Assembly: GCF_001592435.1 (NCBI RefSeq)
Contig: NZ_CP014750.1
Span: 62,001-126,000 of the forward strand
DNA from: Thermococcus peptonophilus
GTDB taxonomy: Archaea; Methanobacteriota_B; Thermococci; Thermococcales; Thermococcaceae
Direction of reading: 5' to 3'
Length of the DNA stretch: 64,000 nucleotides
Shown here: one piece after another, positions 1 to 64,000 of the stretch
Layout: every line of letters begins with the position of its first letter
How positions within the stretch are numbered: position 1 is the stretch's first letter
Notes under the pieces: model-generated
Database searches by the model: none
What the model was told of the DNA's origin: nothing
What the model saw: the letters and a program-made list of their open reading frames with translations, nothing else
Program-made: the position numbers and the translations under genes

Positions 1-211
1 GGGAGTTTCAAGGGCGTAGCGTATGCCCCTGATTCCCGTTGCGGAGAGTGCATCTAGAACCCCCTTCGGCCCAAGAACCTTAACCGCGAGAACGCTTATA
101 TCTCTGTTCAGGGACATTATGGGATTGTAAAAGACGGGGGCATCGTATATTCTCTCTGCCTTTGGTACGAGGATCCTCGCGAGACCTTCCTTTACCTCCA
201 CAAGCTTCATT
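1..211 (-). CDS. trm1: tRNA (guanine(26)-N(2))-dimethyltransferase, N-terminal part (cut by window edge)
   Basis: Only the first 70 codons are inside the window; the gene runs off the left edge. The translation starts [17 protein letters not shown] and continues with [15 protein letters not shown] and a [19 protein letters not shown] segment. That segment is the SAM-binding start of archaeal Trm1, which makes N2,N2-dimethylguanosine at tRNA position 26. The Asn-Pro-x-Met and the [10 protein letters not shown] motif are what I recognise. The ATG follows GGTGAGA. It is the last of three minus-strand genes after the HAD phosphatase and L35Ae, 44 bases below the L35Ae stop. Confidence 0.85.
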
Positions 212-255
212 CTCTCACCGGATAAAGAAAAGGTAGGGGCCTTAAAGGAGTTGCG

Positions 256-516
256 TCAGAGGATTTCAACGTAGTCGCCAAGGGCCTGACCCGGAAGGCC
301 GGGCTTGAAGACTGCCTTAACCTCGCCGCGGGTACCGTGAGTCCTGACGATCTTTCCGATGAGCTTCCTCCCAGTTGGAGTCCTCCAGACAACCCTCCTG
401 CCGATGAGCCTCGCCGCGTTGCCCCTGTCGTTGACGTCGAGCGGCTTGAGAATCACTCTGTTTGGATCCCTGTGCTCGTGGGACCCAGCGTAGGACAGAA
501 CGACGGCCTTCCTCAC
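256..516 (-). CDS. rpl35ae: 50S ribosomal protein L35Ae
   Basis: An 86-residue protein of the large ribosomal subunit family L35Ae (eL33). Visible family features are VVLSYAGS near the N terminus, the central [20 protein letters not shown] segment and the C-terminal [15 protein letters not shown] chose the GTG at 516, which gives MRKAVVLSY and matches the family start. The GTGs at 525 and 522 lie inside the GGGGGTGGTGG purine-rich stretch that looks like the ribosome binding site. It sits between the HAD phosphatase and trm1, a small translation-related minus-strand group. Confidence 0.93.
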
Positions 517-595
517 GACCACCACCCCCTTAGCCCTTGGCTAAGGTGTGGTGCCGTTCATAGGTTAAGCGGGCAGTTTTTAAAAATTTCGAGTC

Positions 596-1249
596 TCACA
601 GAAACTCCGAGAGGCCCTCATCTATGTCGAGCACCTCTCTCAGTGACTTTATTTTCAGGAAATTCTGCCTCTCGAAGAGCAGGGCAACGTCGCTCTTATG
701 GGGCGATGCCTTTTGGACGAGCAGGGTGTTTTCATCGAGGATGTACGTGAACCTGCTGGGGCTGTCGTCGATCCAAACAAATGGTTCGTCCGGATAAAGT
801 TCCCTAAGGGTCTCAAACTTCGTGAGCATATCCTTGGTGCTCTTAAAGGTGATCACCTCGTCGAACTCGTCGTACCACTTTGTCCTCTTGAGGAATATTA
901 CCTTGCCGCCTGGATAGGTGTGCTCGCCGGAGAAGCTGATAACCGTTCTCCCGCGCTTTCTTAGAGTTCTGATGACTCTCCTCGCGTGTGGAAAGTCTTT
1001 GATGTACTTGGGCATTTGACGGTAGTACTCGTGTATTGTACCTTGAGCGACGAGCTCGTGGATGACTCCGAGATGCTGGTATGTTAGTTTGCCCTTTATA
1101 AAGAGGAACAGCGCCTTATAGTACTCGTCGTAGAGGTCGCTCTCTATCACCGCAGGGATTGTCTTCTCGATGGCTATCCGCAGGGCCTTCTCGACGGCGC
1201 CGGTGCTGTCCACAAGGGTTCCATCGAAATCAAAGAGATAGACGACCAC
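596..1249 (-). CDS. HAD-superfamily phosphatase
   Basis: A 217-residue haloacid dehalogenase-type hydrolase. Motif I is at the very start (YLFDFDGTLVDST, with the nucleophile and general-acid Asp pair). Motif II is the TVISFSGEHT region near residue 105, and motif IV is FVWIDDSPSR near residue 160. The cap between motifs I and II is helical. The substrate cannot be told from sequence. The start is taken as the GTG at 1249 because AGGTGTCAGGA lies just upstream, the same spacing as other starts here; a GTG at 1258 would add three residues. Confidence 0.8.
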   Translation of the reverse strand: MVVYLFDFDGTLVDSTGAVEKALRIAIEKTIPAVIESDLYDEYYKALFLFIKGKLTYQHLGVIHELVAQGTIHEYYRQMPKYIKDFPHARRVIRTLRKRGRTVISFSGEHTYPGGKVIFLKRTKWYDEFDEVITFKSTKDMLTKFETLRELYPDEPFVWIDDSPSRFTYILDENTLLVQKASPHKSDVALLFERQNFLKIKSLREVLDIDEGLSEFL

Positions 1250-1340
1250 TCCTGACACCTAGCTGACAGTAAACACTGGAGTTTATATTCCTTCCGAAAC
1301 TGTTTTATCTCTCCTGAGAGAGTCATCACTGGTGGTCAGA

Positions 1341-2387
1341 ATGCGGATCGAGAGGCTGAAGGAGTTTATAGCCGAGAAAGAACTTGATGGAATTCTGATA
1401 ACGTACAAGCCTAACCTCTTCTACTTCACCGGTTCCGCCCCGGTTCTGGGGGGCTACCTCTTGGTTACTCCCGATGAGGAGCTCTTCCTCGTCCCACAGC
1501 TCGAGTATGAAGAGGCCAAGGAGAACTCGAGAGTCCCAGTTGAGTATTTCAAGAAAGGGGCTGACCTGTACGAGAAATTGAAGGCCTTCAATCTCAAGAG
1601 GCTCGGCATCGAGGGAAGGACGAGCTACTCCAGCGTCCAGAGCCTTAAGGAGAAGGTTGGCGTTGAGGAGTTTGCCGTCGTTGACGATGTCATCAAGGAG
1701 CTGAGAATGGTTAAGACGCCCGAGGAGATCGAGGTCATAAAGCGGGCCTGTCAGATAGCGGACAAGGCCATGCTCGTCGCCATAGAAGAGGTGCGTGAGG
1801 GGGTCAGGGAGAGGGAAGTCGCGGCCAAGATGGAGTACGTTATGAAGATGGAGGGGGCTGAAAAGACGGCATTCGACACGATAATAGCAAGCGGCTGGCG
1901 CTCGGCACTTCCGCACGGAATAGCGAGCGACAAGAGAATTGAGAGGGGAGAGCTCGTTGTCATCGACGAGGGGGCACTCTTCAACCACTACCACTCCGAC
2001 ATAACGAGGACCGTCGTAGCCGGCTCGCCAAACGAGAAGCAGAGGGAAATCTACGAGATTGTCCTTGAGGCACAGAAGAAGGGCGTCGAAGAGGCAAGGC
2101 CAGGGATAACCGCCAAAGAGCTTGACACAATAGTCAGGGACGTAATAGCGGAATACGGCTATGGAGACTACTTCATCCACTCGACTGGTCACGGTGTCGG
2201 CCTTGAGATACACGAGTGGCCCGGGATAAACCAGAACGACGAGACCGTTCTCAAGCCGGGGATGGTGATAACCATCGAGCCTGGCATCTACATCCCAAAG
2301 TTCGGTGGGGTAAGGATAGAGGACACGATAGTCATAACCGAAAACGGCGCCGAGAGGCTCACGAAGACGGAGAGGGAGCTGATCTGA
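1341..2387 (+). CDS. pepQ: Xaa-Pro dipeptidase (prolidase), M24 family
   Basis: A 348-residue metallopeptidase, the same length as the characterised Pyrococcus prolidase, that cleaves dipeptides with C-terminal proline. An N-terminal creatinase-like domain is followed by the pita-bread catalytic domain. The five metal ligands are visible: Asp in VVIDEGA (about residue 208), Asp in HSDITRT (about 219), His in STGHGVGLE (about 283), Glu in TIEPGIY (about 313) and Glu in VRIEDT (about 326). The ATG at 1341 follows GGTGGTCAG; an in-frame GTG at 1332 is part of that site. It is transcribed away from the HAD gene. Confidence 0.93.
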   Translation: MRIERLKEFIAEKELDGILITYKPNLFYFTGSAPVLGGYLLVTPDEELFLVPQLEYEEAKENSRVPVEYFKKGADLYEKLKAFNLKRLGIEGRTSYSSVQSLKEKVGVEEFAVVDDVIKELRMVKTPEEIEVIKRACQIADKAMLVAIEEVREGVREREVAAKMEYVMKMEGAEKTAFDTIIASGWRSALPHGIASDKRIERGELVVIDEGALFNHYHSDITRTVVAGSPNEKQREIYEIVLEAQKKGVEEARPGITAKELDTIVRDVIAEYGYGDYFIHSTGHGVGLEIHEWPGINQNDETVLKPGMVITIEPGIYIPKFGGVRIEDTIVITENGAERLTKTERELI

Positions 2388-2465
2388 GCGTTCTTTCTAT
2401 TTTCTCATTTCTCCTCGCGAAAGTTTATTAACCAGATTTTCTCTTTATGAAGCGGGGGAAAGCCT

Positions 2466-2663
2466 ATGGAGGCAGGTGTTGAAAAGCTCATCCTTCGCGA
2501 ACTGAAGGAGATAAAGGAGGAGCTAAAGATCCTGAACTCAAAAATCGATAACTTCACAGGTTACTTTGATCTTGATGAGAAAGAGATAGAAGAACTTTAC
2601 AGAGAGCTTAAAGACGCAAAGAAGCACGGCAGGAGGCTGGAGGACGTCCTCAATGAGCTATGA
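2466..2663 (+). CDS. Antitoxin-like small protein of a RelBE-type pair
   Basis: A 65-residue acidic, helical protein with a heptad-like N-terminal half (EKLILRELKEIKEELKILN) and a charged C-terminal half ending in RRLEDVLNEL. Its size, charge and position directly before a RelE-like toxin are those of an antitoxin; no DNA-binding motif is clear. A TATA-like GTTTATTAACC lies at about 2424-2434 and GGGGGAAAG precedes the ATG. The last 11 bases overlap the toxin gene, so translation is probably coupled. The function is inferred from context. Confidence 0.7.
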   Translation: MEAGVEKLILRELKEIKEELKILNSKIDNFTGYFDLDEKEIEELYRELKDAKKHGRRLEDVLNEL

Positions 2664-2913
2664 ACTAATCCTGAGTGGAAAAAGTGAAAAAGCACTAAAA
2701 AAAGCTCCTCCTGAAGATAGAAAGCGAATTGTTAGTGCTCTTTTTAAACTGAAGGAGAATCCCTGGGCAATGCAATACAAGAAGCTTAGAGGCCATCCTT
2801 TCTATCGTGTCCGCGTTGGAGACTGGAGGATAATATACACCGTGGACGACGAGGCCAAGATCGTTTACGTTGTACGTTTAGGAAAGCGCGAAGGAGTCTA
2901 TGACAACCTTTGA
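2653..2913 (+). CDS. RelE/StbE-family mRNA interferase toxin
   Basis: An 86-residue RelE/ParE-fold protein. It has the typical elements: LSGKSEKALKKAPPEDRKRI, LKENPWAMQYKKLRG, HPFYRVRVGDWRIIYTVDD and a final strand IVYVVRLGKREGVYDNL. The R-V-R-x-G-D-W-R-I-I-Y core is the family signature and holds the basic residues expected at a ribosome-dependent RNase centre. It overlaps the antitoxin gene upstream by 11 bases and ends 11 bases before pelota, so the pair is transcribed into a ribosome-rescue gene. Confidence 0.85.
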   Translation: MSYELILSGKSEKALKKAPPEDRKRIVSALFKLKENPWAMQYKKLRGHPFYRVRVGDWRIIYTVDDEAKIVYVVRLGKREGVYDNL

Positions 2914-2924
2914 GAGGTGATAAA

Positions 2925-3998
2925 ATGCAGATACTCGAAGAGAAGCCCAAGGAAGGCAAGGTCAAGGTGAAGGCGGAAACCCTTGACGACCTCTGGCACC
3001 TCTACCACATAATAGACCCCGGCGACATCGTCTACGCCAAAACCCTCAGGAAGCAGGCCCAGAGGGCTGATTCATTAAGGGCAGAGAAGGTTGAGGTTAT
3101 CCCAGTTTTCCTAGGCGTTAAAGCGGAGAAGATAAACTTCCACAAGTTCGCCAACCAGGTGCGCGTTACTGGCCCTATAGTCTACGCCAGCAGGGAGGAC
3201 GTTCCGCTCGGCAAGTACCACACGATAGCGATAGAGCAGGGAACCGTCGTGACAATCCAGAAGCCGCGGTGGAAGGAGCACCACATTGAGAGGCTCAGGG
3301 AGGCCGTTAAGGCCTCAAAGAGGGCGCGCGTAATGATAGTGGTTATTGACGATGGCGAGGCCGATATGGCGCTCGTGAGAGAGTACGGGGTTGAGATACT
3401 CAACAGCATACACCACAACCTCGGCGGGAAGAGATACAACACAGATAGAGAGAGCGAGGAGATGAAGTTCTTCCACGATGTGGCGAAGACGATGGAAGAA
3501 GTGATGAAGCGAGAGAACGTCGAGAAGGCCATCGTTGCAGGCCCGGGCTTTGTGAAAGAGGACTTCTACAAGTTCCTGAAGGAAAAGTACCCTGAGCTGG
3601 CTAAGAAGGTCGTTATAGAGGACACCAGCGTCACGGGAAGGACGGGCATCTATGAGGTCATAAAGCGCGGGGTCGTTGATAGGGTCTATCAGGAAAACCG
3701 CGTGGCGAAGGAAGTCCAGCTGGTTGAGAAAGTCCTTGAAAATATTGCCAGGAACAACGGGCTGGTTGCCTACGGTCTTAAGGAAGTCGAAGAAGCGGTG
3801 AACTACGGCGCGGTTGAGACCCTGTTGGTCCTCGACGAGCTCCTCAAGGGCGAACTCAGAGAGAAGGTCGAGGAGCTGATGGACGCTGTGAGGTACTCCC
3901 GCGGAGAGGTAGTTGTGGTCAGCTCGGAGCACGAAGGGGGAGAAAAGCTGAAGGCCTTGGGTGGGCTTGCGGCACTGCTGAGGTTCAGGGTGAAGTAG
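2925..3998 (+). CDS. pelA: Pelota (Dom34) ribosome rescue factor
   Basis: A 357-residue archaeal pelota, an eRF1-like protein that acts with aEF1A to release ribosomes stalled on mRNA. The N-terminal Sm-like domain (MQILEEKPKEGKVKVKAE, DLWHLYHIIDPGDIVYAKT) is followed by a central domain with VMIVVIDDGEADMALV and a C-terminal domain with KAIVAGPGFVKEDFYKFL, DTSVTGRTGIYEV and AVETLLVLDELL. No GGQ tripeptide is present, as expected for pelota. The ATG at 2925 follows GAGGTGATAAA. It lies directly behind a RelE-type toxin gene. Confidence 0.95.
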   Translation: MQILEEKPKEGKVKVKAETLDDLWHLYHIIDPGDIVYAKTLRKQAQRADSLRAEKVEVIPVFLGVKAEKINFHKFANQVRVTGPIVYASREDVPLGKYHTIAIEQGTVVTIQKPRWKEHHIERLREAVKASKRARVMIVVIDDGEADMALVREYGVEILNSIHHNLGGKRYNTDRESEEMKFFHDVAKTMEEVMKRENVEKAIVAGPGFVKEDFYKFLKEKYPELAKKVVIEDTSVTGRTGIYEVIKRGVVDRVYQENRVAKEVQLVEKVLENIARNNGLVAYGLKEVEEAVNYGAVETLLVLDELLKGELREKVEELMDAVRYSRGEVVVVSSEHEGGEKLKALGGLAALLRFRVK

Positions 3999-3999
3999 C

Positions 4000-5004
4000 T
4001 CAATTTCTCCCCCTTCTCTTGTATAGCATGGTGTAGGGATCTTCTGTAAACTCTGGGAACGGTCTTTCTTCGTTTCCTTCAACCAGAACCCTGTCCTTCT
4101 CTTCCGTGAACTCGCCCAGCTCAAATGCTAGAATTCCATTTTTAAGTAATTCTGTAATTAGGGAATTAACTTTTTCTGGAGGCGTTATGGCTATCAGCGT
4201 CCCCGTTGAGGAGACGCTCCAGGGTTCAAGGTCATAGAACTCCAGCACCTTCTTCACGAGCGGGTCAATGTGGAGCTTTTCCGGGTGGACTCTGAAGCCA
4301 ACTCCAGAGTTGTCCGCTATCTCGTGGAGGGCCGTTAAACCGCCCTCCGTTGCGTCGTGCATGCCCCTCACGAAGGGTTTAGCGATTAGTGCGTCAGGAA
4401 CAACAGTTTCGAAATAGAAGGAGCGCTTGAGCCTCATGAGCTCTTTCTTACTAAGAACTTTTGAGAGTTCATCAGCCCTGAAATAGGCCGCCGAAACCGC
4501 AAATTCGAGGCCGACCTTGGCGGTTACTACTATTCTGTCCCCGGGCTTGGCGAGGGGAAGTTTCAGCTGGCTTTTCCTAACTATCCCCATCGCCGTCGTT
4601 GTCGCCGTTGGCTCGGAGATGCTCGGATAAACACCGGTGTGGCCGCCGATTATTGTCGAGCCGTACTTATGGCATTCCGCGTTTAGGTCTTTCATCGTTG
4701 CCTCAAGGAATTCCCTCGAAGTCCCTTCGGGGAAGAGGAGGTCAACGACGAGCCACCTCGGCCTTGCCCCGAAAACCGCCACATCACTTGAAGCAAAGTG
4801 GTAGGCGAAAAAGCCGAAGGTCTCCTCTGGAACGCCGAGTATGGGGTCGGTGGCGACCACGAGGTAGTGGTCATCGTTGTATTCAAGAACAGCCGAGTCA
4901 AATCCCTCTCTCGGCCCGTGGATTACCTTACTATCTTCCACTCCAAGATTGGGAAAGACGACCTCGCGAAGGAGATCATTTCTCAGCTTTCCTAGCGGGA
5001 GCAC
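4000..5004 (-). CDS. PurM/HypE-like AIR synthase-related protein
   Basis: About 334 residues with the two-domain PurM fold shared by AIR synthase, SelD, ThiL and HypE. Visible elements are PLGKLRNDLL, the Asp-containing FDSAVLEYNDDHYLVVATDPI strand that binds ATP-Mg in this superfamily, ASSDVAVFGARPRW, IIGGHTGVYPS, MHDATEGGLTALHEIAD and STGTLIAITPP. The C-terminal cysteine of HypE is absent. The GTG at 5004 is preferred because GGAGGGA ends six bases upstream of it; a TTG at 5019 is the alternative. It overlaps the upstream PP-loop gene by about 29 bases. The reaction is unknown. Confidence 0.8.
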   Translation of the reverse strand: MLPLGKLRNDLLREVVFPNLGVEDSKVIHGPREGFDSAVLEYNDDHYLVVATDPILGVPEETFGFFAYHFASSDVAVFGARPRWLVVDLLFPEGTSREFLEATMKDLNAECHKYGSTIIGGHTGVYPSISEPTATTTAMGIVRKSQLKLPLAKPGDRIVVTAKVGLEFAVSAAYFRADELSKVLSKKELMRLKRSFYFETVVPDALIAKPFVRGMHDATEGGLTALHEIADNSGVGFRVHPEKLHIDPLVKKVLEFYDLEPWSVSSTGTLIAITPPEKVNSLITELLKNGILAFELGEFTEEKDRVLVEGNEERPFPEFTEDPYTMLYKRRGRN

Positions 5005-5794
5005 CAACGTTCCCTCCAAAGCGCCTGATTATCGACCTGACCTCCTCCAGCGTCTCCTCGTCGCAGTCCCAGCACATTATCTCGAAGCTCGGGACGCGAA
5101 CGCTCACCCTGACCTTTCTCCTCCTCGCTACCTTGCTCACTTCATAGTTCACCTTGTAGGCTAAATCCATGAGTTGGGGAGTTACTATTTGTTCCTTGTC
5201 TATGTACTGGAGCGGACAGCCCTCTCTCCACTGTCTCCGCCTCGCGTGCTCATACATGCGGTAGGGCCTTATCCCTGCTTCTTCTGCGAGTCTCTCAACG
5301 ACGTCGGCGGGATACTTTATCAGAGGGCGGAAGAACGGGATACCAATTCTCGGGATCTCGCAGAGCTGGATGTCCCCCTCGCACTGGTCGAGGAGGGCGC
5401 CGATTATCTTGTCGTTCGCATTATCGCCTTTGGCTAAAACGTCGAAGCCGTTGTTGAGGGCGAACCACTTGGCATTCCAGAGCATCACCTTCTTGCAGTT
5501 GATGCAGACCGGCCCTTTTCTGCCGGCAGCCTCGCGGAGGAGGCCCTCTGTTACGTCCACGAGGTAGTGCTCGACGCCGAGCTTCTTGGTGAATTTCATC
5601 GCCCATCTTAGGGTTTCTTTCCAGCTCCAGCGGTGGAAGAAGGTGAGAGCCGAGACTTCGAGGCCCGCTTCTTTTAGGATGTGGAGGGCTAGAGAACTGT
5701 CTTTTCCCCCAGAGAACAGCATAAGAATCTGTTTTTCGAAAAGACCCCTTTTTTCGGCAAATCTTCTTGTGTCTTCTATGACTTCCGCGAGCAT
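4976..5794 (-). CDS. PP-loop N-type ATP pyrophosphatase (TtcA/TilS-like)
   Basis: A 272-residue adenylating enzyme. The PP-loop MLFSGGKDSSLALHIL lies near residue 30. It also has paired cysteines: CINCKKVMLWNA near residue 97, a lone Cys in EGCPLQYI and CWDCDEE near 240. PP-loop plus Cys pairs is the pattern of tRNA thiolases of the TtcA/TtuA group, so a sulfur-transfer role is plausible but not shown. A TATA-like TTTTTAACG at about 5813-5822 sits about 25 bases upstream of the ATG and no ribosome binding site is seen, so the mRNA may be leaderless. The 3' end overlaps the PurM-like gene. Confidence 0.82.
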   Translation of the reverse strand: MLAEVIEDTRRFAEKRGLFEKQILMLFSGGKDSSLALHILKEAGLEVSALTFFHRWSWKETLRWAMKFTKKLGVEHYLVDVTEGLLREAAGRKGPVCINCKKVMLWNAKWFALNNGFDVLAKGDNANDKIIGALLDQCEGDIQLCEIPRIGIPFFRPLIKYPADVVERLAEEAGIRPYRMYEHARRRQWREGCPLQYIDKEQIVTPQLMDLAYKVNYEVSKVARRRKVRVSVRVPSFEIMCWDCDEETLEEVRSIIRRFGGNVGAPARKAEK

Positions 5795-5825
5795 AAAGAA
5801 AGTTTGAAAAGGGCGTTAAAAATCT

Positions 5826-6191
5826 TCAGACCTCCACCTTGCCGAGCCACTGTTCTGCCAGGTCTCCCGCGATTGGGAACTTGTAGCGCTCCCCCTGGTA
5901 GGCCTTGACCATGCCGACAATCCAGACAATAAGGCCTATTAAACCGAGGAGATCCGCGATAATCCAGCCGAGGAGTGGTATGTACGAGAAGATCTTGATG
6001 GCAATCCACAGCGGAAGAAAGATTATCGTTGACTGCATAGCATGGAAACGGACGAGATCGCTTTCCTTCTCAAGGAGCAGGAGTATTATCCCGCTAACCC
6101 ACCACAACAGGTATGCAAGCAGTCCCTCGACGTTCTCATCAAGGCCGAGAGAAGTCCTCTTTAGTGATGCCTCAGTTGGTGCTTCTTCCAT
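5826..6191 (-). CDS. DUF4870-type small membrane protein
   Basis: A 121-residue protein with three hydrophobic segments: LLAYLLWWVSGIILLLLE, TIIFLPLWIAIKIFSYI and LLGLIGLIVWIVGMVKAYQG. The pattern LVRFHAMQS between segments one and two is typical of the DUF4870/Tic20-like family, whose function is not established. The ATG follows GGAGGTATTAGCT. It is divergent from the feo operon with about 250 bases between them. Confidence 0.8.
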   Translation of the reverse strand: MEEAPTEASLKRTSLGLDENVEGLLAYLLWWVSGIILLLLEKESDLVRFHAMQSTIIFLPLWIAIKIFSYIPLLGWIIADLLGLIGLIVWIVGMVKAYQGERYKFPIAGDLAEQWLGKVEV

Positions 6192-6303
6192 AGCTAATAC
6201 CTCCTTCCCACCTTATGTGGATTGATTGCAGAATGGTTACAACTTCAGACTACATAAGACTTTGGATTTTTCATTTTTCATGAGTAGAGCCCTTTTTATC
6301 TGC

Positions 6304-6331
6304 AGTGCATAGTATAGCTAGTGCACTTTTT
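6304..6331 (+). other. Hairpin with T-run in the divergent DUF4870/feo intergenic region
   Basis: AGTGCA (6304-6309) pairs with TGCACT (6322-6327), with an inner TAG/CTA pair, and five T residues follow (6327-6331). No plus-strand gene ends here. A TATA-like CTTTTTATC lies just upstream at about 6292-6300. It could be a small transcript, an operator or chance. Confidence 0.3.
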
Positions 6332-6369
6332 GAACTTCTCCACTCTCCTCTTCGAACCGCTGAGTTTTG

Positions 6370-6431
6370 TTAGGCTCACCAAAGGCTTTTAAGGACATCG
6401 AGAGACTTGAATTGGGATTAGGAAAACCTAA
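6370..6431 (+). promoter_or_regulatory. feo operon promoter with two palindromic operators (DtxR-like iron box candidates)
   Basis: A TATA element CTTTTAAG lies at 6386-6393. Upstream of it at 6370-6383 is TTAGGCTCACCAAA and downstream, at the expected transcription start, is TTAGGAAAACCTAA (6418-6431). Both follow TTAGG-N4-CC(T/A)AA; the second is a perfect inverted repeat in its arms. The half-sites resemble DtxR/IdeR-type iron boxes, so iron-dependent repression of feoAB is the natural reading. The regulator is an inference; no DtxR gene is in the window. Confidence 0.65.
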
Positions 6432-6442
6432 CGGTGATGCTC

Positions 6443-6670
6443 ATGATCGTTCCATTGAGTTCGCTAAAGCCGGGGGAGAGGGGGATCGTCGTTAACATCC
6501 AAGGCGGTCCGGGGTTTCGGAACAGACTACTTGGAATGGGAATAACGCCCGGTGCAATAGTCCAGGTCATCGAAGCTTACAACCCGGGTCCAGTTATTGT
6601 CAATATTAGCGGAACTCGGTTTGCCGTAGGATGGGGTATGGCCTCGAGAATCCTTGTAAGGAAGCTTTAG
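6443..6670 (+). CDS. feoA: FeoA ferrous iron transport protein A
   Basis: A 75-residue SH3-like cytoplasmic partner of FeoB. It shows the family pattern PLSSLKPGERGIVVNIQGG, FRNRLLGMGITPGAIVQVI and a C-terminal FAVGWGMASRILVRKL. The ATG at 6443 is set by GGTGA five bases upstream; the GTG at 6434 and ATG at 6437 are inside that site. It is the first gene of feoA-feoB-feoC, 19 bases before feoB, and lies directly behind the two palindromic operators. Confidence 0.93.
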   Translation: MIVPLSSLKPGERGIVVNIQGGPGFRNRLLGMGITPGAIVQVIEAYNPGPVIVNISGTRFAVGWGMASRILVRKL

Positions 6671-6689
6671 GTTTTCTCGGGTGGTTAAA

Positions 6690-8678
6690 ATGGCAATGAA
6701 GGTTGTCGCTCTCGCAGGTAATCCAAACGTTGGCAAAACAACGATTTTTAACGACCTGACTGGGATGAGACAGCACGTCGGCAACTGGCCCGGCGTTACG
6801 GTCGAGAAAAAGGAGGGTGTTTTCGAGTATAAAGGTGAAAAGTTTCTAGTGGTTGACTTGCCTGGTACGTATTCCCTAACGGCCCATTCTATTGACGAAC
6901 TTGTTGCGAGGAACTTTCTCCTTAACGGGAACCCCGACGTTGTCGTGAACGTTGTTGATGCGACCGCCCCCCTAAGGAACCTCCTCCTCACAATGGAGAT
7001 ATTTGAGATGGGTCTTAAGAACGTTATCATAGCCCTCAATAAGATCGACCTGGCCGAGAAAAAAGGGATACGGATAGACCCGGTGAAGATGTCAAAGGCG
7101 CTCGGAGTTCCGGTCGTAGCGATGAGCGCCAAGGAAGGCATAGGTGTCAAGGAGCTGAAGGAGGAGATATACGAGATGGCCAACGGGACGATAAAAACGA
7201 ATCCAGTTGTTCCAAGGTACGATCCAGAGGTGGAGCGAGAGATAGAGCACATAATCGGCTGTCTCAAGGATACTGAGCTTGAAAAGCGCTATCCTCTTCG
7301 CTGGCTCGCCATAAAGCTTCTCCAGCGTGATGACGAGGTCATGAAGCTCGTCCTCAGGCACATTGGTGAGGAGAATCTGAAGGAGATAATGACCCACATA
7401 GGTGAGGCGGAGGCGCGCTACGGCAGGGCGATGGATTTAATCATAGCCAGTCAGAAGTACGAGTTCATAGACAGGCTCACCCACGAGTTCATGAGCTATA
7501 CTGCCACCGGTGGAGGCGGAGAAAGCCTGACAGACCAGCTTGACAAAATCTTAATACACCCCGTTTACGGCTTCATAGCACTTGCCATAGTCTTCTACGG
7601 GGTCTTTAAGTTCGTCTTTGCCCTTGGTTTACCCCTCCAGGAGTGGTTAGGCGACCTTTTTGACTCCTTCGGACAGTGGCTTGCCCCCCACATAGCAAAC
7701 GAGACTCTCAGGGGCCTGGTAGTTGACGGCATAATCGGTGGCGTGGGGTCGGTGCTCAGCTTCTTCCCGCTGGTTTTCCTCCTGTTCTTTGCCCTATCTA
7801 TACTAGAAGACGTTGGCTACATGGCCAGGGTAGCGGTGCTGATGGAGGGCATCATGAGGAAGTTCGGCCTCCCTGGAAAGGCCGTGATACCGCTGATCCT
7901 CGGCCTCGGCTGCAATGTCCCGGCGGTGATGTCAACTAGGACGCTTGAGGATGAAAGGGACAGGCTGGTTGCAATGTTCGTGAACCCGTTCATCCCCTGT
8001 TCTGCCCGCCTGAGCGTGATAAGCTTCCTAGCCGGGACTTTCTTCAGTTCCAACCACGCGCTCGTGGCCTTGAGCGTCTATCTGATAGCGATAGCTGTTG
8101 CTCTGCTTTCGGCCTGGCTCGTCAGTCACTTCGTGGTTAAGGGCGAGGAAAGTCCTTTCGTCATTGAGCTCCCCGAGTACCTCATCCCGAGCTGGAAGAC
8201 GGTGATAATTCACTCCTGGGAGAGGAGCAAGGAGTTCGTGAAGAAAGCCGGAACGGTGATACTCCTTGGTGCAATACTCATCTGGTATCTCAGCAACTAC
8301 CCAGTTCCCATAGGAAGCGGAAAGAGCTACGCGGAGAGGCTTGGCCACTTCTTTGAGCCCTACATGAGGCTGATGGGCCTTGACTGGAAGGCAGCAGTGA
8401 GCCTGCTCTTTGGAATCATAGCCAAGGAAAACGTTATCTCAACCTACGGCGTCATATATGGAACTACGGAGGCAATAAAAATCGCGATGACGGCACTCCA
8501 GGCCTACGTTCTCGCCGTCGTCACGACCCTCTACATCCCGTGCATAGCAACCATCGGCGCCATAAGGGCCGAGAGCAACTGGAAGTGGGCGCTATTCACC
8601 ACGATTTACATGATAGCGGTGGCTTCCATCGTGGGCATTCTAATATGGCATGCGGGCATTGCTCTGGGCCTCTCCTGA
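6690..8678 (+). CDS. feoB: FeoB ferrous iron transporter
   Basis: A 662-residue membrane protein that imports Fe2+. The N-terminal G domain has G1 ALAGNPNVGKTTIFN, G3 DLPGTYSLTAHS and G4 ALNKIDLAEKK, followed by a helical insertion domain to about residue 270. The membrane part has two Gate repeats, one with GLGCNVPAVMSTRTL and FVNPFIPCSARLSV, the other with LLFGIIAKENVIS and TLYIPCIATIGAI; the C-N-V-P and P-C cysteines are the conserved pore residues. The ATG at 6690 follows GGTGGTTAAA. The length is normal for the family. Confidence 0.96.
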   Translation: MAMKVVALAGNPNVGKTTIFNDLTGMRQHVGNWPGVTVEKKEGVFEYKGEKFLVVDLPGTYSLTAHSIDELVARNFLLNGNPDVVVNVVDATAPLRNLLLTMEIFEMGLKNVIIALNKIDLAEKKGIRIDPVKMSKALGVPVVAMSAKEGIGVKELKEEIYEMANGTIKTNPVVPRYDPEVEREIEHIIGCLKDTELEKRYPLRWLAIKLLQRDDEVMKLVLRHIGEENLKEIMTHIGEAEARYGRAMDLIIASQKYEFIDRLTHEFMSYTATGGGGESLTDQLDKILIHPVYGFIALAIVFYGVFKFVFALGLPLQEWLGDLFDSFGQWLAPHIANETLRGLVVDGIIGGVGSVLSFFPLVFLLFFALSILEDVGYMARVAVLMEGIMRKFGLPGKAVIPLILGLGCNVPAVMSTRTLEDERDRLVAMFVNPFIPCSARLSVISFLAGTFFSSNHALVALSVYLIAIAVALLSAWLVSHFVVKGEESPFVIELPEYLIPSWKTVIIHSWERSKEFVKKAGTVILLGAILIWYLSNYPVPIGSGKSYAERLGHFFEPYMRLMGLDWKAAVSLLFGIIAKENVISTYGVIYGTTEAIKIAMTALQAYVLAVVTTLYIPCIATIGAIRAESNWKWALFTTIYMIAVASIVGILIWHAGIALGLS

Positions 8679-8712
8679 CTTTCTTTTACCCCTCTAAACG
8701 TGAGGTGATCAC

Positions 8713-8979
8713 ATGGGAAAGCTTGAAGACGTTCTGGAGCTGATAAAAGCTGGTGTCACGAACGAGCGTGAAATCGCTGAGAAGCTCGGAATCTCCGTTA
8801 ACGAGGTGGAGGACATCATAAAGATCCTTGAGAGTCTCGGGTACGTTGAGAAAGTGGAGTTCGGCTCAAAGGCTTGCGAGACCTGTCCTTTGAAGAAGGT
8901 CTGCTACGGTTCGTGTTTGAGACCCACCGGAGCTAGAGCGTTCAAACTGACCGAGAAGGCCTTCTCTCTGGAGAAGTAG
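8713..8979 (+). CDS. FeoC-like winged-helix protein with a Cys cluster
   Basis: An 88-residue protein. The first 55 residues are a winged helix (LELIKAGVTNEREIAEKLGISVNEVEDIIKILESLGYVEKVEF, shown here only as a pattern of helix-turn-helix then wing; residues 7-50). Then come four cysteines in C-x2-C-x5-C-x3-C spacing (CETCPLKKVCYGSC), suitable for an iron-sulfur cluster. The same layout is found in bacterial FeoC, and it closes the feo operon 34 bases after feoB. It may regulate FeoB or transcription; which one cannot be told. Confidence 0.75.
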   Translation: MGKLEDVLELIKAGVTNEREIAEKLGISVNEVEDIIKILESLGYVEKVEFGSKACETCPLKKVCYGSCLRPTGARAFKLTEKAFSLEK

Positions 8980-9008
8980 GCCTGCAGGCTATTGTTCACT
9001 GCGAGGGA

Positions 9009-9036
9009 TATATTTTACGGCCGTAAAATATATAAG
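9009..9036 (+). promoter_or_regulatory. 24-base perfect palindrome abutting a TATA box
   Basis: Positions 9009-9032 form a perfect palindrome with the core TTTTACGGCCGTAAAA (9013-9028). The TATA box TATATAAG (9029-9036) overlaps its right end, so a bound regulator would contact the TFB/TBP site. Transcription should start near 9060, just before the ATG at 9068. The same TTTAC-N4-GTAAA element stands in the same place before the TRAP operon TATA box (33081-33094). Confidence 0.65.
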
Positions 9037-9067
9037 CCTCCCTGTGAAGTTTATACTGGTGATGCTC

Positions 9068-10309
9068 ATGAAGGCAGTTATTCTTGCGGGTGGTTTTGGA
9101 ACCCGCCTCAGGCCGATTTCTTCAACGAGGCCGAAGCCGATGGTTCCAGTCCTCGGAAAGCCGAACCTCCAGTACCTCCTCGAGAACATTGAGAAGATAC
9201 CCGAGATCGATGAGGTCATTCTCTCAGTCCACTACATGCGCGGCGAGATCAGAGAGTTCATAGACGAGAAGATGGCCGATTATCCAAAGGGTATCCGCTT
9301 CGTAAACGACCCGATGCCCCTTGAGACCGGGGGAGCGCTCAAGAACGTGGAGGAATACGTTAGCGACGATTTCCTGGTTATCTATGGTGACGTGTTCACC
9401 AACTTCAACTTCAGGGAGCTGATAGAGGCCCACAAGAACAACGACGGGCTGATAACGGTCGCGGTAACCAAGGTCTACGACCCGGAGCGCTTTGGTGTCG
9501 TCGAGACTGACGAGAACGGAAAAGTTGTTCACTTCGAGGAGAAGCCCCACAGGCCGAAGACGAACCTCGTGGACGCTGGAATCTACGTCGTGAACAAGAA
9601 AGTCCTTGAGGAGATCCCGAAGGGCAAGGAGGTCTACTTCGAGAGGGAAGTCCTTCCCAAGTTCGTGGCCAGGGGCGAGGTTTACGCATACAGGATGCCC
9701 AGGGATGCATACTGGGTTGACCTTGGAACACCTGACGACCTCTTCTACGCCCACCAGATAGCCATGGACGAGATAGCGAGGGACAATGGCTACATTACCA
9801 TCAGGGAAGGTGCTGAAGTCCCAGAGGACGTTGAAATTCAGGGCCCGGTTTACATCGACGAGGGAGCGAAGATCGGCCACGGTGTCAAGATAAAGGCCTA
9901 CACATACATCGGCCCGAATACAATCGTGGAGGACAAGGCCTACTTTAAGCGCTCGATACTTATTGGCAGCGACATTATCAAAGAGCGTGCCGAGCTGAAG
10001 GACACCATCCTCGGCGAGGGCGTCGTCGTTGGTAAGAACGTAATCATCAAGGAGAACGCCGTCGTCGGCGACTACGCAAAGATAGCTGACGATCTGGTCA
10101 TCTACGGAGCTAAGATACTCCCGTGGAAGAAGGTCGAGGAGTACGAGGCTTACATAAAGATCAAGCTCGATCCGACGAAGGTCAGGCCGGGTCAGTATCC
10201 CGACCGCTGTCCGCTAGGCCTTCCGGAGTGTATCTACAAGAAGTTCAAGGCCATCGCAGGCGAGAAGCCGCCGTGTGACGAGTGTATCGAGAATCAGTGG
10301 CTGTTCTGA
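9068..10309 (+). CDS. Sugar-phosphate nucleotidyltransferase with left-handed beta-helix domain
   Basis: A 413-residue nucleotidyltransferase. The N-terminal Rossmann-like domain starts MKAVILAGGFGTRLRPIS, the G-G-x-G-T-R-L-R-P signature that binds the NTP, and continues with RPKPMVPVLGKPN, DFLVIYGDVFTN and NLVDAGIYVV. From about residue 250 there are hexapeptide repeats (VPEDVEIQGPVYIDEGAKIG, YIGPNTIVED) and a Cys-rich tail (CPLGLPECIYKK, CDECIENQWLF). Mannose-1-phosphate guanylyltransferase is the usual name; glucose-1-phosphate is equally possible. The ATG at 9068 follows GGTGATGCTC. Confidence 0.88.
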   Translation: MKAVILAGGFGTRLRPISSTRPKPMVPVLGKPNLQYLLENIEKIPEIDEVILSVHYMRGEIREFIDEKMADYPKGIRFVNDPMPLETGGALKNVEEYVSDDFLVIYGDVFTNFNFRELIEAHKNNDGLITVAVTKVYDPERFGVVETDENGKVVHFEEKPHRPKTNLVDAGIYVVNKKVLEEIPKGKEVYFEREVLPKFVARGEVYAYRMPRDAYWVDLGTPDDLFYAHQIAMDEIARDNGYITIREGAEVPEDVEIQGPVYIDEGAKIGHGVKIKAYTYIGPNTIVEDKAYFKRSILIGSDIIKERAELKDTILGEGVVVGKNVIIKENAVVGDYAKIADDLVIYGAKILPWKKVEEYEAYIKIKLDPTKVRPGQYPDRCPLGLPECIYKKFKAIAGEKPPCDECIENQWLF

Positions 10310-10334
10310 TGCCTTCCTTTCTCCCGTTTTTAGG

Positions 10335-10430
10335 TTTTTGATTCTCCTAGAGTCTTATTGCAACGAACTTTAGTAGGGCGGGCTTAATCTACCTCCACCT
10401 CTTTCAATTCTCCTAGAGTCTTATTGCAAC
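10335..10430 (-). CRISPR. Two-repeat, one-spacer CRISPR locus
   Basis: Two near-identical 30-base repeats lie at 10401-10430 and 10335-10364, separated by a 36-base spacer (10365-10400). Read on the minus strand the repeat begins GTTGCAATAAGACTCTAG and ends GAGAATTGAAAG, a Thermococcales-type CRISPR repeat. The copy at 10335-10364 differs at three positions, all in its last six bases in that orientation. This is the usual decay of the last repeat and places the leader at higher coordinates. No cas gene is in the window, so processing must use Cas proteins encoded elsewhere. Confidence 0.85.
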
Positions 10431-10887
10431 AGGGCGGTTTTTCCTTCTTTTGCCTTACAAACTACTAAGAACGCTCGAATCTTATAAGCTTTTCCGCAAG
10501 GGGCACTCTGAAAAGATTCTCTAGGCCTCAGATTCGGGAATTTTAACGGCACTTTCGGGCCAAAGCAGGGTCGTGCTTTTCCCATCAGCTTGATACACAA
10601 CAATGTTCAGAAGATTTCCCGAGCGTTTTTAGGGTCTTAAGAAGAACTTGGCCAGTTTTCAAGCAGTTTTTTCCAAAAATATCATATTTAATTGAGAACA
10701 GGTACTAAAAGAGCCTTGAAATGCCCCCCATTCAGAATTCCGAAAAAATTTCGTTACAAGAATTAGGGGAATACGTAACCCTTTGTTTAATAATAACTAA
10801 ATGTTGCTAAAGACTTCCAGACACCCATTAAGGGTTTAATTCCAAAACAAAATCAGGAAAAGAAGCCCTACACAAATCAAAGCCCTT
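10431..10887 (-). promoter_or_regulatory. CRISPR leader region
   Basis: These 457 bases between maf and the first repeat contain no credible gene and are A+T-rich, as Thermococcales CRISPR leaders are. On the minus strand a BRE/TATA element GGAAAAGCTTATAAG lies at about 10481-10495, which would start transcription near 10455-10460, some 25-30 bases before the first repeat. The call rests on position, length and this promoter, not on alignment. Confidence 0.6.
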
Positions 10888-11454
10888 TCAGCGTGATAGA
10901 ACGTCAAAACCCAGCTCCCTGAGCTTCCAGATTATCTCGATGGGAAAACCCACGACGTTGTAGTAGTCCCCCCGCATCCACTCGACGAATAGTCCACCCT
11001 TCCCCTGTATCCCGTAGGCTCCGGCCTTGTCCATTGGCTCCCCAGTCCTGATGTAAGCCCATATAAGGTCATCGTCCAGCTCCCTGAACTTCACTTCCGT
11101 GACGACGGCACCGCAGTGCTCCTCTCCGCGGTGGATGATGCAGTAGCCCGTCGTCACCAGGTGAACCCTCCCGCTTAGGGTTTTTAACATCTGATAGGCT
11201 TCTTCCTCACTCCCCGGCTTGCCGAGTATTTTCCCGTCTATGCTGACGACGGTATCGGCCCCTATCACAGTCGCCTTCTTGCCAAGCCTCTCGTAAACTT
11301 CCCTCGCCTTTCTCCTCGCGAGCTCAAGGGCGTGCTCTCTCAGGTCGGCTATGGAACACTCCTCGCTGGCATTGCTCGGAACTATCTGGAACTCTCTTAT
11401 GAACCTCGAAAGTATCTCCCTCCTCCTCGGCGATGCTGAGGCTAGAACTAGCAA
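10888..11454 (-). CDS. maf: Maf-like nucleoside triphosphate pyrophosphatase
   Basis: A 188-residue Maf/HAM1-like protein that hydrolyses non-canonical or modified NTPs. Signatures are LVLASASPRRREIL at the N terminus, VIGADTVVSIDGKILGKPGSEEEA near residue 65, HLVTTGYCII and DKAGAYGIQGKGGLFVEW, containing the conserved Ser-Arg-Arg, Glu and Asp-Lys residues. I place the start at the TTG at 11454, four bases after GGGGTGA and giving MLVLASASPRR; a TTG at 11469 is the alternative. It borders the CRISPR leader. Confidence 0.88.
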   Translation of the reverse strand: MLVLASASPRRREILSRFIREFQIVPSNASEECSIADLREHALELARRKAREVYERLGKKATVIGADTVVSIDGKILGKPGSEEEAYQMLKTLSGRVHLVTTGYCIIHRGEEHCGAVVTEVKFRELDDDLIWAYIRTGEPMDKAGAYGIQGKGGLFVEWMRGDYYNVVGFPIEIIWKLRELGFDVLSR

Positions 11455-11501
11455 GCCTTCACCCCCCAAGAGTTAAAAGGAAACCGCCCTAAGGTCTCCG
11501 G

Positions 11502-11553
11502 GCGATGACGACAATTTCGCTAGCTGACCCGTGATGAGTACCCTCGCAACCGA
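11502..11553 (+). ncRNA. Candidate C/D box guide sRNA
   Basis: In the 101-base gap between maf and the next gene I see box elements in order and at archaeal spacing: C-like GCGATGA (11502-11508), 15 bases, D' CTGA (11524-11527), 3 bases, C' GTGATGA (11531-11537), exactly 12 bases, D-like CCGA (11550-11553). The D' guide has CAATTTCGCTA, complementary to TAGCGAAATT, which I recall as a conserved 23S rRNA stretch (E. coli about 1930-1940). The C box and D box each carry one non-consensus base and no clear terminal stem is seen. Confidence 0.5.
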
Positions 11554-11555
11554 GC

Positions 11556-11921
11556 CTAAGCGAGGCACTCCTCTATCTCCTTGATTATGCACTCGATGTC
11601 TCTGTCGAACTCGAGGATTGAACAGCTGTTTCCGTTTATCGGCGGGCATTTTTCAATGTCCCTCAGCCTGACGTGGAGGATGCCCTTTCTTCCGTCCTTT
11701 TCAACCGCGTATTTCCGGTAGAGAACCTCACATTCCTCGCCCTGAGACTCTTCAACGCTCGCCTTGAACCTCGCAAGAACTACCTTGTGAATGCCGTTTG
11801 CTACCTCCACAGCCACATCGTAGCTCCTCGCTTCTATAACGATGGGAGGGCATATGTGCTCGAGGTTGTGCTTGTCAAAGCGGTGGAAGGTCTCGGGGGT
11901 CACGACTATCTGGTACTTCAT
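11556..11921 (-). CDS. Conserved hypothetical protein, 121 residues
   Basis: I do not recognise a family. The protein starts MKYQIVVTPETFHRFDKHN, is mixed alpha/beta and has cysteines in HICPP, GEECEV, EKCPPINGNSCS, IECII and EECLA. Nothing shows metal binding for certain. The ATG at 11921 follows GGTGGTGAAG; a longer reading frame to 12002 runs into the PINA gene and lacks such a site. It is 49 bases downstream of PINA on the same strand and may be its operon partner. Confidence 0.75.
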   Translation of the reverse strand: MKYQIVVTPETFHRFDKHNLEHICPPIVIEARSYDVAVEVANGIHKVVLARFKASVEESQGEECEVLYRKYAVEKDGRKGILHVRLRDIEKCPPINGNSCSILEFDRDIECIIKEIEECLA

Positions 11922-11970
11922 CTTCACCACCGGGGAAAATAGAAGAGGAGAGTTTAAAAGCCTGCCCTTC

Positions 11971-13779
11971 TCAGGTGCTCGCCCATATCGGTATCCCCGC
12001 ATCGAGGAGCCTCTTCAGCTCCTTGCCTATCGGTGTGCTCTTGCTGACCTTGACGAGGCCTTTCCTGCTCGGAGTGGCCGTGAAGACGTACTGCTCGCCG
12101 CCGTAGAACTTGAGCGGCTTTTTGGCGTACTCCGGCGATACCCTGAGGACAATTGTCTTCTTTTTCTCCTCGACTTCAACGGGGATCTTCTCCTTTGGCT
12201 TGAGCTCTTCCCTCTCGGCGAAGCTCTTGACGTCGATGCTTATGCCTATCCTCTTCTCAAGTTCGGTTATCCTTTTGCCCTTCTTGCCAATTATCGAAGG
12301 GATGTCGAACTCGTCGGCGTAGATCACCGCCTTGTGGGGGCTGACTATCTCGACCTCGGCGTTGACATCGGGCAGGAACTTCTTTATCTCCTGCTTGAGC
12401 CTCTTCTCTGCCAGCTTGAGCGCGGGGGCTTTCTCCTCTTTCTTGACGGGAACTACGCTTACCTCCTCGCCGTAGGTGTAGATCTCGTACTCAAGCTCGC
12501 CCGTCTCGAAGTCGCGAACCTCTATAACCGGCCTCGCGAGGTCTTCTTCCTTCATTCCACTCGGCACTTTAACGAGATACTCAAGGGTCAGGACCTTGGC
12601 GACCCTTCCGGCCTTGATGAAGATCACCGTATCTACTATCTGCGGTATCATTCCAAGCTCGACCCTTCCGATGAAGCGCTGGATGGCGTCTATCGGCTTC
12701 GTCGCATGGACGACGCCTATCATCCCAACCCCAGCCAGCCTGAGGTCGGAGTATATCTTGAAGTCGCTGGTCTTCCTCATCTCGTCGAATATCGTGTAGT
12801 CCGGCCTCACGAGGAGAAGTATGTCCCCGGTAAGCTCCATGCTCCCCTTCAAGGCTGTGTACTGCGTTATCTCTTCGCTGACCTGAAGGTCTCTGGGCTT
12901 CTCCATAGTCTTGACTATCCTACCCATACTCGCGTACCACTCAGCTAGAGCCTGGGCGAAGGTCGTCTTACCCTCACCGGGGGCACCGGCTATGAGTATT
13001 CCAGCGGCCTTGTCCCTGAGCCTTTCCAAAAGCTTCTCGCTCAGCTCGTAGTCCTCTATTGAGAGCTTGGTTATAGGTCTGACCGCGGTTATCTCTATCC
13101 TGTCCGAGAACGGAGGTTTAGCTATGACGATACGGTAGTTCCTGAGCTGAACCACAGTTGCTCCCGGCTCGTCAAGCTCTATGAAGCTCTCCGGGTCGCG
13201 CCTTGCCCTCTCGACGATGTCATCTGCTATCTCCTCAAGCTCCACATCGGTGAGCGGTTCATCCCTGATCGGAACAAGCCTCCACTCGCCGGGCCTTCCC
13301 TTCTTCGCGAGCGGTCTTATTCCTGCCTTTAGGTGGACGCTCATCGTCGTTTCGTCGAAGAAGTCCTCGAGGCGGTGTCTTACTTCCTTCTTGGTGGTCA
13401 GGTATATCACGTCTATGCCCTTGGCTATCGCTATGTCCCTCTGAACCTGGTCGCCAGTTATGAGGGTCGCGCTGAGGGTCTGAGCTACCTCTCTGACCAT
13501 GTTGTCAATCTCGCCGGCCCTAGCACGTCTTATCTGCCAGAGGTCGGGCCTCTCGCCGTAGAACTCGAGGAGAATCTCGCCCCTGTCGGCCATCTCGCGG
13601 AGCTTCTTTAACTCCTCTAGACCAACGTGGCCTATTGCCTTCCCCTCGTTGGCCTGGTGCTCTATCTCGGCAACGACTGCCTCGGGGACAACGACCTTGA
13701 CCTTCTCGCCGAGGGTTGACAGGAACTGCGTGAGCCTGCCGTCAACTATAACACTCGTATCCGGAACCAGCACCCTCAT
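11971..13779 (-). CDS. pina: PINA-like PIN domain ATPase with KH domain
   Basis: A 602-residue protein. It has an N-terminal PIN domain (VLVPDTSVIVDGRLTQFL, AVVAEIEHQ, ATLITGDQVQRDIA) with its acidic residues, and a PilT/VirB11-type hexameric ATPase (Walker A GILIAGAPGEGKTTFAQAL near residue 265; Walker B YTIFDEMRKTSDF; GVVHATKPIDA). It ends in a KH-like domain (FDIPSIIGKKGKRITELEK). The Sulfolobus homologue PINA drives Holliday junction branch migration. The ATG at 13779 follows GGTGAGAAAG. It is divergent from minD. Confidence 0.88.
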   Translation of the reverse strand: MRVLVPDTSVIVDGRLTQFLSTLGEKVKVVVPEAVVAEIEHQANEGKAIGHVGLEELKKLREMADRGEILLEFYGERPDLWQIRRARAGEIDNMVREVAQTLSATLITGDQVQRDIAIAKGIDVIYLTTKKEVRHRLEDFFDETTMSVHLKAGIRPLAKKGRPGEWRLVPIRDEPLTDVELEEIADDIVERARRDPESFIELDEPGATVVQLRNYRIVIAKPPFSDRIEITAVRPITKLSIEDYELSEKLLERLRDKAAGILIAGAPGEGKTTFAQALAEWYASMGRIVKTMEKPRDLQVSEEITQYTALKGSMELTGDILLLVRPDYTIFDEMRKTSDFKIYSDLRLAGVGMIGVVHATKPIDAIQRFIGRVELGMIPQIVDTVIFIKAGRVAKVLTLEYLVKVPSGMKEEDLARPVIEVRDFETGELEYEIYTYGEEVSVVPVKKEEKAPALKLAEKRLKQEIKKFLPDVNAEVEIVSPHKAVIYADEFDIPSIIGKKGKRITELEKRIGISIDVKSFAEREELKPKEKIPVEVEEKKKTIVLRVSPEYAKKPLKFYGGEQYVFTATPSRKGLVKVSKSTPIGKELKRLLDAGIPIWAST

Positions 13780-13876
13780 CTTTCTCACCTACCCAGAGTG
13801 AAGCGTAGGCTTCATAAAGGTTAGCGTGCCCTAAAGTTCATAAGGGAAAGGAAGCGAAAACATAGGGGTGACGCTC

Positions 13877-14614
13877 ATGGGTCATCTAATCTCGATAGCC
13901 AGCGGCAAGGGTGGAACTGGAAAAACAACCACTACGGCCAACCTTTCAGTGGCCCTCGGGGGGATGGGCTACAAAGTCCTCGCTATTGATGCCGACCTTA
14001 CCATGGCAAACCTCAGCCTTGTCATGGGGATAGACGACGCCGAAACCACGATACACGACGTTCTTGCGGGGGAAGCTGACATCAAAGACGCTATCTACTC
14101 AACAAGCTATGAGAACGTTGACCTGGTTCCAGCGGCGGTTGACTGGGAGCACGTCCTTAAGGCAGACCCGAGGAGGCTCCCCTCAACGATAAAGCCGCTG
14201 AAATCGGAGTACGACTTCGTGCTGATTGACTGCCCTGCGGGCCTGCAGATGGACGCGATGAACGCCATGATGAGCGGCGAGGAGGTAATCCTGGTCACGA
14301 ACCCTGAGATATCGTGCATAACCGACACGATGAAGGTGAGCATAGTTCTCAGAAAGGCCGGGCTGGCTGTTCTCGGCTTCGTCCTCAACCGCTACGGAAG
14401 GAGCGAGAACGATATACCGCCCGACGCAGCTGAGGAGGTCATGGAAGTTCCCTTGCTGGTGGTTATCCCCGAAGACCCGAAGGTCAGAGAGGCGACGCTT
14501 GAGGGAGTTCCGGTTGTTGAATACGCTCCTGATTCAGAGGGTGCTAGGGCGTTTATGAAGCTGGCCGAGGAAGTGAGCAGGATAGCGGGCTTCAAGGCAA
14601 GGGTGATGGGATGA
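13877..14614 (+). CDS. minD: MinD/ParA-family ATPase
   Basis: A 245-residue deviant-Walker ATPase: SIASGKGGTGKTTTTANLS with the signature Lys, AIDADLTMANLSLVMG, DFVLIDCPAGLQMDAMN and VLVTNPEI-type strands. These proteins place or regulate partners at membranes or on DNA. The C-terminal membrane-targeting helix of bacterial MinD is weak here (EEVSRIAGFKARVMG), so the partner is unknown. The ATG at 13877 follows GGTGACGCTC. The stop overlaps the start of the GPN GTPase by four bases, indicating translational coupling. Confidence 0.88.
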   Translation: MGHLISIASGKGGTGKTTTTANLSVALGGMGYKVLAIDADLTMANLSLVMGIDDAETTIHDVLAGEADIKDAIYSTSYENVDLVPAAVDWEHVLKADPRRLPSTIKPLKSEYDFVLIDCPAGLQMDAMNAMMSGEEVILVTNPEISCITDTMKVSIVLRKAGLAVLGFVLNRYGRSENDIPPDAAEEVMEVPLLVVIPEDPKVREATLEGVPVVEYAPDSEGARAFMKLAEEVSRIAGFKARVMG

Positions 14615-15354
14615 TACTGGCGTTCATAGGTACCGCCGGGAGCGGAAAGACGACCTTAACCGCAGAGTTTGGGAAATACCTATCCGAAAACGGGTACAGA
14701 GTAGCTTATGTTAATCTGGACACTGGAGTAAAGCGACTGCCGTACACTCCCAACCTTGACGTCAGGGAGAAGGTAACGGCGTGGAGCCTTATGGATGAAG
14801 GCCTCGGGCCGAACGGGGCTATAGTGAAGAGCTACGACATCTTGGCGGAATACACGGGGGAATACGCTGAGAAGATCAGAGAACTTGAAAAGGAGTCCGA
14901 CTACGTCCTGATAGACACCCCCGGCCAGATGGAAACTTTTCTCTTCCACGAGTTCGGGGTCGAGCTGATGGAGGCCTTTCCAGATGCCCTCGGGGTTTAT
15001 CTCTTCTCACCGGAAGTGCTTAGGAAGCCCTCCGACTTCTGCTTTGCGGTGTTCTTCGGCCTCATGATAGACCTCAGGCTGGGAATAACGACAGTACCTG
15101 CCCTGAACAAGGTGGACACCGTCAAAGACCTCGGGGGAATACGGAAGTACCTCGATGACATAGACTACCTCACGGCGAGGCTGAAGCTTGAACCATCCAC
15201 TCAGGGGCTTCTGGCATACAAGCTGTGCTCAGCACTCCCGGAGCTTGCACCACCCACGAGGGTTCTCTACCTCTCGGCGAAGACGGGTGAGGGCTTCGAG
15301 GACCTCGAAACCGTGGCCTATGAGCACTACTGCACCTGTGGCGACCTGACCTGA
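14611..15354 (+). CDS. GPN-loop GTPase
   Basis: A 247-residue GTPase of the family first described in Pyrococcus. The P-loop is AFIGTAGSGKTTLTAEFG at the N terminus, the Gly-Pro-Asn insertion is GLGPNGAIV near residue 69, the Walker B is YVLIDTPGQMETF, and the guanine-recognising element is ALNKVDTVKD. Eukaryotic GPN proteins help assemble RNA polymerase II; the archaeal role is unsettled. It overlaps minD by four bases. A perfect 14-base palindrome covers its stop codon (15352-15365). Confidence 0.9.
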   Translation: MILAFIGTAGSGKTTLTAEFGKYLSENGYRVAYVNLDTGVKRLPYTPNLDVREKVTAWSLMDEGLGPNGAIVKSYDILAEYTGEYAEKIRELEKESDYVLIDTPGQMETFLFHEFGVELMEAFPDALGVYLFSPEVLRKPSDFCFAVFFGLMIDLRLGITTVPALNKVDTVKDLGGIRKYLDDIDYLTARLKLEPSTQGLLAYKLCSALPELAPPTRVLYLSAKTGEGFEDLETVAYEHYCTCGDLT

Positions 15355-15365
15355 ACAGCTGTTCA
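15352..15365. repeat. Perfect palindrome at the GPN GTPase stop codon
   Basis: TGAACAGCTGTTCA is a perfect inverted repeat whose first three bases are the stop codon. It lies about 90 bases upstream of the asparagine synthetase start and is followed by AAAAGG, not a T-run, so it is not an obvious terminator. It could be a regulatory site for the downstream gene or chance. Confidence 0.35.
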
Positions 15366-15453
15366 AAAGGGAAGAAACAAGCTGGAACACTTTTCCACGT
15401 GGGAAGGGAGAAGGCTTATCTCTTCTGGCTTTTAAATGCCCAGGGTGATGCTC

Positions 15454-16905
15454 ATGTGCCTCATCGCCGGGGGAATAGGCAGAAACCTCAAGGAAAAGCT
15501 CATCACGATGGCGATAGCCGGAAAGCACAGGGGCCCTGACAGCTTTGGAGTCTGGACCGAAGGGGGAGTCCTCAAATCTGATGACTTTTCAAAGCTGAGC
15601 GAGATTCCGGATGGGAGGATCGGCCTCCTCCAGTGCAGGCTGGCCATGACTGGTTCAAAGAACTTCACCCAGCCATTCATAAATGATCTCGCCCTTGTCC
15701 ACAACGGTGAGATATACAACCACGCGGCACTGAGAGAATATCTGGAAGGGAGAAGGGTTTCGTTTGAGAGCGACGTTGACAGCGAGGTTATACTCAGGCT
15801 CATCGAGTTTTTGGGGGAAGAACACCTGAGCTATCCCGAGATAGTTAAAAGACTCTTCTGGATGCTTGAGGGGGACTATGCCGTTGCATTCTCCGACGGA
15901 GAGCGCATCTACCTGTTTAGGGATCCAATGGGAATCAGGCCGCTCTACTTCTCACGTAACGGCCTGTTTGCAAGCGAGAAGAAAGTCCTCTGGGCGGTGG
16001 GTGAGAAGGAAGTTGAACCCGTCCAGCCGGGAGAGCTCGTCGTTCTTGAGAAGAACGGGGTGAGGCGGGCCAGGCTGTTCTCCCTTGAGAATCTAAAATC
16101 CAAGGCAAAATGCGAAAGGAAAGACCCCGTCGGAGGTGTTGAAAAACTCCTCAGATATGCTGTGAGGAACAGGGTCAGCGGAAAAACTGGAGTTCTGTTC
16201 TCCGGCGGTCTGGACAGCACTCTGGTTGCCTATTTAGCGTCGCAATACTCTGATGTAGTCCTGTATACTGCTGGAACGGAGGACAGCCCCGATACAGAGT
16301 GGGCAAGGAAAGTGGCCGACCACTTTGGCTGGAAGCTGAGGGAAATAACGTTCGACATCGAAGACGTCAGAGATGCCGTAAAAAGGGTAATTTATGCCAT
16401 CGAAGAGCCCAACCCGATGAACCTCGCCATAGGACTGCCGCTCTACTTTGCATCAGCCCTAGCTTCTTCAGACGGTACGCGCGTTCTCCTCAGCGGGCAG
16501 GGTGCGGACGAGCTCTTCGGAGGCTACGCGAAGTACCTTGAGAGGCCCGAGCTTATGGAGGAAGAGTTAGCCCTCATCTCCGAGAGGAACCTTGCAAGGG
16601 ACGACAAGATAGCAATGCTGAACGGAGTTGAGGGAAGGTATCCCTTCCTAGCCCTTCCGGTTGTGAGCTTTGCCCTTAAACTGCCGCTCGAAGCGAAGAT
16701 AGCGGACGGAACCCGGAAAGTCATCCTCAGAAAGCTCGCCCTGAGGCTCGGAATTCCGGAGTGGATAGCTGGGAGGGAGAAGAAGGCCGCCCAATACGGC
16801 AGCAGGGCGCAGAAGCTCCTTGAGAAGATAGCCAGAGAAGAGGGTCTAACGCTCAGAGAGTTCGCGGAGAGGCTCTTCAGGGAGACGTTCCCAAACGCTT
16901 TTTAA
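15454..16905 (+). CDS. asnB: Glutamine-hydrolysing asparagine synthetase
   Basis: A 483-residue enzyme converting aspartate, glutamine and ATP to asparagine. The class II glutaminase domain begins MCLIAGG, with Cys2 as nucleophile, and shows HRGPDSFGVW and ALVHNGEIYNH. The synthetase domain has the PP-loop GVLFSGGLDSTLVAY near residue 248 and LLSGQGADELFGGYAKY. Exact use of ATG 15454 is required for the N-terminal Cys, and GGTGATGCTC lies upstream of it; an upstream ATG at 15436 would bury the Cys. A TATA-like CTTTTAAATG lies at about 15430. Confidence 0.92.
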   Translation: MCLIAGGIGRNLKEKLITMAIAGKHRGPDSFGVWTEGGVLKSDDFSKLSEIPDGRIGLLQCRLAMTGSKNFTQPFINDLALVHNGEIYNHAALREYLEGRRVSFESDVDSEVILRLIEFLGEEHLSYPEIVKRLFWMLEGDYAVAFSDGERIYLFRDPMGIRPLYFSRNGLFASEKKVLWAVGEKEVEPVQPGELVVLEKNGVRRARLFSLENLKSKAKCERKDPVGGVEKLLRYAVRNRVSGKTGVLFSGGLDSTLVAYLASQYSDVVLYTAGTEDSPDTEWARKVADHFGWKLREITFDIEDVRDAVKRVIYAIEEPNPMNLAIGLPLYFASALASSDGTRVLLSGQGADELFGGYAKYLERPELMEEELALISERNLARDDKIAMLNGVEGRYPFLALPVVSFALKLPLEAKIADGTRKVILRKLALRLGIPEWIAGREKKAAQYGSRAQKLLEKIAREEGLTLREFAERLFRETFPNAF

Positions 16906-16926
16906 CTTCACCTTTAACTTTCCCTC

Positions 16927-17961
16927 ATGAGAATCCTAATGGTAGGGCACTACCCTCCCCACGGCGGAGGTGTTGCAAGGCATCTCGACAACCTTGTTAG
17001 GGAACTTAGAAAGCGCCACGAAGTTCGCGTGCTCACTTATGGTCCCGTCAAGGTGAGGGAGTTCGAGAGGGAGTTTGTCCATCAGCTCAGGGTTCCGCCG
17101 GTGTACGGCCTGAGGGGAAGTACTTTCGCCTTTGCGGGCGCGAGGAAGGTAGCTCAGCTCCACCGAGAGTTCGATTTTGATGTTGTACATTGCCACTTTG
17201 CTGGAACAACATCCTTCTCCGGTGCACTGGCCAAGGAGAAGACGGGCCTGCCCCTCGTGGTTACAGCTCACGGAAGCGACCTTGAGAACACTCCCAAATC
17301 TCCTCTAGGCAGGTTCTACGTCACAAAAAGCCTGAGAAAGGCGGACGCTGTTATAGCTGTCAGCCACCACTTGGCGAGGCTCGCAAGGGCTCTAGGGGCT
17401 AAAAACGTCAGAGTAATTCCTAATGGGGTTCCCGAGTTTGATGAGCCTGAAATGGAGAAGAGAGAGTACGTGACTTTCATCGGCGCCCTCCGGGACTATA
17501 AGTCCCCGGAAACGTTTGTAGAGCTCGCTAGGTTCTTTTCCCACACTGAATTCCTAGTTGTGGGTGACGGCCCCCTCAGGAAAAAGCTTGAGGCAGAAGC
17601 TCCGCCGAACGTCCGCTTCCTCGGCTACCGCACGGATGTTGGGGGGATTTTAAGCAAGAGCCTTCTACTGATCCTGCCCTCCAAAAGAGAGGGATTCGGT
17701 CTTGTCGTTCTCGAAGCAAACTCTCTTGGAGTCCCTGCGGTTGGAAGGAGGGTCAGTGCAATTCCAGAGCTTATCAGGGATGGGAAGAACGGTCTAACGT
17801 TCACCAGCTTTGATGAACTCGTGGAGGCAGTTAGGGCACTCCTGGAAAGTCCGAAGACAGCCAGAAAAATGGGTTCAACGGGAAAACGCGTTGCCGGGAA
17901 GTACTCCTGGGAAAAAGTTGCAGAAGAAGTTGAACGGGTGTACTCGTCCCTCGTGGGATAG
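16927..17961 (+). CDS. Glycosyltransferase, GT4 family
   Basis: A 344-residue GT-B fold enzyme. The N-terminal acceptor domain begins MRILMVGHYPPHGGGVARHLDNL; the C-terminal donor domain has FLVVGDGPLRKKLEAEA, ILPSKREGFGLVVLEANS and LGVPAVGRRVSAIPELI, including the E-x7-E motif that binds the nucleotide sugar. Donor and acceptor are unknown. There is no ribosome binding site before the ATG, while CTTTTTAAC lies about 25 bases upstream, so the mRNA is probably leaderless. It follows asnB by 21 bases. Confidence 0.85.
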   Translation: MRILMVGHYPPHGGGVARHLDNLVRELRKRHEVRVLTYGPVKVREFEREFVHQLRVPPVYGLRGSTFAFAGARKVAQLHREFDFDVVHCHFAGTTSFSGALAKEKTGLPLVVTAHGSDLENTPKSPLGRFYVTKSLRKADAVIAVSHHLARLARALGAKNVRVIPNGVPEFDEPEMEKREYVTFIGALRDYKSPETFVELARFFSHTEFLVVGDGPLRKKLEAEAPPNVRFLGYRTDVGGILSKSLLLILPSKREGFGLVVLEANSLGVPAVGRRVSAIPELIRDGKNGLTFTSFDELVEAVRALLESPKTARKMGSTGKRVAGKYSWEKVAEEVERVYSSLVG

Positions 17962-18056
17962 CTTTTTAACCAGCTTTTCTCACCGGAAGTCGAGAGGGCG
18001 TTCAGAATTATCGGTCATGACTGTCGGTTTTCTCAAACACCGGCGAGGTGAGGGAC

Positions 18057-19076
18057 GTGACGATAGTTATCAACATGCGAGACGGTCTGGACGAGAGAAA
18101 GATAAAGGTTGCCTCGAGGCTCATCCTTGAGGGGAAGCTCGTGGCGTTTCCGACCGAGACCGTTTACGGTCTTGGCGCTGATGCCCTGAACGAGAGGGCC
18201 GTCAGGAGGATATTCGAGGCCAAAGGAAGACCCGCGGATAACCCTCTGATAATTCACATAGCCAGCCTCGATGACCTGGGGAAAGTGGCCAGGGAGGTTC
18301 CCGAGAAGGCAAAGATCCTCGCGGAGAGGTTCTGGCCGGGACCGCTCACGCTCGTCCTCCCAAAGCGCGACGAAGTACCGTTGGTCACAACCGGCGGCCT
18401 CGACACTGTCGCCGTCAGGATGCCCGCCCACCCGATAGCACTTGCCCTCATAAGGGCAAGCACTCCACTGGCAGCTCCCTCGGCCAACATAAGCGGAAAG
18501 CCCAGCCCAACTTCGGCTGAGCACGTAATTGACGACTTCTACGGAAAAATCGAGGGAATAATAGACGGCGGAGAGACGTGGATCGGTGTTGAATCGGCGG
18601 TCATTGACCTCACCGAAGAGCCCCCATTTCTCCTGAGGCCTGGTGGTATCCCTCTGGAGGAAATAGAGAAAGTTATCGGGCCTGTGAAGGTACACCCCGC
18701 CGTTAAGGGCAAGAACGCAGACCTCGCAAAGGCCCCGGGGATGAAGTACAAGCACTATGCCCCAAACGCGAGTGTGGTGGTTGTTGAAGGAACTCCAGAG
18801 AACAGGAGAAGAAAAATCCGTGAGCTGGTATATGAGTACAGGAAAAAGGGCTACCGCGTTGGTGTGATGGCAACTTTTGAAGTGGAGGCTGACGAGTTCT
18901 ACTTCCTTGGGCAAACCCCTGAAGAAGTCGCCAGGAATCTCTTCAAGGCCCTCAGGGAGCTTGACAAGCGTGGTGTGGACATGATAATAGCCGAGGGAAT
19001 TGAGGAGAAGGGAGTAGGGCTCGCGGTGATGAACCGTCTGAGAAAAGCGGCCGGCTACAACATAGTTAAAGCATAG
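18057..19076 (+). CDS. sua5: L-threonylcarbamoyladenylate synthase (Sua5)
   Basis: A 339-residue Sua5, the long form with a YrdC domain and a C-terminal SUA5 domain. It makes threonylcarbamoyl-AMP for the t6A37 modification of tRNA. The YrdC part shows VAFPTETVYGLGADAL, KGRPADNPLIIHI, FWPGPLTLVL and PLAAPSANISGKPSPT; the linker APGMKYKHYAPNA leads to the second domain. I chose GTG 18057 because GAGGTGA ends five bases before it; the GTG at 18048 lies within that site. Confidence 0.93.
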   Translation: MTIVINMRDGLDERKIKVASRLILEGKLVAFPTETVYGLGADALNERAVRRIFEAKGRPADNPLIIHIASLDDLGKVAREVPEKAKILAERFWPGPLTLVLPKRDEVPLVTTGGLDTVAVRMPAHPIALALIRASTPLAAPSANISGKPSPTSAEHVIDDFYGKIEGIIDGGETWIGVESAVIDLTEEPPFLLRPGGIPLEEIEKVIGPVKVHPAVKGKNADLAKAPGMKYKHYAPNASVVVVEGTPENRRRKIRELVYEYRKKGYRVGVMATFEVEADEFYFLGQTPEEVARNLFKALRELDKRGVDMIIAEGIEEKGVGLAVMNRLRKAAGYNIVKA

Positions 19077-19154
19077 GCAACGCTTAAATATTAGTCCATG
19101 GACATTTCCTTAGTACCTGCATGGTCACCAATGTAACGATCTGGGGTGAGAGAG

Positions 19155-20327
19155 TTGGATTTACCCGAAGGTGCTTCCCCGGAAGAGATGGAGGAAATTG
19201 GGTTTAAATACGTTGATAGCGGCAGGGTTAAAGAGGGATTGAAGCTAATACTCAGAGCTGCCCGGAGGTATGAGGAGAGAAAGGACTACGAGGACGCTGC
19301 GAGGCTTTTCAGGTACATCGGGAGATATCTCGCCAGAAAGGCTTCCCCCGAGAAAGCTAGGCCGTACCTGCTTAAGGCGGCATCCCTTTACATAAACCTT
19401 GTTGAAGAGGAGATATCAAAGCCCGATGTTGACTTGGATACTCTCGACCAGTACACCCTGAACGTTCTTGAGGTATTTGCGATCACAGGGGACTCGAAGT
19501 TCATGACCAAGTACGGTGCGAGGTTTGGGAACATCTACGAGGAGCTGGGAAGTTCGTTTGAAAGTTCTGGAGACGTTAAAATAGCAGCCAGGGTCTATGA
19601 GTCGGCTTTTCACTACTACAAGATAGTCGGAAGCGAGACTGACATAAAGCGTGTTGCTGGGAAACTCCTCGACATTTATGGTGAAATCACTGAGAATCTC
19701 GTTGAAAATAGAGACCTCTCAGCCGCTGCGGATGCGTTTTATGTGCTCGCTAAGTATGTCAGGGCCATATTTGGCCACGACTCTCACTATCTTGAGATTA
19801 TGGAAACGGCCGCTAAGAACTATGAAAAGGCCAGCAAGCTTTCGTACTCCGAGGGTAATCTTGACGGGACTGCGACGAACCTTGTTAAGGCCCAGTATGC
19901 TTATATGCTCTGCGAGAACACGGGCAGGGCAAAGCTCGTTGGGATAAACGCCGTTAGGATGCTCTACCAGATAGCGAGTTCCTATCGCGCCGCAGGAGAC
20001 GATAAAATGACGCAGGAAAAGCTCATTGAGCTTGCTGAGGCCCTGATTGGAATAAACAAGTTCAATGAAGCAATTAAAAACTACAAAGAGGCCCTCAACA
20101 TCAGTTCGAACATTGAACAGAAAATCAGGATACGGCTGGCCCTGCTAAAGACCTATATTGCCAATCAGAGGCTCTACGACCTTCTAGACATCATCGAGAT
20201 TGCGGAGTTTTACGTGTCCAGAAAAAGACTGGCCCAGGCTTATGAGCTCCTGGTCAAGATTCTTGAAAAGAACTCGCAGCTTGAAGAGCTGAACAAAAAG
20301 ATTTTAGAGGCAGAGGGATATTACTGA
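19155..20327 (+). CDS. TPR/alpha-SNAP-like helical repeat protein
   Basis: A 390-residue all-helical protein. Its tandem helix pairs resemble TPR or SNAP-type repeats: GLKLILRAARRYEERKDYEDAARLF, ARPYLLKAASLYINLVEEEI, IAARVYESAFHYYK and NEAIKNYKEALNISS are spread along the length. There is no signal peptide or membrane segment. It is likely a scaffold; no enzyme motif is present. The start is probably the TTG at 19155, five bases after GGGGTGA, giving MDLPEGASPEE. A TATA-like CTTAAATATT lies near 19083. It ends seven bases inside the convergent neighbour. Confidence 0.75.
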   Translation: MDLPEGASPEEMEEIGFKYVDSGRVKEGLKLILRAARRYEERKDYEDAARLFRYIGRYLARKASPEKARPYLLKAASLYINLVEEEISKPDVDLDTLDQYTLNVLEVFAITGDSKFMTKYGARFGNIYEELGSSFESSGDVKIAARVYESAFHYYKIVGSETDIKRVAGKLLDIYGEITENLVENRDLSAAADAFYVLAKYVRAIFGHDSHYLEIMETAAKNYEKASKLSYSEGNLDGTATNLVKAQYAYMLCENTGRAKLVGINAVRMLYQIASSYRAAGDDKMTQEKLIELAEALIGINKFNEAIKNYKEALNISSNIEQKIRIRLALLKTYIANQRLYDLLDIIEIAEFYVSRKRLAQAYELLVKILEKNSQLEELNKKILEAEGYY

Positions 20328-20743
20328 GTCCTCAGCTGTGCCCTCGGAAGCGGAATGTGGTACGGGAGCCTCATCTCCTTGGAAATGATCATCAGGAGCG
20401 GCGAAAGTTCGCTGGTGAGGAAGTTGGTAACTTCCACAAAGAGCACCGAGTTTACCTTTTTCTCCTCTTCCCAGAGGTTCAGGATTTCATCAATCATTTC
20501 CTTCTTCGGGGGAAGGTACATTAACATCCCCTTGATGACAGCCCTCGCAATCTCGGGCTGATAAGTCACTTCAAAGCTGAACACCACTTCAACACCGTTT
20601 ATCTTTCCAGTTGGAGTTCTTACTTCCCCTAACCTGAGATCCTCTATTTTTGGGCTCAAGTTTACCTGAATCTGACCTGTGGGTATGCTTACCGCGAGCT
20701 TTTCTACCTCAACTTTCGTGAGGTTGTGTGCGACCACCGGCAT
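20321..20743 (-). CDS. Conserved hypothetical protein, 140 residues
   Basis: I do not recognise the family. The N-terminal 90 residues are beta-rich (VEVEKLAVSI, GQIQVNLSPKIEDLRLGEV, INGVEVVFSFEVTYQP) and the C-terminal part is helical with LMYLPPKKEMIDEILNLWEEE and LLMIISKEMRLPYHIPLP. No signal or membrane segment is present. The ATG follows GGTGAACAAAG. The gene is convergent with the TPR protein, the last seven bases overlapping. Confidence 0.75.
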   Translation of the reverse strand: MPVVAHNLTKVEVEKLAVSIPTGQIQVNLSPKIEDLRLGEVRTPTGKINGVEVVFSFEVTYQPEIARAVIKGMLMYLPPKKEMIDEILNLWEEEKKVNSVLFVEVTNFLTSELSPLLMIISKEMRLPYHIPLPRAQLRTQ

Positions 20744-20825
20744 CTTTGTTCACCAGAGTGGGCTTGATCCGGTACTATAAAACAGTATCGGTTAGCTTAT
20801 AAGGAAAGCGACGGAGAACGAACTG

Positions 20826-21530
20826 ATGCCAAGGGAAAAAGTCGTGAAAATCTGGGACGAGCGGGAGGTTGTGTACTCCCCAAAACGCTGGCGCTACCTG
20901 TGGGAAAAGCGCGAGAAGGCCCTAAAGATTATGGAGAGACTGAAGGACTTTGACCCCCTCCTCTATGGAAGCGTCGCGAGGGGAGACGTTAGAAAGGACA
21001 GTGACATAGACATCTTCATCCCGATCAAGGTTCCAAGCTACCTGATCGAGCTGGCCCTCGAAGGCCTTGTGAGACGGAGAAAAATCGTCATGGCAACGCC
21101 CTGGCACCTGATAAAGGGCGTCATTGAGATAGATGAGGAGACGAGCGTTACCTTTCCCCTGCTTGAACCAACGGACAGGGAGCTGGAGTTCTACCGCTGG
21201 GGCGGGGCAATCGACATCTGGGGTGTCAAGACGAAGGAGAGAGTGCCTGGAGTTAACAAGAAGCTCATCCTCATAATACCGACGGATAGGGGACACATTG
21301 AGAGGGAAGTCGTCGGGAGAGAGCCGGAAGTTGCCAAAATACTCGGAGTGAGCATTGATATTGTTACCGAGAGGGTGCACGTCCTGACGAGAAGGGACAG
21401 TATCGGGAGGACGGGGATTTATCTCAACGAGGAAGTTCCCGATTGGATGAGCTTTGAGGAGGCGCTGAAGATCATAGCCGACCGGGACCCCAACGTGAGG
21501 AGAAAGGTACGGGAGAGGGGAGGCATCTGA
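20826..21530 (+). CDS. Nucleotidyltransferase-domain protein (pol beta superfamily)
   Basis: A 234-residue protein with a minimal nucleotidyltransferase motif, PLLYGSVARGDVRKDSDIDI near residue 40. The G-S-x-A-R-G and D-x-D pair are the NTP and metal-binding core. The rest has an RNA- or DNA-binding look (ERVHVLTRRDSIGRTG; REGGI-like basic tail), but I cannot name a substrate. A TATA-like GCTTATAAGG at 20795-20804 lies about 25 bases upstream of the ATG and there is no clear ribosome binding site, which suggests a leaderless mRNA. Confidence 0.75.
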   Translation: MPREKVVKIWDEREVVYSPKRWRYLWEKREKALKIMERLKDFDPLLYGSVARGDVRKDSDIDIFIPIKVPSYLIELALEGLVRRRKIVMATPWHLIKGVIEIDEETSVTFPLLEPTDRELEFYRWGGAIDIWGVKTKERVPGVNKKLILIIPTDRGHIEREVVGREPEVAKILGVSIDIVTERVHVLTRRDSIGRTGIYLNEEVPDWMSFEEALKIIADRDPNVRRKVRERGGI

Positions 21531-21534
21531 ATCT

Positions 21535-22110
21535 TTACTCCTCCTCGATCTCTTCCCCTGCAAGTTCCTTCAGCTTGTTCATGTCGGAGCTGACCGCTAT
21601 GAGAACGTCCCCTTCCTCAATCCTGTCGTCCTTTCCGGGGTTGTAGATGTAGCGGTCTCCCCTCTTTATCGCCAGAATCCTCGTTCCAATCTTGCTCGGC
21701 AGCTTGAGCTGGGCGAGCGTCTTGCCGATGAGGACTGAACCGGGCCTGACAGTGACCCTTCCGAGCTCCTCCTCGGTGTCCTCCATTATCTTCCTGATGA
21801 TCGGGTGGGGTTCGATGTCCCTCAGTACTATGTCGGCTATCGCATAAGCGGCATCGCTGATGCGTTCGTTTATGTCGGCCAGGTCGATTATGCTGAGGAG
21901 GCTTTCGGGGTCGCCTTCGTGTTTCGCCGCGCGGAGGGCAAGCTTCTTTACATAGACTGTCAGATCATCCATTTTCTCTTCGAGAAGGTATACCTCCTCC
22001 GCTATGTCCTCGCTGTTGTAAAGGACGGAAGAAAACGCTAAGTCAATCATAAGGGAGGAGAGATCCTTCATCTCAACCAAACAGCCCCTTATCTGTTCGA
22101 ATTCATTCAT
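21535..22110 (-). CDS. PhoU-TrkA_C protein (second of a pair)
   Basis: A 191-residue soluble protein. Residues 1-105 are a PhoU-like helical bundle (MKDLSSLMIDLAFSSVLY, ISDAAYAIADIVLRDI) and residues 110-185 a TrkA_C (RCK_C) domain (VRPGSVLIGKTLAQLKLPSKIGTRI, IEEGDVLIAVSS). TrkA_C domains bind small ligands and gate potassium or other cation channels. It overlaps its paralogue upstream by eight bases. The pair is divergent from an MgtE-type transporter. A regulatory subunit role is inferred from domain content and location. Confidence 0.85.
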   Translation of the reverse strand: MNEFEQIRGCLVEMKDLSSLMIDLAFSSVLYNSEDIAEEVYLLEEKMDDLTVYVKKLALRAAKHEGDPESLLSIIDLADINERISDAAYAIADIVLRDIEPHPIIRKIMEDTEEELGRVTVRPGSVLIGKTLAQLKLPSKIGTRILAIKRGDRYIYNPGKDDRIEEGDVLIAVSSDMNKLKELAGEEIEEE

Positions 22111-22708
22111 TCGGCATCACCTTTATATTGCCTCTTGCTATCTCCTTCAGGTAGTCTAGAGCGGTTCTCGTCCCCCTGCCGATGAGTATATCCCCCGGCA
22201 TTATCTTTGTGTCTTCGTCCGGATCGAAGATCCAGCGCTTCCCGCGCCTTATCGCGATTATCCACACTCCGGTGTTTGTGGAAAGATCGAGCTCGTCAAG
22301 AGTTTTTCCAACGAGAACGGACTCGGGAGAAACAACAACCTTTCCTATCGTCTCCTCGCTCTCGAGGATAACCTCAGTTATCAGTGGGTGTATCTTCTCT
22401 TCCAGAACCATCTTGGCAAGATCTGCAGCTGCGTTCGAAATATCGTCTATGGCCCTAGCCATTTGAAGTATCGAAGTTATCCTCTCAGCATCACGGATGT
22501 TTCTGGCCGATAGAACCGCCCGGACTGTTAAGTTGTAGTTAAGGAGATCCAAGTATTCTTCCAGCTTGAGAACTTCTTCCGCCATTTCCTTCTCTTTGAA
22601 GAGAGCCGCCGAATAGGCAAGATCAACCATGAGCTCTGCGGTGTTCTTCATCTCGACGAAGATGTCTTTAACATTATCGGGAACCTCGACCTCGTCCCAT
22701 TCTTCCAT
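22103..22708 (-). CDS. PhoU-TrkA_C protein (first of a pair)
   Basis: A 201-residue paralogue of the next gene with the same layout: a PhoU-like half (MKNTAELMVDLAYSAALF, ARAIDDISNAAADLAKMV) and a TrkA_C half (VSPESVLVGKTLDELDL, IMPGDILIGRGTRTALD). I set the start at ATG 22708, preceded by GGAGGAGAGAGT and giving MEEWDEVEVPDN. A longer reading frame to 22936 would cover the divergent transporter start and is unlikely. The two proteins probably form a heteromer. Confidence 0.85.
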   Translation of the reverse strand: MEEWDEVEVPDNVKDIFVEMKNTAELMVDLAYSAALFKEKEMAEEVLKLEEYLDLLNYNLTVRAVLSARNIRDAERITSILQMARAIDDISNAAADLAKMVLEEKIHPLITEVILESEETIGKVVVSPESVLVGKTLDELDLSTNTGVWIIAIRRGKRWIFDPDEDTKIMPGDILIGRGTRTALDYLKEIARGNIKVMPNE

Positions 22709-22826
22709 AGACTCTCTCCTCCGTTCAGAAGTCACGGAAAAGTGCTTATTTACTTTTCGTCTCACAATGTTTATAAAAAATGATCCTAAACAAAGCCGGG
22801 GGTGAGCAGAGTGGAAGGTGATGAAG

Positions 22827-24017
22827 ATGTTGCCAGTGGAAGTAAGCGTCGGTACGAGAGACTGGCGCGAGAGGCTAAAGCAGACGTTTCTGGTAACGTT
22901 TCCGGCTTTATTGCTCTGCTTAGTCCTTGATTTCATCGGTGGCGGTGTTCTCGGTAAGCACTTTTCAATGATAGCAACGAGTTATCCCCTCCTTCTTGTG
23001 ATTCTCCCCGGCCTCAGCGACCTTCGTGGGAACGTCTTTGGTGCTATGGCATCCAGAATGACGACTGCACTCCACCTCGGTAAAATCAGGGGGATCCTTG
23101 ACAAGGAAGTTACGACCAACATCTCCATGGCCATTGGAAGTTCTACGATACCGCTCCTTGTCCTCTGGGTCGCTGGGGCGATAAAGCTTGGTTTCTCGAG
23201 TTCATCTCTTGTGGTTCTTCTCATAGTTATAGCCTCTATTCTCATTATTGGCCTTCTGCTCGGCTACGCCACTGCCCTGATAACTATCTTCCCGTACCGT
23301 TGGGGAGCGGATCCTGACATGATTGCTGCCCCCCTGATAACTTCGGTGGCAGATATAGTCACGATTCCCAGTCTAATCTACCTGATCTTCTTCTATGAAG
23401 ATTATCCCTCGCTGTTCTACATCTTTACTGCCGTTATGCTGGTTCTTTTTGCCGTCCTGCTTCTGAAGTCCCACTACACTCGCGAGCATAGGAGGGCTTT
23501 TAAGGAGGTTGCAACGGTTCTCACAGTCCTTGGGATTATCGAGATATTCTCCGGTTCAACCCTCGAGTCCTTCAGCGATGTGATATCCAAGGTGATAATC
23601 CTTAGCGTTATCTATCCTTCCGTCCTCGACAGTGTCGGCAACTTCGCCTCGATAGCTGCTGCAACTACCTCCACTAGGCTTAACCTTTCAGGAGTTAAGG
23701 CGCTGAAAACTCACGATTTTTATCTCGATGTTGGCAGTCTTCTTCTCCTCGCACCCATAATCGGCTTCTTAACGAACTATATTGCCGTCTACGTCACCCG
23801 TCTAATCGGTCATCAGGGAGAGATTATCTGGCCATTTGTTTTGGGTTATCCCTTCCTGGTTCTTGTGAATATGCTTATAGGAATAATCGTAGCTTACATT
23901 GCCCATCGCTTTGATATTGATCCCGACAATGTGGCAATACCGACTGTTACTACGATATCCGACGTTATGGGGACGCTCTTCATTGTATTATTGGCAAAGC
24001 TGATGGTGGGAGCATGA
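22827..24017 (+). CDS. MgtE/SLC41-like divalent cation transporter with two MgtE domains
   Basis: A 396-residue integral membrane protein with about ten hydrophobic segments in two homologous halves. The first half carries LPGLSDLRGNVFGAMASRMTTALH and the second YPSVLDSVGNFASIAAATTSTRL (residues about 65-90 and 265-290). The Gly-Asn motif in both halves is the signature shared by bacterial MgtE and animal SLC41. The cytoplasmic N and CBS domains of bacterial MgtE are missing. The ATG at 22827 follows GGTGATGAAG. It overlaps the next gene by four bases. Confidence 0.85.
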   Translation: MLPVEVSVGTRDWRERLKQTFLVTFPALLLCLVLDFIGGGVLGKHFSMIATSYPLLLVILPGLSDLRGNVFGAMASRMTTALHLGKIRGILDKEVTTNISMAIGSSTIPLLVLWVAGAIKLGFSSSSLVVLLIVIASILIIGLLLGYATALITIFPYRWGADPDMIAAPLITSVADIVTIPSLIYLIFFYEDYPSLFYIFTAVMLVLFAVLLLKSHYTREHRRAFKEVATVLTVLGIIEIFSGSTLESFSDVISKVIILSVIYPSVLDSVGNFASIAAATTSTRLNLSGVKALKTHDFYLDVGSLLLLAPIIGFLTNYIAVYVTRLIGHQGEIIWPFVLGYPFLVLVNMLIGIIVAYIAHRFDIDPDNVAIPTVTTISDVMGTLFIVLLAKLMVGA

Positions 24018-24784
24018 TAAGTCTCTCCATGACTGCTTATCCAGGGAAGAGGATGGATGCCTTCCCCCGATGGGCCGAGAAGGTGAAAGCCCTTGGCTTC
24101 GAGGGAGTGGAGATAGTGAGCGAATGGCCCCACTTCCTGAGTAGGGAGAATCTGCCCCTCTTCAAGGAGGTTCTTGAGAGCGTTGGGCTTAACGTAACGG
24201 TCCACGCCCCCTTCAGCGACCTTAACATAGCCTCCTTCAACGAGAGAATAAGGAAAGCCTCCCTTAAAATCCTCGAAGAGACGATAAGGCTTGCCTCGGA
24301 GCTGGGGGTGAAAGCGGTTACCGTCCATCCCGGCCACTGCTCCCCAGTGAGCAGGAAGTACCAAAAGGAGTATATAGAGATTCATAGGGGGTCTCTTAAG
24401 GCCTTGGCGAGGATTTCAACTGAGTATGGGGTCCCAGTTGGAGTTGAGAACATGCCGAAGTTCCCAATCCTTGATGCACAAATGCCCGAGAGACTTGCTC
24501 TCCTCGTGGACGGCATAGACATCGGGATCACATTTGACATAGGGCACTTAAACACGACAACGAGAGACTTTGAAGGTTTTTTAAAGCTTTTTGGGGACAG
24601 GATAGTGGCCGTTCACATACACGATAACCATGGCAACTCTGACGAGCATCTAACACCCGGCGAGGGAAACGCTCCGTGGGGAAGGATTCTCAAAAAGCTT
24701 CCAAAAGTCCCATGGGTTCTGGAAGTCAAGGGGCTTGAAGAGGGGAGGAAGGGGCTTCTTTTCATAAAATCAGTCCACTGGTGA
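24014..24784 (+). CDS. Xylose isomerase-like TIM barrel protein
   Basis: A 256-residue sugar phosphate isomerase/epimerase or endonuclease IV-like barrel. Visible are GFEGVEIVSEWPHF, NVTVHAPFSDLNIAS, AVTVHPGHCSP, VGVENMPKF, GITFDIGHLNTT, VAVHIHDNHG and a final LEVKGLEEG. The His, Glu and Asp residues in these strands are metal-ligand positions for the family. The substrate is unknown. It overlaps the MgtE-like gene by four bases, which suggests coupled expression. Confidence 0.8.
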   Translation: MISLSMTAYPGKRMDAFPRWAEKVKALGFEGVEIVSEWPHFLSRENLPLFKEVLESVGLNVTVHAPFSDLNIASFNERIRKASLKILEETIRLASELGVKAVTVHPGHCSPVSRKYQKEYIEIHRGSLKALARISTEYGVPVGVENMPKFPILDAQMPERLALLVDGIDIGITFDIGHLNTTTRDFEGFLKLFGDRIVAVHIHDNHGNSDEHLTPGEGNAPWGRILKKLPKVPWVLEVKGLEEGRKGLLFIKSVHW

Positions 24785-24826
24785 ACTTTTAAATTCATCA
24801 GCGCTCGAATTTTTCTCTGCGCAACA

Positions 24827-24839
24827 TTTTTATACATTT
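24827..24839 (+). promoter_or_regulatory. TATA element of the acdAB operon
   Basis: TTTTTATACATTT lies about 46-58 bases upstream of the acdA ATG. Transcription is expected near 24858, leaving a leader of about 27 bases that contains AGGAGG. Confidence 0.5.
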
Positions 24840-24884
24840 CCACGGAATTTTTACTCGAAAGTTGCTTTCTCAGGAGGGATAGAA

Positions 24885-26309
24885 ATGGCAGAAAAGATCG
24901 TTGAAGAACTCAAGCCCTTCTTCGAACCGAAGGCAGTCGCAATCATCGGCGCCACCGACAAGAAGGGAAAGGTCGGAAACGTTATTTTTGAGAACTTCAG
25001 AATGAACAAGGAGCGTGGAATTTTCAAGGGCAAGATCTACCCCGTTAACCCCAAGCTCGACGAGATAGAGGGCTATAAGGTTTATCACGACGTTAAAGAG
25101 CTCCCCGATGACACTGATCTGGCCGTTATTGCGATTCCAGCCAAGTTCGTTCCAGCAACAATGAGGGATATAGCTGAGAAGGGCATCAAGGCCGTCATAA
25201 TCATCACCGGGGGCTTCGGTGAGCTCGGCGAGGAAGGCAAGAGAATGGAGCAGGAGATACTTGAGATAGCGAGGGCAAACGGAATAAGGGTCATCGGCCC
25301 CAACTGTGTCGGCGTTTACGTTCCAGACACGGGTGTTGATACCGTCTTCCTGCCCGAGGAGAAGATGGACAGGCCAAAGAGCGGACCAATAGCCTTCGTC
25401 AGCCAGAGCGGAGCCTTTGCTGCTGCTATGCTCGACTGGGCGGCCGGCGAGGATGTTGGCATCGGAAAGATGGTCAGCTACGGCAACAAGATAGACGTTG
25501 ACGACGCCGATCTAATGGAGTACTTCATCCACGACGACGAGATAAAGGTTGTGACATTCTACATCGAGGGTGTCAAGGACGGAAGGAAGTTCATGGATGC
25601 AGCCAGAAAGATAACCAAAGTTAAGCCTGTCATAGCCCTGAAAAGTGGGAGAACGGAGTACGGTGCTAAAGCCGCTTCTTCACACACTGGCTCGCTCGCT
25701 GGAGCTGACACCATCTACGACGCCGTCTTCAAGCAGACGGGCATAATCCGTGCTGAGGACTTTGAGCACATGTTCGACTTAGCTAAGGCCTTCGCAGCCC
25801 TTGGCCACAAGCTCCCGAAGGGCGACAGGATAGGCATAATCACCGACGGCGGTGGAGCGGGCGTTATGGCGAGCGATGCCGTAGCAAGGTTCGGCCTCAA
25901 AATGGCCGAGCTGAGTGACGAAACCATAAAGTTCCTCAAGGAGAACTTTCCGCCGCACGCGGTAGCTGGGAACCCGACCGATGTCGTCGGCGACACTGAT
26001 GCCGAGAGGTACAGGATAGCTATCGAGGCCTTCACGAAGGACCCGAACGTCGATGCCATAGTCATCATCGTCCTCTTCCAGGTTCCGCTCCTCGAAGAGG
26101 AGAAGATCATCGAGATACTCGCCGACTACCAGAAGAAAAGCGACAAGCCGATAGTTGCCGTTGCAATGGGCGGAAGGAAGACTGACCGCTACGCGAGGAT
26201 GCTTGAGGAGAGGGGCGTCCCCGTTTACCCGACCCCTGAGAGGGGAGTCCGTGCCATGGCAGGCCTCGTGAGGTATGCGGAATACCTCCGCAAGGTTAAG
26301 GGGGAATGA
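24885..26309 (+). CDS. acdA: ADP-forming acetate-CoA ligase, alpha subunit
   Basis: A 474-residue alpha subunit of the archaeal enzyme that turns acyl-CoA, ADP and phosphate into acid, CoA and ATP, the energy-yielding last step of sugar and peptide fermentation in Thermococcales. The CoA-binding domain has AVAIIGATDKKGKVGN; the ligase domains have RVIGPNCVGVYVP, FVSQSGAFAAAMLDWA and the His-bearing AASSHTGSLAGADT (about residue 265), where the phosphohistidine forms. AGGAGGGATAGAA precedes the ATG. The beta subunit gene follows after three bases. Confidence 0.93.
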   Translation: MAEKIVEELKPFFEPKAVAIIGATDKKGKVGNVIFENFRMNKERGIFKGKIYPVNPKLDEIEGYKVYHDVKELPDDTDLAVIAIPAKFVPATMRDIAEKGIKAVIIITGGFGELGEEGKRMEQEILEIARANGIRVIGPNCVGVYVPDTGVDTVFLPEEKMDRPKSGPIAFVSQSGAFAAAMLDWAAGEDVGIGKMVSYGNKIDVDDADLMEYFIHDDEIKVVTFYIEGVKDGRKFMDAARKITKVKPVIALKSGRTEYGAKAASSHTGSLAGADTIYDAVFKQTGIIRAEDFEHMFDLAKAFAALGHKLPKGDRIGIITDGGGAGVMASDAVARFGLKMAELSDETIKFLKENFPPHAVAGNPTDVVGDTDAERYRIAIEAFTKDPNVDAIVIIVLFQVPLLEEEKIIEILADYQKKSDKPIVAVAMGGRKTDRYARMLEERGVPVYPTPERGVRAMAGLVRYAEYLRKVKGE

Positions 26310-26312
26310 AGT

Positions 26313-27047
26313 ATGAGCGCCAGAGAAGAGGCCCTTAAGGTTATTGAGAGTGTTTTGAAGTCCGGAAGGACTGCGCTCGTTGAGTACGAGGCCAAGCAGG
26401 TCTTGAAGGCCTACGGCCTGCCCGTCCCAAACGAAAAGCTTGCCAAGACCCTTGATGAAGCACTGGAGTACGCCGAAGAGATTGGATATCCGGTTGCTAT
26501 GAAGCTCATGTCGCCTCAGATACTCCACAAGAGCGACGCCAAGGTCGTCATGCTCAATATAAAGTCCCCCGAGGAGCTGAAGCAGAAGTGGGAGGAGATT
26601 CACGAGAACGCGAGGAAGTACCGCCCCGATGCCGAGATTCTCGGCGTCCTCATAGCGCCGATGCTCAGGCCTGGAAGGGAAATCATCATCGGTGTCACTG
26701 AAGACCCGCAGTTCGGCCACGCGATAATGTTCGGTCTCGGCGGCATCTTCGTCGAGGTGCTCAAGGACGTGACCTTCAGGATAATCCCGATAACCGAGAA
26801 GGATGCAAGAAAGATGATAACAGAGATCAAGGGCTATCCGATTCTTGCTGGAGCGCGAGGTGAGGAGCCTGCTGACATAGACGCCATCGTGGACATGCTC
26901 CTTAAAGTATCTCAGCTCGTTGACGAGCTCAGGGACTACATCAAGGAGATGGACCTCAATCCGGTTTTCGTCTACGAGAAGGGCAAGGGAGCCGTTGTCG
27001 TTGATGCCAGGATAATAGCGAAGGCTCCAGAGGAGAAAAAGGAGTGA
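26313..27047 (+). CDS. acdB: ADP-forming acetate-CoA ligase, beta subunit
   Basis: A 244-residue ATP-grasp subunit. It shows LVEYEAKQVLKAYGLPVP, EIGYPVAMKLMSPQILHKSDA, VLIAPMLRPGREIIIGVTED, PQFGHAIMFGLGGIF and a terminal EMDLNPVFVYEKGKG, all typical for the family, and binds the nucleotide that receives the phosphate from the alpha-subunit His. Alpha and beta are adjacent here, whereas the Pyrococcus ACS I and II genes are scattered; which isoform (and acid range) this pair is cannot be decided by eye. A run of six T at 27067-27072 follows the stop. Confidence 0.9.
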   Translation: MSAREEALKVIESVLKSGRTALVEYEAKQVLKAYGLPVPNEKLAKTLDEALEYAEEIGYPVAMKLMSPQILHKSDAKVVMLNIKSPEELKQKWEEIHENARKYRPDAEILGVLIAPMLRPGREIIIGVTEDPQFGHAIMFGLGGIFVEVLKDVTFRIIPITEKDARKMITEIKGYPILAGARGEEPADIDAIVDMLLKVSQLVDELRDYIKEMDLNPVFVYEKGKGAVVVDARIIAKAPEEKKE

Positions 27048-27066
27048 AAAACCCTCAACAACTTTC

Positions 27067-27072
27067 TTTTTT
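27067..27072 (+). terminator. Oligo-T termination signal after acdB
   Basis: Six T residues within a longer pyrimidine stretch lie 20 bases after the acdB stop, between convergent genes, as is usual for archaeal intrinsic termination. Confidence 0.4.
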
Positions 27073-27110
27073 GCCCTTTTGTCACTTTTGGGCATTTCTG
27101 AGCAATACTC

Positions 27111-27902
27111 TTACAGGTTGCCCAGCTCAAGAACCTGCCCCCACTTCTCGCAGACCTTCTTCAGCCGTTCCATTACTTCCCGCTTCCCCCCAAGCACTGG
27201 CCACAGGATTGAGTCTATATGGAGCGGTGGAATTCCCGTTTCTTCGGCGACTTTTCTCCAGAAGCTCACCGGCGGCTCATTAGTTATCCTTTCTGTGTAA
27301 GCTTTTATTCTGACGTCCTCGGGAATGTCTATCTCCATTGGGTACGGGACGAAGTCCCCAAAAGCTATTCTTCCCGCGTAGCCAAACATCTTGACGGCGA
27401 AAACCACGGTCTTTGCAGTTTTTGGAGAGCCCAAGACCTCTGCAATGTCGTTCCGCAGTCCCACCATATCCTCGAAGTAGTATCTCCTAAGTTCCTGGAG
27501 CGTCAGCGAGTTTAGAAACGGCTCGAGCTTTTCCAACCTCTTGATCTTTCCGGCAACGAGACGGCGGTTGGTCCTCGATGAGGGTAAAAACTTGGAATAT
27601 GCCCCAACTATGCTCTCTCCTGGAGGGTTTTGGGAGAAATAATTCGAGAATTCCCACCACCAGTCCTCTCCCTTACCGCTTAGCTGGTAGCTGACTATGG
27701 AGTTGGCTATTACCAGCTTGATGAAAGTCTCATCGTCGTTCAGGTTTTCGTGGAGGTGGTTGAGGGCGTCGAACTGAAGGTCTACCCTCTCCTCGATAGT
27801 CCTCGCGCACTCGATACCCAGCTCTTTAAGACCTTCTATAAGTTTGCCGGCTTTTTCCTCGTTCGTCCTGTACTTTATTTTCACAAAACGCTCCAGGCTC
27901 AT
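27111..27902 (-). CDS. Archaeal 8-oxoguanine DNA glycosylase/lyase (AGOG)
   Basis: A 263-residue helical DNA repair enzyme of the AGOG family, which removes 8-oxoguanine and cuts the strand by beta-elimination. The catalytic Lys is in VVFAVKMFGYAGRIAFG (about residue 160) and the catalytic Asp in IPPLHIDSILWPVLGG (about 240), spaced as in the Pyrobaculum enzyme. The ATG at 27902 overlaps the TGA of the upstream gene as TGATG. It is co-transcribed with beta-RFAP synthase, with no obvious functional link. Confidence 0.87.
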   Translation of the reverse strand: MSLERFVKIKYRTNEEKAGKLIEGLKELGIECARTIEERVDLQFDALNHLHENLNDDETFIKLVIANSIVSYQLSGKGEDWWWEFSNYFSQNPPGESIVGAYSKFLPSSRTNRRLVAGKIKRLEKLEPFLNSLTLQELRRYYFEDMVGLRNDIAEVLGSPKTAKTVVFAVKMFGYAGRIAFGDFVPYPMEIDIPEDVRIKAYTERITNEPPVSFWRKVAEETGIPPLHIDSILWPVLGGKREVMERLKKVCEKWGQVLELGNL

Positions 27903-28876
27903 CACTGACCACCGGCAACGCTTTTTATAATCCTGCTCAGGAAGGCGTTCTCCTCCACGACCTCTGCCCCACTGTTCCTTGGAACTCCCAGTTCAATCCT
28001 GGCCTTTATCCCGTGATCCTTTAGGTAGTCGAAAACCCCACTGCTGAGTCTCTGGAACTCGGACTTAAGGATCAGGCCGTAGACCGTCGGTCCCCAGCTG
28101 CTCTGACCTGCTCCATACGTCTTTTCATTGAGGAACTCCACTATCAGAGATATGTCCTCCCTGAACTCCCCGCCCTGGAATCCAGCAAAGTGTCTGCCCA
28201 CGAGCTTCTGTATAATGCTCAGGTGTTCTCCAAAGGCCTTTATGTTGCGCTCCTTGAGGGCTGGCAAAAGGCCGAGCAGAACCCTGTGGCTTATCTCTCT
28301 GGCCGCTTCAACGTTGCCAAAGCTGGACTCCATCGCGGGCTTTTCCTCCTCCTCATCTGGGCCGCGCTTAAGCTTCGGGATTACTAAGAGGAAAGCCCAC
28401 TCCTCTGGAAAGTCCTCGCGGAGTACTAACGGCGGGATGGAGTTCTTGACACCGCCATCCAGCACAAAGCCGCCGTAGGCGAAGGTGTATATTCCAGCGC
28501 CGCTGTTCTTACCCCTTCCAAGGACTCTAGCAAGTTCCCCGATCGAGACCTGAATCCCGTTGAGCCTTGCCACTGCAGTTCCAACGGCCAGGCTGAGCTG
28601 GGTAGTGGAGCCAAGGCCAACGTGCCTCGGAATTCCACGTCTGACTTCAACGAGGTAGTTTACTCCCGTCCCAAATGCAGCGTTCATTTTCTCTATGGTT
28701 CTTTCGATTGTCTTGATATCTTCTCCGTGAGCTCTGATCTCCAGCTTTTCTGAGGAAAGAACCCTTACCTCGTAGCCACCTTCGAGCGCAACCCCCAAAC
28801 TCCCAAACCTTCTGCCGAGGCTGCCAGTGGGGTCGATGAGGCCGAGGTGGAGTCTCCTCGGTGTGCGCACTATCAC
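27902..28876 (-). CDS. Beta-ribofuranosylaminobenzene 5'-phosphate synthase family protein (GHMP fold)
   Basis: A 324-residue GHMP-kinase-fold protein matching beta-RFAP synthase, which joins PRPP and 4-hydroxybenzoate or pABA in the tetrahydromethanopterin-type pterin pathway. Seen are VRTPRRLHLGLIDPTGSLG at the N terminus, GIPRHVGLGSTTQLSLAVG (the glycine-rich phosphate loop), RGKNSGAGIYTFAYGGFVLDGG and a late GAGQSSWGPTVYG. On the minus strand GGGTTAAAAGG near 28912-28922 is a TATA candidate. It precedes AGOG with a one-base overlap. Confidence 0.82.
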   Translation of the reverse strand: MIVRTPRRLHLGLIDPTGSLGRRFGSLGVALEGGYEVRVLSSEKLEIRAHGEDIKTIERTIEKMNAAFGTGVNYLVEVRRGIPRHVGLGSTTQLSLAVGTAVARLNGIQVSIGELARVLGRGKNSGAGIYTFAYGGFVLDGGVKNSIPPLVLREDFPEEWAFLLVIPKLKRGPDEEEEKPAMESSFGNVEAAREISHRVLLGLLPALKERNIKAFGEHLSIIQKLVGRHFAGFQGGEFREDISLIVEFLNEKTYGAGQSSWGPTVYGLILKSEFQRLSSGVFDYLKDHGIKARIELGVPRNSGAEVVEENAFLSRIIKSVAGGQ

Positions 28877-28978
28877 TATCCCACCACCACAAATGCAAAG
28901 GAAAGCTGGCCTTTTAACCCTAATGAAGCTTAGGGGGAACTAACGGGAATAATGGGAGAAGGTGAGCGTAAGAATGGA

Positions 28979-29128
28979 TCACTCAATCTTTGCAAGCTCG
29001 TAGGTGAGGGCGTCCTTCCGCCTTGCTTCCCGGAGGGCTATCCTCCGGGCTTCCTCAACATTTTCCGCCTCGACGACAAGGGTTTTTCCGTGGTGTTCCC
29101 CGCCGTAGAGCGTGAGCTCCCACTTCAT
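28979..29128 (-). CDS. Small conserved-looking protein, 49 residues
   Basis: A short reading frame that conventional length cut-offs miss. It starts MKWELTLYGGEHHGKTLVVE and ends with REARRKDALTYELAKIE: a beta hairpin followed by a long charged helix. GGTGGGAAT precedes the ATG (29126-29128). A TATA element GATTTATAAACC (29161-29172, minus) and the palindrome CGACAGCTGTCG (29181-29192) stand upstream. The function is unknown. The own promoter, ribosome binding site and amphipathic composition support a real gene. Confidence 0.65.
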   Translation of the reverse strand: MKWELTLYGGEHHGKTLVVEAENVEEARRIALREARRKDALTYELAKIE

Positions 29129-29160
29129 ATTCCCACCGTATCTATTGTCAGGCTGTCAAA

Positions 29161-29192
29161 GGTTTATAAATCTAACTCACCGACAGCTGTCG
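29161..29192 (-). promoter_or_regulatory. Promoter with adjacent palindrome before the 49-residue protein
   Basis: On the minus strand the perfect 12-base palindrome CGACAGCTGTCG (29181-29192) is followed eight bases later by TATA element GATTTATAAACC (29172-29161). The start codon is at 29128. Confidence 0.45.
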
Positions 29193-29210
29193 AAGAGACA
29201 AAAAGAAGAG

Positions 29211-31515
29211 TCAGGAAGAAAGCCTTGCCCCAAAGACCCTAAGGGCTAAGACAAAGACAAAGCTAACCCCAACTATCACTGGATTGAGGGTTGCTGAGAT
29301 AATGCCGAGTGCCCCCGCAAGTCCCCTGACCTCTTTTCTCTGGTGCTTTCCAAACCAGCCGGTCAGCGCTATTGCGAGGAGGTACATCACGAGCAGTGTT
29401 GCACCGAGGTCGTAGAGCACCTGAAGGGCAGTCATCGCGGTCCAGTGCTTGACTGTTATGATGAACATCTCCGGGTGCGTGAAGTAGATGTACGGCCCAA
29501 TGTATCCCGCGAGGGCGTACTTGACCGCGTTCATCGCCGTCTTCCAGAAGTCTCCGCCAGCTAATGCTGAACCGGCGTAGCTCGCAAGTGCAACAGGGGG
29601 AGTAACGTCGGCAAGGATTCCGAAGTAGAATACGAAGAAGTGTGCCGCCAGCAGTGCTATTGGAGTTGCAAATCCTGGAACAGGGTCTGAGTACGGGTAG
29701 AGACCCTGGACGGCGTTGAATATGGCCGGAGCCGCAACTAAAGAGGTTATGATGTAGTTGGCCGTCGTTGGAACGCCCATTCCAAGGATGAGGCTGAAGA
29801 CCATCGTGAGCATCAGCAGGAGCCAGAGGTTGCCCGCTGTGAGGTCAACGAGGCGATAGCCGAGACTCGTGACGAGGCCGGTCATAGTGAGGACACCCTG
29901 TATAAGGCCTGCGCTCGCCGCCGCAAGCATGACGCTCGTGCTCGTCTTTCCAGCGTCTATCATGGACTCGTAGGTAGCCCGGTACATTGCCCGCCCATCT
30001 TCGCTCTTCGAGTACCAGCCGATGATGAGGGAGAAAATTATGCCGAAGACACCACTGAGCAGGAGTATCTGCTCCTTTGTCATTCCTATGTACTTGGTCA
30101 GGGCTATGAAGAGGAGGAAGAGTGCCGTTATGTAGAACTTCTCGTTGAACTCGACCTTGTCGCTTATGAATCCTACGGCAGCAAGTCCGAGGAGGATCAT
30201 GAGCGAGAGCCCAGCGACAGGGGTGGCCAGGGTTTTGCCCGTGAACATCAGGGTGGTTGCGAGCAGGACAACAGCAACGTAGAGCCCCTCGTGGCCCTTT
30301 ATGTTGTCCTTTGAAATCCAGGCAACCCAGATGGCCACGCCGAGGGATGAAATTGCCGAGATGTGCGGCGGAATACCCCAGACTAAGGCGACGGTGATGA
30401 CAACTATTGGCAGGAGAATGTAGAGCTTCCTTATGAAGTAGTCAAGGCCTGAGAAGTGCTCCCGCGGCATTCCCTTGAGGCCGAGTCTCTTGGTCTCGAG
30501 GTCAATGAAGAGGTAAACGCCTGCGTAGTAGACGAGCGCCGGGATAACGGCGGCTATGATGAGCTTGTTGTAGGGAACCCCAAGGAACTCCGCCATGATG
30601 AAGGCCGCAGCGCCCATGATCGGTGGCATTAGCTGGCCGCCAGTTGAGGCAACGGGCTCAACGGCACCGGCTATTTCAGGTGGATAGCCTTGCCTTCTTC
30701 ATCAGCGGTATGGTGAAAGTTCCTGTAGTCAGGACGTTGGCGACGCTTGAACCGCTCACCGTTCCCATCAGGCCGCTGGAGATGACGGCGGCTTTTGCCG
30801 GTCCACCGGGTCTCGAACCGAAGAGCGTTATCATGAACTCCGTTATGTAGTCGCTTATGCCTATCTTCAGCAGGAAAGCGCCGAAGAACACGAAGGCGAA
30901 GACGTATATCGTCATGACGAAGAACGGTATGCCGAAGATTCCCTCGTCGAAGTAGAGTTGCTGAGTAAAGCGTATCCAGTCAAACCCTATGTTGTGGATG
31001 CCGTAGGCGAGGAACACGACAACGACCGCTGGAAGAACCCATCCAAGAACCCTCCTCGTTGCCTCGAGGACGAGGATTATGGCTAGGATTCCAAAGATGA
31101 CATCGGTGGTATAAACGTCGGCAAACTCGGCGTACCTCTGATAGACGACGAAGAGATAGAGAGACGAGATCGCACCGAGTATGGCCAGAACATAATCGTA
31201 CCACTGAACCTTTTGAAGGTACTTCTCCTTTCGCCTTATTGGGTAGAGCAGGTAGGTGATTATGAGTATCATGGCCAGGACGAAGGCCTCGCCCTGCTTT
31301 GTCTGGAAAGTCGCCTGGAGGATTCCGATCCTTATCCCCATCTTCTGGAACATGTCGTAGAGGGTGTAGTTGAAGTTGAAGATGAACAGTATTTCGTAGA
31401 TACCTATCAGGATCGCGGCTGTTTTAACGACGTTATCGAGCATTGGGGGAAGAGTTCTAATTCTCTCTATAACGACTTCCTTGGCCTTCTCAAACTGTGG
31501 CGGTTCTTCACCCAT
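29211..31515 (-). pseudogene. TAXI-type TRAP transporter fused permease, frameshifted
   Basis: One gene split in two by an extra base. The upstream part (31515 to a stop at 30676-30678) holds the small-subunit-like helices and the start of the large DctM-like domain, ending SSVANVLTTGTFTIPLMKKA then RLST and stop. The other frame continues without a break with GYPPEIAGAVEPVASTGGQL followed by MPPIMGAAAFIMAEFLGVP. Removing 30690 joins the frames into a 767-residue protein of normal TRAP fused-permease size. Both parts otherwise look intact, so this is a recent mutation, a sequencing error or recoding. GGGAGGTG precedes ATG 31515. Confidence 0.88.
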
Positions 31516-31517
31516 TA

Positions 31518-31970
31518 TCAGCACCTCCCAATCGCAGTCAGCAGTATAGGACATGATTTGATCTGAAACTTAATCAATGTATCGGAGCGAGGAGCAAAGG
31601 CAAGGGAACCGTCAACCGTTATGTTAGCTTGGTTTACCGGGATGAACCAGTAGTCAAGGCTCTTTCCGAGATAGATGTTGATCCTCTTCTCGTACCAGCT
31701 CCCGTTCCAGTCCTGGAAGTCCTCTGGAAGGCCAGCACCGAAGTCCTTCCACTTCATGCCAGTTGCGTAGATGCCACTCCGGTTTACCACCAGCGTCTCT
31801 ATCACCTCACTCCGCTCCACGCTGTGGATGTACTCTATCGTTATCTCGTGCTCACCCAGGGGATACACCTTCTCGGCCTTCCCATCCGTTATCACGAGAA
31901 CACTCCTCTCAGCAACAGAGAAAACCAGTAAAATCAAGAAGAATGTCAAAAAAAGAAAGGACTTCCTCAA
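31518..31970 (-). CDS. DUF1850 protein of the TRAP operon
   Basis: A 150-residue protein with one N-terminal hydrophobic segment (FLFLTFFLILLVFSVAE, signal or anchor). It is followed by a beta-rich domain with EKVYPLGEHEITIEYIHSVERSEVIE, the DUF1850 hallmark in which His-Ser-Val-Glu is conserved. Genes of this family commonly lie between the TAXI receptor and the fused permease, as here; the role is unknown, probably extracytoplasmic. The start is the TTG at 31970, five bases after GGTGA, or the GTG at 31979. The stop is three bases above the permease start. Confidence 0.82.
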   Translation of the reverse strand: MRKSFLFLTFFLILLVFSVAERSVLVITDGKAEKVYPLGEHEITIEYIHSVERSEVIETLVVNRSGIYATGMKWKDFGAGLPEDFQDWNGSWYEKRINIYLGKSLDYWFIPVNQANITVDGSLAFAPRSDTLIKFQIKSCPILLTAIGRC

Positions 31971-31982
31971 ATACCTCACCCA

Positions 31983-32993
31983 TCACGGTTTAAGCTTGTC
32001 CGGGACCTTTATGCCCTTCTCCTCGTAGAACTTAATCGCTCCTGGGTGGAGCGGGATGCTCATACCATCGAGGGCCGTGTCGAGGCTTATGTACTTGGTC
32101 TTGGCGTGTACCTTGTGAAGCTCGGCGAGGTTGTTCGGGTCGAAGAGTATCTTGGTCATCTGGTAGACGACGTCATCTGGAAGGTCGGCGCTGACGGCGA
32201 GGATTGCCTTAACGGCAACGGTCGGGGTGTCCTCAGTCATGCCGTTGTAGGTGTCCTTCGGAAGAACCTGCCTGACGTAGAATATGTATCCCTGGTCATG
32301 GAGCTTGTTGAGGATGTCGTCCGGAATCGGGAGAACCCTGACCGGGGTCTGGACGGCTATCTGGTTAACGGCCGGGGTTGGGGCACCGGAGACGATAACA
32401 GCGGCATCTATCTGGCCGACCTTAAGGCTCTGAGCGGCCTCGCTGAACTTCTGGTTGACCTTCTGAATGCTGTCCCAGACGCCAGCTGCCTTGAGTATCT
32501 GCTCGGCGGCAACTGCAGTACCGCTTCCTGCGGCACCTATGGCAACCTTCTTACCGGCGAGATCCTGGAGAGACTTAATGTCGCTGTCCGCCCTTACGAC
32601 GAACTGGATGGTCTCAGGGTAAAGCGCCGCGACACCGCGTATGTTCTTAACGGCCTGTCCTTGGAACATGTAGAGGCCGTTGTAGGCGTAGTAGGCTATA
32701 TCGTTCTGGAGAATAGCTGCCTGAGCCTTTCCTTCGCCGATGGCCTTGGCGTTGGTAACGCTGGCACCGCTCGTAACTGCCTTGGCCTTTATACCGTTCT
32801 TATTGAGTATCTCGGCATACTTAGAGCCAAGCGGGAAGTAGACACCGCTGGTTCCACCGGTGTAGATTGTAATGGTTCCGCTGTACGTTGCCTTAGTTTC
32901 GGAGGAGGCTGTTTCACCCCCTCCACCAATGCAACCGCTGGCCACAAGAGCAAAGACCAAAAGGGCCACGAGGCCTAGAGCTTTCATCTTCAT
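31983..32993 (-). CDS. TAXI-family TRAP transporter solute receptor (lipoprotein)
   Basis: A 336-residue periplasmic-binding-type protein anchored outside the membrane. The signal peptide MKMKALGLVALLVFALVASGC ends in a lipobox with Cys at about residue 21, followed by a Gly/Ser/Thr-rich linker. The mature domain has TITIYTGGTSGVYFPLGSKY near the start, the TAXI signature, then VKNIRGVAALYPE, LAGKKVAIGAAGSGTAVAAE and DAAVIVSGAPTPAVN. The ligand, probably a small carboxylate or amino acid, is not readable. ATG 32993 follows GAGGTGGAGAAA. It heads the operon. Confidence 0.9.
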   Translation of the reverse strand: MKMKALGLVALLVFALVASGCIGGGGETASSETKATYSGTITIYTGGTSGVYFPLGSKYAEILNKNGIKAKAVTSGASVTNAKAIGEGKAQAAILQNDIAYYAYNGLYMFQGQAVKNIRGVAALYPETIQFVVRADSDIKSLQDLAGKKVAIGAAGSGTAVAAEQILKAAGVWDSIQKVNQKFSEAAQSLKVGQIDAAVIVSGAPTPAVNQIAVQTPVRVLPIPDDILNKLHDQGYIFYVRQVLPKDTYNGMTEDTPTVAVKAILAVSADLPDDVVYQMTKILFDPNNLAELHKVHAKTKYISLDTALDGMSIPLHPGAIKFYEEKGIKVPDKLKP

Positions 32994-33070
32994 TTTCTCC
33001 ACCTCATTCTTCATTTATGTTCATTCAAATATGCTAAAGTGCATTTCAGAACATTTTTATCTTGGAGCAC

Positions 33071-33112
33071 GGTTATATACTTTACGGTTGTAAACTTTTA
33101 CGCGACTGTAAA
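33071..33112 (-). promoter_or_regulatory. TRAP operon promoter with two TTTAC...GTAAA palindromes
   Basis: Read on the minus strand: TTTAC-N6-GTAAA (33112-33097), then TTTACAACCGTAAA (33094-33081), then directly the TATA element GTATATAACC (33080-33071). Transcription should start near 33050, giving a leader of roughly 55 bases. The second palindrome has the same TTTAC-N4-GTAAA form and the same contact with the TATA box as the site at 9013-9028. Confidence 0.6.
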
Positions 33113-33219
33113 TCAAAAAGACTCACAATTTTTCGATTTTTTCCTGGAAATTTTTCTATGATACCATTTTATTTAGCAAATAAAACTTCCCTGAAAAACT
33201 CCAAAAAGGAAAGCAATCT

Positions 33220-33270
33220 TTACATTCAGAAAGAAGAGTGCATAAGGATGCATTTTTCTAACTATTGAAA
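33220..33270 (-). terminator. Possible terminator region after mobB
   Basis: Below the mobB stop (33295) the minus strand carries a hairpin from TGCAT and ATGCA (arms at about 33240-33253, AAGG loop) followed by a pyrimidine run TCTTCTTTC. The rest of the gap between 33120 and 33294 is A+T-rich and I see no gene in it. Confidence 0.35.
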
Positions 33271-33294
33271 GTGTTAATAGGGAGAGTGTTCTTC

Positions 33295-34029
33295 TCAATC
33301 ACTCCTCACTATTATCTCAATTTTCTTGCCTTCACGGTAGCCCTTCATCGCTGACAGCATGCCCTTTATTGTCTTCTCTACGAGCTCCTGAACCCAGTCC
33401 TTCATGGGAAGAACCTGTCCGTCTATCTTGACAATGACTTTCGGCTTCTGGCTAAGGACAACGCAGTCCTGGGTGGTCTTTTCGCCTCTCACTATCATCC
33501 TCGCCATCTCAGCACAGCGGAAGCCGCAGAGGCCGCAATCAATGTTAGGGAGCATGAAGGCCTTCTCTTCCACTAGGTCTGCGAGTTTTTCTGGCTCTCT
33601 GGTGGCATCGATAACTGGGAGGCCTTTGATTTTGGTTATCTCCCTCGATGCAACAACTCCGCTAACCGCTATGGCAAGTCCTTTGTCAAGTTCTTCGACT
33701 TCTTCTGGCGCTCTAGCACAAACTACCCTCGGAACGTGCTCCACAGACTTGAATCCCTCAAGGAGCAGAAAATCAGCGCTGACCATTGAGAAGAGCGCGT
33801 TTATGTCCTTGGCTTTGAAGAGAATGGCATCAGTATCCTCTGCCCTAACCAGAACGGCGTCGGCCACTCGGGAAAACCGCCAAGTGTCAGTGCCTTTCCT
33901 GTCGAACTCCGCGTGCATGCTCTTCGCTATTGCCACCCTGTAACCCCTCTCCTTGAGAACTCTGGCGACGGCCTCTACTGTGGTCGTCTTCCCGCTCTTC
34001 TTGTAGCCCACAAACGCTACCGCTCTCAT
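33295..34029 (-). CDS. mobB: Molybdopterin-guanine dinucleotide biosynthesis protein MobB, with Cys cluster
   Basis: A 244-residue P-loop protein. The N-terminal GTP-binding domain has AVAFVGYKKSGKTTTVEAVARVL, SMHAEFDRKGTDTWRFSR and DFLLLEGFKSVEHVPRVV, typical of MobB, which helps attach nucleotide to the molybdenum or tungsten pterin cofactor. A C-terminal extension carries DCGLCGFRCAEMA and a later Cys in TTQDCVV (about residues 168-190), suitable for an Fe-S cluster. Thermococcales depend on tungstopterin enzymes. ATG 34029 follows GAGGTGCCTGCG. It is 11 bases after the LSm gene. Confidence 0.87.
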   Translation of the reverse strand: MRAVAFVGYKKSGKTTTVEAVARVLKERGYRVAIAKSMHAEFDRKGTDTWRFSRVADAVLVRAEDTDAILFKAKDINALFSMVSADFLLLEGFKSVEHVPRVVCARAPEEVEELDKGLAIAVSGVVASREITKIKGLPVIDATREPEKLADLVEEKAFMLPNIDCGLCGFRCAEMARMIVRGEKTTQDCVVLSQKPKVIVKIDGQVLPMKDWVQELVEKTIKGMLSAMKGYREGKKIEIIVRSD

Positions 34030-34039
34030 CGCAGGCACC

Positions 34040-34255
34040 TCACAGGAGCGTTATCCAGTTCATATCGTCTATCTTCACGATAAGCTCCCTCGCCTTATTG
34101 CCTGCGTAGTCAGTGACGTTCTTGAGCAGTATCACTTCTTCGTCGAAGTCCTCAAGAATTCCCGAAAAACTGATCTCGCTTCCAATCCCTACAGCAACCC
34201 TCTGTCCCTTCCAGCGCTCGAGTGTTTTATCAAGCAGGTACTGTTTCTCACTCAT
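34040..34255 (-). CDS. LSm (Sm-like) domain protein
   Basis: A 71-residue Sm-like protein: LDKTLERWKGQRVAVGIGSEI is the Sm1 start, FSGILEDFDEEVILLKNV carries the Asp of the RNA-binding loop, and ELIVKIDDMNWITLL is the Sm2 end. It differs from standard SmAP1 in having D-Y-A-G-N-K rather than a clear loop R-G motif, so it may be a divergent paralogue. ATG 34255 follows GGGGGAGAAACC. It is upstream of mobB and probably in the same transcript; its promoter is a CTTTTTAAC-like site in the divergent gap. Confidence 0.8.
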   Translation of the reverse strand: MSEKQYLLDKTLERWKGQRVAVGIGSEISFSGILEDFDEEVILLKNVTDYAGNKARELIVKIDDMNWITLL

Positions 34256-34353
34256 GGTTTCTCCCCCAATCCTGCACATGACTTGGGCTTTTTAACTTTC
34301 GTGTTCTCCACAAAGCCTATAAATGTCCCTTCCCCAGGCTGAGGGGTGGTATC

Positions 34354-35184
34354 ATGAGACTGATCGTTAGAGGTAAGCACATCAGGGATTCCCTCGCCGC
34401 CGAACTGCGGAAGGAAGGGATAAAGTTTGAGGTCAGGGAGAGGCTCGGCTACGACGGCTTTATTGGCTACATGCTCACGGGGACCATTGATGAGATCGAA
34501 AAGACTATTGAAAGCATTGAGGGCGTTGATAAAGAGGCTTTGAGAGAGGGCTTCATCTCATTTAAGGAGAGTGTGAGCCACATACTTGAGCACCTGAAAG
34601 TTGGGGAAGAGGCTGAAAAGCTCCTTTCTGAAGGGGCTTGGGTTGGAGACATTCTCGACCAGCTCCACAGGGCCGGAGTGCTTGATTACGATGGAAAGAC
34701 CGTTAAGCTCAGGGAAGGCACTGATCCATCTTCCATAAGGTTCGAGTTTAAGTTCCCGTTCAACATCGTCCACAATCCTGAAGAGGCTGAAAAGGTAGCC
34801 AAGCAGTTCGTGTTTACGGACCTCCTTCCCGAGTACGAGTTTGAATTCCTGGAGCTGGACATAGCTAGGATAAACAAAATCGGCTCAATAGCGGGCAAGT
34901 ACTTCCCGGAGGAAGTTCTACTCAAGGCTTACTTTGCCCTCATAAGCAGGGGCATCCTCGCGGAGGAAATCCTGAGAGTTCTAAAGGACAGGAAGATCCC
35001 GGAGGAAGAACTTGTGAAAAACTTCATGAGGGCCGCTCCAATGGCGATACCAACGCCCAGGGGAACCCTTGTGATAAACTACTCAAAGGAGGCCATAGAG
35101 GAGACACTCAAGCTCCTGAAGAAGCTCGGGTACATCGAAATAAAGGGAGGAAAAGTCAGGAAGATCAGGGAAATGGGAGAGTGA
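34354..35184 (+). CDS. Conserved hypothetical protein with a winged-helix-like C terminus
   Basis: A 276-residue protein I cannot assign. The first 75 residues look like a small alpha/beta domain (MRLIVRGKHIRDSLAAELRK, GYDGFIGYMLTGTIDEIEK). The middle contains helix-rich segments with FEFKFPFNIVHNPEEAEKVAKQF. The end (ETLKLLKKLGYIEIKGGKVRKIREM) resembles the last helix and wing of a winged helix. GGGGTGGTATC precedes the ATG. It ends one base before the convergent UbiD-family gene. Confidence 0.75.
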   Translation: MRLIVRGKHIRDSLAAELRKEGIKFEVRERLGYDGFIGYMLTGTIDEIEKTIESIEGVDKEALREGFISFKESVSHILEHLKVGEEAEKLLSEGAWVGDILDQLHRAGVLDYDGKTVKLREGTDPSSIRFEFKFPFNIVHNPEEAEKVAKQFVFTDLLPEYEFEFLELDIARINKIGSIAGKYFPEEVLLKAYFALISRGILAEEILRVLKDRKIPEEELVKNFMRAAPMAIPTPRGTLVINYSKEAIEETLKLLKKLGYIEIKGGKVRKIREMGE

Positions 35185-36450
35185 TTACACCCTCGCCCTC
35201 TCAAACTCTTTTTCTCTGCTCAGAGGCTTCGTCGCGTCAATTCCCCACTTCGCCGTAAGTCCTTTCTCAGCTGAGGGGTCGAGGGAACTTCCCCTAGCGT
35301 TCGGAACTATCACCAGGTCCCTGTCCGGCTGGAAGCGGGTAGCTACCGCCCACTCGACTTCTCTGTCATCGTATATGTTTATGTCTTCATCGACCACTAT
35401 AACCCTCTTCAGGCTCGGGTGGCCGGCGAAAGCGGCTAAAATTGCGTTCTTTCCGTCGCCCTCGTGCTGTTTGGTTATCGAAACGACGGCGTGGAGCCAC
35501 ATTGCCCCGCCTTCGGTCAGCCTTACCCCGTGAACCTTTGGCACGACTCTCTTCACGCTCGCGTATATCTGGGGCTCCTTTGGAAGGCCCATCAGCATGT
35601 AGTGTTCATAACCGCCGGAGAGCAGGGCGTGGAAGATGGGATTTTCAACGTGGTACATCTTCTCAAACACTACTAGCGGTTGCTTCCTGACTATATCGTA
35701 TGTCCCGGTTATGTCAACGAAGGGTCCTTCATCGACGAGCTCCGGCGTTATCTTGGCCTCGAAAACGAACTCACTCTCTACCGGAACTGGAATCCCGCCA
35801 AGGTCTATTACTTCGAGCGGTCTTCCAAAGGCCATTTCGCTCATGGCCGATGCTATCTCCAGCTCGCTAACCCCATAGGCCGTGCTCACGGACCCGGCCA
35901 GGAGGAGGTGTACTGGGTTGCCAACCACTATCCTAATATCTAGGTCTTCTCCCCTCTCGGCCTTCTCCTTCCACATTGAGTAGAGATGCCTCGGAACGAG
36001 CCTTATAGCGGCGCTTTTCTCATCGCGCACCATCATCCTGTGGAAGGACACGTTAACAAAGCCGTTATCGTCCTTCGCTATGACCATAGCCGAGGTGAAG
36101 TACTGGCCGCCGTCCCTGGGATAGTACTTGGGTATTGGGAGCTCCTTGAGGGAGAAATCCCCAGTTGGGTTCTTAAGGAAGGGAGCGTCCTCAGCCATTC
36201 TGTAAGGCCTCGGGTTCTCCATTGCCTCCGCTATCAGGTGGATGAGCTTTTCCCTCGTGGTGTTGAGGTAAGATGCTATCCTCTCGCGGGTGCTCCAGAT
36301 GTTTCCAGCAACCTTCCAGCCCTCTACGTCCTCAAAAAGAACAGGCCTGTCGGGATATTTCAAAAGATAGCGGGTTATCTCCAGCTCTTTCTTTACGGGC
36401 TCCTTGATAACAACCAGGTCTTCAAACCGTGAGAGTATCTCCCCCAGCAT
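35185..36450 (-). CDS. UbiD-family decarboxylase, probable anhydromevalonate phosphate decarboxylase
   Basis: A 421-residue UbiD-fold enzyme that would use prenylated FMN. Visible are [87 protein letters not shown] (with the conserved acidic residues) and [13 protein letters not shown]. In archaea lacking diphosphomevalonate decarboxylase this family decarboxylates trans-anhydromevalonate 5-phosphate; that assignment is by family. ATG 36450 follows GGTGATAGC. HMG-CoA reductase of the same pathway lies at 44.9 kb. Confidence 0.83.
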
Positions 36451-36514
36451 GCTATCACCATACCAACTTCCAAAAGGTCTATAAAGCCTTTTTCTAAACT
36501 TTCGGCGATTGGCC

Positions 36515-37906
36515 ATGCCCATGGTTGTCCTGCGGATTCCAGATGGCTCAGCACTGGTGTACATAGAGAAAGCTGACCCGAGCGTCTACTTCAAGATCTA
36601 TGACCTGCTCACCTACAAGAAGGACTACGGGAAATGGGAGAAACCCGAGAGCCTCTACGACCCCTACGAGAAGACGTTTCCCGTCGGCCTTCTACCCAGG
36701 GTGAAAAAGTTCCTCAACAGCAAGGGCTACCGCGTTAGGATAAAGGACGAGAGGCAGATACGCGGCGAAAAGCTCAACTCAACCTGGAACGAGAAGTTCC
36801 AGATGAGGCGCTACCAGGGGAGGGCCGTCAAGAAGGCACTGAAGGAGAAGATGGGCGTTCTGGCTCTCCCTGTCGGGAGCGGAAAGACGATAGTCGGCCT
36901 CAGGATAATCCATGAGCTTGACCTCTCTGCTCTTATAGTCGTCCACACCAAGGAGCTCCTCTACCAGTGGGCGGAGAGGATTGAGGAAGTCCTCGGGATA
37001 AAGGCTGGCATCGTGGGAGACAACAAGTGGGAAGAGGGCCCGGTGACCGTTGCCATGATACAGACCCTCCTGTCGAGAGGCGTTGATAAGCTCCAGAGGG
37101 ACTATGCAATAGTCCTCTTCGACGAGTGCCACAGGACTTCAGCAGCTGAAAAGTTCTACCAGCTCGGCATAAGCCTCCCTCAGGTCTACCGCTTCGGCCT
37201 CTCGGCAACTCCGTGGAGGCGCGTAAGGGGAGAGGAGATCAAGATTGAGGCGGTGGTTGGACCGATAATCTACGAGGTCAAGGCCGAAGACCTCATAAGA
37301 GAGGGCTTTTTGGCAAAGCCAAAGTTCGAGATCATAACCTACGAATCAAAGATGCCTTCCTTCAGCGAACGCTACAAGGAGCTTTATGAGGACATGATCA
37401 TGAACAACGACGAACGGAACAGGGCGATAGTGAAGAAGGCCGTCGAACTCGCCAAGAAGGGGCACAGGGTTCTCATAGACGTCAGGAGGATTGAGCACGG
37501 AAAAATTCTGAAGGAGATGCTGGAGAAGGAGGGAGTCAAGGCCGAGTTTCTAAGTTCCCAGAGCCTGAACCGCTGGGAGATACTGGAAGCGTTCAAGAAC
37601 GGCGAAATTCCGGTCTTAATCTCGACCCTTCTCAAGGAGGGCGTTGACATACCGGAGATATCGGCTATAATACTTGCCGGCGGCGGAAAGAGCGACATAA
37701 TGACGATTCAGACAATAGGGCGTGCGCTGAGGCCAAAGAAGGGAATGAAGGCCCTTATAGTTGACATCGAGGACGACGACCCGCTCCTCTACACGCACTT
37801 CATAGAGCGTCAAAAGGCCCTCAAGCAATACTACGGGAAATACTACGACAAGGGAATGGAGTTAATATTCGAGGAGAAAGTCCCCAAAAAGCGCCGCTCT
37901 CGTTAA
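36515..37906 (+). CDS. xpb: XPB-like DNA helicase
   Basis: A 463-residue SF2 helicase, the archaeal XPB/Rad25 type used in repair. After an N-terminal damage-recognition-like domain come the Q-like [15 protein letters not shown], motif [19 protein letters not shown] (about residue 125), motif [14 protein letters not shown] and motif [13 protein letters not shown]. The second RecA domain has [15 protein letters not shown] and [19 protein letters not shown] element GTCTATAAAG (about 36477-36486) would start transcription close to ATG 36515 or 36521, so the leader is very short. The last 45 bases overlap truA on the other strand. Confidence 0.92.
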
Positions 37907-38665
37907 GGCCCTTGAATAGCGCTCAAAAATGTCTCTCCTGGCCTTTTTGATGCCCTTTTCATCACCTTCGAACCCAATCCCCGGGTACTCTATGTGCCAC
38001 AGTACCAGCCCCTCAGGCGGCGCCGGCGGTATTTTTTTCACATACTCTCCTGAAAGCATACTTTCAACTTCTTCAGCTTCGAGAAGGCCAAGCCCGCAGA
38101 AGCGGAGGGCATTTACAATTCTCCGCACCATCTCCCACAGGAAGCTTTTTCCCTGGACTTCAATCACGATGTAGCCCTGCCTCTCGACGATTTCAACTCT
38201 CTCGACTTCTCTTATTGGATCTCTCCCTGCTTCGAGCTTTGCGAAGGCCGAAAAGTCATGCCTCCCAACGAAAAGGCTCGCACACTCCCTCATGGCACTG
38301 AGGTCGAAGCCCTCATTCACTAGATAGTAACGATAGGTCTTTGACCTCGCCCAGAAGCGCGGGTGAAAATCATCGGGAACCTCAGCAACACCGAGAACCC
38401 AGACGTCGCTTAGATGGTGGTTGAGAACCTCCGGACGGGCAAGGTCTGGCCTCCCAGATGGGACGAAGGAGACCACGTTGAAGAATGCAGATACCCCTCT
38501 ATCTGTTCTTGAAGCCCCCTTGAAGTCGTTTTCTTCTGGACTGTCGATTATCCCAAGCTTTTGTAGAGCCTTAATTAACTCGCCCTCAACGGTCCTTACG
38601 CCTGGCTGGCGCTGGAAGCCGTAGAATGCACTCCCGTCGTAGGCCACCCTCAGTGCGAGCTTCAT
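37862..38665 (-). CDS. truA: tRNA pseudouridine(38-40) synthase TruA
   Basis: A 267-residue pseudouridine synthase for the anticodon stem-loop. MKLALRVAYDGSAFYGFQRQ is the N-terminal signature and the catalytic Asp is in KGASRTDRGVSAFFN (about residue 57). Later elements are FWARSKTYRYYLVNEG, GRHDFSAFAKLEAGRD and SFLWEMVRRIVNALR. ATG 38665 is preceded by GTGGATGCC; a GTG three codons upstream is possible. The gene is convergent with xpb, sharing 45 bases. Confidence 0.93.
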   Translation of the reverse strand: MKLALRVAYDGSAFYGFQRQPGVRTVEGELIKALQKLGIIDSPEENDFKGASRTDRGVSAFFNVVSFVPSGRPDLARPEVLNHHLSDVWVLGVAEVPDDFHPRFWARSKTYRYYLVNEGFDLSAMRECASLFVGRHDFSAFAKLEAGRDPIREVERVEIVERQGYIVIEVQGKSFLWEMVRRIVNALRFCGLGLLEAEEVESMLSGEYVKKIPPAPPEGLVLWHIEYPGIGFEGDEKGIKKARRDIFERYSRALTRAALFGDFLLEY

Positions 38666-38815
38666 GGCATCCACTTTTCGGGAACGGTATAAAATGGTTT
38701 TCCTTGACACCCTGGCAGAGAACTTGATGTTTGTAAAATTCAATCTGGAATAGATGACAGAGATATCTGGAAAAAGTTGATAAACACTGTCGCACAGGTA
38801 GAACCGGTGATGAAA

Positions 38816-38908
38816 ATGATAGTTGATATCGAGATAATGGCAAACCTTGAGAACTTTGAGATAATGAAGGCCATCTTCGAGAAAAGTTTGGAAAGGGAGA
38901 AATCATAG
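38816..38908 (+). CDS. Candidate 30-residue small protein
   Basis: A short frame, MIVDIEIMANLENFEIMKAI then FEKSLEREKS, predicted as one amphipathic helix after a short strand. The ATG is five bases after GGTGA (GGTGATGAAA), the standard spacing in this genome. TATA-like sequences are GGTATAAAATGG at about 38686-38697 and GTTGATAAAC near 38776-38785. It overlaps the end of pheT (opposite strand) by six bases. It could be chance; the ribosome binding site is the best argument. Confidence 0.4.
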   Translation: MIVDIEIMANLENFEIMKAIFEKSLEREKS

Positions 38909-40609
38909 ATAGGGCTCCGTGTAGAGCGGCCTCAGGAACAGCTCGAAGGCCGCAACTGGCATCTCAATGCCCCACTTTTCCAACACCGCCGGGTGTATCT
39001 CCCCTATGACTCCTATCACTTCTCCGTTGACGATGATCTTACCAACCCTACCAGGAATGAAGCTCGGGTGTTCTGCTTCCTCAAGTCCATACTCGAAGCC
39101 GAGGTGCCGCATAACGCTGTCTAGGATTTCTTTTGCCTCCGTGAATGTCACGCGCGGATGAGCTAAAGCAACGGCCAGCTTGCTCTCGCTGACCGTCTTC
39201 GTCTCCCTGCTCTCGTCTATGAGAGTCGCCTTCCCCACCTCGAAGAGCTTCTGCGGGTACTCCTCGTGGGTGTTCTGGCTCAGGAAGTCGAGAAGGCTCG
39301 GTATGAGCCAGTTCCTAAGGGCAGACCACTTCGGGCTTATCGGGTTCTCTATCTCCACGAGCTCAGCGGGCGGGTGGCTGAAGTAGTCCTTTCCAAACTC
39401 CAAGTTCATCCTCTCGTACTGGGCCTCCCTGTTCGTGAGGTTGAAGGTCATGACCTCCTGAAGGCCAAAGCCTACCATAAGCTCCCTAACGGCGTCCTCA
39501 AACTCGACGAACTTGTCCCCTCTTCCCTGAACAGCGAGCTTCGGCTCCTCAGGTTCGATCTCGTTGTAGCCGTAGGCGATGAGAACGTCCTCAAGAACGT
39601 CCCTCGCGTGCATTATGTCGTCGCGGAAGGCCGGATAGCGGAGCTTTGCCCTTCCATCCTCAAGCTCGACCTCATACATCATCCTCTCAAGGAGCTCTTT
39701 AATCTCCTCGTCGCTCAGGTCGAGACCAGCCAGCTTTCTGATGTAGTCGAGCTCGACCTCGAACTCCTTAGGCGTTAAGTCGGGAGTCTCTATCTCGAAG
39801 TCAGGATAGACGACCTTGACGCTCTTTATCCTTCCACCGCGCTCGGCGAGAGCTGTGACGACGACGTTAAGGGCAAGCATGACTTTATTCAAGTCCCAGC
39901 CGGTTATGTCGACGAAGACGTTCTTGGTCTCGGTGGTGACCCTTCCTGTGGTTTCTGAGTTGATCACTGGAGGCATCGAGAGAACTTTGCCCTCGCTGTC
40001 CACGAGGAGCGGATAGTAGGGCTTGTCCTTTATCAGGTGTCCGTACTCCCTGCCCTTCTCGTGCTTCTCAAGGATTTCCTCAAGCGTCATCTCCTCGTCG
40101 TAGCCGAGCGGGATAAACTTCTCGGTCTTCTCGGCGGCGCAGTAGTATATCGGCGGCTTGACCTTGTCGAAGTCGAAGATGCCTATCGCGACCTCCCTTC
40201 TCCTCCTTCCGAAGGTGAGTGCTACCTTCTCCTGAAGGTTTATCATCTGTCTCAGGGCTTCCTCATCGATGTTCAGGCCCTCAACGATGGCATAGACACC
40301 GTAGGGCCTTATGTCCTTCAGCTTCTCGTCAACGTAAACGACCACGTCGCTTTTTTCAACCTCGTACTCCGGCAAACCCTTCTGGAAGCCAAGGGCGAAG
40401 CGCACCTGCCTCGCTATTCCCTCAGCGCTCCAGAGGTCGGGCCTGTTCGTGTCCTTTGAGTCAGCCTTGAAGTAGATTTCACCGTTTTCTTCCCAGACGT
40501 CGTCCAGCTCACATTTGGCGTAGAGGAAGAGGTCTTCCCACTCTTCGACGCTGAACTCTTTTCCAACGAGCCTCTCAAGGTCGCGCTTTGAAACGTCGAA
40601 CTTCGGCAT
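38903..40609 (-). CDS. pheT: Phenylalanyl-tRNA synthetase beta subunit
   Basis: A 568-residue archaeal-type PheRS beta subunit. It begins MPKFDVSKRDLERLVGKEFS and has the B3/B4 domain (LTFGRRRREVAIGIFDFDKVKPPIYY), the B5 helix-turn-helix-like segment and a degenerate catalytic domain near the end (NPISPKWSALRNWLIPSLL, KLFEVGKATLIDES). The bacterial EMAP and anticodon-binding extensions are absent, as usual in archaea. ATG 40609 follows GGTGATGTTC. The stop of the PIN-domain gene lies six bases upstream, so the toxin-antitoxin module separates it from pheS. Confidence 0.94.
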   Translation of the reverse strand: MPKFDVSKRDLERLVGKEFSVEEWEDLFLYAKCELDDVWEENGEIYFKADSKDTNRPDLWSAEGIARQVRFALGFQKGLPEYEVEKSDVVVYVDEKLKDIRPYGVYAIVEGLNIDEEALRQMINLQEKVALTFGRRRREVAIGIFDFDKVKPPIYYCAAEKTEKFIPLGYDEEMTLEEILEKHEKGREYGHLIKDKPYYPLLVDSEGKVLSMPPVINSETTGRVTTETKNVFVDITGWDLNKVMLALNVVVTALAERGGRIKSVKVVYPDFEIETPDLTPKEFEVELDYIRKLAGLDLSDEEIKELLERMMYEVELEDGRAKLRYPAFRDDIMHARDVLEDVLIAYGYNEIEPEEPKLAVQGRGDKFVEFEDAVRELMVGFGLQEVMTFNLTNREAQYERMNLEFGKDYFSHPPAELVEIENPISPKWSALRNWLIPSLLDFLSQNTHEEYPQKLFEVGKATLIDESRETKTVSESKLAVALAHPRVTFTEAKEILDSVMRHLGFEYGLEEAEHPSFIPGRVGKIIVNGEVIGVIGEIHPAVLEKWGIEMPVAAFELFLRPLYTEPYL

Positions 40610-40614
40610 GAACA

Positions 40615-41058
40615 TCACCTCAAAACATCGTTCAGAGGAATTGCCTCATACTCACCAGCGTGGGCTAGCAAATCCTTATCATTGGTTACTATCGGAAGCC
40701 TCAGCGAGAGGGCGAGTGCAACGAAAGGAGTATCCCTCTCATCAAACTCTCTGCATATTCTGTAGGCTTCATTTATAAAGCCGCGGTACTCGGAAAGCGG
40801 ATGAAAAATAATCCTCCCTAGGAGCTCTTCTCTGAAGTGAGCTAATTCGGGCTCGGTTATGCCTCTTTTTTTGGCTTTTTTCTCAATGACTCTCCAGTAC
40901 TTCTCAAGCTCTCTAAGCATATAATCAGGAGCGTGGAGCGGTATTTCGGTTGTAAGCAGGAACCCTCTTAGCTTCGAGTTTTTAGGTATGAGGGCGGAGA
41001 TTATGACGTTAGTGTCCAGGATTACTCCAGCCCTAATTCTTTCTTGAACTCCCACCAA
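40615..41058 (-). CDS. PIN-domain RNase, VapC-like toxin
   Basis: About 147 residues with the PIN fold: GVILDTNVIISALIPKNS at the start (first Asp), MLRELEKYWRVIEKKA (Glu), and ERDTPFVALALSLRLPIVTNDKDLLAHAG, which supplies the other acidic residues. It matches the PIN-domain toxin family that cleaves RNA. Start codon choice is uncertain: TTG 41058 and GTG 41055 both lie within the end of the upstream antitoxin gene, overlapping it by about 35 bases. It sits between pheS and pheT on the same strand. Confidence 0.8.
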   Translation of the reverse strand: MVGVQERIRAGVILDTNVIISALIPKNSKLRGFLLTTEIPLHAPDYMLRELEKYWRVIEKKAKKRGITEPELAHFREELLGRIIFHPLSEYRGFINEAYRICREFDERDTPFVALALSLRLPIVTNDKDLLAHAGEYEAIPLNDVLR

Positions 41059-41234
41059 GCCTCATCCCTCGCCTTCTCTATCGCCTCAATGTCCTCCTCG
41101 TCAATCCCGAGCCTCCGCACGATGTCCTCAATGAACTCCATCCTCGCTCTCTCGGCCTCAATAGCCCGCTTAATCTGGAGCTCTACAAATTCCTTTCTCA
41201 CGCCCTCTGGGATCTGGACAACAATCTTGGGCAC
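41022..41234 (-). CDS. VapB-like antitoxin
   Basis: A 70-residue protein. MPKIVVQIPEGVRKEFVELQ has the ribbon-helix-helix-like start of an antitoxin, and the rest is an acidic helix (RLGIDEEDIEAIEKARDEAWWEF) that could wrap the PIN partner. GTG 41234 is preferred because GGTGA lies five bases upstream; a GTG at 41243 is the other option. It overlaps the PIN-domain gene. Assignment rests on size, sequence type and pairing. Confidence 0.72.
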   Translation of the reverse strand: MPKIVVQIPEGVRKEFVELQIKRAIEAERARMEFIEDIVRRLGIDEEDIEAIEKARDEAWWEFKKELGLE

Positions 41235-41279
41235 GGGCATCACCCCTGGCTTTCAACGGCCTTTTACTACTCGATCACC

Positions 41280-42785
41280 TCACCACACCAGCCTCGCTTC
41301 TCTCAACCAGCGCAGGTCGTAGCTGAAGAGGTAGCGGATGTCGTCTATTCCGAGCTTGAACATGGCTAACCTGTCAATTCCTATTCCCCAGGCTATCACG
41401 GGTACGTCGATTCCAAGGGCCTTTGTCATTTCCTCCCTGAATATTCCTGCACCTCCGAACTCGACCCAGCCGAGCTCCGGGTGGTAGGCGCTCATCTGGA
41501 CGCTCGGCTCAGTGAACGGATAATAATCCGGAAGGAACTTGACCTTCTTCGCCCCGGCTATCTCGACGGCGAAGCGCTTGAGTATTCCAAGGAGATGCCT
41601 GAAGTTGAGGTCTTCCCCAACTACGAAGCCGTCTATCTGGTTGAACTCTATGAGGTGTGTCCTGTCGAGGACATCGGGCCTGAAAACTCTCTGTATCGTG
41701 AAGTATTTGCCAGGTATTTCAACGCCCTTAGCGAGCTGTCTGGCGTCGAGTGCTGTTCCATGGGCGCGAGGCATAAGGAGCATCGCCCTCTCCGGCGACC
41801 AGACGTAGCCCCAGCCCCTTGAGCCAGTATCGCCGCCGTGCTCGTGCGCCGCCTTTACTCTCGCCACGAGCTCATCCTCAGGTAAAGAGCCGACCTTCGG
41901 GTACTTGAGCTGGTAAGTGTCAGTCCACTCCCTTGCCGGGTGGTTCTGCGGCTGGAAAAGTGCATCGAAGTTCCAGAACTGGGTCTCTATGAGGCTGTCA
42001 ACGGTCATCTCGATGAAGCCCATCTCTATGAGCCTTCTCCTTATCTTGTCGAGGAAGGCCCTATACGGTTGCTTCTTGCCCGGATAAATCCTCCTTACGG
42101 GGGCTGTTATGTCGAACTTCCTGAACTCAACTTCCTTCCACTTGCCGGACTTTATGAGCTCGGGTGTAAGGACTGAGACCTCTTTCCTAAGCTCAAGGCC
42201 TTTCTTAACGAGTTCCTCTCCCTCTCTGGTTATCTCGGCTTCCCTCTCAGTGATAACATCCTCCTCGCCGATCTTTCTCCTCTTCAGCTCTTTTACCGGT
42301 ACAAGCTTCTCGATTTCCTTAACCGGAACTTCGCCCCTCCCGGCGAGGAGTTTCAGGGCCCTGTCAATGGGTCTTTCTGAAGCTTCCCTTCCATTCTCTG
42401 TTATCTCTAGAACTAGTTTTCCCTCTTCCTTCCTCACGTTTGCCCAGCCTTCCCTTCTGAGAAGGCCAACGATGGGCTTCAGCTCGTCCTCGCTGAGAAC
42501 ATCCTTAAGGTCGTCAAGCGTTACTTTACCCTTCTCGCGGAGAACCTTCAAAGCCCTCCATTCTGGAAGGCCGATTTGAGCGTACTTCTTTCCGATCTCG
42601 GTGAGCTTGACAACCCTCTCGCTCCTCTCGTGGAGTTTTGCGAGCCCCTTTGCCTGGAGTCCGAGAAGGGCGCGCATCACCGCGACCTGTTCGAGACCGC
42701 TCTCCTTTACAAGCTCCTCAACCTTAGCCCTCTTGAGCTCTGCGAGCTTAATGAGTGTGAGCTTTTCCTGGTAGCTTAGCTCCAT
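41280..42785 (-). CDS. pheS: Phenylalanyl-tRNA synthetase alpha subunit
   Basis: A 501-residue archaeal/eukaryotic-type alpha subunit. The first 200 residues form winged-helix repeats ([22 protein letters not shown]) used for tRNA binding. The class II catalytic domain has motif 1 [20 protein letters not shown], motif 2 [22 protein letters not shown] and motif 3 [18 protein letters not shown]. It ends 46 bases before the VapBC-like module. A TATA-like CTCTTAAGTTC lies on the minus strand at about 42817-42827. A gap of 128 bases to tdh holds only this promoter. Confidence 0.95.
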
Positions 42786-42913
42786 ACTGCCACCTCCCGG
42801 TGTGAGTGAGAGGGAGAACTTAAGAGAATTGCGGTTAGGAAGTCTAAGATAACTGGAATGCCGAGCCTCAGAGATTCACTAAAGTGAGAACAATAGGGGA
42901 GGAGAAAAAGAAA

Positions 42914-43966
42914 TTATCCCTTGTGCGGGAAGAACACTACCTTTCCGGTCTTTCCAGCGCGCATAAGCTCGAAGGCTTCCTCGAACTCCTCGAAGCCCTT
43001 GTACTTGTGGGTGATTATCGGGTCGAGGTTCAGCTTACCGCTCTGGATGAGGCTTGAGACGGTGTACCAGGTCTCCCAGAGATGCCTTCCGGTTATGCCG
43101 TGGACTTCGAGGGCCTTGAAAATGATGAGGTTGTTGAAGTCTATGGTTACCTCTCTCGGGAAGAGGCCAAGGAGTGAGACGCGTCCTCCGGGTGTCACCG
43201 CCTTGAGGCCCTGTTCAAGGGCCTTCGGGGCACCGCTGAACTCGAGGAAGACTTCAACGCCCGCTCCGTCGGTTACGTCCATAACGAACTTGACAGGGTC
43301 TTCCTCAAAGGGGTTGACGACGTAATCGGCCCCGACCTTCTTGGCCAGCTTTCTTCTAAACTCGCTCGGCTCGCTGACTATGACTGGGTAAGCGCCGCTC
43401 GCCTTTGCTACGGCTATACCTAGAAGGCCGAGAGGACCAGCACCGGTGATGAGGGTGCTCCTTCCAGCAATCGGGCCTGCAAGAACGGTATCGACGGCGT
43501 TTCCAAGCGGCTCCTGAAGGGCCGCGTACTCCGGCGGCATGTCCTTCGGGTTCTTCCAGGCGTTCTTGGCCGGGACTATGGCATAATGAGCGAAGACGCC
43601 ATCCATGTCAACGCCGAATATCTTGGTGTTCTGGCAGACGTGATAGCGGTTGTGCCGGCAGGCATAGCATTTACCACAAACGATGTGGGTTTCAACGCTG
43701 ATGTAATCCCCAACCTGGAGGTCTTCAACGCCGGGACCAACCTCGACGACCTCCCCGGCAACTTCGTGACCCATTATCTGGGGCGGCTTTATCCTGCTCT
43801 GTGCCCACTCGTTCCACTCGTAGATATGTAAATCAGTCCCACAGATGCTCGTTGCGAGTACCTTGATGAGGACTTCTCCCGGCCCGGGCTTTGGGACGTC
43901 AACTTCTACAAGCTCGGCGCCGTAGGCCGGCTTAGTTTTCATAATAGCCTGCATTTTCTCGGCCAT
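42914..43966 (-). CDS. tdh: L-threonine 3-dehydrogenase
   Basis: A 350-residue zinc-dependent MDR dehydrogenase oxidising threonine with NAD+. [20 protein letters not shown] matches the Thermococcus enzyme. Catalytic zinc residues are in [15 protein letters not shown] and [10 protein letters not shown], and the structural zinc Cys set is [15 protein letters not shown] (residues about 97-111). The nucleotide fold is [32 protein letters not shown] precedes ATG 43966. TATA element TTTATATCT with an AAAAGG BRE lies at 44011-44025 on the minus strand. Confidence 0.96.
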
Positions 43967-44106
43967 AGCGATCATCTCCTTAACCTTACAATCACAGTCT
44001 AAACAGCTTGAGATATAAACCTTTTGTGTTCATGCGTTCAAGGTTATTCTTTAGGGGACATATGTGTGTAAAATTTCGAAGATTATCTGTGGAGAAAATC
44101 GGAAAC

Positions 44107-44114
44107 CTTATATC
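44107..44114 (+). promoter_or_regulatory. TATA element of the MinD-like/HMG-CoA reductase operon
   Basis: CTTATATC lies about 40 bases upstream of the ATG at 44150, with purine-rich GGAAAC before it as a BRE. Transcription is expected near 44133. The operon is divergent from tdh, whose own TATA element is at 44011-44019. Confidence 0.5.
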
Positions 44115-44149
44115 CCATAAACTGCACACTAATGGCTAGAGGGATAGGG

Positions 44150-44896
44150 ATGGCAGTGATCGTCGTGACAGGACGAGGTGGGGCTGGAAAAACAACGACA
44201 ACGGCCAACTTAAGCTCTCACCTCGCCATGAAAGAGTACCGCGTTCTGGCGATTGATGGAGACCTTTATCTACCAAATCTCGGTTTTCACTTTGGTCTGG
44301 ACGCCGTGAAGTATTCTGTGCACACCCTTATGAAGAACCCAGATATAGACCCAGAATGGGCAATATACAAGCACAGAGAGACCGGCGTCTATGTAATGCC
44401 CGGAAGCACCCAGCTTCAGGACGTTCTGGGGATATCCCCGCGAAAGCTCGTGGATGTTATAGATAAGGTTCGCTACAAGTTTGGAGTGGTTTTCATAGAC
44501 TCTCCAACAGGAGTGCCTTTTGATACACTCCCAACTTTTCAGCTGGCCAACTACCAAATCATAGTTGTCGAGATAGAGCGCTCTCCAATATACTCTTTTG
44601 AAGTCATGGTTAAAAACGAGATTGAAAAGCTCAAAGCCTTGGGAGAGAGGTACAACCTCAACATTGGGGTGGTTCTCAACAAAGTCCGTGAAAGTGAAGA
44701 TGTAGTTGATGAGATTATAAACGCCATTGAAACCGACCTCGATGTGCCGGTGTTGGGGTGGGTGCCCTTTGACTCAAATGTTCCAGCCTCCGTAAATGCA
44801 GGTGTTCCAATAGTTAAATACATGCCAAACAGCGATGCTGCGATAGCCTTTAAGGAGATAGGCGATGTTCTTGAGGAATGGATTTTTGGCGAATAA
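44150..44896 (+). CDS. MinD/ParA-like ATPase with a variant Walker A
   Basis: A 248-residue ParA/MinD-family protein. The P-loop is IVVTGRGGAGKTTTTANLSS: the usual signature Lys of KGGxGKT is replaced by Arg, unlike the other MinD in this window (13877). Other family elements are LAIDGDLYLPNLGFHFGLD, VVFIDSPTGVPFDT and NIGVVLNKVRES. The 3' end overlaps nothing but is 14 bases before hmgA, so they form an operon; the reason for this pairing is unknown. ATG 44150 is the start that begins MAVIVVTG, after AGAGGGATAGGG. Confidence 0.83.
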   Translation: MAVIVVTGRGGAGKTTTTANLSSHLAMKEYRVLAIDGDLYLPNLGFHFGLDAVKYSVHTLMKNPDIDPEWAIYKHRETGVYVMPGSTQLQDVLGISPRKLVDVIDKVRYKFGVVFIDSPTGVPFDTLPTFQLANYQIIVVEIERSPIYSFEVMVKNEIEKLKALGERYNLNIGVVLNKVRESEDVVDEIINAIETDLDVPVLGWVPFDSNVPASVNAGVPIVKYMPNSDAAIAFKEIGDVLEEWIFGE

Positions 44897-44910
44897 CCGG
44901 GGGTGTTAAA

Positions 44911-46137
44911 ATGAACATTGAAGAGCTTGTTGGTAGGGTGGCAAGCGGCGAAATTAAGCTCTACCAGGTCGAGAAGTACACGAACGGAGACAAAAAGCTA
45001 GCGACTGAAATAAGGAGAAAGGCCCTTGAGAAAAAGCTCGGGATAAAGCTTGAGAACATCGGGCACTACTCAATAGACCCTAACCAGGTCATAGGAAAGA
45101 ACATTGAGAACATGATCGGCGTCGTCCAGATACCGATGGGTGTCGCTGGGCCGCTTAAAATTAACGGTGAGTACGCGAAAGGGGAGTTCTACATCCCCCT
45201 CGCCACGACTGAGGGGGCATTGGTTGCAAGTGTTAACCGCGGCTGTTCTGCCCTGACTGCTGCTGGAGGCGTTAAGACGACCCTGATAGACGACAAGATG
45301 ACGCGCGCGCCACTTCTCAAGTGTCCTGACGCGAGGAGGGCAAGGGAAGTTGCAGAGTGGGTAAAGGACAACCTAGACTACCTCCAGGAGAAGGCCGTCT
45401 CAAAGGTCACCAGGCACGGGAAGCTGAGGGGTGTTAAGCCCTTTATCGTGGGCAACAACCTCTACCTCCGCTTTGAGTTCGAGACCGGCGATGCAATGGG
45501 TATGAACATGGTCACGATAGCAAGCGAGGAGATAATGAAGGTAATCGAAGAAGAGTTCCCCGATGTCAAGTACCTTGCGCTCTCCGGTAACCTCTGCGTC
45601 GACAAGAAGCCCAACGCAGCGAACTTCCTCCTTGGGAGGGGTAAGACCGTCATTGCCGAGGCCGTGATCCCTCGGAAGATCGTTGAGGAGAAGCTGAAGA
45701 CAACGCCTGAACTCATAGCCGAGGTGAACTACCGCAAGAACCTCGTTGGTTCAGCGCAGGCGGGCTCGTACGGTTTCAACGCCCACTTCGGAAACATCGT
45801 CGGCGCAATATTTCTCGCTACCGGACAGGACGAAGCCCAGATAACGGAAGGATCACACGGTATAACTCTCGCGGAGGTAACTCCGGAGGGGGACCTCTAC
45901 ATCAGCATCACCATGCCGAGCCTTGAGATTGGGACAGTTGGTGGGGGTACAAGAGTCCCCACGCAGAGGGAGGCTCTCTCGATTATGGGCGTTGCCGGAG
46001 GTGGAGACCCGCCGGGAACGAATGCCAAGAAGTTCGCAGAGATAGTCGCTGGAGCAGTCCTCGCTGGCGAGCTTTCCCTGCTGGCGGCGATAGCGGCGAA
46101 GCACCTGGCAAAGGCCCATAAGGAGCTTGGACGTTAG
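44911..46137 (+). CDS. hmgA: HMG-CoA reductase
   Basis: A 408-residue class I 3-hydroxy-3-methylglutaryl-CoA reductase making mevalonate, the committed step of archaeal lipid synthesis. Catalytic Glu lies in IPLATTEGALVASVNRG, the Asp in DAMGMNMVTIAS, the Lys region in GNLCVDKKPNAANF, and the general-acid His in AAIAAKHLAKAHKELG. No membrane domain is present, as expected for archaea. ATG 44911 follows GGGGGTGTTAAA. It is the second gene after a MinD-like ATPase and its stop overlaps the convergent gene by four bases. Confidence 0.96.
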   Translation: MNIEELVGRVASGEIKLYQVEKYTNGDKKLATEIRRKALEKKLGIKLENIGHYSIDPNQVIGKNIENMIGVVQIPMGVAGPLKINGEYAKGEFYIPLATTEGALVASVNRGCSALTAAGGVKTTLIDDKMTRAPLLKCPDARRAREVAEWVKDNLDYLQEKAVSKVTRHGKLRGVKPFIVGNNLYLRFEFETGDAMGMNMVTIASEEIMKVIEEEFPDVKYLALSGNLCVDKKPNAANFLLGRGKTVIAEAVIPRKIVEEKLKTTPELIAEVNYRKNLVGSAQAGSYGFNAHFGNIVGAIFLATGQDEAQITEGSHGITLAEVTPEGDLYISITMPSLEIGTVGGGTRVPTQREALSIMGVAGGGDPPGTNAKKFAEIVAGAVLAGELSLLAAIAAKHLAKAHKELGR

Positions 46138-46790
46138 ATTTCTTCTTGTTTTGGTTTTATTCTCACAACTTTGACTATTTTAACGCTCTTCTTTGCAAAG
46201 GGATCGTATGAGAGAACCTCAATGCCTTTGAGATAGAGAAAGGAGAAGGGGTAGTCGAGTGCAAGATATATCAGAAGAGTTAGAGCAAGCAGGAGAAGTA
46301 ACTGAAGGAAATAGTTCCCAGTATTGAGGAGGGATGAAAGAAGAAGACTGCCGAGAAAGCTTATCGCAAAGTTTATCTCGGAACGATGTTTGTACCTTCT
46401 CCCGCTGATTCTCTTTCCACCTATTACCCTAAGGAGTGCCTCGAGCGCTTCCCTACTCTTCACATTAAAAAAGAGGGTAAATTCGGGTTTGAGCCCTTCC
46501 TCGAGTCTAACTGGAGCCAGTGGAGCGGCCAGGTAGAACATCCTGCTCATTCCGTCGGTTAGCTCAATTATTTCAACTGCTTTTCCCGAGTAGATCCTGT
46601 CCGAGTAAGAGGCGAGAGTTTCGGGGTCGGGTTCAAGAAGCCTGACGAACTCAACTCCAGCCATTTTGAAAATCGTCTCAATCTTTGAGGCGCAGGTTGA
46701 AAGAACATCACACCTAATTTGCGCGTACATCACGTATTTTTTGGGCTTCCCAGTGGGAAGAACTCTGTGGAACTTTTCACCAGTCTCCAT
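46134..46790 (-). CDS. Membrane protein of unknown function (paralogue of the gene at 46899)
   Basis: A 218-residue protein. The N-terminal 135 residues are soluble (KKYVMYAQIRCDVLSTCASK, EFVRLLEPDPETLASYSDRIY, PEFTLFFNVKSREALEALLR). Then two hydrophobic segments follow (ISFLGSLLLSSLLNTGNYF and LLLALTLLIYLALDYPFSF) and a basic tail. I do not recognise the family. CTTTTAAAATC on the minus strand near 46815-46825 lies about 25-35 bases upstream of ATG 46790, with no ribosome binding site, so the message may be leaderless. It shares the L-x-EPD-x-x-TL motif with the gene at 46899. Confidence 0.7.
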   Translation of the reverse strand: METGEKFHRVLPTGKPKKYVMYAQIRCDVLSTCASKIETIFKMAGVEFVRLLEPDPETLASYSDRIYSGKAVEIIELTDGMSRMFYLAAPLAPVRLEEGLKPEFTLFFNVKSREALEALLRVIGGKRISGRRYKHRSEINFAISFLGSLLLSSLLNTGNYFLQLLLLLALTLLIYLALDYPFSFLYLKGIEVLSYDPFAKKSVKIVKVVRIKPKQEEI

Positions 46791-46874
46791 CAATCGAAAT
46801 ACTACTCCAGATTTTAAAAGCGTTGTGTTCTGAGTGGAAAAAGCTAAACCTAAAAACATTCCATGAGATGTTCA

Positions 46875-46940
46875 GAGGGGGATGATGAGCAGTTTCCCTC
46901 ACTCCGACCTGTGACGAGGAGCCGATGCTCTGACCCTCTT
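46875..46940 (+). ncRNA. C/D box guide sRNA candidate overlapping a gene end
   Basis: Box order and spacing are archaeal: C ATGATGA (46882-46888), 15 bases, D' CCGA (46904-46907), 3 bases, C' GTGACGA (46911-46917), exactly 12 bases, D CTGA (46930-46933). The flanks pair as a terminal stem of seven base pairs, two of them G-T (46875-46881 with 46934-46940). The D' guide TTTCCCTCAC is complementary to GTGAGGGAAA, which I recall as a conserved 23S rRNA sequence (E. coli about 465-475). It overlaps the 3' end of the minus-strand gene from 46899. Confidence 0.62.
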
Positions 46941-47399
46941 CTTCTGATAACCCCTGAGCACTCCACCGAGAAGGCTGAGAAAAAGTCCGATAAAGAGGAG
47001 CAGGTTGTTTATCTCGGAGAGTGCGTGATAGTAGTAGCCGACGTAGAACAGGATCCCTATGCCAGCCAGAACTAAAGCCCCGGTCAGGATAGATCTTCTT
47101 GAATCCCTACCAATTATATCCTCTGCCACTTTTGAGAGGCCTTTCTCCCTCTGAACAAGGAACTCATAAGCTTCTCTGCACTGAAGTTCCTCGATCTTGC
47201 CAGGAACAACGTAAATAACGGAATAATTGCCTGCAGTGGCATTCAGAACGGTTATTACCTCTGAAGTCTGAGCGACCTGAAAGAGAGCACCGGTGAGAGT
47301 CTGGGTGTCAGGCTCGAAAAGTTTGAGGTAGCCATTTATGTCAAGACCTCGAGGTTGATCGTCCATTATGCAGTAGAAGACGATAAACCTGGCTTTCAT
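46899..47399 (-). CDS. Membrane protein of unknown function (paralogue of the gene at 46134)
   Basis: A 166-residue protein with a soluble N-terminal half (MKARFIVFYCIMDDQPRGLD, YLKLFEPDTQTLTGALFQVA, YSVIYVVPGKIEELQCREAY). Two membrane segments follow (ILTGALVLAGIGILFYVGYYY, INNLLLFIGLFLSLLGGVL) and a basic tail. The layout and the L-F-EPD-x-x-TL motif match the next gene on this strand (46134), so they look like diverged copies. The 3' end carries the C/D sRNA candidate on the opposite strand. ATG 47399 follows GTGAGGGAA. The function is unknown. Confidence 0.7.
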   Translation of the reverse strand: MKARFIVFYCIMDDQPRGLDINGYLKLFEPDTQTLTGALFQVAQTSEVITVLNATAGNYSVIYVVPGKIEELQCREAYEFLVQREKGLSKVAEDIIGRDSRRSILTGALVLAGIGILFYVGYYYHALSEINNLLLFIGLFLSLLGGVLRGYQKKRVRASAPRHRSE

Positions 47400-47441
47400 T
47401 TCCCTCACAAAAGAGGATGGGAGAAAAAGGGCTTAAAAACT

Positions 47442-49331
47442 TCAGCCCGCTATCTCCTGGATCTTCTTCCTTACGAGGGAACTGACGAGCTTTCCATCGG
47501 CTCTTCCACGGAGCTTCGCCATTGCCCTTCCCATTATCATTCCCATGGCCCCCATGCCCTTGGCTCTGATTACTTCAATGTTCTGCTGGATAACTTCATC
47601 GATGATCTTCTCGACTTCTTCCTCGCTGAGGAGCGTCAGCCCCTTCTCTTCAGCCACCTGATCTGCAGTCTTCTCCGGGTGGAGTGCCAGCTCCTTGAAT
47701 ATCTCCTCAAAGGCCTCCTTCGCTATCTTCCCTTCGAGGTAGAGCTCAAAGGCCTCCCTGATGTGCCCGTCGGTAATGTTTTCGATCGGGACTTCCTTCT
47801 TGAGCCCCTTGAGAACAACGACGAGTATTGAGGCCGCTAATGACGGTTTAACTCCTTTCTTTACCAGCTCCTCGAAGAGCTCATCGCGCTCGTCGTTTAC
47901 CAGGGTCTCCGCTAAGCTCCTGTCGATCTTGTACTCTTTGACATAGCGCTCTACTCTCTCCTGCGGGAGTTCAGGCAGGTTTGCTTTTATTCTCTCCTTC
48001 TCCTCCGGCGGGATGAATATTGAGGGTATGTCGGTTTCGGGGTACATCCTCGCCTTCCCTGGGAGCGGGCGCATGTACTGGGTGTTGCCGTCGGGTAAAG
48101 CCCTCCTTGTCTCCTCCGGAACTCCTTCAATGGCTTCTCTAGCCCTCTTGACTACCTCGCGGAGCGCGTTCTTGGCAGTCTCTTCCTCAGCGGCAACCAG
48201 AACGAAGGCGTCATCCTCGCCAAGACCAAGTTTTTCAATAACAGCATTAACCTCTAATTCTGTAATTCCATAATTAGGTAATTCGTCGATGTGGAATATT
48301 CCTTTCACGTACTTCTTGGCTCTGTCGGCCATCTCCGTTCCGAGCCTTCTTCCCGGCTGAATCTCCTTTCCGATTAATCCGCGGAACTTAGGGAGCTTTA
48401 CCGCGAGAACCTTGCCGCCCTTCTTTATCGTCCTCACGATTATCTTCGATTCCGTGTTCTGGAAGATCTCCGTCACGTCGTGGAACTCCTCCTTGATGTC
48501 CTCAGGCCTAACGCCTCTCTTCTTCAACTCGTCCCTTATCTTAAGCAGGTTAAGCTGTCTTTCAACTTCCCTCTCTATGATGAGCGGGATCATATCAAGC
48601 TCCTGGACACCCTTTATCTCGACCCTCGCTCCTCCCCTGATCGAGACGTTGAGATCCTGCCTGATGGTTCCCAGACCGCGCTTGACCTTTCTGGTGGCCC
48701 TCAAAGCGTCGCCTATGTACTTGGCCACGACCTTAGCCTGCTCCGGGTGGTGAATGTCAGGGGTAGTGCTTATCTCGACCAGCGGAATTCCAAGGCGGTC
48801 GATGCGGTAGATTACCTCCTTCTCCTTCCTCTCGACGATTCTACATGCATCCTCCTCAAGGCACACTGTTGGGATTCCAACGCTTCCCCAGGGGGTGTCA
48901 ACCTTTCCGTTTACAGCCACTATCGCCGTCCTCTGGAAGCCGGAGACGTTTGAGCCGTCTATGACTATTTTCCTCATGAAATGAACTTCATCGACGGGCT
49001 TGGCGTTGAGTAGGTAGCTTATCTGGAGGGCAACCTCAAGGGCCTCTCTGTCCGGCCCCCTCGGTGGCTCCTCGTCCATGTAAACGAGGTCGGTAAGCCT
49101 GTAGTTGCCCTCGTAGATGTACTTCCTTCCCTTCTTGAACTCCTCAAGGGCAGCAGGGTCAATCTCTCCCAGTTCGCTCATCGTTGGCCTTAGTCTCCTT
49201 TCAAAGGTGAAGTCAACCTCCTCGGTGAGCTCGCTCGGGACGGGTGAGAAGAGCTTCTTGGTGTCGAGCTGTCTGTGTATCTCAAGGCCGACCTTAAGAC
49301 CGAGTTCCTCGTAGTTGAACTTATCGGCCAT
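47442..49331 (-). CDS. gatE: Glu-tRNA(Gln) amidotransferase subunit E
   Basis: A 629-residue GatB-like subunit with the archaeal AspRS-like insertion. It starts [22 protein letters not shown] and has [52 protein letters not shown], the phosphorylation-domain residues and a C-terminal YqeY-like tail ([39 protein letters not shown]). With GatD it converts Glu-tRNA(Gln) to Gln-tRNA(Gln), required because archaea lack glutaminyl-tRNA synthetase. GAGGTGATGATG precedes ATG 49331, six bases after gatD. Confidence 0.95.
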
Positions 49332-49336
49332 CATCA

Positions 49337-50659
49337 TCACCTCAGGAACGTGTCAAACCTTGTGTAGGGTGTTATCTCGCCGGCGTAGTTGGTCAGCATC
49401 ATTCTTCTCACTTCCTCAAGGTCGTCCGTGTGCCCAAGAACCCAGCCGAGCTTGACGTAGGCAGTCTCAGGGAGCATGTCCTCGCAGGGTATAACGCCCG
49501 CCTTTAGGAGTCTCCTTCCGGTCGAGTAAACGTTGAGGTTTACCCTTCCGTAGAGGCACTGACTCGTCATGCATATCGCTACACCGTTTTCAACGGCCCT
49601 CTCAATGGCTGGAATCATATCGTTTGGCGTGTGGCCGAGGCCTGTTCCCTCAAGGACGATTCCCTTATATCCCTTGTCAACCAAGAACTCAAGAAGCTCG
49701 CTGGTCACGCCTGGGTAGATCTTGAGTATGGCTACTCTCTCCTCGAACCTGTCGTCAACCTCAACCTCGCCCTCGCTCCTCTTCCTGTAGTCGTCCCTTA
49801 GATACTCGATCTTCCCTTCCGGCCAGACCTTCGCTATCGGTACGTCGTTGATGCTCCTGAAGGTGTCCCTCCTGCTCGTGTGCATCTTCCTGACCTTGGT
49901 TCCGCGGTGGGCGAGGCAGTAGGTGTCGCTGGTTTCTCCGTGCATAACCACCATAACTTCGGCAACATCGCTAACTGCCATCCTCGTGGCGCAGATTAGG
50001 TTCATCGCCGCGTCGCTGCTCGGTCTGTCGGAACTCCTCTGGGAACCCACGAGAGCTATGGGCTTTGTGAGGTTCTTGAGCATGAAGCTTAGTGCAGCTG
50101 CCGTATAGCCCATAGTGTCCGTTCCGTGGGCAATAACGACTCCGTCTTCGCCGGAGTTTAGCGCTTTAGCTGTTTCGTGAGCTATTCTCTTCCAGTACTC
50201 TGGTTTCATGTCCTCACTCATTATATTGAAGAGAAGTTTTGGCGTTATGTTCGCTATATCGAATATCTCAGGGACTGCCTTGGCAAGCTCCTCAGCGGTA
50301 AAGGCGGCATGAACGGCACCGGTTTTATAGTCTATCCTGCTCGCTATCGTTCCGCCAGTTCCGAGAATGGTAACGCTCGGGAGACCCTCTTTCCTTGGCA
50401 GAACCTCCTTGAACTCCATCTTCGGGGCTTCTTTGGCCCTCTCAAGGATCTCGATGTCCTCTATCGCGTCTATCAGGATGCCAATATTGTAGCCGTTGTC
50501 GAGCTTGATCGTAAGCGTCTCCCCCGGAGAAAGCTCGTAGGGTGGCATAACAAGGCCCTCGAAGGTTATTCTCTCGTCGCCTTCCCTCTTGACGACTCTG
50601 ACGAGATCTCCAACACCGAGGCCGTGCTTCTCCATGAACTCGTCAACTTTTCTCCTCAT
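49337..50659 (-). CDS. gatD: Glu-tRNA(Gln) amidotransferase subunit D
   Basis: A 440-residue L-asparaginase-like subunit that releases ammonia from glutamine or asparagine for GatE. After an N-terminal beta-barrel region come the two Thr active-site motifs, [20 protein letters not shown] and [19 protein letters not shown], and later [18 protein letters not shown] and [18 protein letters not shown]. The ATG at 50659 follows GGGGATGGAG; ATG 50665 is nearly as good. It is divergent from translin and transcribed with gatE. Confidence 0.95.
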
Positions 50660-50750
50660 CTCCATCCCCGTCCAAAGTCTATCGAAGACTATAAAACGCT
50701 TGTGAATGGGCTTTTAAGATGTTTCGTACTATATCAATCGGTGATGTTGC

Positions 50751-51371
50751 ATGAGCATAGAGGAGATCGTAGAAACTATAAGGGAGGAACTCGATGAAAA
50801 GGATCTCCTGCGGGAGGAGGCACTTAGAATAACCAGGGAGATAGTGCGCCTGAGTGGGGATACCGTTAAGGCGATCCATCGGGGGGATATCCCCACAGCC
50901 AGAGCCCGCTTTGAGGAAGTTGAAAAGAAGGTTGAAGAGCTGAAGGAGAAGCTTAAGGATCATCCCGATCTATACTATACCGGGTATGTTCAAACGGCTC
51001 ATCAGGAGTTCGTTGAAGCGGCTCTTCTGCTCAGTTACGTGATGGGCAAACCGTATCCAACACCCTGGGAGCTGGACGTCCCCAAAGCAGACTACGCCCT
51101 TGGGCTGGGGGACTTCATAGGTGAACTCAGGAGGTATTTTCTTCTCAGACTGCTGGAGGGGGACATAGAGGCTGCTGAGAGAGCATACCGTGAAATGGAG
51201 AACGTGTACAACGCCCTGATGACCCTCGAGTATCCAAAGGGCCTCGTGAACATCAGGACGAAGCAGGATCAGGCCAGGCACATACTTGAGAGAACCCTTG
51301 AAGACTTAACGAGGGCCAAGTTGAACAAAAAACTTGAGGAAAAGCTGAAAGCGGCGGTCGGTGATGAGTGA
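50751..51371 (+). CDS. Translin family protein
   Basis: A 206-residue all-helical protein of the translin family, which forms RNA- and DNA-binding barrels; some archaeal members have TRAX-like RNase activity. Seen are REEALRITREIVRLSGDTVKAIHRGD, YYTGYVQTAHQEFVEAALLLS, ALGLGDFIGELRRYFLLRLLEGD and VYNALMTLEYPKGLVNIRTKQD. The second Glu pair of TRAX (E-x-x-E) appears in AHQEFVEA. GGTGATGTTGC precedes the ATG. It overlaps endonuclease V by eight bases. Confidence 0.87.
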   Translation: MSIEEIVETIREELDEKDLLREEALRITREIVRLSGDTVKAIHRGDIPTARARFEEVEKKVEELKEKLKDHPDLYYTGYVQTAHQEFVEAALLLSYVMGKPYPTPWELDVPKADYALGLGDFIGELRRYFLLRLLEGDIEAAERAYREMENVYNALMTLEYPKGLVNIRTKQDQARHILERTLEDLTRAKLNKKLEEKLKAAVGDE

Positions 51372-51945
51372 GAAGCTTTTTGAGAAGCTGGCCGAAGTGC
51401 AGAGAAAGCTAGCTAAAAGGGTAGTTGAGAGGCCGTTGGATCTCTCGGCGGTTAAAACAGTCGGCGCGGTTGATGTCTCCTATCGCGGGGAATCCGCAAG
51501 GGCCGCCTTCGTCCTCTGTTCTTTTCCGGACTGTAAGCTGTTAAAACACCGCCTCGTTGAGGTTGAGGTGAGCTTTCCCTACGTGCCGACTTTCTTCTTC
51601 CTCAGGGAGACCCGGCCGGTCCTCGTAGCCATCGGGAAAGAAAGGCCCGATGTCCTTCTCGTTGAGGGACATGGGAAGACGCATCCGAGGGGGTACGGAC
51701 TGGCCTCACACATCGGCCTTGTTCTCGGAATCCCGACGATCGGAATTGCCAAGAGACTGTTGAGGGACAGTCCAGAAGGCTCGTGGGCTAGGGTTGGGAA
51801 GGCATACGTGAGCGTCGGGCATCTGATTGACCTAACATCCGCCGTTGAGATTGTTAGAAAGCTCAATGCGGGCGGCTATCCAAAACCGATCACAATAGCC
51901 GACAGGCTCTCAAAAGGCCATCCCACTACTTACGTTCAATCTTAA
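51364..51945 (+). CDS. nfi: Endonuclease V
   Basis: A 193-residue endonuclease V cutting one base 3' of deoxyinosine. Active-site acidic residues are in VKTVGAVDVSYRG (about 38), LLVEGHGKTHPRGYGLASHIG (about 105) and the later region; FPYVPTFFFLRE is the P-Y-(I/V)-P-x-x-L-x-x-R/E family element that wedges into DNA. ATG 51364 is preferred over GTG 51361 and overlaps the translin stop. The end overlaps the convergent regulator gene by 20 bases. Confidence 0.92.
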   Translation: MSEKLFEKLAEVQRKLAKRVVERPLDLSAVKTVGAVDVSYRGESARAAFVLCSFPDCKLLKHRLVEVEVSFPYVPTFFFLRETRPVLVAIGKERPDVLLVEGHGKTHPRGYGLASHIGLVLGIPTIGIAKRLLRDSPEGSWARVGKAYVSVGHLIDLTSAVEIVRKLNAGGYPKPITIADRLSKGHPTTYVQS

Positions 51946-52219
51946 ACCTCGGCTCTTCTATCCATTCCGATTTACACCGGGGACACCTGGAGGGAACTTT
52001 TATCTCTGACTTGAACACAAAGCCGCAGTTCCTGCACTCGGCGGGCTTTATCAGGAGGACTTTCCCCTCCCTCTTCACTATCTTCTGGATCGCCCTCAAG
52101 TCCTCGAGGATTACCTTAATTGACCCCTTGCCCCTGAGATCAAGCGCCCTGGCTAGCTCGCTGGGGGAGTAGTCCCGCTCCTCCAAAAGGCTTATTATCC
52201 TCTCCCTTCGAGTCGGCAT
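51926..52219 (-). CDS. Winged-helix and zinc-ribbon regulator
   Basis: A 97-residue protein: an N-terminal winged helix (IISLLEERDYSPSELARAL, SIKVILEDLRAIQKIV) followed by a zinc ribbon with CRNCGFVF and CPRCKSEW (residues about 62-86). This combination is common in archaeal transcription regulators. On the minus strand CTTTTTATC lies about 25 bases upstream of ATG 52219 and no ribosome binding site is visible, so the mRNA is probably leaderless. Reading frames that run further upstream would cover pus10 and are not used. Confidence 0.82.
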   Translation of the reverse strand: MPTRRERIISLLEERDYSPSELARALDLRGKGSIKVILEDLRAIQKIVKREGKVLLIKPAECRNCGFVFKSEIKVPSRCPRCKSEWIEEPRFKIERK

Positions 52220-52265
52220 GGGGGTAGTTTGGAGCTGGAGATAAAAAGCTTTAGGGTGTGGGAGT

Positions 52266-53456
52266 ATGATAATCGAGAAGGCCAGCGAAGTGCTTGAGAA
52301 ATACCAGCTCTGCGACCACTGCCTCGGCAGGCTCTTTGCGAAGCTCGGAAAGGGTACTAACGAGAAGAGGGGGAGGGCAATAAGGTTCGTTCTGAATATG
52401 GAGCGCTCCAAAGAAGGCCTTCCTTCCTTTGAAAAGCCAGCGGAATGCGAGCTTTGCCATAACGTTTTTGACTGGATTCCCGGCCTAATCGAGAAAATAA
52501 AAGAAGCAGCGGGGGAGGTAGAGTTTGACACTTTCCTCGTGGGTTCTAGGTTTCCGGATGAGATCCGGGAGAAAGAGAAGAAAATCTGGGAGGAGTTTGG
52601 CATAGAGACCGCCGAGCCAATAAACCGCGAGTTCAACCGCGAGCTGGGGAAGGCCTTTGGCAGGGCAACCGGGAAGGAAACATCGAAGAACCCCGACGTT
52701 GTTTTCATAGTCGAGCCTTACTCCGGCAAAATCGAACTCCAGATAAACCCCATCTACATCTACGGTCGGTATAGGAAGCTCGTCCGGGGGATACCTCAGA
52801 CACCCCACCCGGACTTCGAGGAGAGCGTCGCCTCGATAATCTGCCGCCCCTTTTCCAGGGCAACCGGCGGGAAGTGCGTCTTTAAAGGAGCTGGAAGGGA
52901 AGACGTTGACGTTAGAACCCTCGGCAACGGGAGGCCGTTCATCCTGGAGATAAAGCGCCCGAAGAGGAGGAAGATCAACCTTGAGGAGATAGCGAGGGAA
53001 ATCAACGCGAGCGGGAAGGTTGAGGTGCTTAACCTGAGGTTCACCACCCCAGACGAAGCTGAGAGAGTTCTCTCGACGCCGCACCGAAAGGAATACCTTG
53101 CCCTTGTGCTTGTGGAGGATGGTGTTACTCCTAAAGAAGCGGAGGAAGTTGCTAAAAAGCTCACCGGACTTGAGATTTACCAGAGGACACCCTGGAGAGT
53201 CAGGAAGGCGAGGACCGACAAGGTAAGGGTGAGGAGAGTCCACCACGCTGAGGCAAAGTGGAGAGATGAAAAGCACTTTGAGCTGAGGCTCGTTACCGAT
53301 GGCGGCCTCTACATCAAAGAGCTCATCTCTGGGGACAAAGGAAGGACGAAGCCGAGCGTCAGCGACCTTCTCGGCAAGCCGGCGTGGTGTGAGCGGCTCG
53401 ACGTTCTGAATGTTCTCGATGATGAACGTCCAGAGGGTTCTTCTGAAACCAGGTGA
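52266..53456 (+). CDS. pus10: tRNA pseudouridine(54/55) synthase Pus10
   Basis: A 396-residue enzyme isomerising U54 and U55 in the tRNA T arm. The N-terminal part carries a zinc-binding set CDHCLGRLF and CELCHNVFDW. The catalytic domain has the Asp motif GREDVDVRTLGNGRPFILEI (about residue 225), then GRYRKLVRGIPQTPH and SGDKGRTKPSVSDLLG near the end, the thumb-loop and forefinger side being family features. GGGAGT precedes the ATG. It is upstream of the rpl21e group with 162 bases between. Confidence 0.93.
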   Translation: MIIEKASEVLEKYQLCDHCLGRLFAKLGKGTNEKRGRAIRFVLNMERSKEGLPSFEKPAECELCHNVFDWIPGLIEKIKEAAGEVEFDTFLVGSRFPDEIREKEKKIWEEFGIETAEPINREFNRELGKAFGRATGKETSKNPDVVFIVEPYSGKIELQINPIYIYGRYRKLVRGIPQTPHPDFEESVASIICRPFSRATGGKCVFKGAGREDVDVRTLGNGRPFILEIKRPKRRKINLEEIAREINASGKVEVLNLRFTTPDEAERVLSTPHRKEYLALVLVEDGVTPKEAEEVAKKLTGLEIYQRTPWRVRKARTDKVRVRRVHHAEAKWRDEKHFELRLVTDGGLYIKELISGDKGRTKPSVSDLLGKPAWCERLDVLNVLDDERPEGSSETR

Positions 53457-53460
53457 AAAA

Positions 53461-53618
53461 TTTATAAACGCTCCGCCAGAGCCAATACTGATTCCCGGGC
53501 AGGGTTAGTTGGTAAACTGGTGCGAAAAGAGCGATCCCGGGAAACTCGTGAAAAGACTGGACTCTCCCTGTGGGAGTTGCTGGATTGAGTGATTAAAGAC
53601 ACCCGTGAGGTGATTGGA
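53461..53618 (+). promoter_or_regulatory. Promoter and structured leader before rpl21e
   Basis: TTTATAAACG (53461-53470) is a TATA element predicting transcription from about 53490. The roughly 125-base leader to the rpl21e ATG begins TTCCCGGG (53492-53499), complementary to CCCGGGAA at 53536-53543. It contains AGTT-GGTA-AACT inside that pair and a second hairpin CTCCC-TGT-GGGAG (53564-53576). An independent small RNA or an autoregulatory ribosomal-protein leader would both fit. I see no tRNA and no C/D boxes in it. Confidence 0.5.
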
Positions 53619-53915
53619 ATGGTTAAGAAGGCGCACAGCTTCAGGAGGAAGACGAGGGGTAAGCTCAGTAAGCACCCGAGGAGAAGGGGCCTTCCCCCAC
53701 TTACTAGATTCCTTCAGGAGTTTGAGGTCGGGCAGAAGGTTCACATCGTTATCGAACCGAGCTACCACAAGGGCATGCCCGACCCGAGGTTCCATGGAAG
53801 GACGGGAACCGTCGTCGGCAAGCGCGGAGACGCTTACATCGTCCAGATAACCGACGGCGGCAAGGTTAAGACATTCTTCATACACCCCGTCCACCTCAGG
53901 CCCCAGAAGGGATGA
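53619..53915 (+). CDS. rpl21e: 50S ribosomal protein L21e
   Basis: A 98-residue archaeal/eukaryotic L21e (eL21). [57 protein letters not shown] and a [19 protein letters not shown] end are family features. ATG 53619 follows GAGGTGATTGGA. It is the first gene of rpl21e-rpoF-DUF655-rsmA, a conserved archaeal order, and sits behind a long structured leader. Confidence 0.96.
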
Positions 53916-53917
53916 CT

Positions 53918-54286
53918 ATGATAGGCAGGAAGAAGCTCGAGGAGCACTACATTACCATAGCGGAGGCTAAGGAGCTCCTCGAGAGAAGGCACGCCGAAGG
54001 TCTTGCCGAGAACCCGGAGGAGCCGATGTTCTACGAGGCCAGGGTTAGCCTTGAACATGCCGAGCGCTTCGCAAAGCTGAAGCCCGAGCAGGCGAGGGAG
54101 CTCAAGGAGAAGCTTATGGGCCTCTTTGACTGGATAGACGAGAGGATAGCTGCAAAGCTCGTTGACATCCTGCCAGAGGACTACCTTGACATCCGTGTCA
54201 TCTTCGCGAAAGAGGACTACATGCCGACTCCCGAGGAGGCCAAAGAGATCATTAAGGTTATTGATGAATACCGGCCTCTCGACTGA
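53918..54286 (+). CDS. rpoF: DNA-directed RNA polymerase subunit F (Rpb4-like)
   Basis: A 122-residue Rpb4 homologue that forms the stalk of archaeal RNA polymerase with subunit E. MIGRKKLEEHYITIAEAKEL, the conserved helical region EHAERFAKLKPEQARELKEK and the HRDC-like tail DWIDERIAAKLVDILPEDYL are visible. ATG 53918 starts two bases after the rpl21e stop; ATG 53912 overlaps that stop and is the alternative. Spacing implies co-translation with rpl21e. Confidence 0.93.
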   Translation: MIGRKKLEEHYITIAEAKELLERRHAEGLAENPEEPMFYEARVSLEHAERFAKLKPEQARELKEKLMGLFDWIDERIAAKLVDILPEDYLDIRVIFAKEDYMPTPEEAKEIIKVIDEYRPLD

Positions 54287-54352
54287 CCTCTTTTCTTTTC
54301 CCTTGAGGAAAGTATAAAAACCGGTGAGTGAATAAATTCTGGGGGAGAGACT

Positions 54353-56287
<1,935 letters not shown>

Positions 56288-56347
56288 ACCCCCTCACACT
56301 CTTTACAACACCCAAGCTTTTTTAAAACCTCTCTCCGACCCGAGTAC

Positions 56348-58093
56348 ATGATAGTCGCTATCATAGACGGCTACACCGACGAACCAGCGGGTTTGGGAGT
56401 CCCCCCTTACCTCGGTATATACCCCAGGTACGCCTACGGCGCTATAAAAAAGGCCAGGAAAGATGCGTCGATTTTCTACCTCACCATAGACGACCTGCGT
56501 GCCACGTTTCTGGGTGAGAGGGGGATAGAGACCCGGAACAAGACGCCGAACTTTCCTAAAACTAAAGAAATCCTGGAAAAAGCCGATCTTATAGTTTACA
56601 TCGGTGGTCTCCACACTCCTGGAAAGTACCTGTCTGCAGTTCCCGGGAGCGTGGAGGAGGTAGCAAGGTTTCTCACCCAGTTCAAAGGAGAGAAAATCCT
56701 CGGCGGGCCTGCTTTCATGGGTTCTGCTACCATGGGAGGCATTAAGATAACCAGCAGGGAACTCCAGATTGCTCACCAAGTTTTTGACCACGTTGTCTAT
56801 GGCGACCTTGAGGCGTTTCTGTTTGACTACCTAACTAACCCAAAGGATGCAGACCCGTTTCGATTTAGAACTTATACTGAATTAAGGGATTATGCAATTA
56901 TTGGGACGGAGGTCGTTAAGCAGTTCCCTGATTACCCCGACTTTGTCATAGTTGAAATCGAGACCCAGAGGGGTTGTCCCAAGGCTATGGGGATTGGCGG
57001 ATGCTCATTCTGTACCGAGCCTGTCAGGTATCGCAGAGTGGAAGACAGACCGATTGAGGATGTCGTTGAAGAAGTTAAAGCCCTCTATGCTCTCGGTGTC
57101 AGACACTTCCGGGTAGGCAGGCAGAGCTGTATATTCTCCTACATGGCAAAGCCAGATGGCAGGGTCCCTATACCAAATCCCGGGGCAATTGAGAAGCTCT
57201 TCCGCGGAATTCGCTCGGTCGCTCCCGAGGTCAAGACACTCCACGTTGACAACGCCAACCCAGCAGTCATAGCAAACTATCCTGAGGAGAGCAGGAGAAT
57301 AGCGAAGGCCCTGATAAAATACGGCACTCCTGGAAATGTAGTCGCGTTTGGTCTCGAAAGCGCCGACCCAAAGGTTGCAAAGCTCAACAACCTCAACGCC
57401 ACAGCTGAAGAGACATATGAGGCGGTCAAACTTCTCAACGAAATTGGGGAAAGAAGAGGATACAATGGAATGCCATGGCTTCTCCCGGGCATAAACATAA
57501 TCTTCGGTCTACCAGGAGAGACAAAAAAGAGCTATGAAATCACATTCCAGTTCCTAAAAAAGATCCTCGATGATGGCTTGATGGTCAGGCGCATAAACAT
57601 CCGCCAGGTAGTAGTTTTTCCGGGAACACCTCTGTGGCACATGAAGGATAAGGTGAAAGTCGAGAAGCACAAGAAACTTATTCAGCACTACCGCTATAAG
57701 ATAAGGCACGAGATAGACCTGCCCATGCTCAAGCGTGTTGTCCCTGGGGGAACTGTTCTAAGAGACGTCCGCGCTGAGGTTTTCGATAACGGCCTAACTT
57801 ATGGGAGACAGATAGGGAGTTATCCACTCATAGTCGGGATGCCCAAGCGGGTTCCCATCAACAAATTCTACGACGTTTTAATTGTTGATCACGGCTTCAG
57901 GAGTATAACTGGAATTCCAGTCCCTGTGAACGTGAACAGGGAGAGTCCAAAGGTCTTAGAGTACATACCGGGCATAGGGAAGAAGACTGCCGTGAAAATA
58001 CTGGCAAAGCGACCCTTTAAGACCCCTGAAGAATTCTTCGACGTTATTGGAGAGGATAAAAAGGATATGCTGAAAGATTTAATCACCCTGTAG
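56348..58093 (+). CDS. Radical SAM protein with unusual Cys spacing and C-terminal helix-hairpin-helix
   Basis: A 581-residue protein. An N-terminal domain (MIVAIIDGYTDEPAGLGVPP, DLIVYIGGLHTPGKYL) is followed by a radical SAM barrel. The cluster motif reads GCPKAMGIGGCSFC: C-x8-C-x2-C instead of C-x3-C-x2-C. The SAM-binding region is AFGLESADPKVAKLN, and INIIFGLPGETKKSYE follows. The end (YIPGIGKKTAVKILAKRPF) is a helix-hairpin-helix typical of nucleic acid binding. CTTTTTTAAAACC upstream with no ribosome binding site suggests a leaderless mRNA. The substrate, perhaps RNA, is unknown. Confidence 0.85.
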   Translation: MIVAIIDGYTDEPAGLGVPPYLGIYPRYAYGAIKKARKDASIFYLTIDDLRATFLGERGIETRNKTPNFPKTKEILEKADLIVYIGGLHTPGKYLSAVPGSVEEVARFLTQFKGEKILGGPAFMGSATMGGIKITSRELQIAHQVFDHVVYGDLEAFLFDYLTNPKDADPFRFRTYTELRDYAIIGTEVVKQFPDYPDFVIVEIETQRGCPKAMGIGGCSFCTEPVRYRRVEDRPIEDVVEEVKALYALGVRHFRVGRQSCIFSYMAKPDGRVPIPNPGAIEKLFRGIRSVAPEVKTLHVDNANPAVIANYPEESRRIAKALIKYGTPGNVVAFGLESADPKVAKLNNLNATAEETYEAVKLLNEIGERRGYNGMPWLLPGINIIFGLPGETKKSYEITFQFLKKILDDGLMVRRINIRQVVVFPGTPLWHMKDKVKVEKHKKLIQHYRYKIRHEIDLPMLKRVVPGGTVLRDVRAEVFDNGLTYGRQIGSYPLIVGMPKRVPINKFYDVLIVDHGFRSITGIPVPVNVNRESPKVLEYIPGIGKKTAVKILAKRPFKTPEEFFDVIGEDKKDMLKDLITL

Positions 58094-58862
58094 AGGTCTG
58101 GTTGCCCTCTGGCCATTTGAACCCGATTATGTGCTCGATGAGTGCCACCTCAGCACGGAGAGCGCTGTCTGACTTCCCCTCAAGTACGATCAAGCCTTCT
58201 CTCGGCACTGTAATTCTGTTTGTGGTGGCCCCCTCGTTGGGCCCCAGCAACACAACTGCTAGGTGTTTCTTGTTTCCAATGCGGCCCAGCCCAATGAGAG
58301 ATTTTGTGAAGAACGTCAGGTACCTAATGTCATGCCTTTTCATTGTCTCCTCATATGCATAGGCCTTGGCACTGGCGTTGTCCATGCCCTCCTGAAGGCC
58401 CTTCCAGTAGTAGTACCTCTTAAACAGCGTTGAAGTCAGGGCGCTTATCTCAGTGACTGCAGCGGTTCTATCAACACAGCTGCCGACAAATTCTTCAGGA
58501 GACGATGAACACAGCTTGACGTTTGTGTCTCCGATGATGATAGTGAACTTCTCGTAGGGTGCTCTGAGGGTCATATTAATATCCACTTCAGGAATTCCCG
58601 TAACATAGCCCGTGATGTTTATTGCGTAGCCCTCAGTACCCGCGGGTAGCTTAAAACCCTGGAGGGTTAGATTAACGTATTCTTTGGGTGTGAGGGAGAG
58701 GTAACGTCCATCGGGTAGTTTGAAAACCAGGTAGGTTTTAGCAGGTGAAGACTTAGAAGGATGAATGGAATCCTCATAATTTGAGTACCCATACCCCAAG
58801 TAGCCGAGGGGGGCGGCAATCAGAATTAGCAGAACTAGAGCAAGGAGGAGCCTTCTGGACAC
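58083..58862 (-). CDS. Secreted or anchored protein downstream of the S-layer gene
   Basis: A 259-residue protein with an N-terminal hydrophobic segment (LLLALVLLILIAAPLGYLG) and an extracellular-looking beta-rich domain with several N-glycosylation sites (NLT, NIT, NMT, NAS) and two cysteines (KLCSSS, GSCVDR) that could form a disulfide. The C-terminal part has HLAVVLLGPNEGATTNRITV. I do not recognise the family. GTG 58862 follows GGGAGGTTGTTGAT. It is 53 bases after the S-layer gene and shares a transcript only if the hairpin at 58910 is read through. It overlaps the radical SAM gene by 11 bases. Confidence 0.72.
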   Translation of the reverse strand: MSRRLLLALVLLILIAAPLGYLGYGYSNYEDSIHPSKSSPAKTYLVFKLPDGRYLSLTPKEYVNLTLQGFKLPAGTEGYAINITGYVTGIPEVDINMTLRAPYEKFTIIIGDTNVKLCSSSPEEFVGSCVDRTAAVTEISALTSTLFKRYYYWKGLQEGMDNASAKAYAYEETMKRHDIRYLTFFTKSLIGLGRIGNKKHLAVVLLGPNEGATTNRITVPREGLIVLEGKSDSALRAEVALIEHIIGFKWPEGNQTSTG

Positions 58863-58909
58863 ATCAACAACCTCCCAGAAGTTCTAACTAAAGGAAAGAG
58901 AAGAAGAGA

Positions 58910-58926
58910 GGCCTTCAGTGAAGGCC
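58910..58926 (-). promoter_or_regulatory. Perfect hairpin at the S-layer gene stop codon
   Basis: GGCCTTC (58910-58916) pairs with GAAGGCC (58920-58926), seven base pairs with a three-base loop, spanning the S-layer stop codon (58915-58917). On the minus strand it is followed by a pyrimidine tract TCTCTTCTTCTCTTTCC. It may stabilise the S-layer mRNA or limit readthrough into the next gene. Confidence 0.45.
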
Positions 58927-60735
58927 AGCGAGGTACTCCATGAGAGCCTCGGCGGCTGCCTTGGTGCCGTCCCTGTCAGCACCGGCGACGAGGACGACGC
59001 CGTGGCCGCCGATGGTCGGGCAGTTGTCGATGTACTTGACGACACCGGCCTTGAGGGTCTCGTTAGCGGCCCACTCTTCGTAGGTAGTCGGGACACCGAG
59101 CTTGTCGGCAAGGGCAGCGGTGACCTTGTTGACAACCGGACCACCGACGAGGATGAGGTTGCTGTCAACGCTGTCGAGGCCAGCGGCCATGATCTCGTCG
59201 TCGAGGACGGTTATCGGGGTGGTTATCTTGCTGACGACTGCGGCCTTGGCCGGGTCGGGTGTGGCCTTTATGTCGTCGATTGTCCAGCCTTCAAGCTCGT
59301 CGCCGACACCGAGCTCCTGGGTGGCGTACTCTGGCTTGAGCGGGTCAATGACAACCCAAGCGGACATAGCGGCGTAGGTCTTGTCGTCGGCCGGGTTCTT
59401 CTTCTTCATAATGTCAGCAACGTAGTCAACCTTGTAGGTGTCGAAGAGGTCAACTTCCTTGCCCTCAAGAGCCTCTTTGTTCTGGAGAGCGAACCAATCG
59501 AGTTCACCGTTGTTTATGCCGAGCTTGGCTATCCAGCCAGGCATGAACTCGCCGCCGTCGTAGATGCGGGCGATGTCAGTCTGGACTTCGACAAGGGCAC
59601 TGGTGGTTCCGCCGATACCAATGAAGGTGTCCTTGAGGGTTATCCTTATGCCTCCATTGAAGAGGGTCATTGAATCTGGTGTGTCGGTGTTTGGGTCGGT
59701 GTCGAGGGTTATGATCTTGCTTCCAGCCGGGCCGGAGATCTCGAAGAGGGCCTTGACTTGGTTGACGTCAATATCGATAACCTTGACGGTGTAGTCGCCA
59801 AAGGTTGCCGTCTCATCCTTGTTGATGTACTTCTCTCCCCAGTCGTTACCGTACTCGATGTAGTCACTGCCGATGTCAAGGACCTTGATGGTCTTGCCGA
59901 AGAGGGTGATTGTGTCTCCCTTCTCGACACCCTTAATGACATCAGCCTGGTAGAGGCTGTAAGAGCTGCCCGGCTTAACGTCGCTGACGGTGTAAGTTGT
60001 TCCAACGGCACCAAGGACTGGGTCCCAGAGAGTCCTCTTATAAGCGTTCAGGCTGAAGGTCACGTTGGCCACGACATTGTCAACGATAACGGTGAAGTCG
60101 CTGAAGTCATCTACGTCAGTGAAGTCAGCGTCGTTGAAGCCCTTGAGCTCAATCTTGCCGATTGATATGGTGTAGTGTATGTTGACGTCAGTAGCGTCGT
60201 GCCAGTTGCCGTTCGGGTCCTGCCAGTAGTTGTTGCCGTTTCCGTCCTTCCACTCTACAGCGCCAAAGACGTAGTCAGTGTACCCACTGTCATAAACACC
60301 GCCATTCCAAGCTGAAGCTGAGAGGTTGGCGTTGAATATCGGGTTGCCGTTCGCGTCGTAGCTTCCGTTCCACCAGCCTGGGTAGTCGGCAAGGTTTTCT
60401 CCAACCCTGTAGTCTCCCCTGTAAGTGTTGTCAAAGACCGGGATGTCAGCCGGGTCGTAGGCGACGTCCTTCTTAACAACAACGCTGGCGTCCTTAACCT
60501 TGACGTCCTCCTCAGTGTAGAGCAGGGTACCAAGGGCAACGGCTATGTCGGCAGCTGAAGCGACATCCTGAGCAGCGGCCTGGCTTCCAATAACGATTTT
60601 AACGTTGGGCTCTCCGTTCTTAACAAAGAAGTCCTTCGGGATGTTCGGGACTGTCGGCTGAGCGCTGGCAAAGCCGAGGGTTGCGCCAACCATTGCGGCA
60701 CCGACTGCGAGTGCCGCGATCTTCTTCACCTTCAT
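58915..60735 (-). CDS. S-layer glycoprotein
   Basis: A 606-residue surface layer protein of the Thermococcales type. The signal peptide is MKVKKIAALAVGAAMVGATL followed by GFASA, with cleavage before QPTVPNIP. The mature protein has Asp-, Gly- and Asn-rich beta repeats, N-glycosylation sites (NGS, NLS, NVT), and an ADIAVALGTLLYTEEDV region near the start that recurs in this family. The C-terminal domain (GVVLVAGADRDGTKAAAEAL) resembles the start of the same repeat. AAGGAGGTGTTGTGGA precedes the ATG. Its promoter is the strong csg-type site. Confidence 0.92.
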   Translation of the reverse strand: MKVKKIAALAVGAAMVGATLGFASAQPTVPNIPKDFFVKNGEPNVKIVIGSQAAAQDVASAADIAVALGTLLYTEEDVKVKDASVVVKKDVAYDPADIPVFDNTYRGDYRVGENLADYPGWWNGSYDANGNPIFNANLSASAWNGGVYDSGYTDYVFGAVEWKDGNGNNYWQDPNGNWHDATDVNIHYTISIGKIELKGFNDADFTDVDDFSDFTVIVDNVVANVTFSLNAYKRTLWDPVLGAVGTTYTVSDVKPGSSYSLYQADVIKGVEKGDTITLFGKTIKVLDIGSDYIEYGNDWGEKYINKDETATFGDYTVKVIDIDVNQVKALFEISGPAGSKIITLDTDPNTDTPDSMTLFNGGIRITLKDTFIGIGGTTSALVEVQTDIARIYDGGEFMPGWIAKLGINNGELDWFALQNKEALEGKEVDLFDTYKVDYVADIMKKKNPADDKTYAAMSAWVVIDPLKPEYATQELGVGDELEGWTIDDIKATPDPAKAAVVSKITTPITVLDDEIMAAGLDSVDSNLILVGGPVVNKVTAALADKLGVPTTYEEWAANETLKAGVVKYIDNCPTIGGHGVVLVAGADRDGTKAAAEALMEYLAGLH

Positions 60736-60759
60736 TCCACAACACCTCCTTGGGTTGTT

Positions 60760-60827
60760 GGGGCTTTAGCCCCTACTAAAGTGTTGTCATACCTATCTGG
60801 CAACTTGGGGTTTAAATACTTTTCGCT
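60760..60827 (-). promoter_or_regulatory. csg-type S-layer promoter and leader hairpin
   Basis: On the minus strand GCGAAAAGTATTTAAACC (BRE plus TATA, about 60810-60827) is the strong S-layer promoter form widely used in Thermococcus genetics. Transcription should begin near 60788, giving a leader of about 50 bases with the hairpin GGGGC-TTTA-GCCCC (60760-60773) and AAGGAGGTG before the ATG. The gap to the next gene end (60736-60926) contains nothing else I can identify. Confidence 0.75.
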
Positions 60828-60926
60828 TTCAGACCCTTTCAGAGGCCAAAAAAAGCTCGCTGATTGCCGTAAAAATGAAAAGGAGGCTTAACCTAATGCC
60901 TACACGTAATTCGCCTTTTGCCGATA

Positions 60927-61760
60927 TTATCTCATCAGCTTGAATGAGGTGTTAGCCTTCTCAATGGCCATGGCTTTAAGCGGCCTGGTAACGAGCTCGT
61001 GAGCGAAGCCCGCCAGATCAGAGAGAACACCCTGGATCTCCGATGGGTTTAAATCAACTATTTCTGGCTCTACAACAGATATTGCCACTGGGGCATACTT
61101 TCCAGTCAGCTGAAAGGCAGTCTCCACGTCTGAAATGAGTTCCGCGGCCACCAGGAAGCGTTTTCTGTTGGTCTCCTCGTTCTCGCCCTGCTGCTGTATG
61201 GCAAATTTGTTTATCCTGCATCCCTCGTACACAAGGGCCTTCTTGAGGTCTGCCTCAACCCTATTCTCGTCCTCTCCGTAAACTTCAACGACAAATCTGT
61301 AAAGGAGCATTCTTTCGTCGATTATCAGAGACTCTATCTCCTCTCGGGAATATCCCACCTGTGGCTCTGGCAGTTCGTCAAGTTTTGGATACGCTGCCAG
61401 CGGTCCAAACTTCTCCATTAGCTGCCCCATGAGATAGGATACTCCCCCAAGGATTTTTGTCAGATGCTTCGCTGGAATCTCAATGCTATCTGTTGAAACA
61501 AGATCAACGGCCGCGGGAGCGTAGCGGATAGCCAGATCAACGAGGACTTCAAACGGCCCCCGGATTCTGGCTTCTATCATCCCCGAGTACGGCAGGAGGT
61601 CGTTATCAGGGTCTTCAACTATCTCATCAACGTAGATGTCCCTGATTTCCACATCTTTTTCGGCTTTTAGCGATTCAGCGGTCTGACCCATGGCGCTTTC
61701 TAAAGCTTTCCTATCATTGGAAAGACCTTCGATGTAAAAAATAACCTCAATTGGTTCCAT
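60927..61760 (-). CDS. Internally duplicated conserved hypothetical protein
   Basis: A 277-residue soluble protein made of two similar halves. Residues about 1-130 contain FEVLVDLAIRYAPAAVDLVS then EIPAKHLTKILGGVSYLMGQ; residues about 145-277 contain VETAFQLTGKYAPVAISVVE then LNPSEIQGVLSDLAGFAHEL. The alpha/beta pattern suggests two ferredoxin-like or ACT-like domains, though no ligand site is visible. I do not recognise the family. ATG 61760 follows GGTGGTGAAA. It lies two bases after an AmmeMemoRadiSam-type radical SAM enzyme. Confidence 0.8.
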   Translation of the reverse strand: MEPIEVIFYIEGLSNDRKALESAMGQTAESLKAEKDVEIRDIYVDEIVEDPDNDLLPYSGMIEARIRGPFEVLVDLAIRYAPAAVDLVSTDSIEIPAKHLTKILGGVSYLMGQLMEKFGPLAAYPKLDELPEPQVGYSREEIESLIIDERMLLYRFVVEVYGEDENRVEADLKKALVYEGCRINKFAIQQQGENEETNRKRFLVAAELISDVETAFQLTGKYAPVAISVVEPEIVDLNPSEIQGVLSDLAGFAHELVTRPLKAMAIEKANTSFKLMR

Positions 61761-61762
61761 TT

Positions 61763-62812
61763 TCACCACCACATGCCCGGATATTTCTTTTTTGTGTATG
61801 TACCAACGATTGGAATGGGTTCCCCGCAGAACCTGCACCTTCCATCATCGGTCACATTGTACTCAACAATCTCAAACCCATAGCGGACTATTAAAGGCTT
61901 TCCACACTTGGGGCAGTACGTGTGCTCATCCGGGTGGCCGGGGACATTTCCGACGTAAACGAACTTCAGACCTTCTTCCTTGGCAACGCGGTAGGCCGTC
62001 TCAATGGTCTCAACTGGCGTCGGCGGAAGGTGGAGGAGCTTGTAGTGCGGGAAGAAGCGGGAGAAATGAACTGGAGTGTCATCGCCGAGCTCATCAACGA
62101 CCCAGCGGGCGAAGGCACGGATCTCTTCTTCTTTGTCGTTCAGCGTCGGGATTATGAGATAAGTTAGCTCGACGTGAATCCCGAACTCTTTCTTCGCTAT
62201 CACAGCCGTTTTCCTGCTCGGCTCCCCACTTGGGACACTGGCTATCTTCATGTAGAACTCATCGTTGAAAGCCTTGATGTCAATGTTCATTGCGTCTATA
62301 TAGGGAGCCAGCTCTCTGAAAGGTTCTTCGTTGATGTAGCCGTTGGTTATCATAAGGTTGTAGAGACCTTCCTTTTTGGCCAGCTTTGCCGTGTCTAGGA
62401 CGAATTCGTACCAGATTGTAGGTTCATTATAAGTGTAGGCTATGCTCTCACAGCCGTACTTCTTCGCCATTGTAACGATCATTTCAGGTGTCATGTCGTG
62501 GAGGTATGGGAAACTTTCGTCAGCCTGGCTTATCTCCCAGTTCTGGCAGTGCTTGCAGTGCATGTTGCATCCAACGGTGGCTATTGAGAATGCACACGAA
62601 CCCGGCCAGAAGTGAAAAAGCGGCTTCTTCTCAACGGGGTCGGTCGCTATCGAGGAGACCTTTCCATAGTTGAGCGTGTAGAGCTTTCCACCCATGTTCT
62701 TCCTAACTTTACAGGAGCCCCTCTTACCTTCGTCTATGATGCAGTTGAGGGGACAGAGCTTACATCTCACGCGGTTGTTTTCGAGCGGCTCCCACCACAT
62801 TGCCTCGCGCAT
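61763..62812 (-). CDS. AmmeMemoRadiSam-system radical SAM enzyme
   Basis: A 349-residue enzyme. A Cys-containing N-terminal domain (RCKLCPLNCIIDEGKRGSCKV) precedes the radical SAM motif SIATVGCNMHCKHCQNWEIS (C-x3-C-x2-C, about residue 85). Further elements are IAYTYNEPTIWYE, PYIDAMNIDIKAFNDEFY, ELTYLIIPTLNDKEEEI and a C-terminal zinc-like pair (YCPKCGKPLIVR, RCRFCGEPI). The family is linked to AmmeMemo-type proteins but has no agreed reaction. GGGTGAGAAC precedes ATG 62812. It ends just above the duplicated protein. Confidence 0.88.
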   Translation of the reverse strand: MREAMWWEPLENNRVRCKLCPLNCIIDEGKRGSCKVRKNMGGKLYTLNYGKVSSIATDPVEKKPLFHFWPGSCAFSIATVGCNMHCKHCQNWEISQADESFPYLHDMTPEMIVTMAKKYGCESIAYTYNEPTIWYEFVLDTAKLAKKEGLYNLMITNGYINEEPFRELAPYIDAMNIDIKAFNDEFYMKIASVPSGEPSRKTAVIAKKEFGIHVELTYLIIPTLNDKEEEIRAFARWVVDELGDDTPVHFSRFFPHYKLLHLPPTPVETIETAYRVAKEEGLKFVYVGNVPGHPDEHTYCPKCGKPLIVRYGFEIVEYNVTDDGRCRFCGEPIPIVGTYTKKKYPGMWW

Positions 62813-62828
62813 GTTCTCACCCAGTTTT

Positions 62829-63557
62829 TCATAGCTCCCCTTCACGTTTAAGCTTTTGGTATTCGTGGTAGAATTCCCCGAGGGTAAGGAATTCGGCATC
62901 CCTTGAAAGGTGGAACTCTATCAGCCTGTGGAGGTTCTCGAGGGCGTTCTTACCAGTCCCAACCCAGCAGTCCGGCCTAAGCCTCCTGCTCATTCTCACG
63001 AATTCCCACGGGTGGAATATGTAAACGATGGGGTCTTCAAAGCGTTTGTGAAAGGTTTTTTGGAGTGTCCATGGGAGCCGAGTGACTATAGAGGTCGTAG
63101 TTGCAGGGACTTCTAGCAGGCCCGAAATCTCTGAGACCCCCCCTTTCCAGCCCTTGTGTTTTGCCTTCGTTGAATCGACCAAAAATCCAAGCTCTTTGAG
63201 TATTGGATAATACTCATCTGGAAACTGAAAGTTAGGAGCTCTAAATGAAACTATTTCCCCAAACCGGGAGAGAATCTCTCTCGCTTCAGAAAGCCGGCGT
63301 CTGACCTCATCTCTGGGGAGTCTGTCAAACCTCTCATGCTCAAAACCATGGCAGCCAAGTTCATGGTTTTTTACCGCCCTTTTGGCCAGCTCTGGGAACT
63401 CCTCTGCCATTCTTCCAGTAAATAGAAACGTCCCTCTAATCCCTTTGTCTTCCAGGAGATCCATGACCAGCGGCAGGCCTTCCTCCATCCCTCTGGTGGA
63501 CGAGGCAAACGGTGGACAGTCCTGCTCGACGTCAAACGTGAGGATAACCCGAACCAT
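62829..63557 (-). CDS. Polysaccharide deacetylase family protein
   Basis: A 242-residue NodB-like hydrolase. VRVILTFDVEQDCPPF supplies the Asp metal and base motif, GTFLFTGRMAEEFPELAK and NHELGCHGFEHERFDRL the His pair, and IVSFRAPNFQFPDEYY the later motif. It probably removes acetyl groups from surface sugars. ATG 63557 follows GGAGGCGGAAAAGG and lies inside the end of the upstream glycosyltransferase gene, overlapping by 26 bases, so the two are co-expressed. The radical SAM gene starts 17 bases after its stop. Confidence 0.87.
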   Translation of the reverse strand: MVRVILTFDVEQDCPPFASSTRGMEEGLPLVMDLLEDKGIRGTFLFTGRMAEEFPELAKRAVKNHELGCHGFEHERFDRLPRDEVRRRLSEAREILSRFGEIVSFRAPNFQFPDEYYPILKELGFLVDSTKAKHKGWKGGVSEISGLLEVPATTTSIVTRLPWTLQKTFHKRFEDPIVYIFHPWEFVRMSRRLRPDCWVGTGKNALENLHRLIEFHLSRDAEFLTLGEFYHEYQKLKREGEL

Positions 63558-64000
63558 CCTTTTCCGCCTCCTCCATGGCCTCACGGTAAACCCTCTCAAC
63601 GGACTTCACGACGACTCTCCAGTCGTAAACTCGTTCCACCCGGCGCTTTCCGAGTTTTCCAAGTTTTTTCTCCAGGTTCTGATTGTTTAAGATTTCGTTG
63701 ATGGCACTGCTGAGCGCCCTGGCGTTTCCTGGAGGGACTAATATGCCGCAACCGTCCACAATCTCGGGAATACCGCCGACTTTTGTCCCTACTATAGGTG
63801 TCCCGCTTGCCATTGCCTCTAGGAGGACTATTCCGAAGGCCTCGCTCAGGCTTGGGAGAACGAAGACATCGCTCGCGCGGTAGTAGAGGGGGAGTATCGA
63901 ATAGCTGACTGTGCCGAGGAACTTTACCCTGTGGGATATCCCAAGGAGCTTTGCCTTGTTGCGGAGAACGGGCAGCATGCTCCCTGAACCGGCCACCAAG
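63532..64000 (-). CDS. Glycosyltransferase, GT4 family, C-terminal part (cut by window edge)
   Basis: Only the last 156 codons are present. The donor-binding domain is visible: LVAGSGSMLPVLRNKAK, RVKFLGTVSYSILPLYYRASDVFVLPS and SEAFGIVLLEAMASGTPIVG, in which the E-x7-E motif (SEAFGIVLLE) binds the nucleotide sugar. Substrate unknown. With the deacetylase it makes a small surface-polysaccharide pair. Confidence 0.85.
   Translation of the reverse strand, partial: LVAGSGSMLPVLRNKAKLLGISHRVKFLGTVSYSILPLYYRASDVFVLPSLSEAFGIVLLEAMASGTPIVGTKVGGIPEIVDGCGILVPPGNARALSSAINEILNNQNLEKKLGKLGKRRVERVYDWRVVVKSVERVYREAMEEAEKDGSGYPHV

Follow-up and report, generated by a model that had tools for sequence, protein, structure and literature searches.

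A conserved palindrome at a nucleotidyltransferase promoter of Thermococcus suggests a putative regulator, probably acting by repression, of genes for acyl-CoA metabolism, gluconeogenesis and sugar nucleotides

We analysed a stretch of 64,000 nucleotides (the window) from the 1.9-Mb genome of Thermococcus peptonophilus, labelled G000 in the comparisons below. The window carries a gene for a sugar-1-phosphate nucleotidyltransferase (NTase), a protein which reached no NCBIfam cut-off, and an operon for a TAXI-type TRAP transporter. The features of the two promoters are as follows.

9008-9033, no strand: ATATATTTTACGGCCGTAAAATATAT, a perfect palindrome of 26 bp and the proposed operator; conserved in all 57 NTase promoters read from the genus
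9013-9028, no strand: core TTTTAC-GGCC-GTAAAA, common to the ACS, GAPDH, PhnP-like and OGOR promoters described below
9023-9027, plus strand: right arm GTAAA of the palindrome, also a consensus BRE, the recognition element for TFB (consensus from PMC10746257)
9029-9035, plus strand: TATATAA, TATA box of the NTase gene
9068-10309, plus strand: NTase with hexapeptide repeats (Pfam NTP_transferase, 1.1e-48)
31983-33014, minus strand: TAXI-type TRAP solute-binding protein (TIGR02122, 4.9e-97; Pfam NMT1_3)
33073-33079, minus strand: TATATAA, TATA box of the TRAP operon
33081-33094, no strand: N4 site of the TRAP promoter, TTTACGGTTGTAAA, a form not conserved (5 of 48 orthologous promoters)
33097-33112, no strand: TTTAC-N6-GTAAA, the recurrent TRAP promoter form (N6 in 25 of 48 orthologous promoters)

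Three neighbouring features are recorded here as separate observations. The gene after feoB, at 8713-8979 (plus strand), ends 28 bp before the palindrome and encodes a small DNA-binding protein of the winged-helix type that has a cysteine cluster. Upstream of the TRAP operon, at 33295-34038 (minus strand), a MobB/FeS fusion protein is encoded. The TRAP permease gene at 29211-31554 (minus strand) is split over two reading frames with a break near 30680-30700, a region read through in one frame in G012, in G008, in the group of G043 (L043) and in L049; the split could be a frameshift, a sequencing error or the mark of a disabled transporter.

The earlier note had reported TTTAC-N4-GTAAA at both promoters, and the motif is indeed real: it occurs exactly twice in the window, at 9014-9027 and 33081-33094, against 0.02 places expected from dinucleotide shuffling, and no shuffle out of 100 contained two. 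This overstates the surprise, since the GTAAA arm is itself a consensus BRE and one arm of each palindrome is thus core promoter. The NTase site does sit inside a perfect palindrome, the only one of at least 18 bp in the window, which measures 26 bp rather than the 24 first given. It had also been described as directly touching TATATAA, which is not the case, as one base intervenes at both promoters (GTAAA-A-TATATAA at the NTase and GTAAA-G-TATATAA at the TRAP operon); the claim of a nearly equal distance can be sharpened, the register being identical. The archaeal BRE consensus in these organisms is G/C(A/T)AAA (PMC10746257), so that the needs of a promoter already account for a GTAAA arm beside a TATA box. 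What is informative in each palindrome is the far arm.

At the NTase promoter the far arm is kept. All 57 promoters read from the genus (g1) carry TTT(T/A)A(C/T) at a constant place, with 38 loci of the form TTTTAY-N4-GTAAAA, 16 with TTTAAY and three with a changed right arm. No variation was seen in columns -18 to -14 and in column -12 among the 52 distinct sequences, whereas columns -29 to -25, just upstream of the element, hold 0.08-0.49 bits. The more distant column -30 likewise shows conservation (1.45 bits), for which we offer no explanation. Outside the genus 30 of 31 matches were taken in and counted by eye; one of these 30, L354, could not be anchored. The left arm was not found in the NTase promoters of two sister genera (0/9 in g3 and 0/6 in g5), where BRE and TATA box are kept. 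An exact left arm is present in the one g6 genome, and variant arms occur at both g2 loci and at 10 of 12 g4 loci; of the other two g4 loci, L357 lacks the arm and L354 is the unanchored one. To judge from these alignments, the far arm is dispensable for promoter function, yet it is kept across the genus, which supports the view of the NTase palindrome as an operator-like element under conservation; that a regulator binds it is our proposal.

The TRAP promoter presents a different picture. The earlier note had implied one regulator for both promoters from their shared geometry, and the same motif would then be expected at both in related species, which was not upheld: against 57/57 at the NTase, the N4 form TTTAC-N4-GTAAA was found in only 5 of 48 orthologous TRAP promoters. 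None of the 48 carried the longer TTTTAC-N4-GTAAAA, and 25 carried TTTAC-N6-GTAA. These 48 promoters came from 49 matching genomes, G051 being left out because its match was partial; L132, mis-anchored by the script, was read as N6 by eye. When spacers of 0 to 14 bases were scanned, only 6 (25 promoters), 4 (5) and 12 (3) occurred. Across the genus, GATTTAC-N6-GTAA lies just upstream of the TRAP gene, judged by coordinates, in 23 of the 49 matches listed. The T. peptonophilus promoter itself carries the N6 form next to its N4 site (33097-33112), a neighbour that the earlier note did not mention. The simplest reading of these sequences is that the TRAP promoter has a separate operator with similar half-sites, and that in a few species its BRE completes an N4 palindrome. 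The TRAP operon is thus probably under a different factor than the NTase gene.

Two further features of TRAP promoters were noticed in passing. Many of them (L051-L058, L061-L066 and others) contain a second inverted repeat, similar to ATGGCCAT, downstream of the TATA box, which T. peptonophilus lacks. In G057 (L038, one of the 48 promoters counted) the TRAP gene has no recognisable promoter of the usual kind, and its signal-peptide start is missing as well.

What did recur was the outer form of the NTase core. In 61 genomes of the genus, TTTTACNNNNGTAAAA (TTTTAC-N4-GTAAAA) was found at 60 places, against five for the reversed control, where related genomes are not independent observations. 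Gene groups were assigned by hand from coordinates and ORF starts, and 55 of the 60 places fell into five promoter groups, the remaining five lying in coding DNA. The groups are the promoters of the ADP-forming acetyl-CoA synthetase alpha subunit (ACS-alpha, 22 places), the NTase (18), type II GAPDH (13), a PhnP-like metallo-hydrolase (1) and the delta subunit of 2-oxoglutarate:ferredoxin oxidoreductase (OGOR, 1). Reading individual promoters extended these groups. For ACS-alpha, with 30 of 88 matches read, all from g1, TTTTAY-N4-RTAAAA was present exactly in 17 promoters and a form within one base of TTTTAC-N4-GTAAAA in seven more, and no site was recognisable in two (L364, L369). For GAPDH, with 30 of 86 matches read, TTTTAY-N4-RTAAAA was present in 16 of 17 promoters of g1, one of five of g4 and none of four in either g5 or g3; the site of T. 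peptonophilus itself is TTTTACAGCCATAAAA, in gene direction. The OGOR site occurs in a slightly different form in four genomes (G034, G039, G040, G051), and the PhnP-like site differs by a single arm base in G000, G015 and G017 and in both arms in G012. Taken together, sites are present in g1, g2, g6 and most g4 genomes, and absent from g3 and g5.

The sites share a biased centre, with AG following TTTTAC in one orientation in most of them, and the four central bases are gene-specific. Their position also varies: the site lies over the BRE at the NTase, and between the TATA box and the start codon at ACS, GAPDH, PhnP-like and OGOR. The stricter composite pattern TTTAYNNNNRTAAANYATWTAA was found in the 61 genomes only at the NTase, the TRAP promoter (five genomes) and OGOR (four genomes, with the TATA box on the other strand), as assigned by coordinates and context. 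Two candidate members, inositol-1-phosphate synthase and a gene which we take to be fructose-bisphosphatase-like, were not counted, as in each the palindrome overlaps a TATA-like stretch. A scan of three genomes that allowed one mismatch gave 8, 5 and 11 places against 8, 7 and 3 for the control, and is too noisy to be used alone.

Within the complete T. peptonophilus genome, exact TTTAC-N4-GTAAA occurs at six places (two for the reversed control), five of them intergenic and one within an ORF. A position at most five bases upstream of a TATA box, for which the earlier note had proposed a genome scan, holds for three of the six, namely the NTase, the TRAP operon and a site at 534686, and not for the others. 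The last of these (G000:C1:534686) lies on the strand opposite nadB, upstream of an ORF for a conserved membrane peptide of 25 residues that is also found in G015. There TTTTACAAACGTAAAG adjoins a TTTTAAA box (L004, L238; L242 in G015) in the same geometry as at the NTase promoter. In two genomes an IF-2B-family gene and a divergent aminotransferase gene flank a further site, CTTTACAAACGTAAAA (G000:C1:584351, L005/L240; L230 in G012).

Several explanations other than a shared operator have to be weighed. The palindromes could be accidents, in which an AT-rich stretch upstream of a consensus BRE and TATA box happens to mirror them. GTAAA as a legitimate BRE (PMC10746257) accounts for half of each palindrome, and this would suit the TRAP N4 site, which may be a product of chance. 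For the NTase it is refuted by the conservation of the left arm, which is invariant while the columns just upstream drift, and as a general account we regard it as very improbable. The NTase palindrome could instead be a back-to-back bidirectional core promoter, made of two BRE-TATA units around a common centre, of which the left one drives an antisense or non-coding transcript. A mirror TATA is in fact present at 33 of the 57 NTase loci, and the composite pattern appears on both strands in many genomes. However, when the left neighbours were read, no consistent divergent ORF was seen; they are feoB and the small winged-helix gene, which run in the same direction, although many of the 57 loci are short stretches. 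Moreover, the mirror TATA is gone from G007, from G020 and from the TTTAAY group, all of which retain the core arm, and the same core stands downstream of the TATA box at ACS, GAPDH and OGOR with no mirror TATA. We therefore set this explanation aside as improbable.

The remaining alternatives concern how many regulators there are. A single one acting on both the NTase and the TRAP operon would have to tolerate spacers of either four or six bases (N4, N6) as well as outer bases that differ. In its favour, the half-sites are identical, as is their register to TATATAA in T. peptonophilus, and organic acids could be a common theme of OGOR and a TAXI transporter. The reading in the earlier note is supported in part: the NTase site behaves like an operator, and its core recurs at a small, coherent set of other promoters in the genus. 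Nevertheless, the rarity of N4, the absence of the outer T/A form and the prevalence of N6 at TRAP promoters led us to drop the shared NTase-TRAP regulator as the leading idea, and we now consider it unlikely, if a little less so than the bidirectional promoter. Slightly more credible, though still unlikely, is that different regulators, whose AT-rich palindromes resemble one another, act at the NTase, ACS and GAPDH sites. This would fit the differing positions relative to TATA, the gene-specific centres and the dominance of TTTAAY variants at the NTase only. Against it stand the same twelve specified bases and the same spacing, the fact that five promoter groups account for 55 of the 60 places, and the joint absence of the NTase and GAPDH sites from g3 and g5, as would result if a single regulator had been lost or were lacking there. 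Genus g4 fits such a single loss less well, as the NTase variant is common there and the GAPDH site rare.

A literature search by motif and target genes, most subscription papers lying outside its scope, returned no paper on a TTTTAC-N4-GTAAAA site; a RegPrecise prediction is possible. The palindrome of the heat-shock regulator Phr probably differs from TTTTAC-N4-GTAAAA, and the latter was not found in the hsp20 promoter of T. peptonophilus. Phr is alike in being a repressor with a palindromic site at Thermococcales promoters (PMC10746257). The regulator Tgr (TrmBL1) also resembles the present case, its TGM palindrome lying upstream or downstream of BRE/TATA in carbon-metabolism promoters with GAPDH among the targets. 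Its motif, given as TATCAC-N5-GTGATA in PMC4706686, differs in both half-site and spacing, and neither window site, each of them TTTAC-N4-GTAAA, matches it. GAPDH promoters (for example L299-L306, and that of T. peptonophilus) carry a TGM-like TTTCAC-N5-GTGAAA upstream of the TATA box and a site of the TTTTAC-N4-GTAAAA type directly downstream. Tar (TK0271) likewise uses a palindrome beside BRE/TATA, at biosynthetic operons in Thermococcus, but its site, TGGACA-N8-TGTCCA, is of another sequence and spacing and it activates from upstream of the BRE (PMC6737238). The Tar motif was not found in 9008-9033 or 33073-33112.

We lean towards the explanation that the palindrome before the NTase gene is the operator of a dimeric repressor common to the ACS-alpha, GAPDH, PhnP-like and OGOR promoters, with the TRAP operon probably separate. 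On the evidence of sites and gene contexts, TTTTAC-N4-GTAAAA would be bound by a dimer, and the same dimer would act at the ACS-alpha, type II GAPDH and PhnP-like promoters, and at OGOR in some species. When bound it would cover the BRE at the NTase and, at its partners, the DNA that immediately follows the TATA box, hindering TFB or RNA polymerase, so that repression is the most likely outcome. For the downstream group (ACS, GAPDH, PhnP-like, OGOR), repression is favoured by analogy with TrmBL1, which repressed in nine of nine templates from sites downstream of BRE/TATA and activated in two of three from upstream (PMC4706686). For the NTase, repression was chosen because the operator covers the BRE, though the effect may instead be activation. 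We infer that a single factor, answering to acyl-CoA or gluconeogenic carbon flow, may couple acyl-CoA/2-oxoacid, gluconeogenic and sugar-nucleotide steps. Several points weigh against this explanation: the position of the site differs, 16 of the 57 NTase promoters have TTTAAY as their arm, two of 30 ACS promoters show no recognisable site, g4 fits less well, the genomes compared are related, and the one-mismatch scan was noisy.

A broader version, which we put forward tentatively and hold with somewhat less confidence, is that a global regulator in part of the Thermococcaceae represses acyl-CoA/2-oxoacid, gluconeogenic and sugar-nucleotide genes, forms a second layer over Tgr at GAPDH, and competes with TFB for the BRE bases at the NTase.

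The likely partners of the NTase site are thus ACS-alpha, GAPDH, the PhnP-like hydrolase and OGOR, not the TRAP operon. In archaea, few regulons have been followed all the way from their sensor to their targets, and the sites described here offer a ready probe for the missing regulator in the genetically tractable Thermococcus, while predicting which carbon genes should change together. The NTase promoter, furthermore, provides a clean natural case of a putative regulator site and a BRE on the same bases.

Follow-up and report, generated by a model that had tools for sequence, protein, structure and literature searches.

The window analyzed here, a 64,000-nucleotide stretch of DNA from Thermococcus peptonophilus, contains a putative C/D box guide sRNA gene on the plus strand at 46876–46939, which is antisense to the last 12 codons of a gene for a predicted membrane protein (46899–47408, minus strand; weak DUF2157 similarity, below the cut-off). 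The sRNA gene is matched at 88.7 bits (E ~1e-24) by a covariance model built from 28 copies, the window sequence included, and its stem may begin at 46874. Read 5′ to 3′, it comprises the 5′ arm of a terminal stem (AGAGGG, 46874–46879), a C box (AUGAUGA, 46882–46888), the D′ guide (GUUUCCCUCACU, 46892–46903), a D′ box (CCGA, 46904–46907), a C′ box (GUGACGA, 46911–46917), the D guide (GGAGCCGAUGCU, 46918–46929), a D box (CUGA, 46930–46933) and the 3′ stem arm (CCCUCU, 46934–46939). The C box shows no variation in the 28 aligned copies, nor does the D box in the aligned copies. As in archaeal box C/D sRNAs, the boxes C (RUGAUGA), D′, C′ and D (CUGA) follow in order with guides spaced at ~12 nt, and a terminal stem of 4–6 bp lies beside the C/D kink-turn; the D′ CCGA and C′ GUGACGA are a paired variant of the box consensus.

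A sequence-only reading of this DNA had placed the four boxes at archaeal spacing with a 12-base C′-to-D interval, and its positions agree with the sequence, the interval measuring exactly 12 nt (46918–46929) and the D′-C′ linker 3 nt. The seven-base-pair terminal stem that it described has to be shortened to six Watson–Crick pairs in one register (46874–46879 with 46934–46939), or to four pairs, one of them G-U, in the alternative register, which leaves the customary single-base spacer ahead of the C box. The four-box pattern with its stem occurs once in the 64-kb window and in none of 40 first-order Markov simulations of it. The predicted folding energy of the isolated strand is uninformative (z −1.4), as is to be expected of an RNA with protein-dependent kink-turns. 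Elsewhere in the window, a two-repeat CRISPR remnant lies on the minus strand at ~10345–10430, where one repeat matches RF01319 and a degenerate-ended second copy follows after one spacer-length gap. For the minus-strand frame 46134–46859, the true start may lie downstream of the first ATG; a TATA-like element (TTTTAAAAG) is found inside the frame at ~46812–46820, and a Met at ~46790 fits better.

BLAST against 60 other genomes of the genus gave a match in 32, mostly over the sRNA alone (~39–97 of the 121-base query), and the limits of the conserved block are those of the sRNA gene, 46876–46939. With the covariance model, intact copies (>70 bits) are seen in 47 of 94 Thermococcaceae genomes, and, across 115 genomes of the phylum, nothing comparable turns up beyond the family. 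The terminal stem covaries across relatives: 88% of cells are paired, and in 12 both sides have changed; two of the four outer-stem pairs are constant. The copies with boxes, stem and covariation that the sequence-only reading proposed to look for in relatives are present, intact, in 46 other genomes of the family. In the genome G012, which we take to be Thermococcus kodakarensis KOD1, the orthologue lies at 795505–795568 on the minus strand, and a weak model match at 1446209–1446267 coincides with the published sR49 (1446209–1446268). Table 1 of PMC9014305, which lists circular sRNAs, does not include the T. kodakarensis orthologue.

The sRNA is absent from about half of the family genomes, so that neither of the two methylations predicted below is essential. 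Entire clades lack the sRNA (~27 Thermococcus genomes, as well as the g4 genus), a distribution that requires at least five changes on the gatE tree. Among genomes without it, the search for a substitute sRNA carrying the same D′ guide gave none with a perfect C box pattern. The single extra hit, in G064 (L082), is without further boxes. Three decayed copies score 43–48 bits with the model, in G029 (L015), G044 (L076) and G049 (L077); the G029 copy has lost its C box and has a mutated D guide. G009 carries two intact copies (L012 and L067) ~31 kb apart, only one of them over the membrane-protein gene.

The organism's own 23S and 16S genes were used for guide matching. The D′ guide, its first base unpaired with the target, forms 10 contiguous Watson–Crick pairs with 23S 494–503 (GUGAGGGAAA), and the base five from D′ faces A497, equivalent to E. 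coli A466. The D guide, near-invariant in intact relatives, forms 12 bp (11 Watson–Crick pairs and one G-U) with 23S 441–452 (GGCAUCGGCUCC), where the base five from D faces U445, near E. coli 416 in a region of approximate alignment. Against both rRNAs, 51 of 3000 shuffled D′ guides and 8 of 3000 shuffled D guides matched equally well, and the next-best in-register matches of the two guides were 8 and 7. When G-U pairs were counted, the real guides were not separable from shuffles, and the chance estimate is therefore drawn from Watson–Crick runs only. The sequence-only reading had paired the D′ guide with a stretch of 23S rRNA, and GTGAGGGAAA is present in the organism's own 23S; that part of its guide reading stands, but it overlooked the second guide, and alignment with the species' own 23S rRNA yields matches for both.

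Both guides are thus complementary to rRNA and set the target base five positions away from the D or D′ box, as in archaeal box C/D sRNAs, and the RNA is a predicted dual guide to two nearby 23S sites, 52 nt apart. Dual guides to sites <100 nt apart are the rule for the rRNA-directed sRNAs of Pyrobaculum (PMC7994747). A chaperone role has been proposed for dual guides to nearby sites (PMC4644070, PMC7994747), and the RNA could serve mainly to hold the two 23S segments during rRNA folding, with methylation secondary. However, every box needed for methylation is intact and conserved, and we regard a primary chaperone function as unlikely.

The predicted dual guide can be assigned to a described family. 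RF00095 (snoPyro_CD) aligns with the window sequence over its full length at 30.3 bits (E 7.7e-05), below the curated threshold of 45. The Pyrococcus-type orthologues score 45.3–55.4 bits, all above 45, as do Thermococcus orthologues with a U-U pair (CUGA/GAUGA) at 47.9–49.8 bits; among scanned loci with a C-C or C-G pair, none pass. The 45 bits are an annotation cut-off, and orthology is shown separately, by the same two guides as in members above threshold. The window sRNA is thus a divergent orthologue of the RF00095 members, a family known from Pyrococcus, and itself falls below the family threshold because of its CCGA/GACGA kink-turn. It shares guides and boxes with the threshold-passing orthologues, whereas its D′ CCGA and C′ GACGA, and the gene that it overlaps, are different. 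The sequence-only reading had warned that scans confined to gene-free DNA would miss this RNA, a fair point to which the failure of the kink-turn variant at the Rfam threshold adds a further reason.

The dual-guide sRNAs of T. kodakarensis and P. abyssi (the sR series) resemble the window sRNA in length, box order, 12-nt C′-D interval, antisense 3′-end overlap and the possession of two rRNA targets <100 nt apart (PMC4247193, PMC7994747). No published sR number in the main text of papers on these series could be matched to it. The window holds a second C/D sRNA, sR39 (RF01122, 76.7 bits), on the plus strand at 11501–11555; it belongs to the same RNA class, but its guides differ and it is no orthologue, scoring 17.5 bits with the 28-copy covariance model.

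The membrane-protein gene ends within the D′ guide, which puts the D′ box, C′ box, D guide and D box opposite its last codons, an overlap from 46899 that the sequence-only reading had seen. This is the usual arrangement in the group and no peculiarity: in T. kodakarensis, 16 of 17 antisense snoRNAs take in the 3′ end of a sense gene (PMC4247193). In the 18 genomes with the gene over the sRNA, the four-fold degenerate third positions of the codons GTC, GCA, TCG, GCT and CCT are invariant within the overlap, whereas codons upstream show the usual third-position variation, and the codon opposite the D′-C′ linker varies even in amino acid. Past the stop codon, conservation runs on through the D′ guide, the C box and the 5′ stem. 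In several genomes (G019, G015, G046 and G007) the sRNA lies 20–130 nt behind gatE with no membrane-protein gene over it. In the Pyrococcus-like genus (L060:1523–3061 and other Pyrococcus-type loci) the gene overlapped at its 3′ end is aglB, and the AglB tail reads VRASAPHHGSE because the last aglB codons are antisense to the sRNA. Where the gene is kept and the sRNA has decayed (G029 and G044), the tails have drifted to VRISAPRHWSE and VRVSAPPHHPE. The aglB product of G064, presumably P. abyssi, is identical to the PDB 3wov chain over the shared length; the tail VRASAPHHGSE belongs to that crystallized chain.

These observations bear on two further explanations. Since the sRNA is perfectly antisense to the last codons of the gene, it could be a regulatory RNA that acts on the overlapping mRNA at its 3′ end, whether in place of guiding methylation or alongside it, and secondary antisense effects are possible; such a role is improbable, given that the overlapped gene changes between lineages or is absent while the guides remain constant and complementary to 23S. 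That the block is conserved as the membrane-protein C-terminus (VRASAPRHRSE) with fortuitous box motifs can be dismissed: it is true that the gene crosses the block and that the 18 genomes share most of its last 11 residues, but the invariant degenerate positions, the gene-free copies and the overlap with the unrelated aglB mean that coding constraint cannot explain the block, which moreover extends into non-coding sequence, tolerates an amino acid change at the linker and gives way to drift in the tail once the sRNA decays. Conservation therefore goes beyond what the overlapping gene accounts for, since degenerate positions are fixed and genomes without the gene still retain the sRNA, as the sequence-only reading would have it.

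Upstream, a TATA-like element (CCTAAAAA, 46849–46856, plus strand) begins 33 nt before the C box; the match is weak, at 6 of 8 positions. Of 47 upstream regions, 39 have their best TATA-like octamer starting 29–36 nt ahead of the C box, and the A+T content is 85–98% at −31 to −26. An octamer held at this distance fits a transcription start at the stem, and the data are suggestive of an independent promoter.

The best explanation, to which we assign a probability of about 0.95, is that the locus encodes a functional archaeal box C/D sRNA on the plus strand, the Thermococcus orthologue of RF00095, predicted to direct methylation of 23S A497 and U445. The observed basis of this assignment consists of anatomy, conservation independent of the gene, complementarity to the organism's own 23S, covariation in kink-turn and stem, the promoter-like element and family membership, and it bears out the guide RNA originally read at this position. 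Transcription, RNP assembly and methylation would follow the established pathway. The sRNA would be transcribed from the plus strand and probably has a promoter of its own; L7Ae would bind the C/D and C′/D′ kink-turns, and Nop5 and fibrillarin would assemble on the RNA. In 23S, the resulting RNP would 2′-O-methylate A497 (E. coli A466), selected by the D′ guide, and U445 (E. coli ~416), selected by the D guide.

The variant boxes of the window sRNA point to a pattern within its C′/D′ kink-turn, where the 3b-3n pair joins base 2 of D′ to base 5 of C′ and the sequence reads CCGA/GACGA in place of CUGA/GAUGA; the D′ box of most relatives is CUGA. The two bases covary: across 50 copies the pair is U-U in 33, C-C in 11, C-G in 5 and U-A in 1, with no mixed pairs, so that all 50 are changed on both sides or on neither, and among 40 distinct cores the counts are 23, 11, 5 and 1. 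Placed on a gatE protein tree, the pairs require four changes for the C-C state and three for the C-G state, and therefore more than one inherited event. In the overlapping gene, the C′ change also replaces one residue (CGT Arg vs CAT His). As expected of archaeal box C/D kink-turns, the G-A and G-C (C box base 6/D box base 1) positions are invariant in intact copies.

The same rule is seen in unrelated RNAs. In 16 parsed published T. kodakarensis sRNAs (four more were unparsed, and one D′ box was re-read by eye), the 32 kink-turn pairs are U-U in 19, C-C in 6, C-G in 3, U-G in 2 and U-A in 2, with no mixed U-C. One A-C exception would arise in the outer kink-turn of L174, read by eye. The outer kink-turn of sR39 in the window, with C box AUGACGA and D box CCGA, also has the paired C-C form. 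The 3b-3n position of archaeal box C/D kink-turns has been described as strongly U:U (PMC5689011), and a two-sided coupling was not found described in the part of the literature covered.

In this lineage, then, the C′/D′ 3b-3n pair has switched repeatedly among U-U, C-C, C-G and U-A with no mixed U-C, and the rule holds in both kink-turns of the unrelated T. kodakarensis sRNAs. Because the 3b-3n pair controls ion-induced kink-turn folding, that is, folding in metal ions alone (PMC4382518), we offer the tentative proposal that Thermococcales may tune the protein-dependent folding of individual guide RNAs through this pair. As a simple rule, the coupled pair could also sharpen searches for archaeal C/D sRNAs.

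The locus illustrates why curated models miss such genes, through a compensated kink-turn change combined with gene overlap. It also offers a clear example of two unrelated proteins, the membrane protein and the oligosaccharyltransferase AglB, on which one RNA imposes a common C-terminal peptide, VRASAPxHxSE. For Thermococcus itself, the analysis adds two predicted 23S methylation sites.
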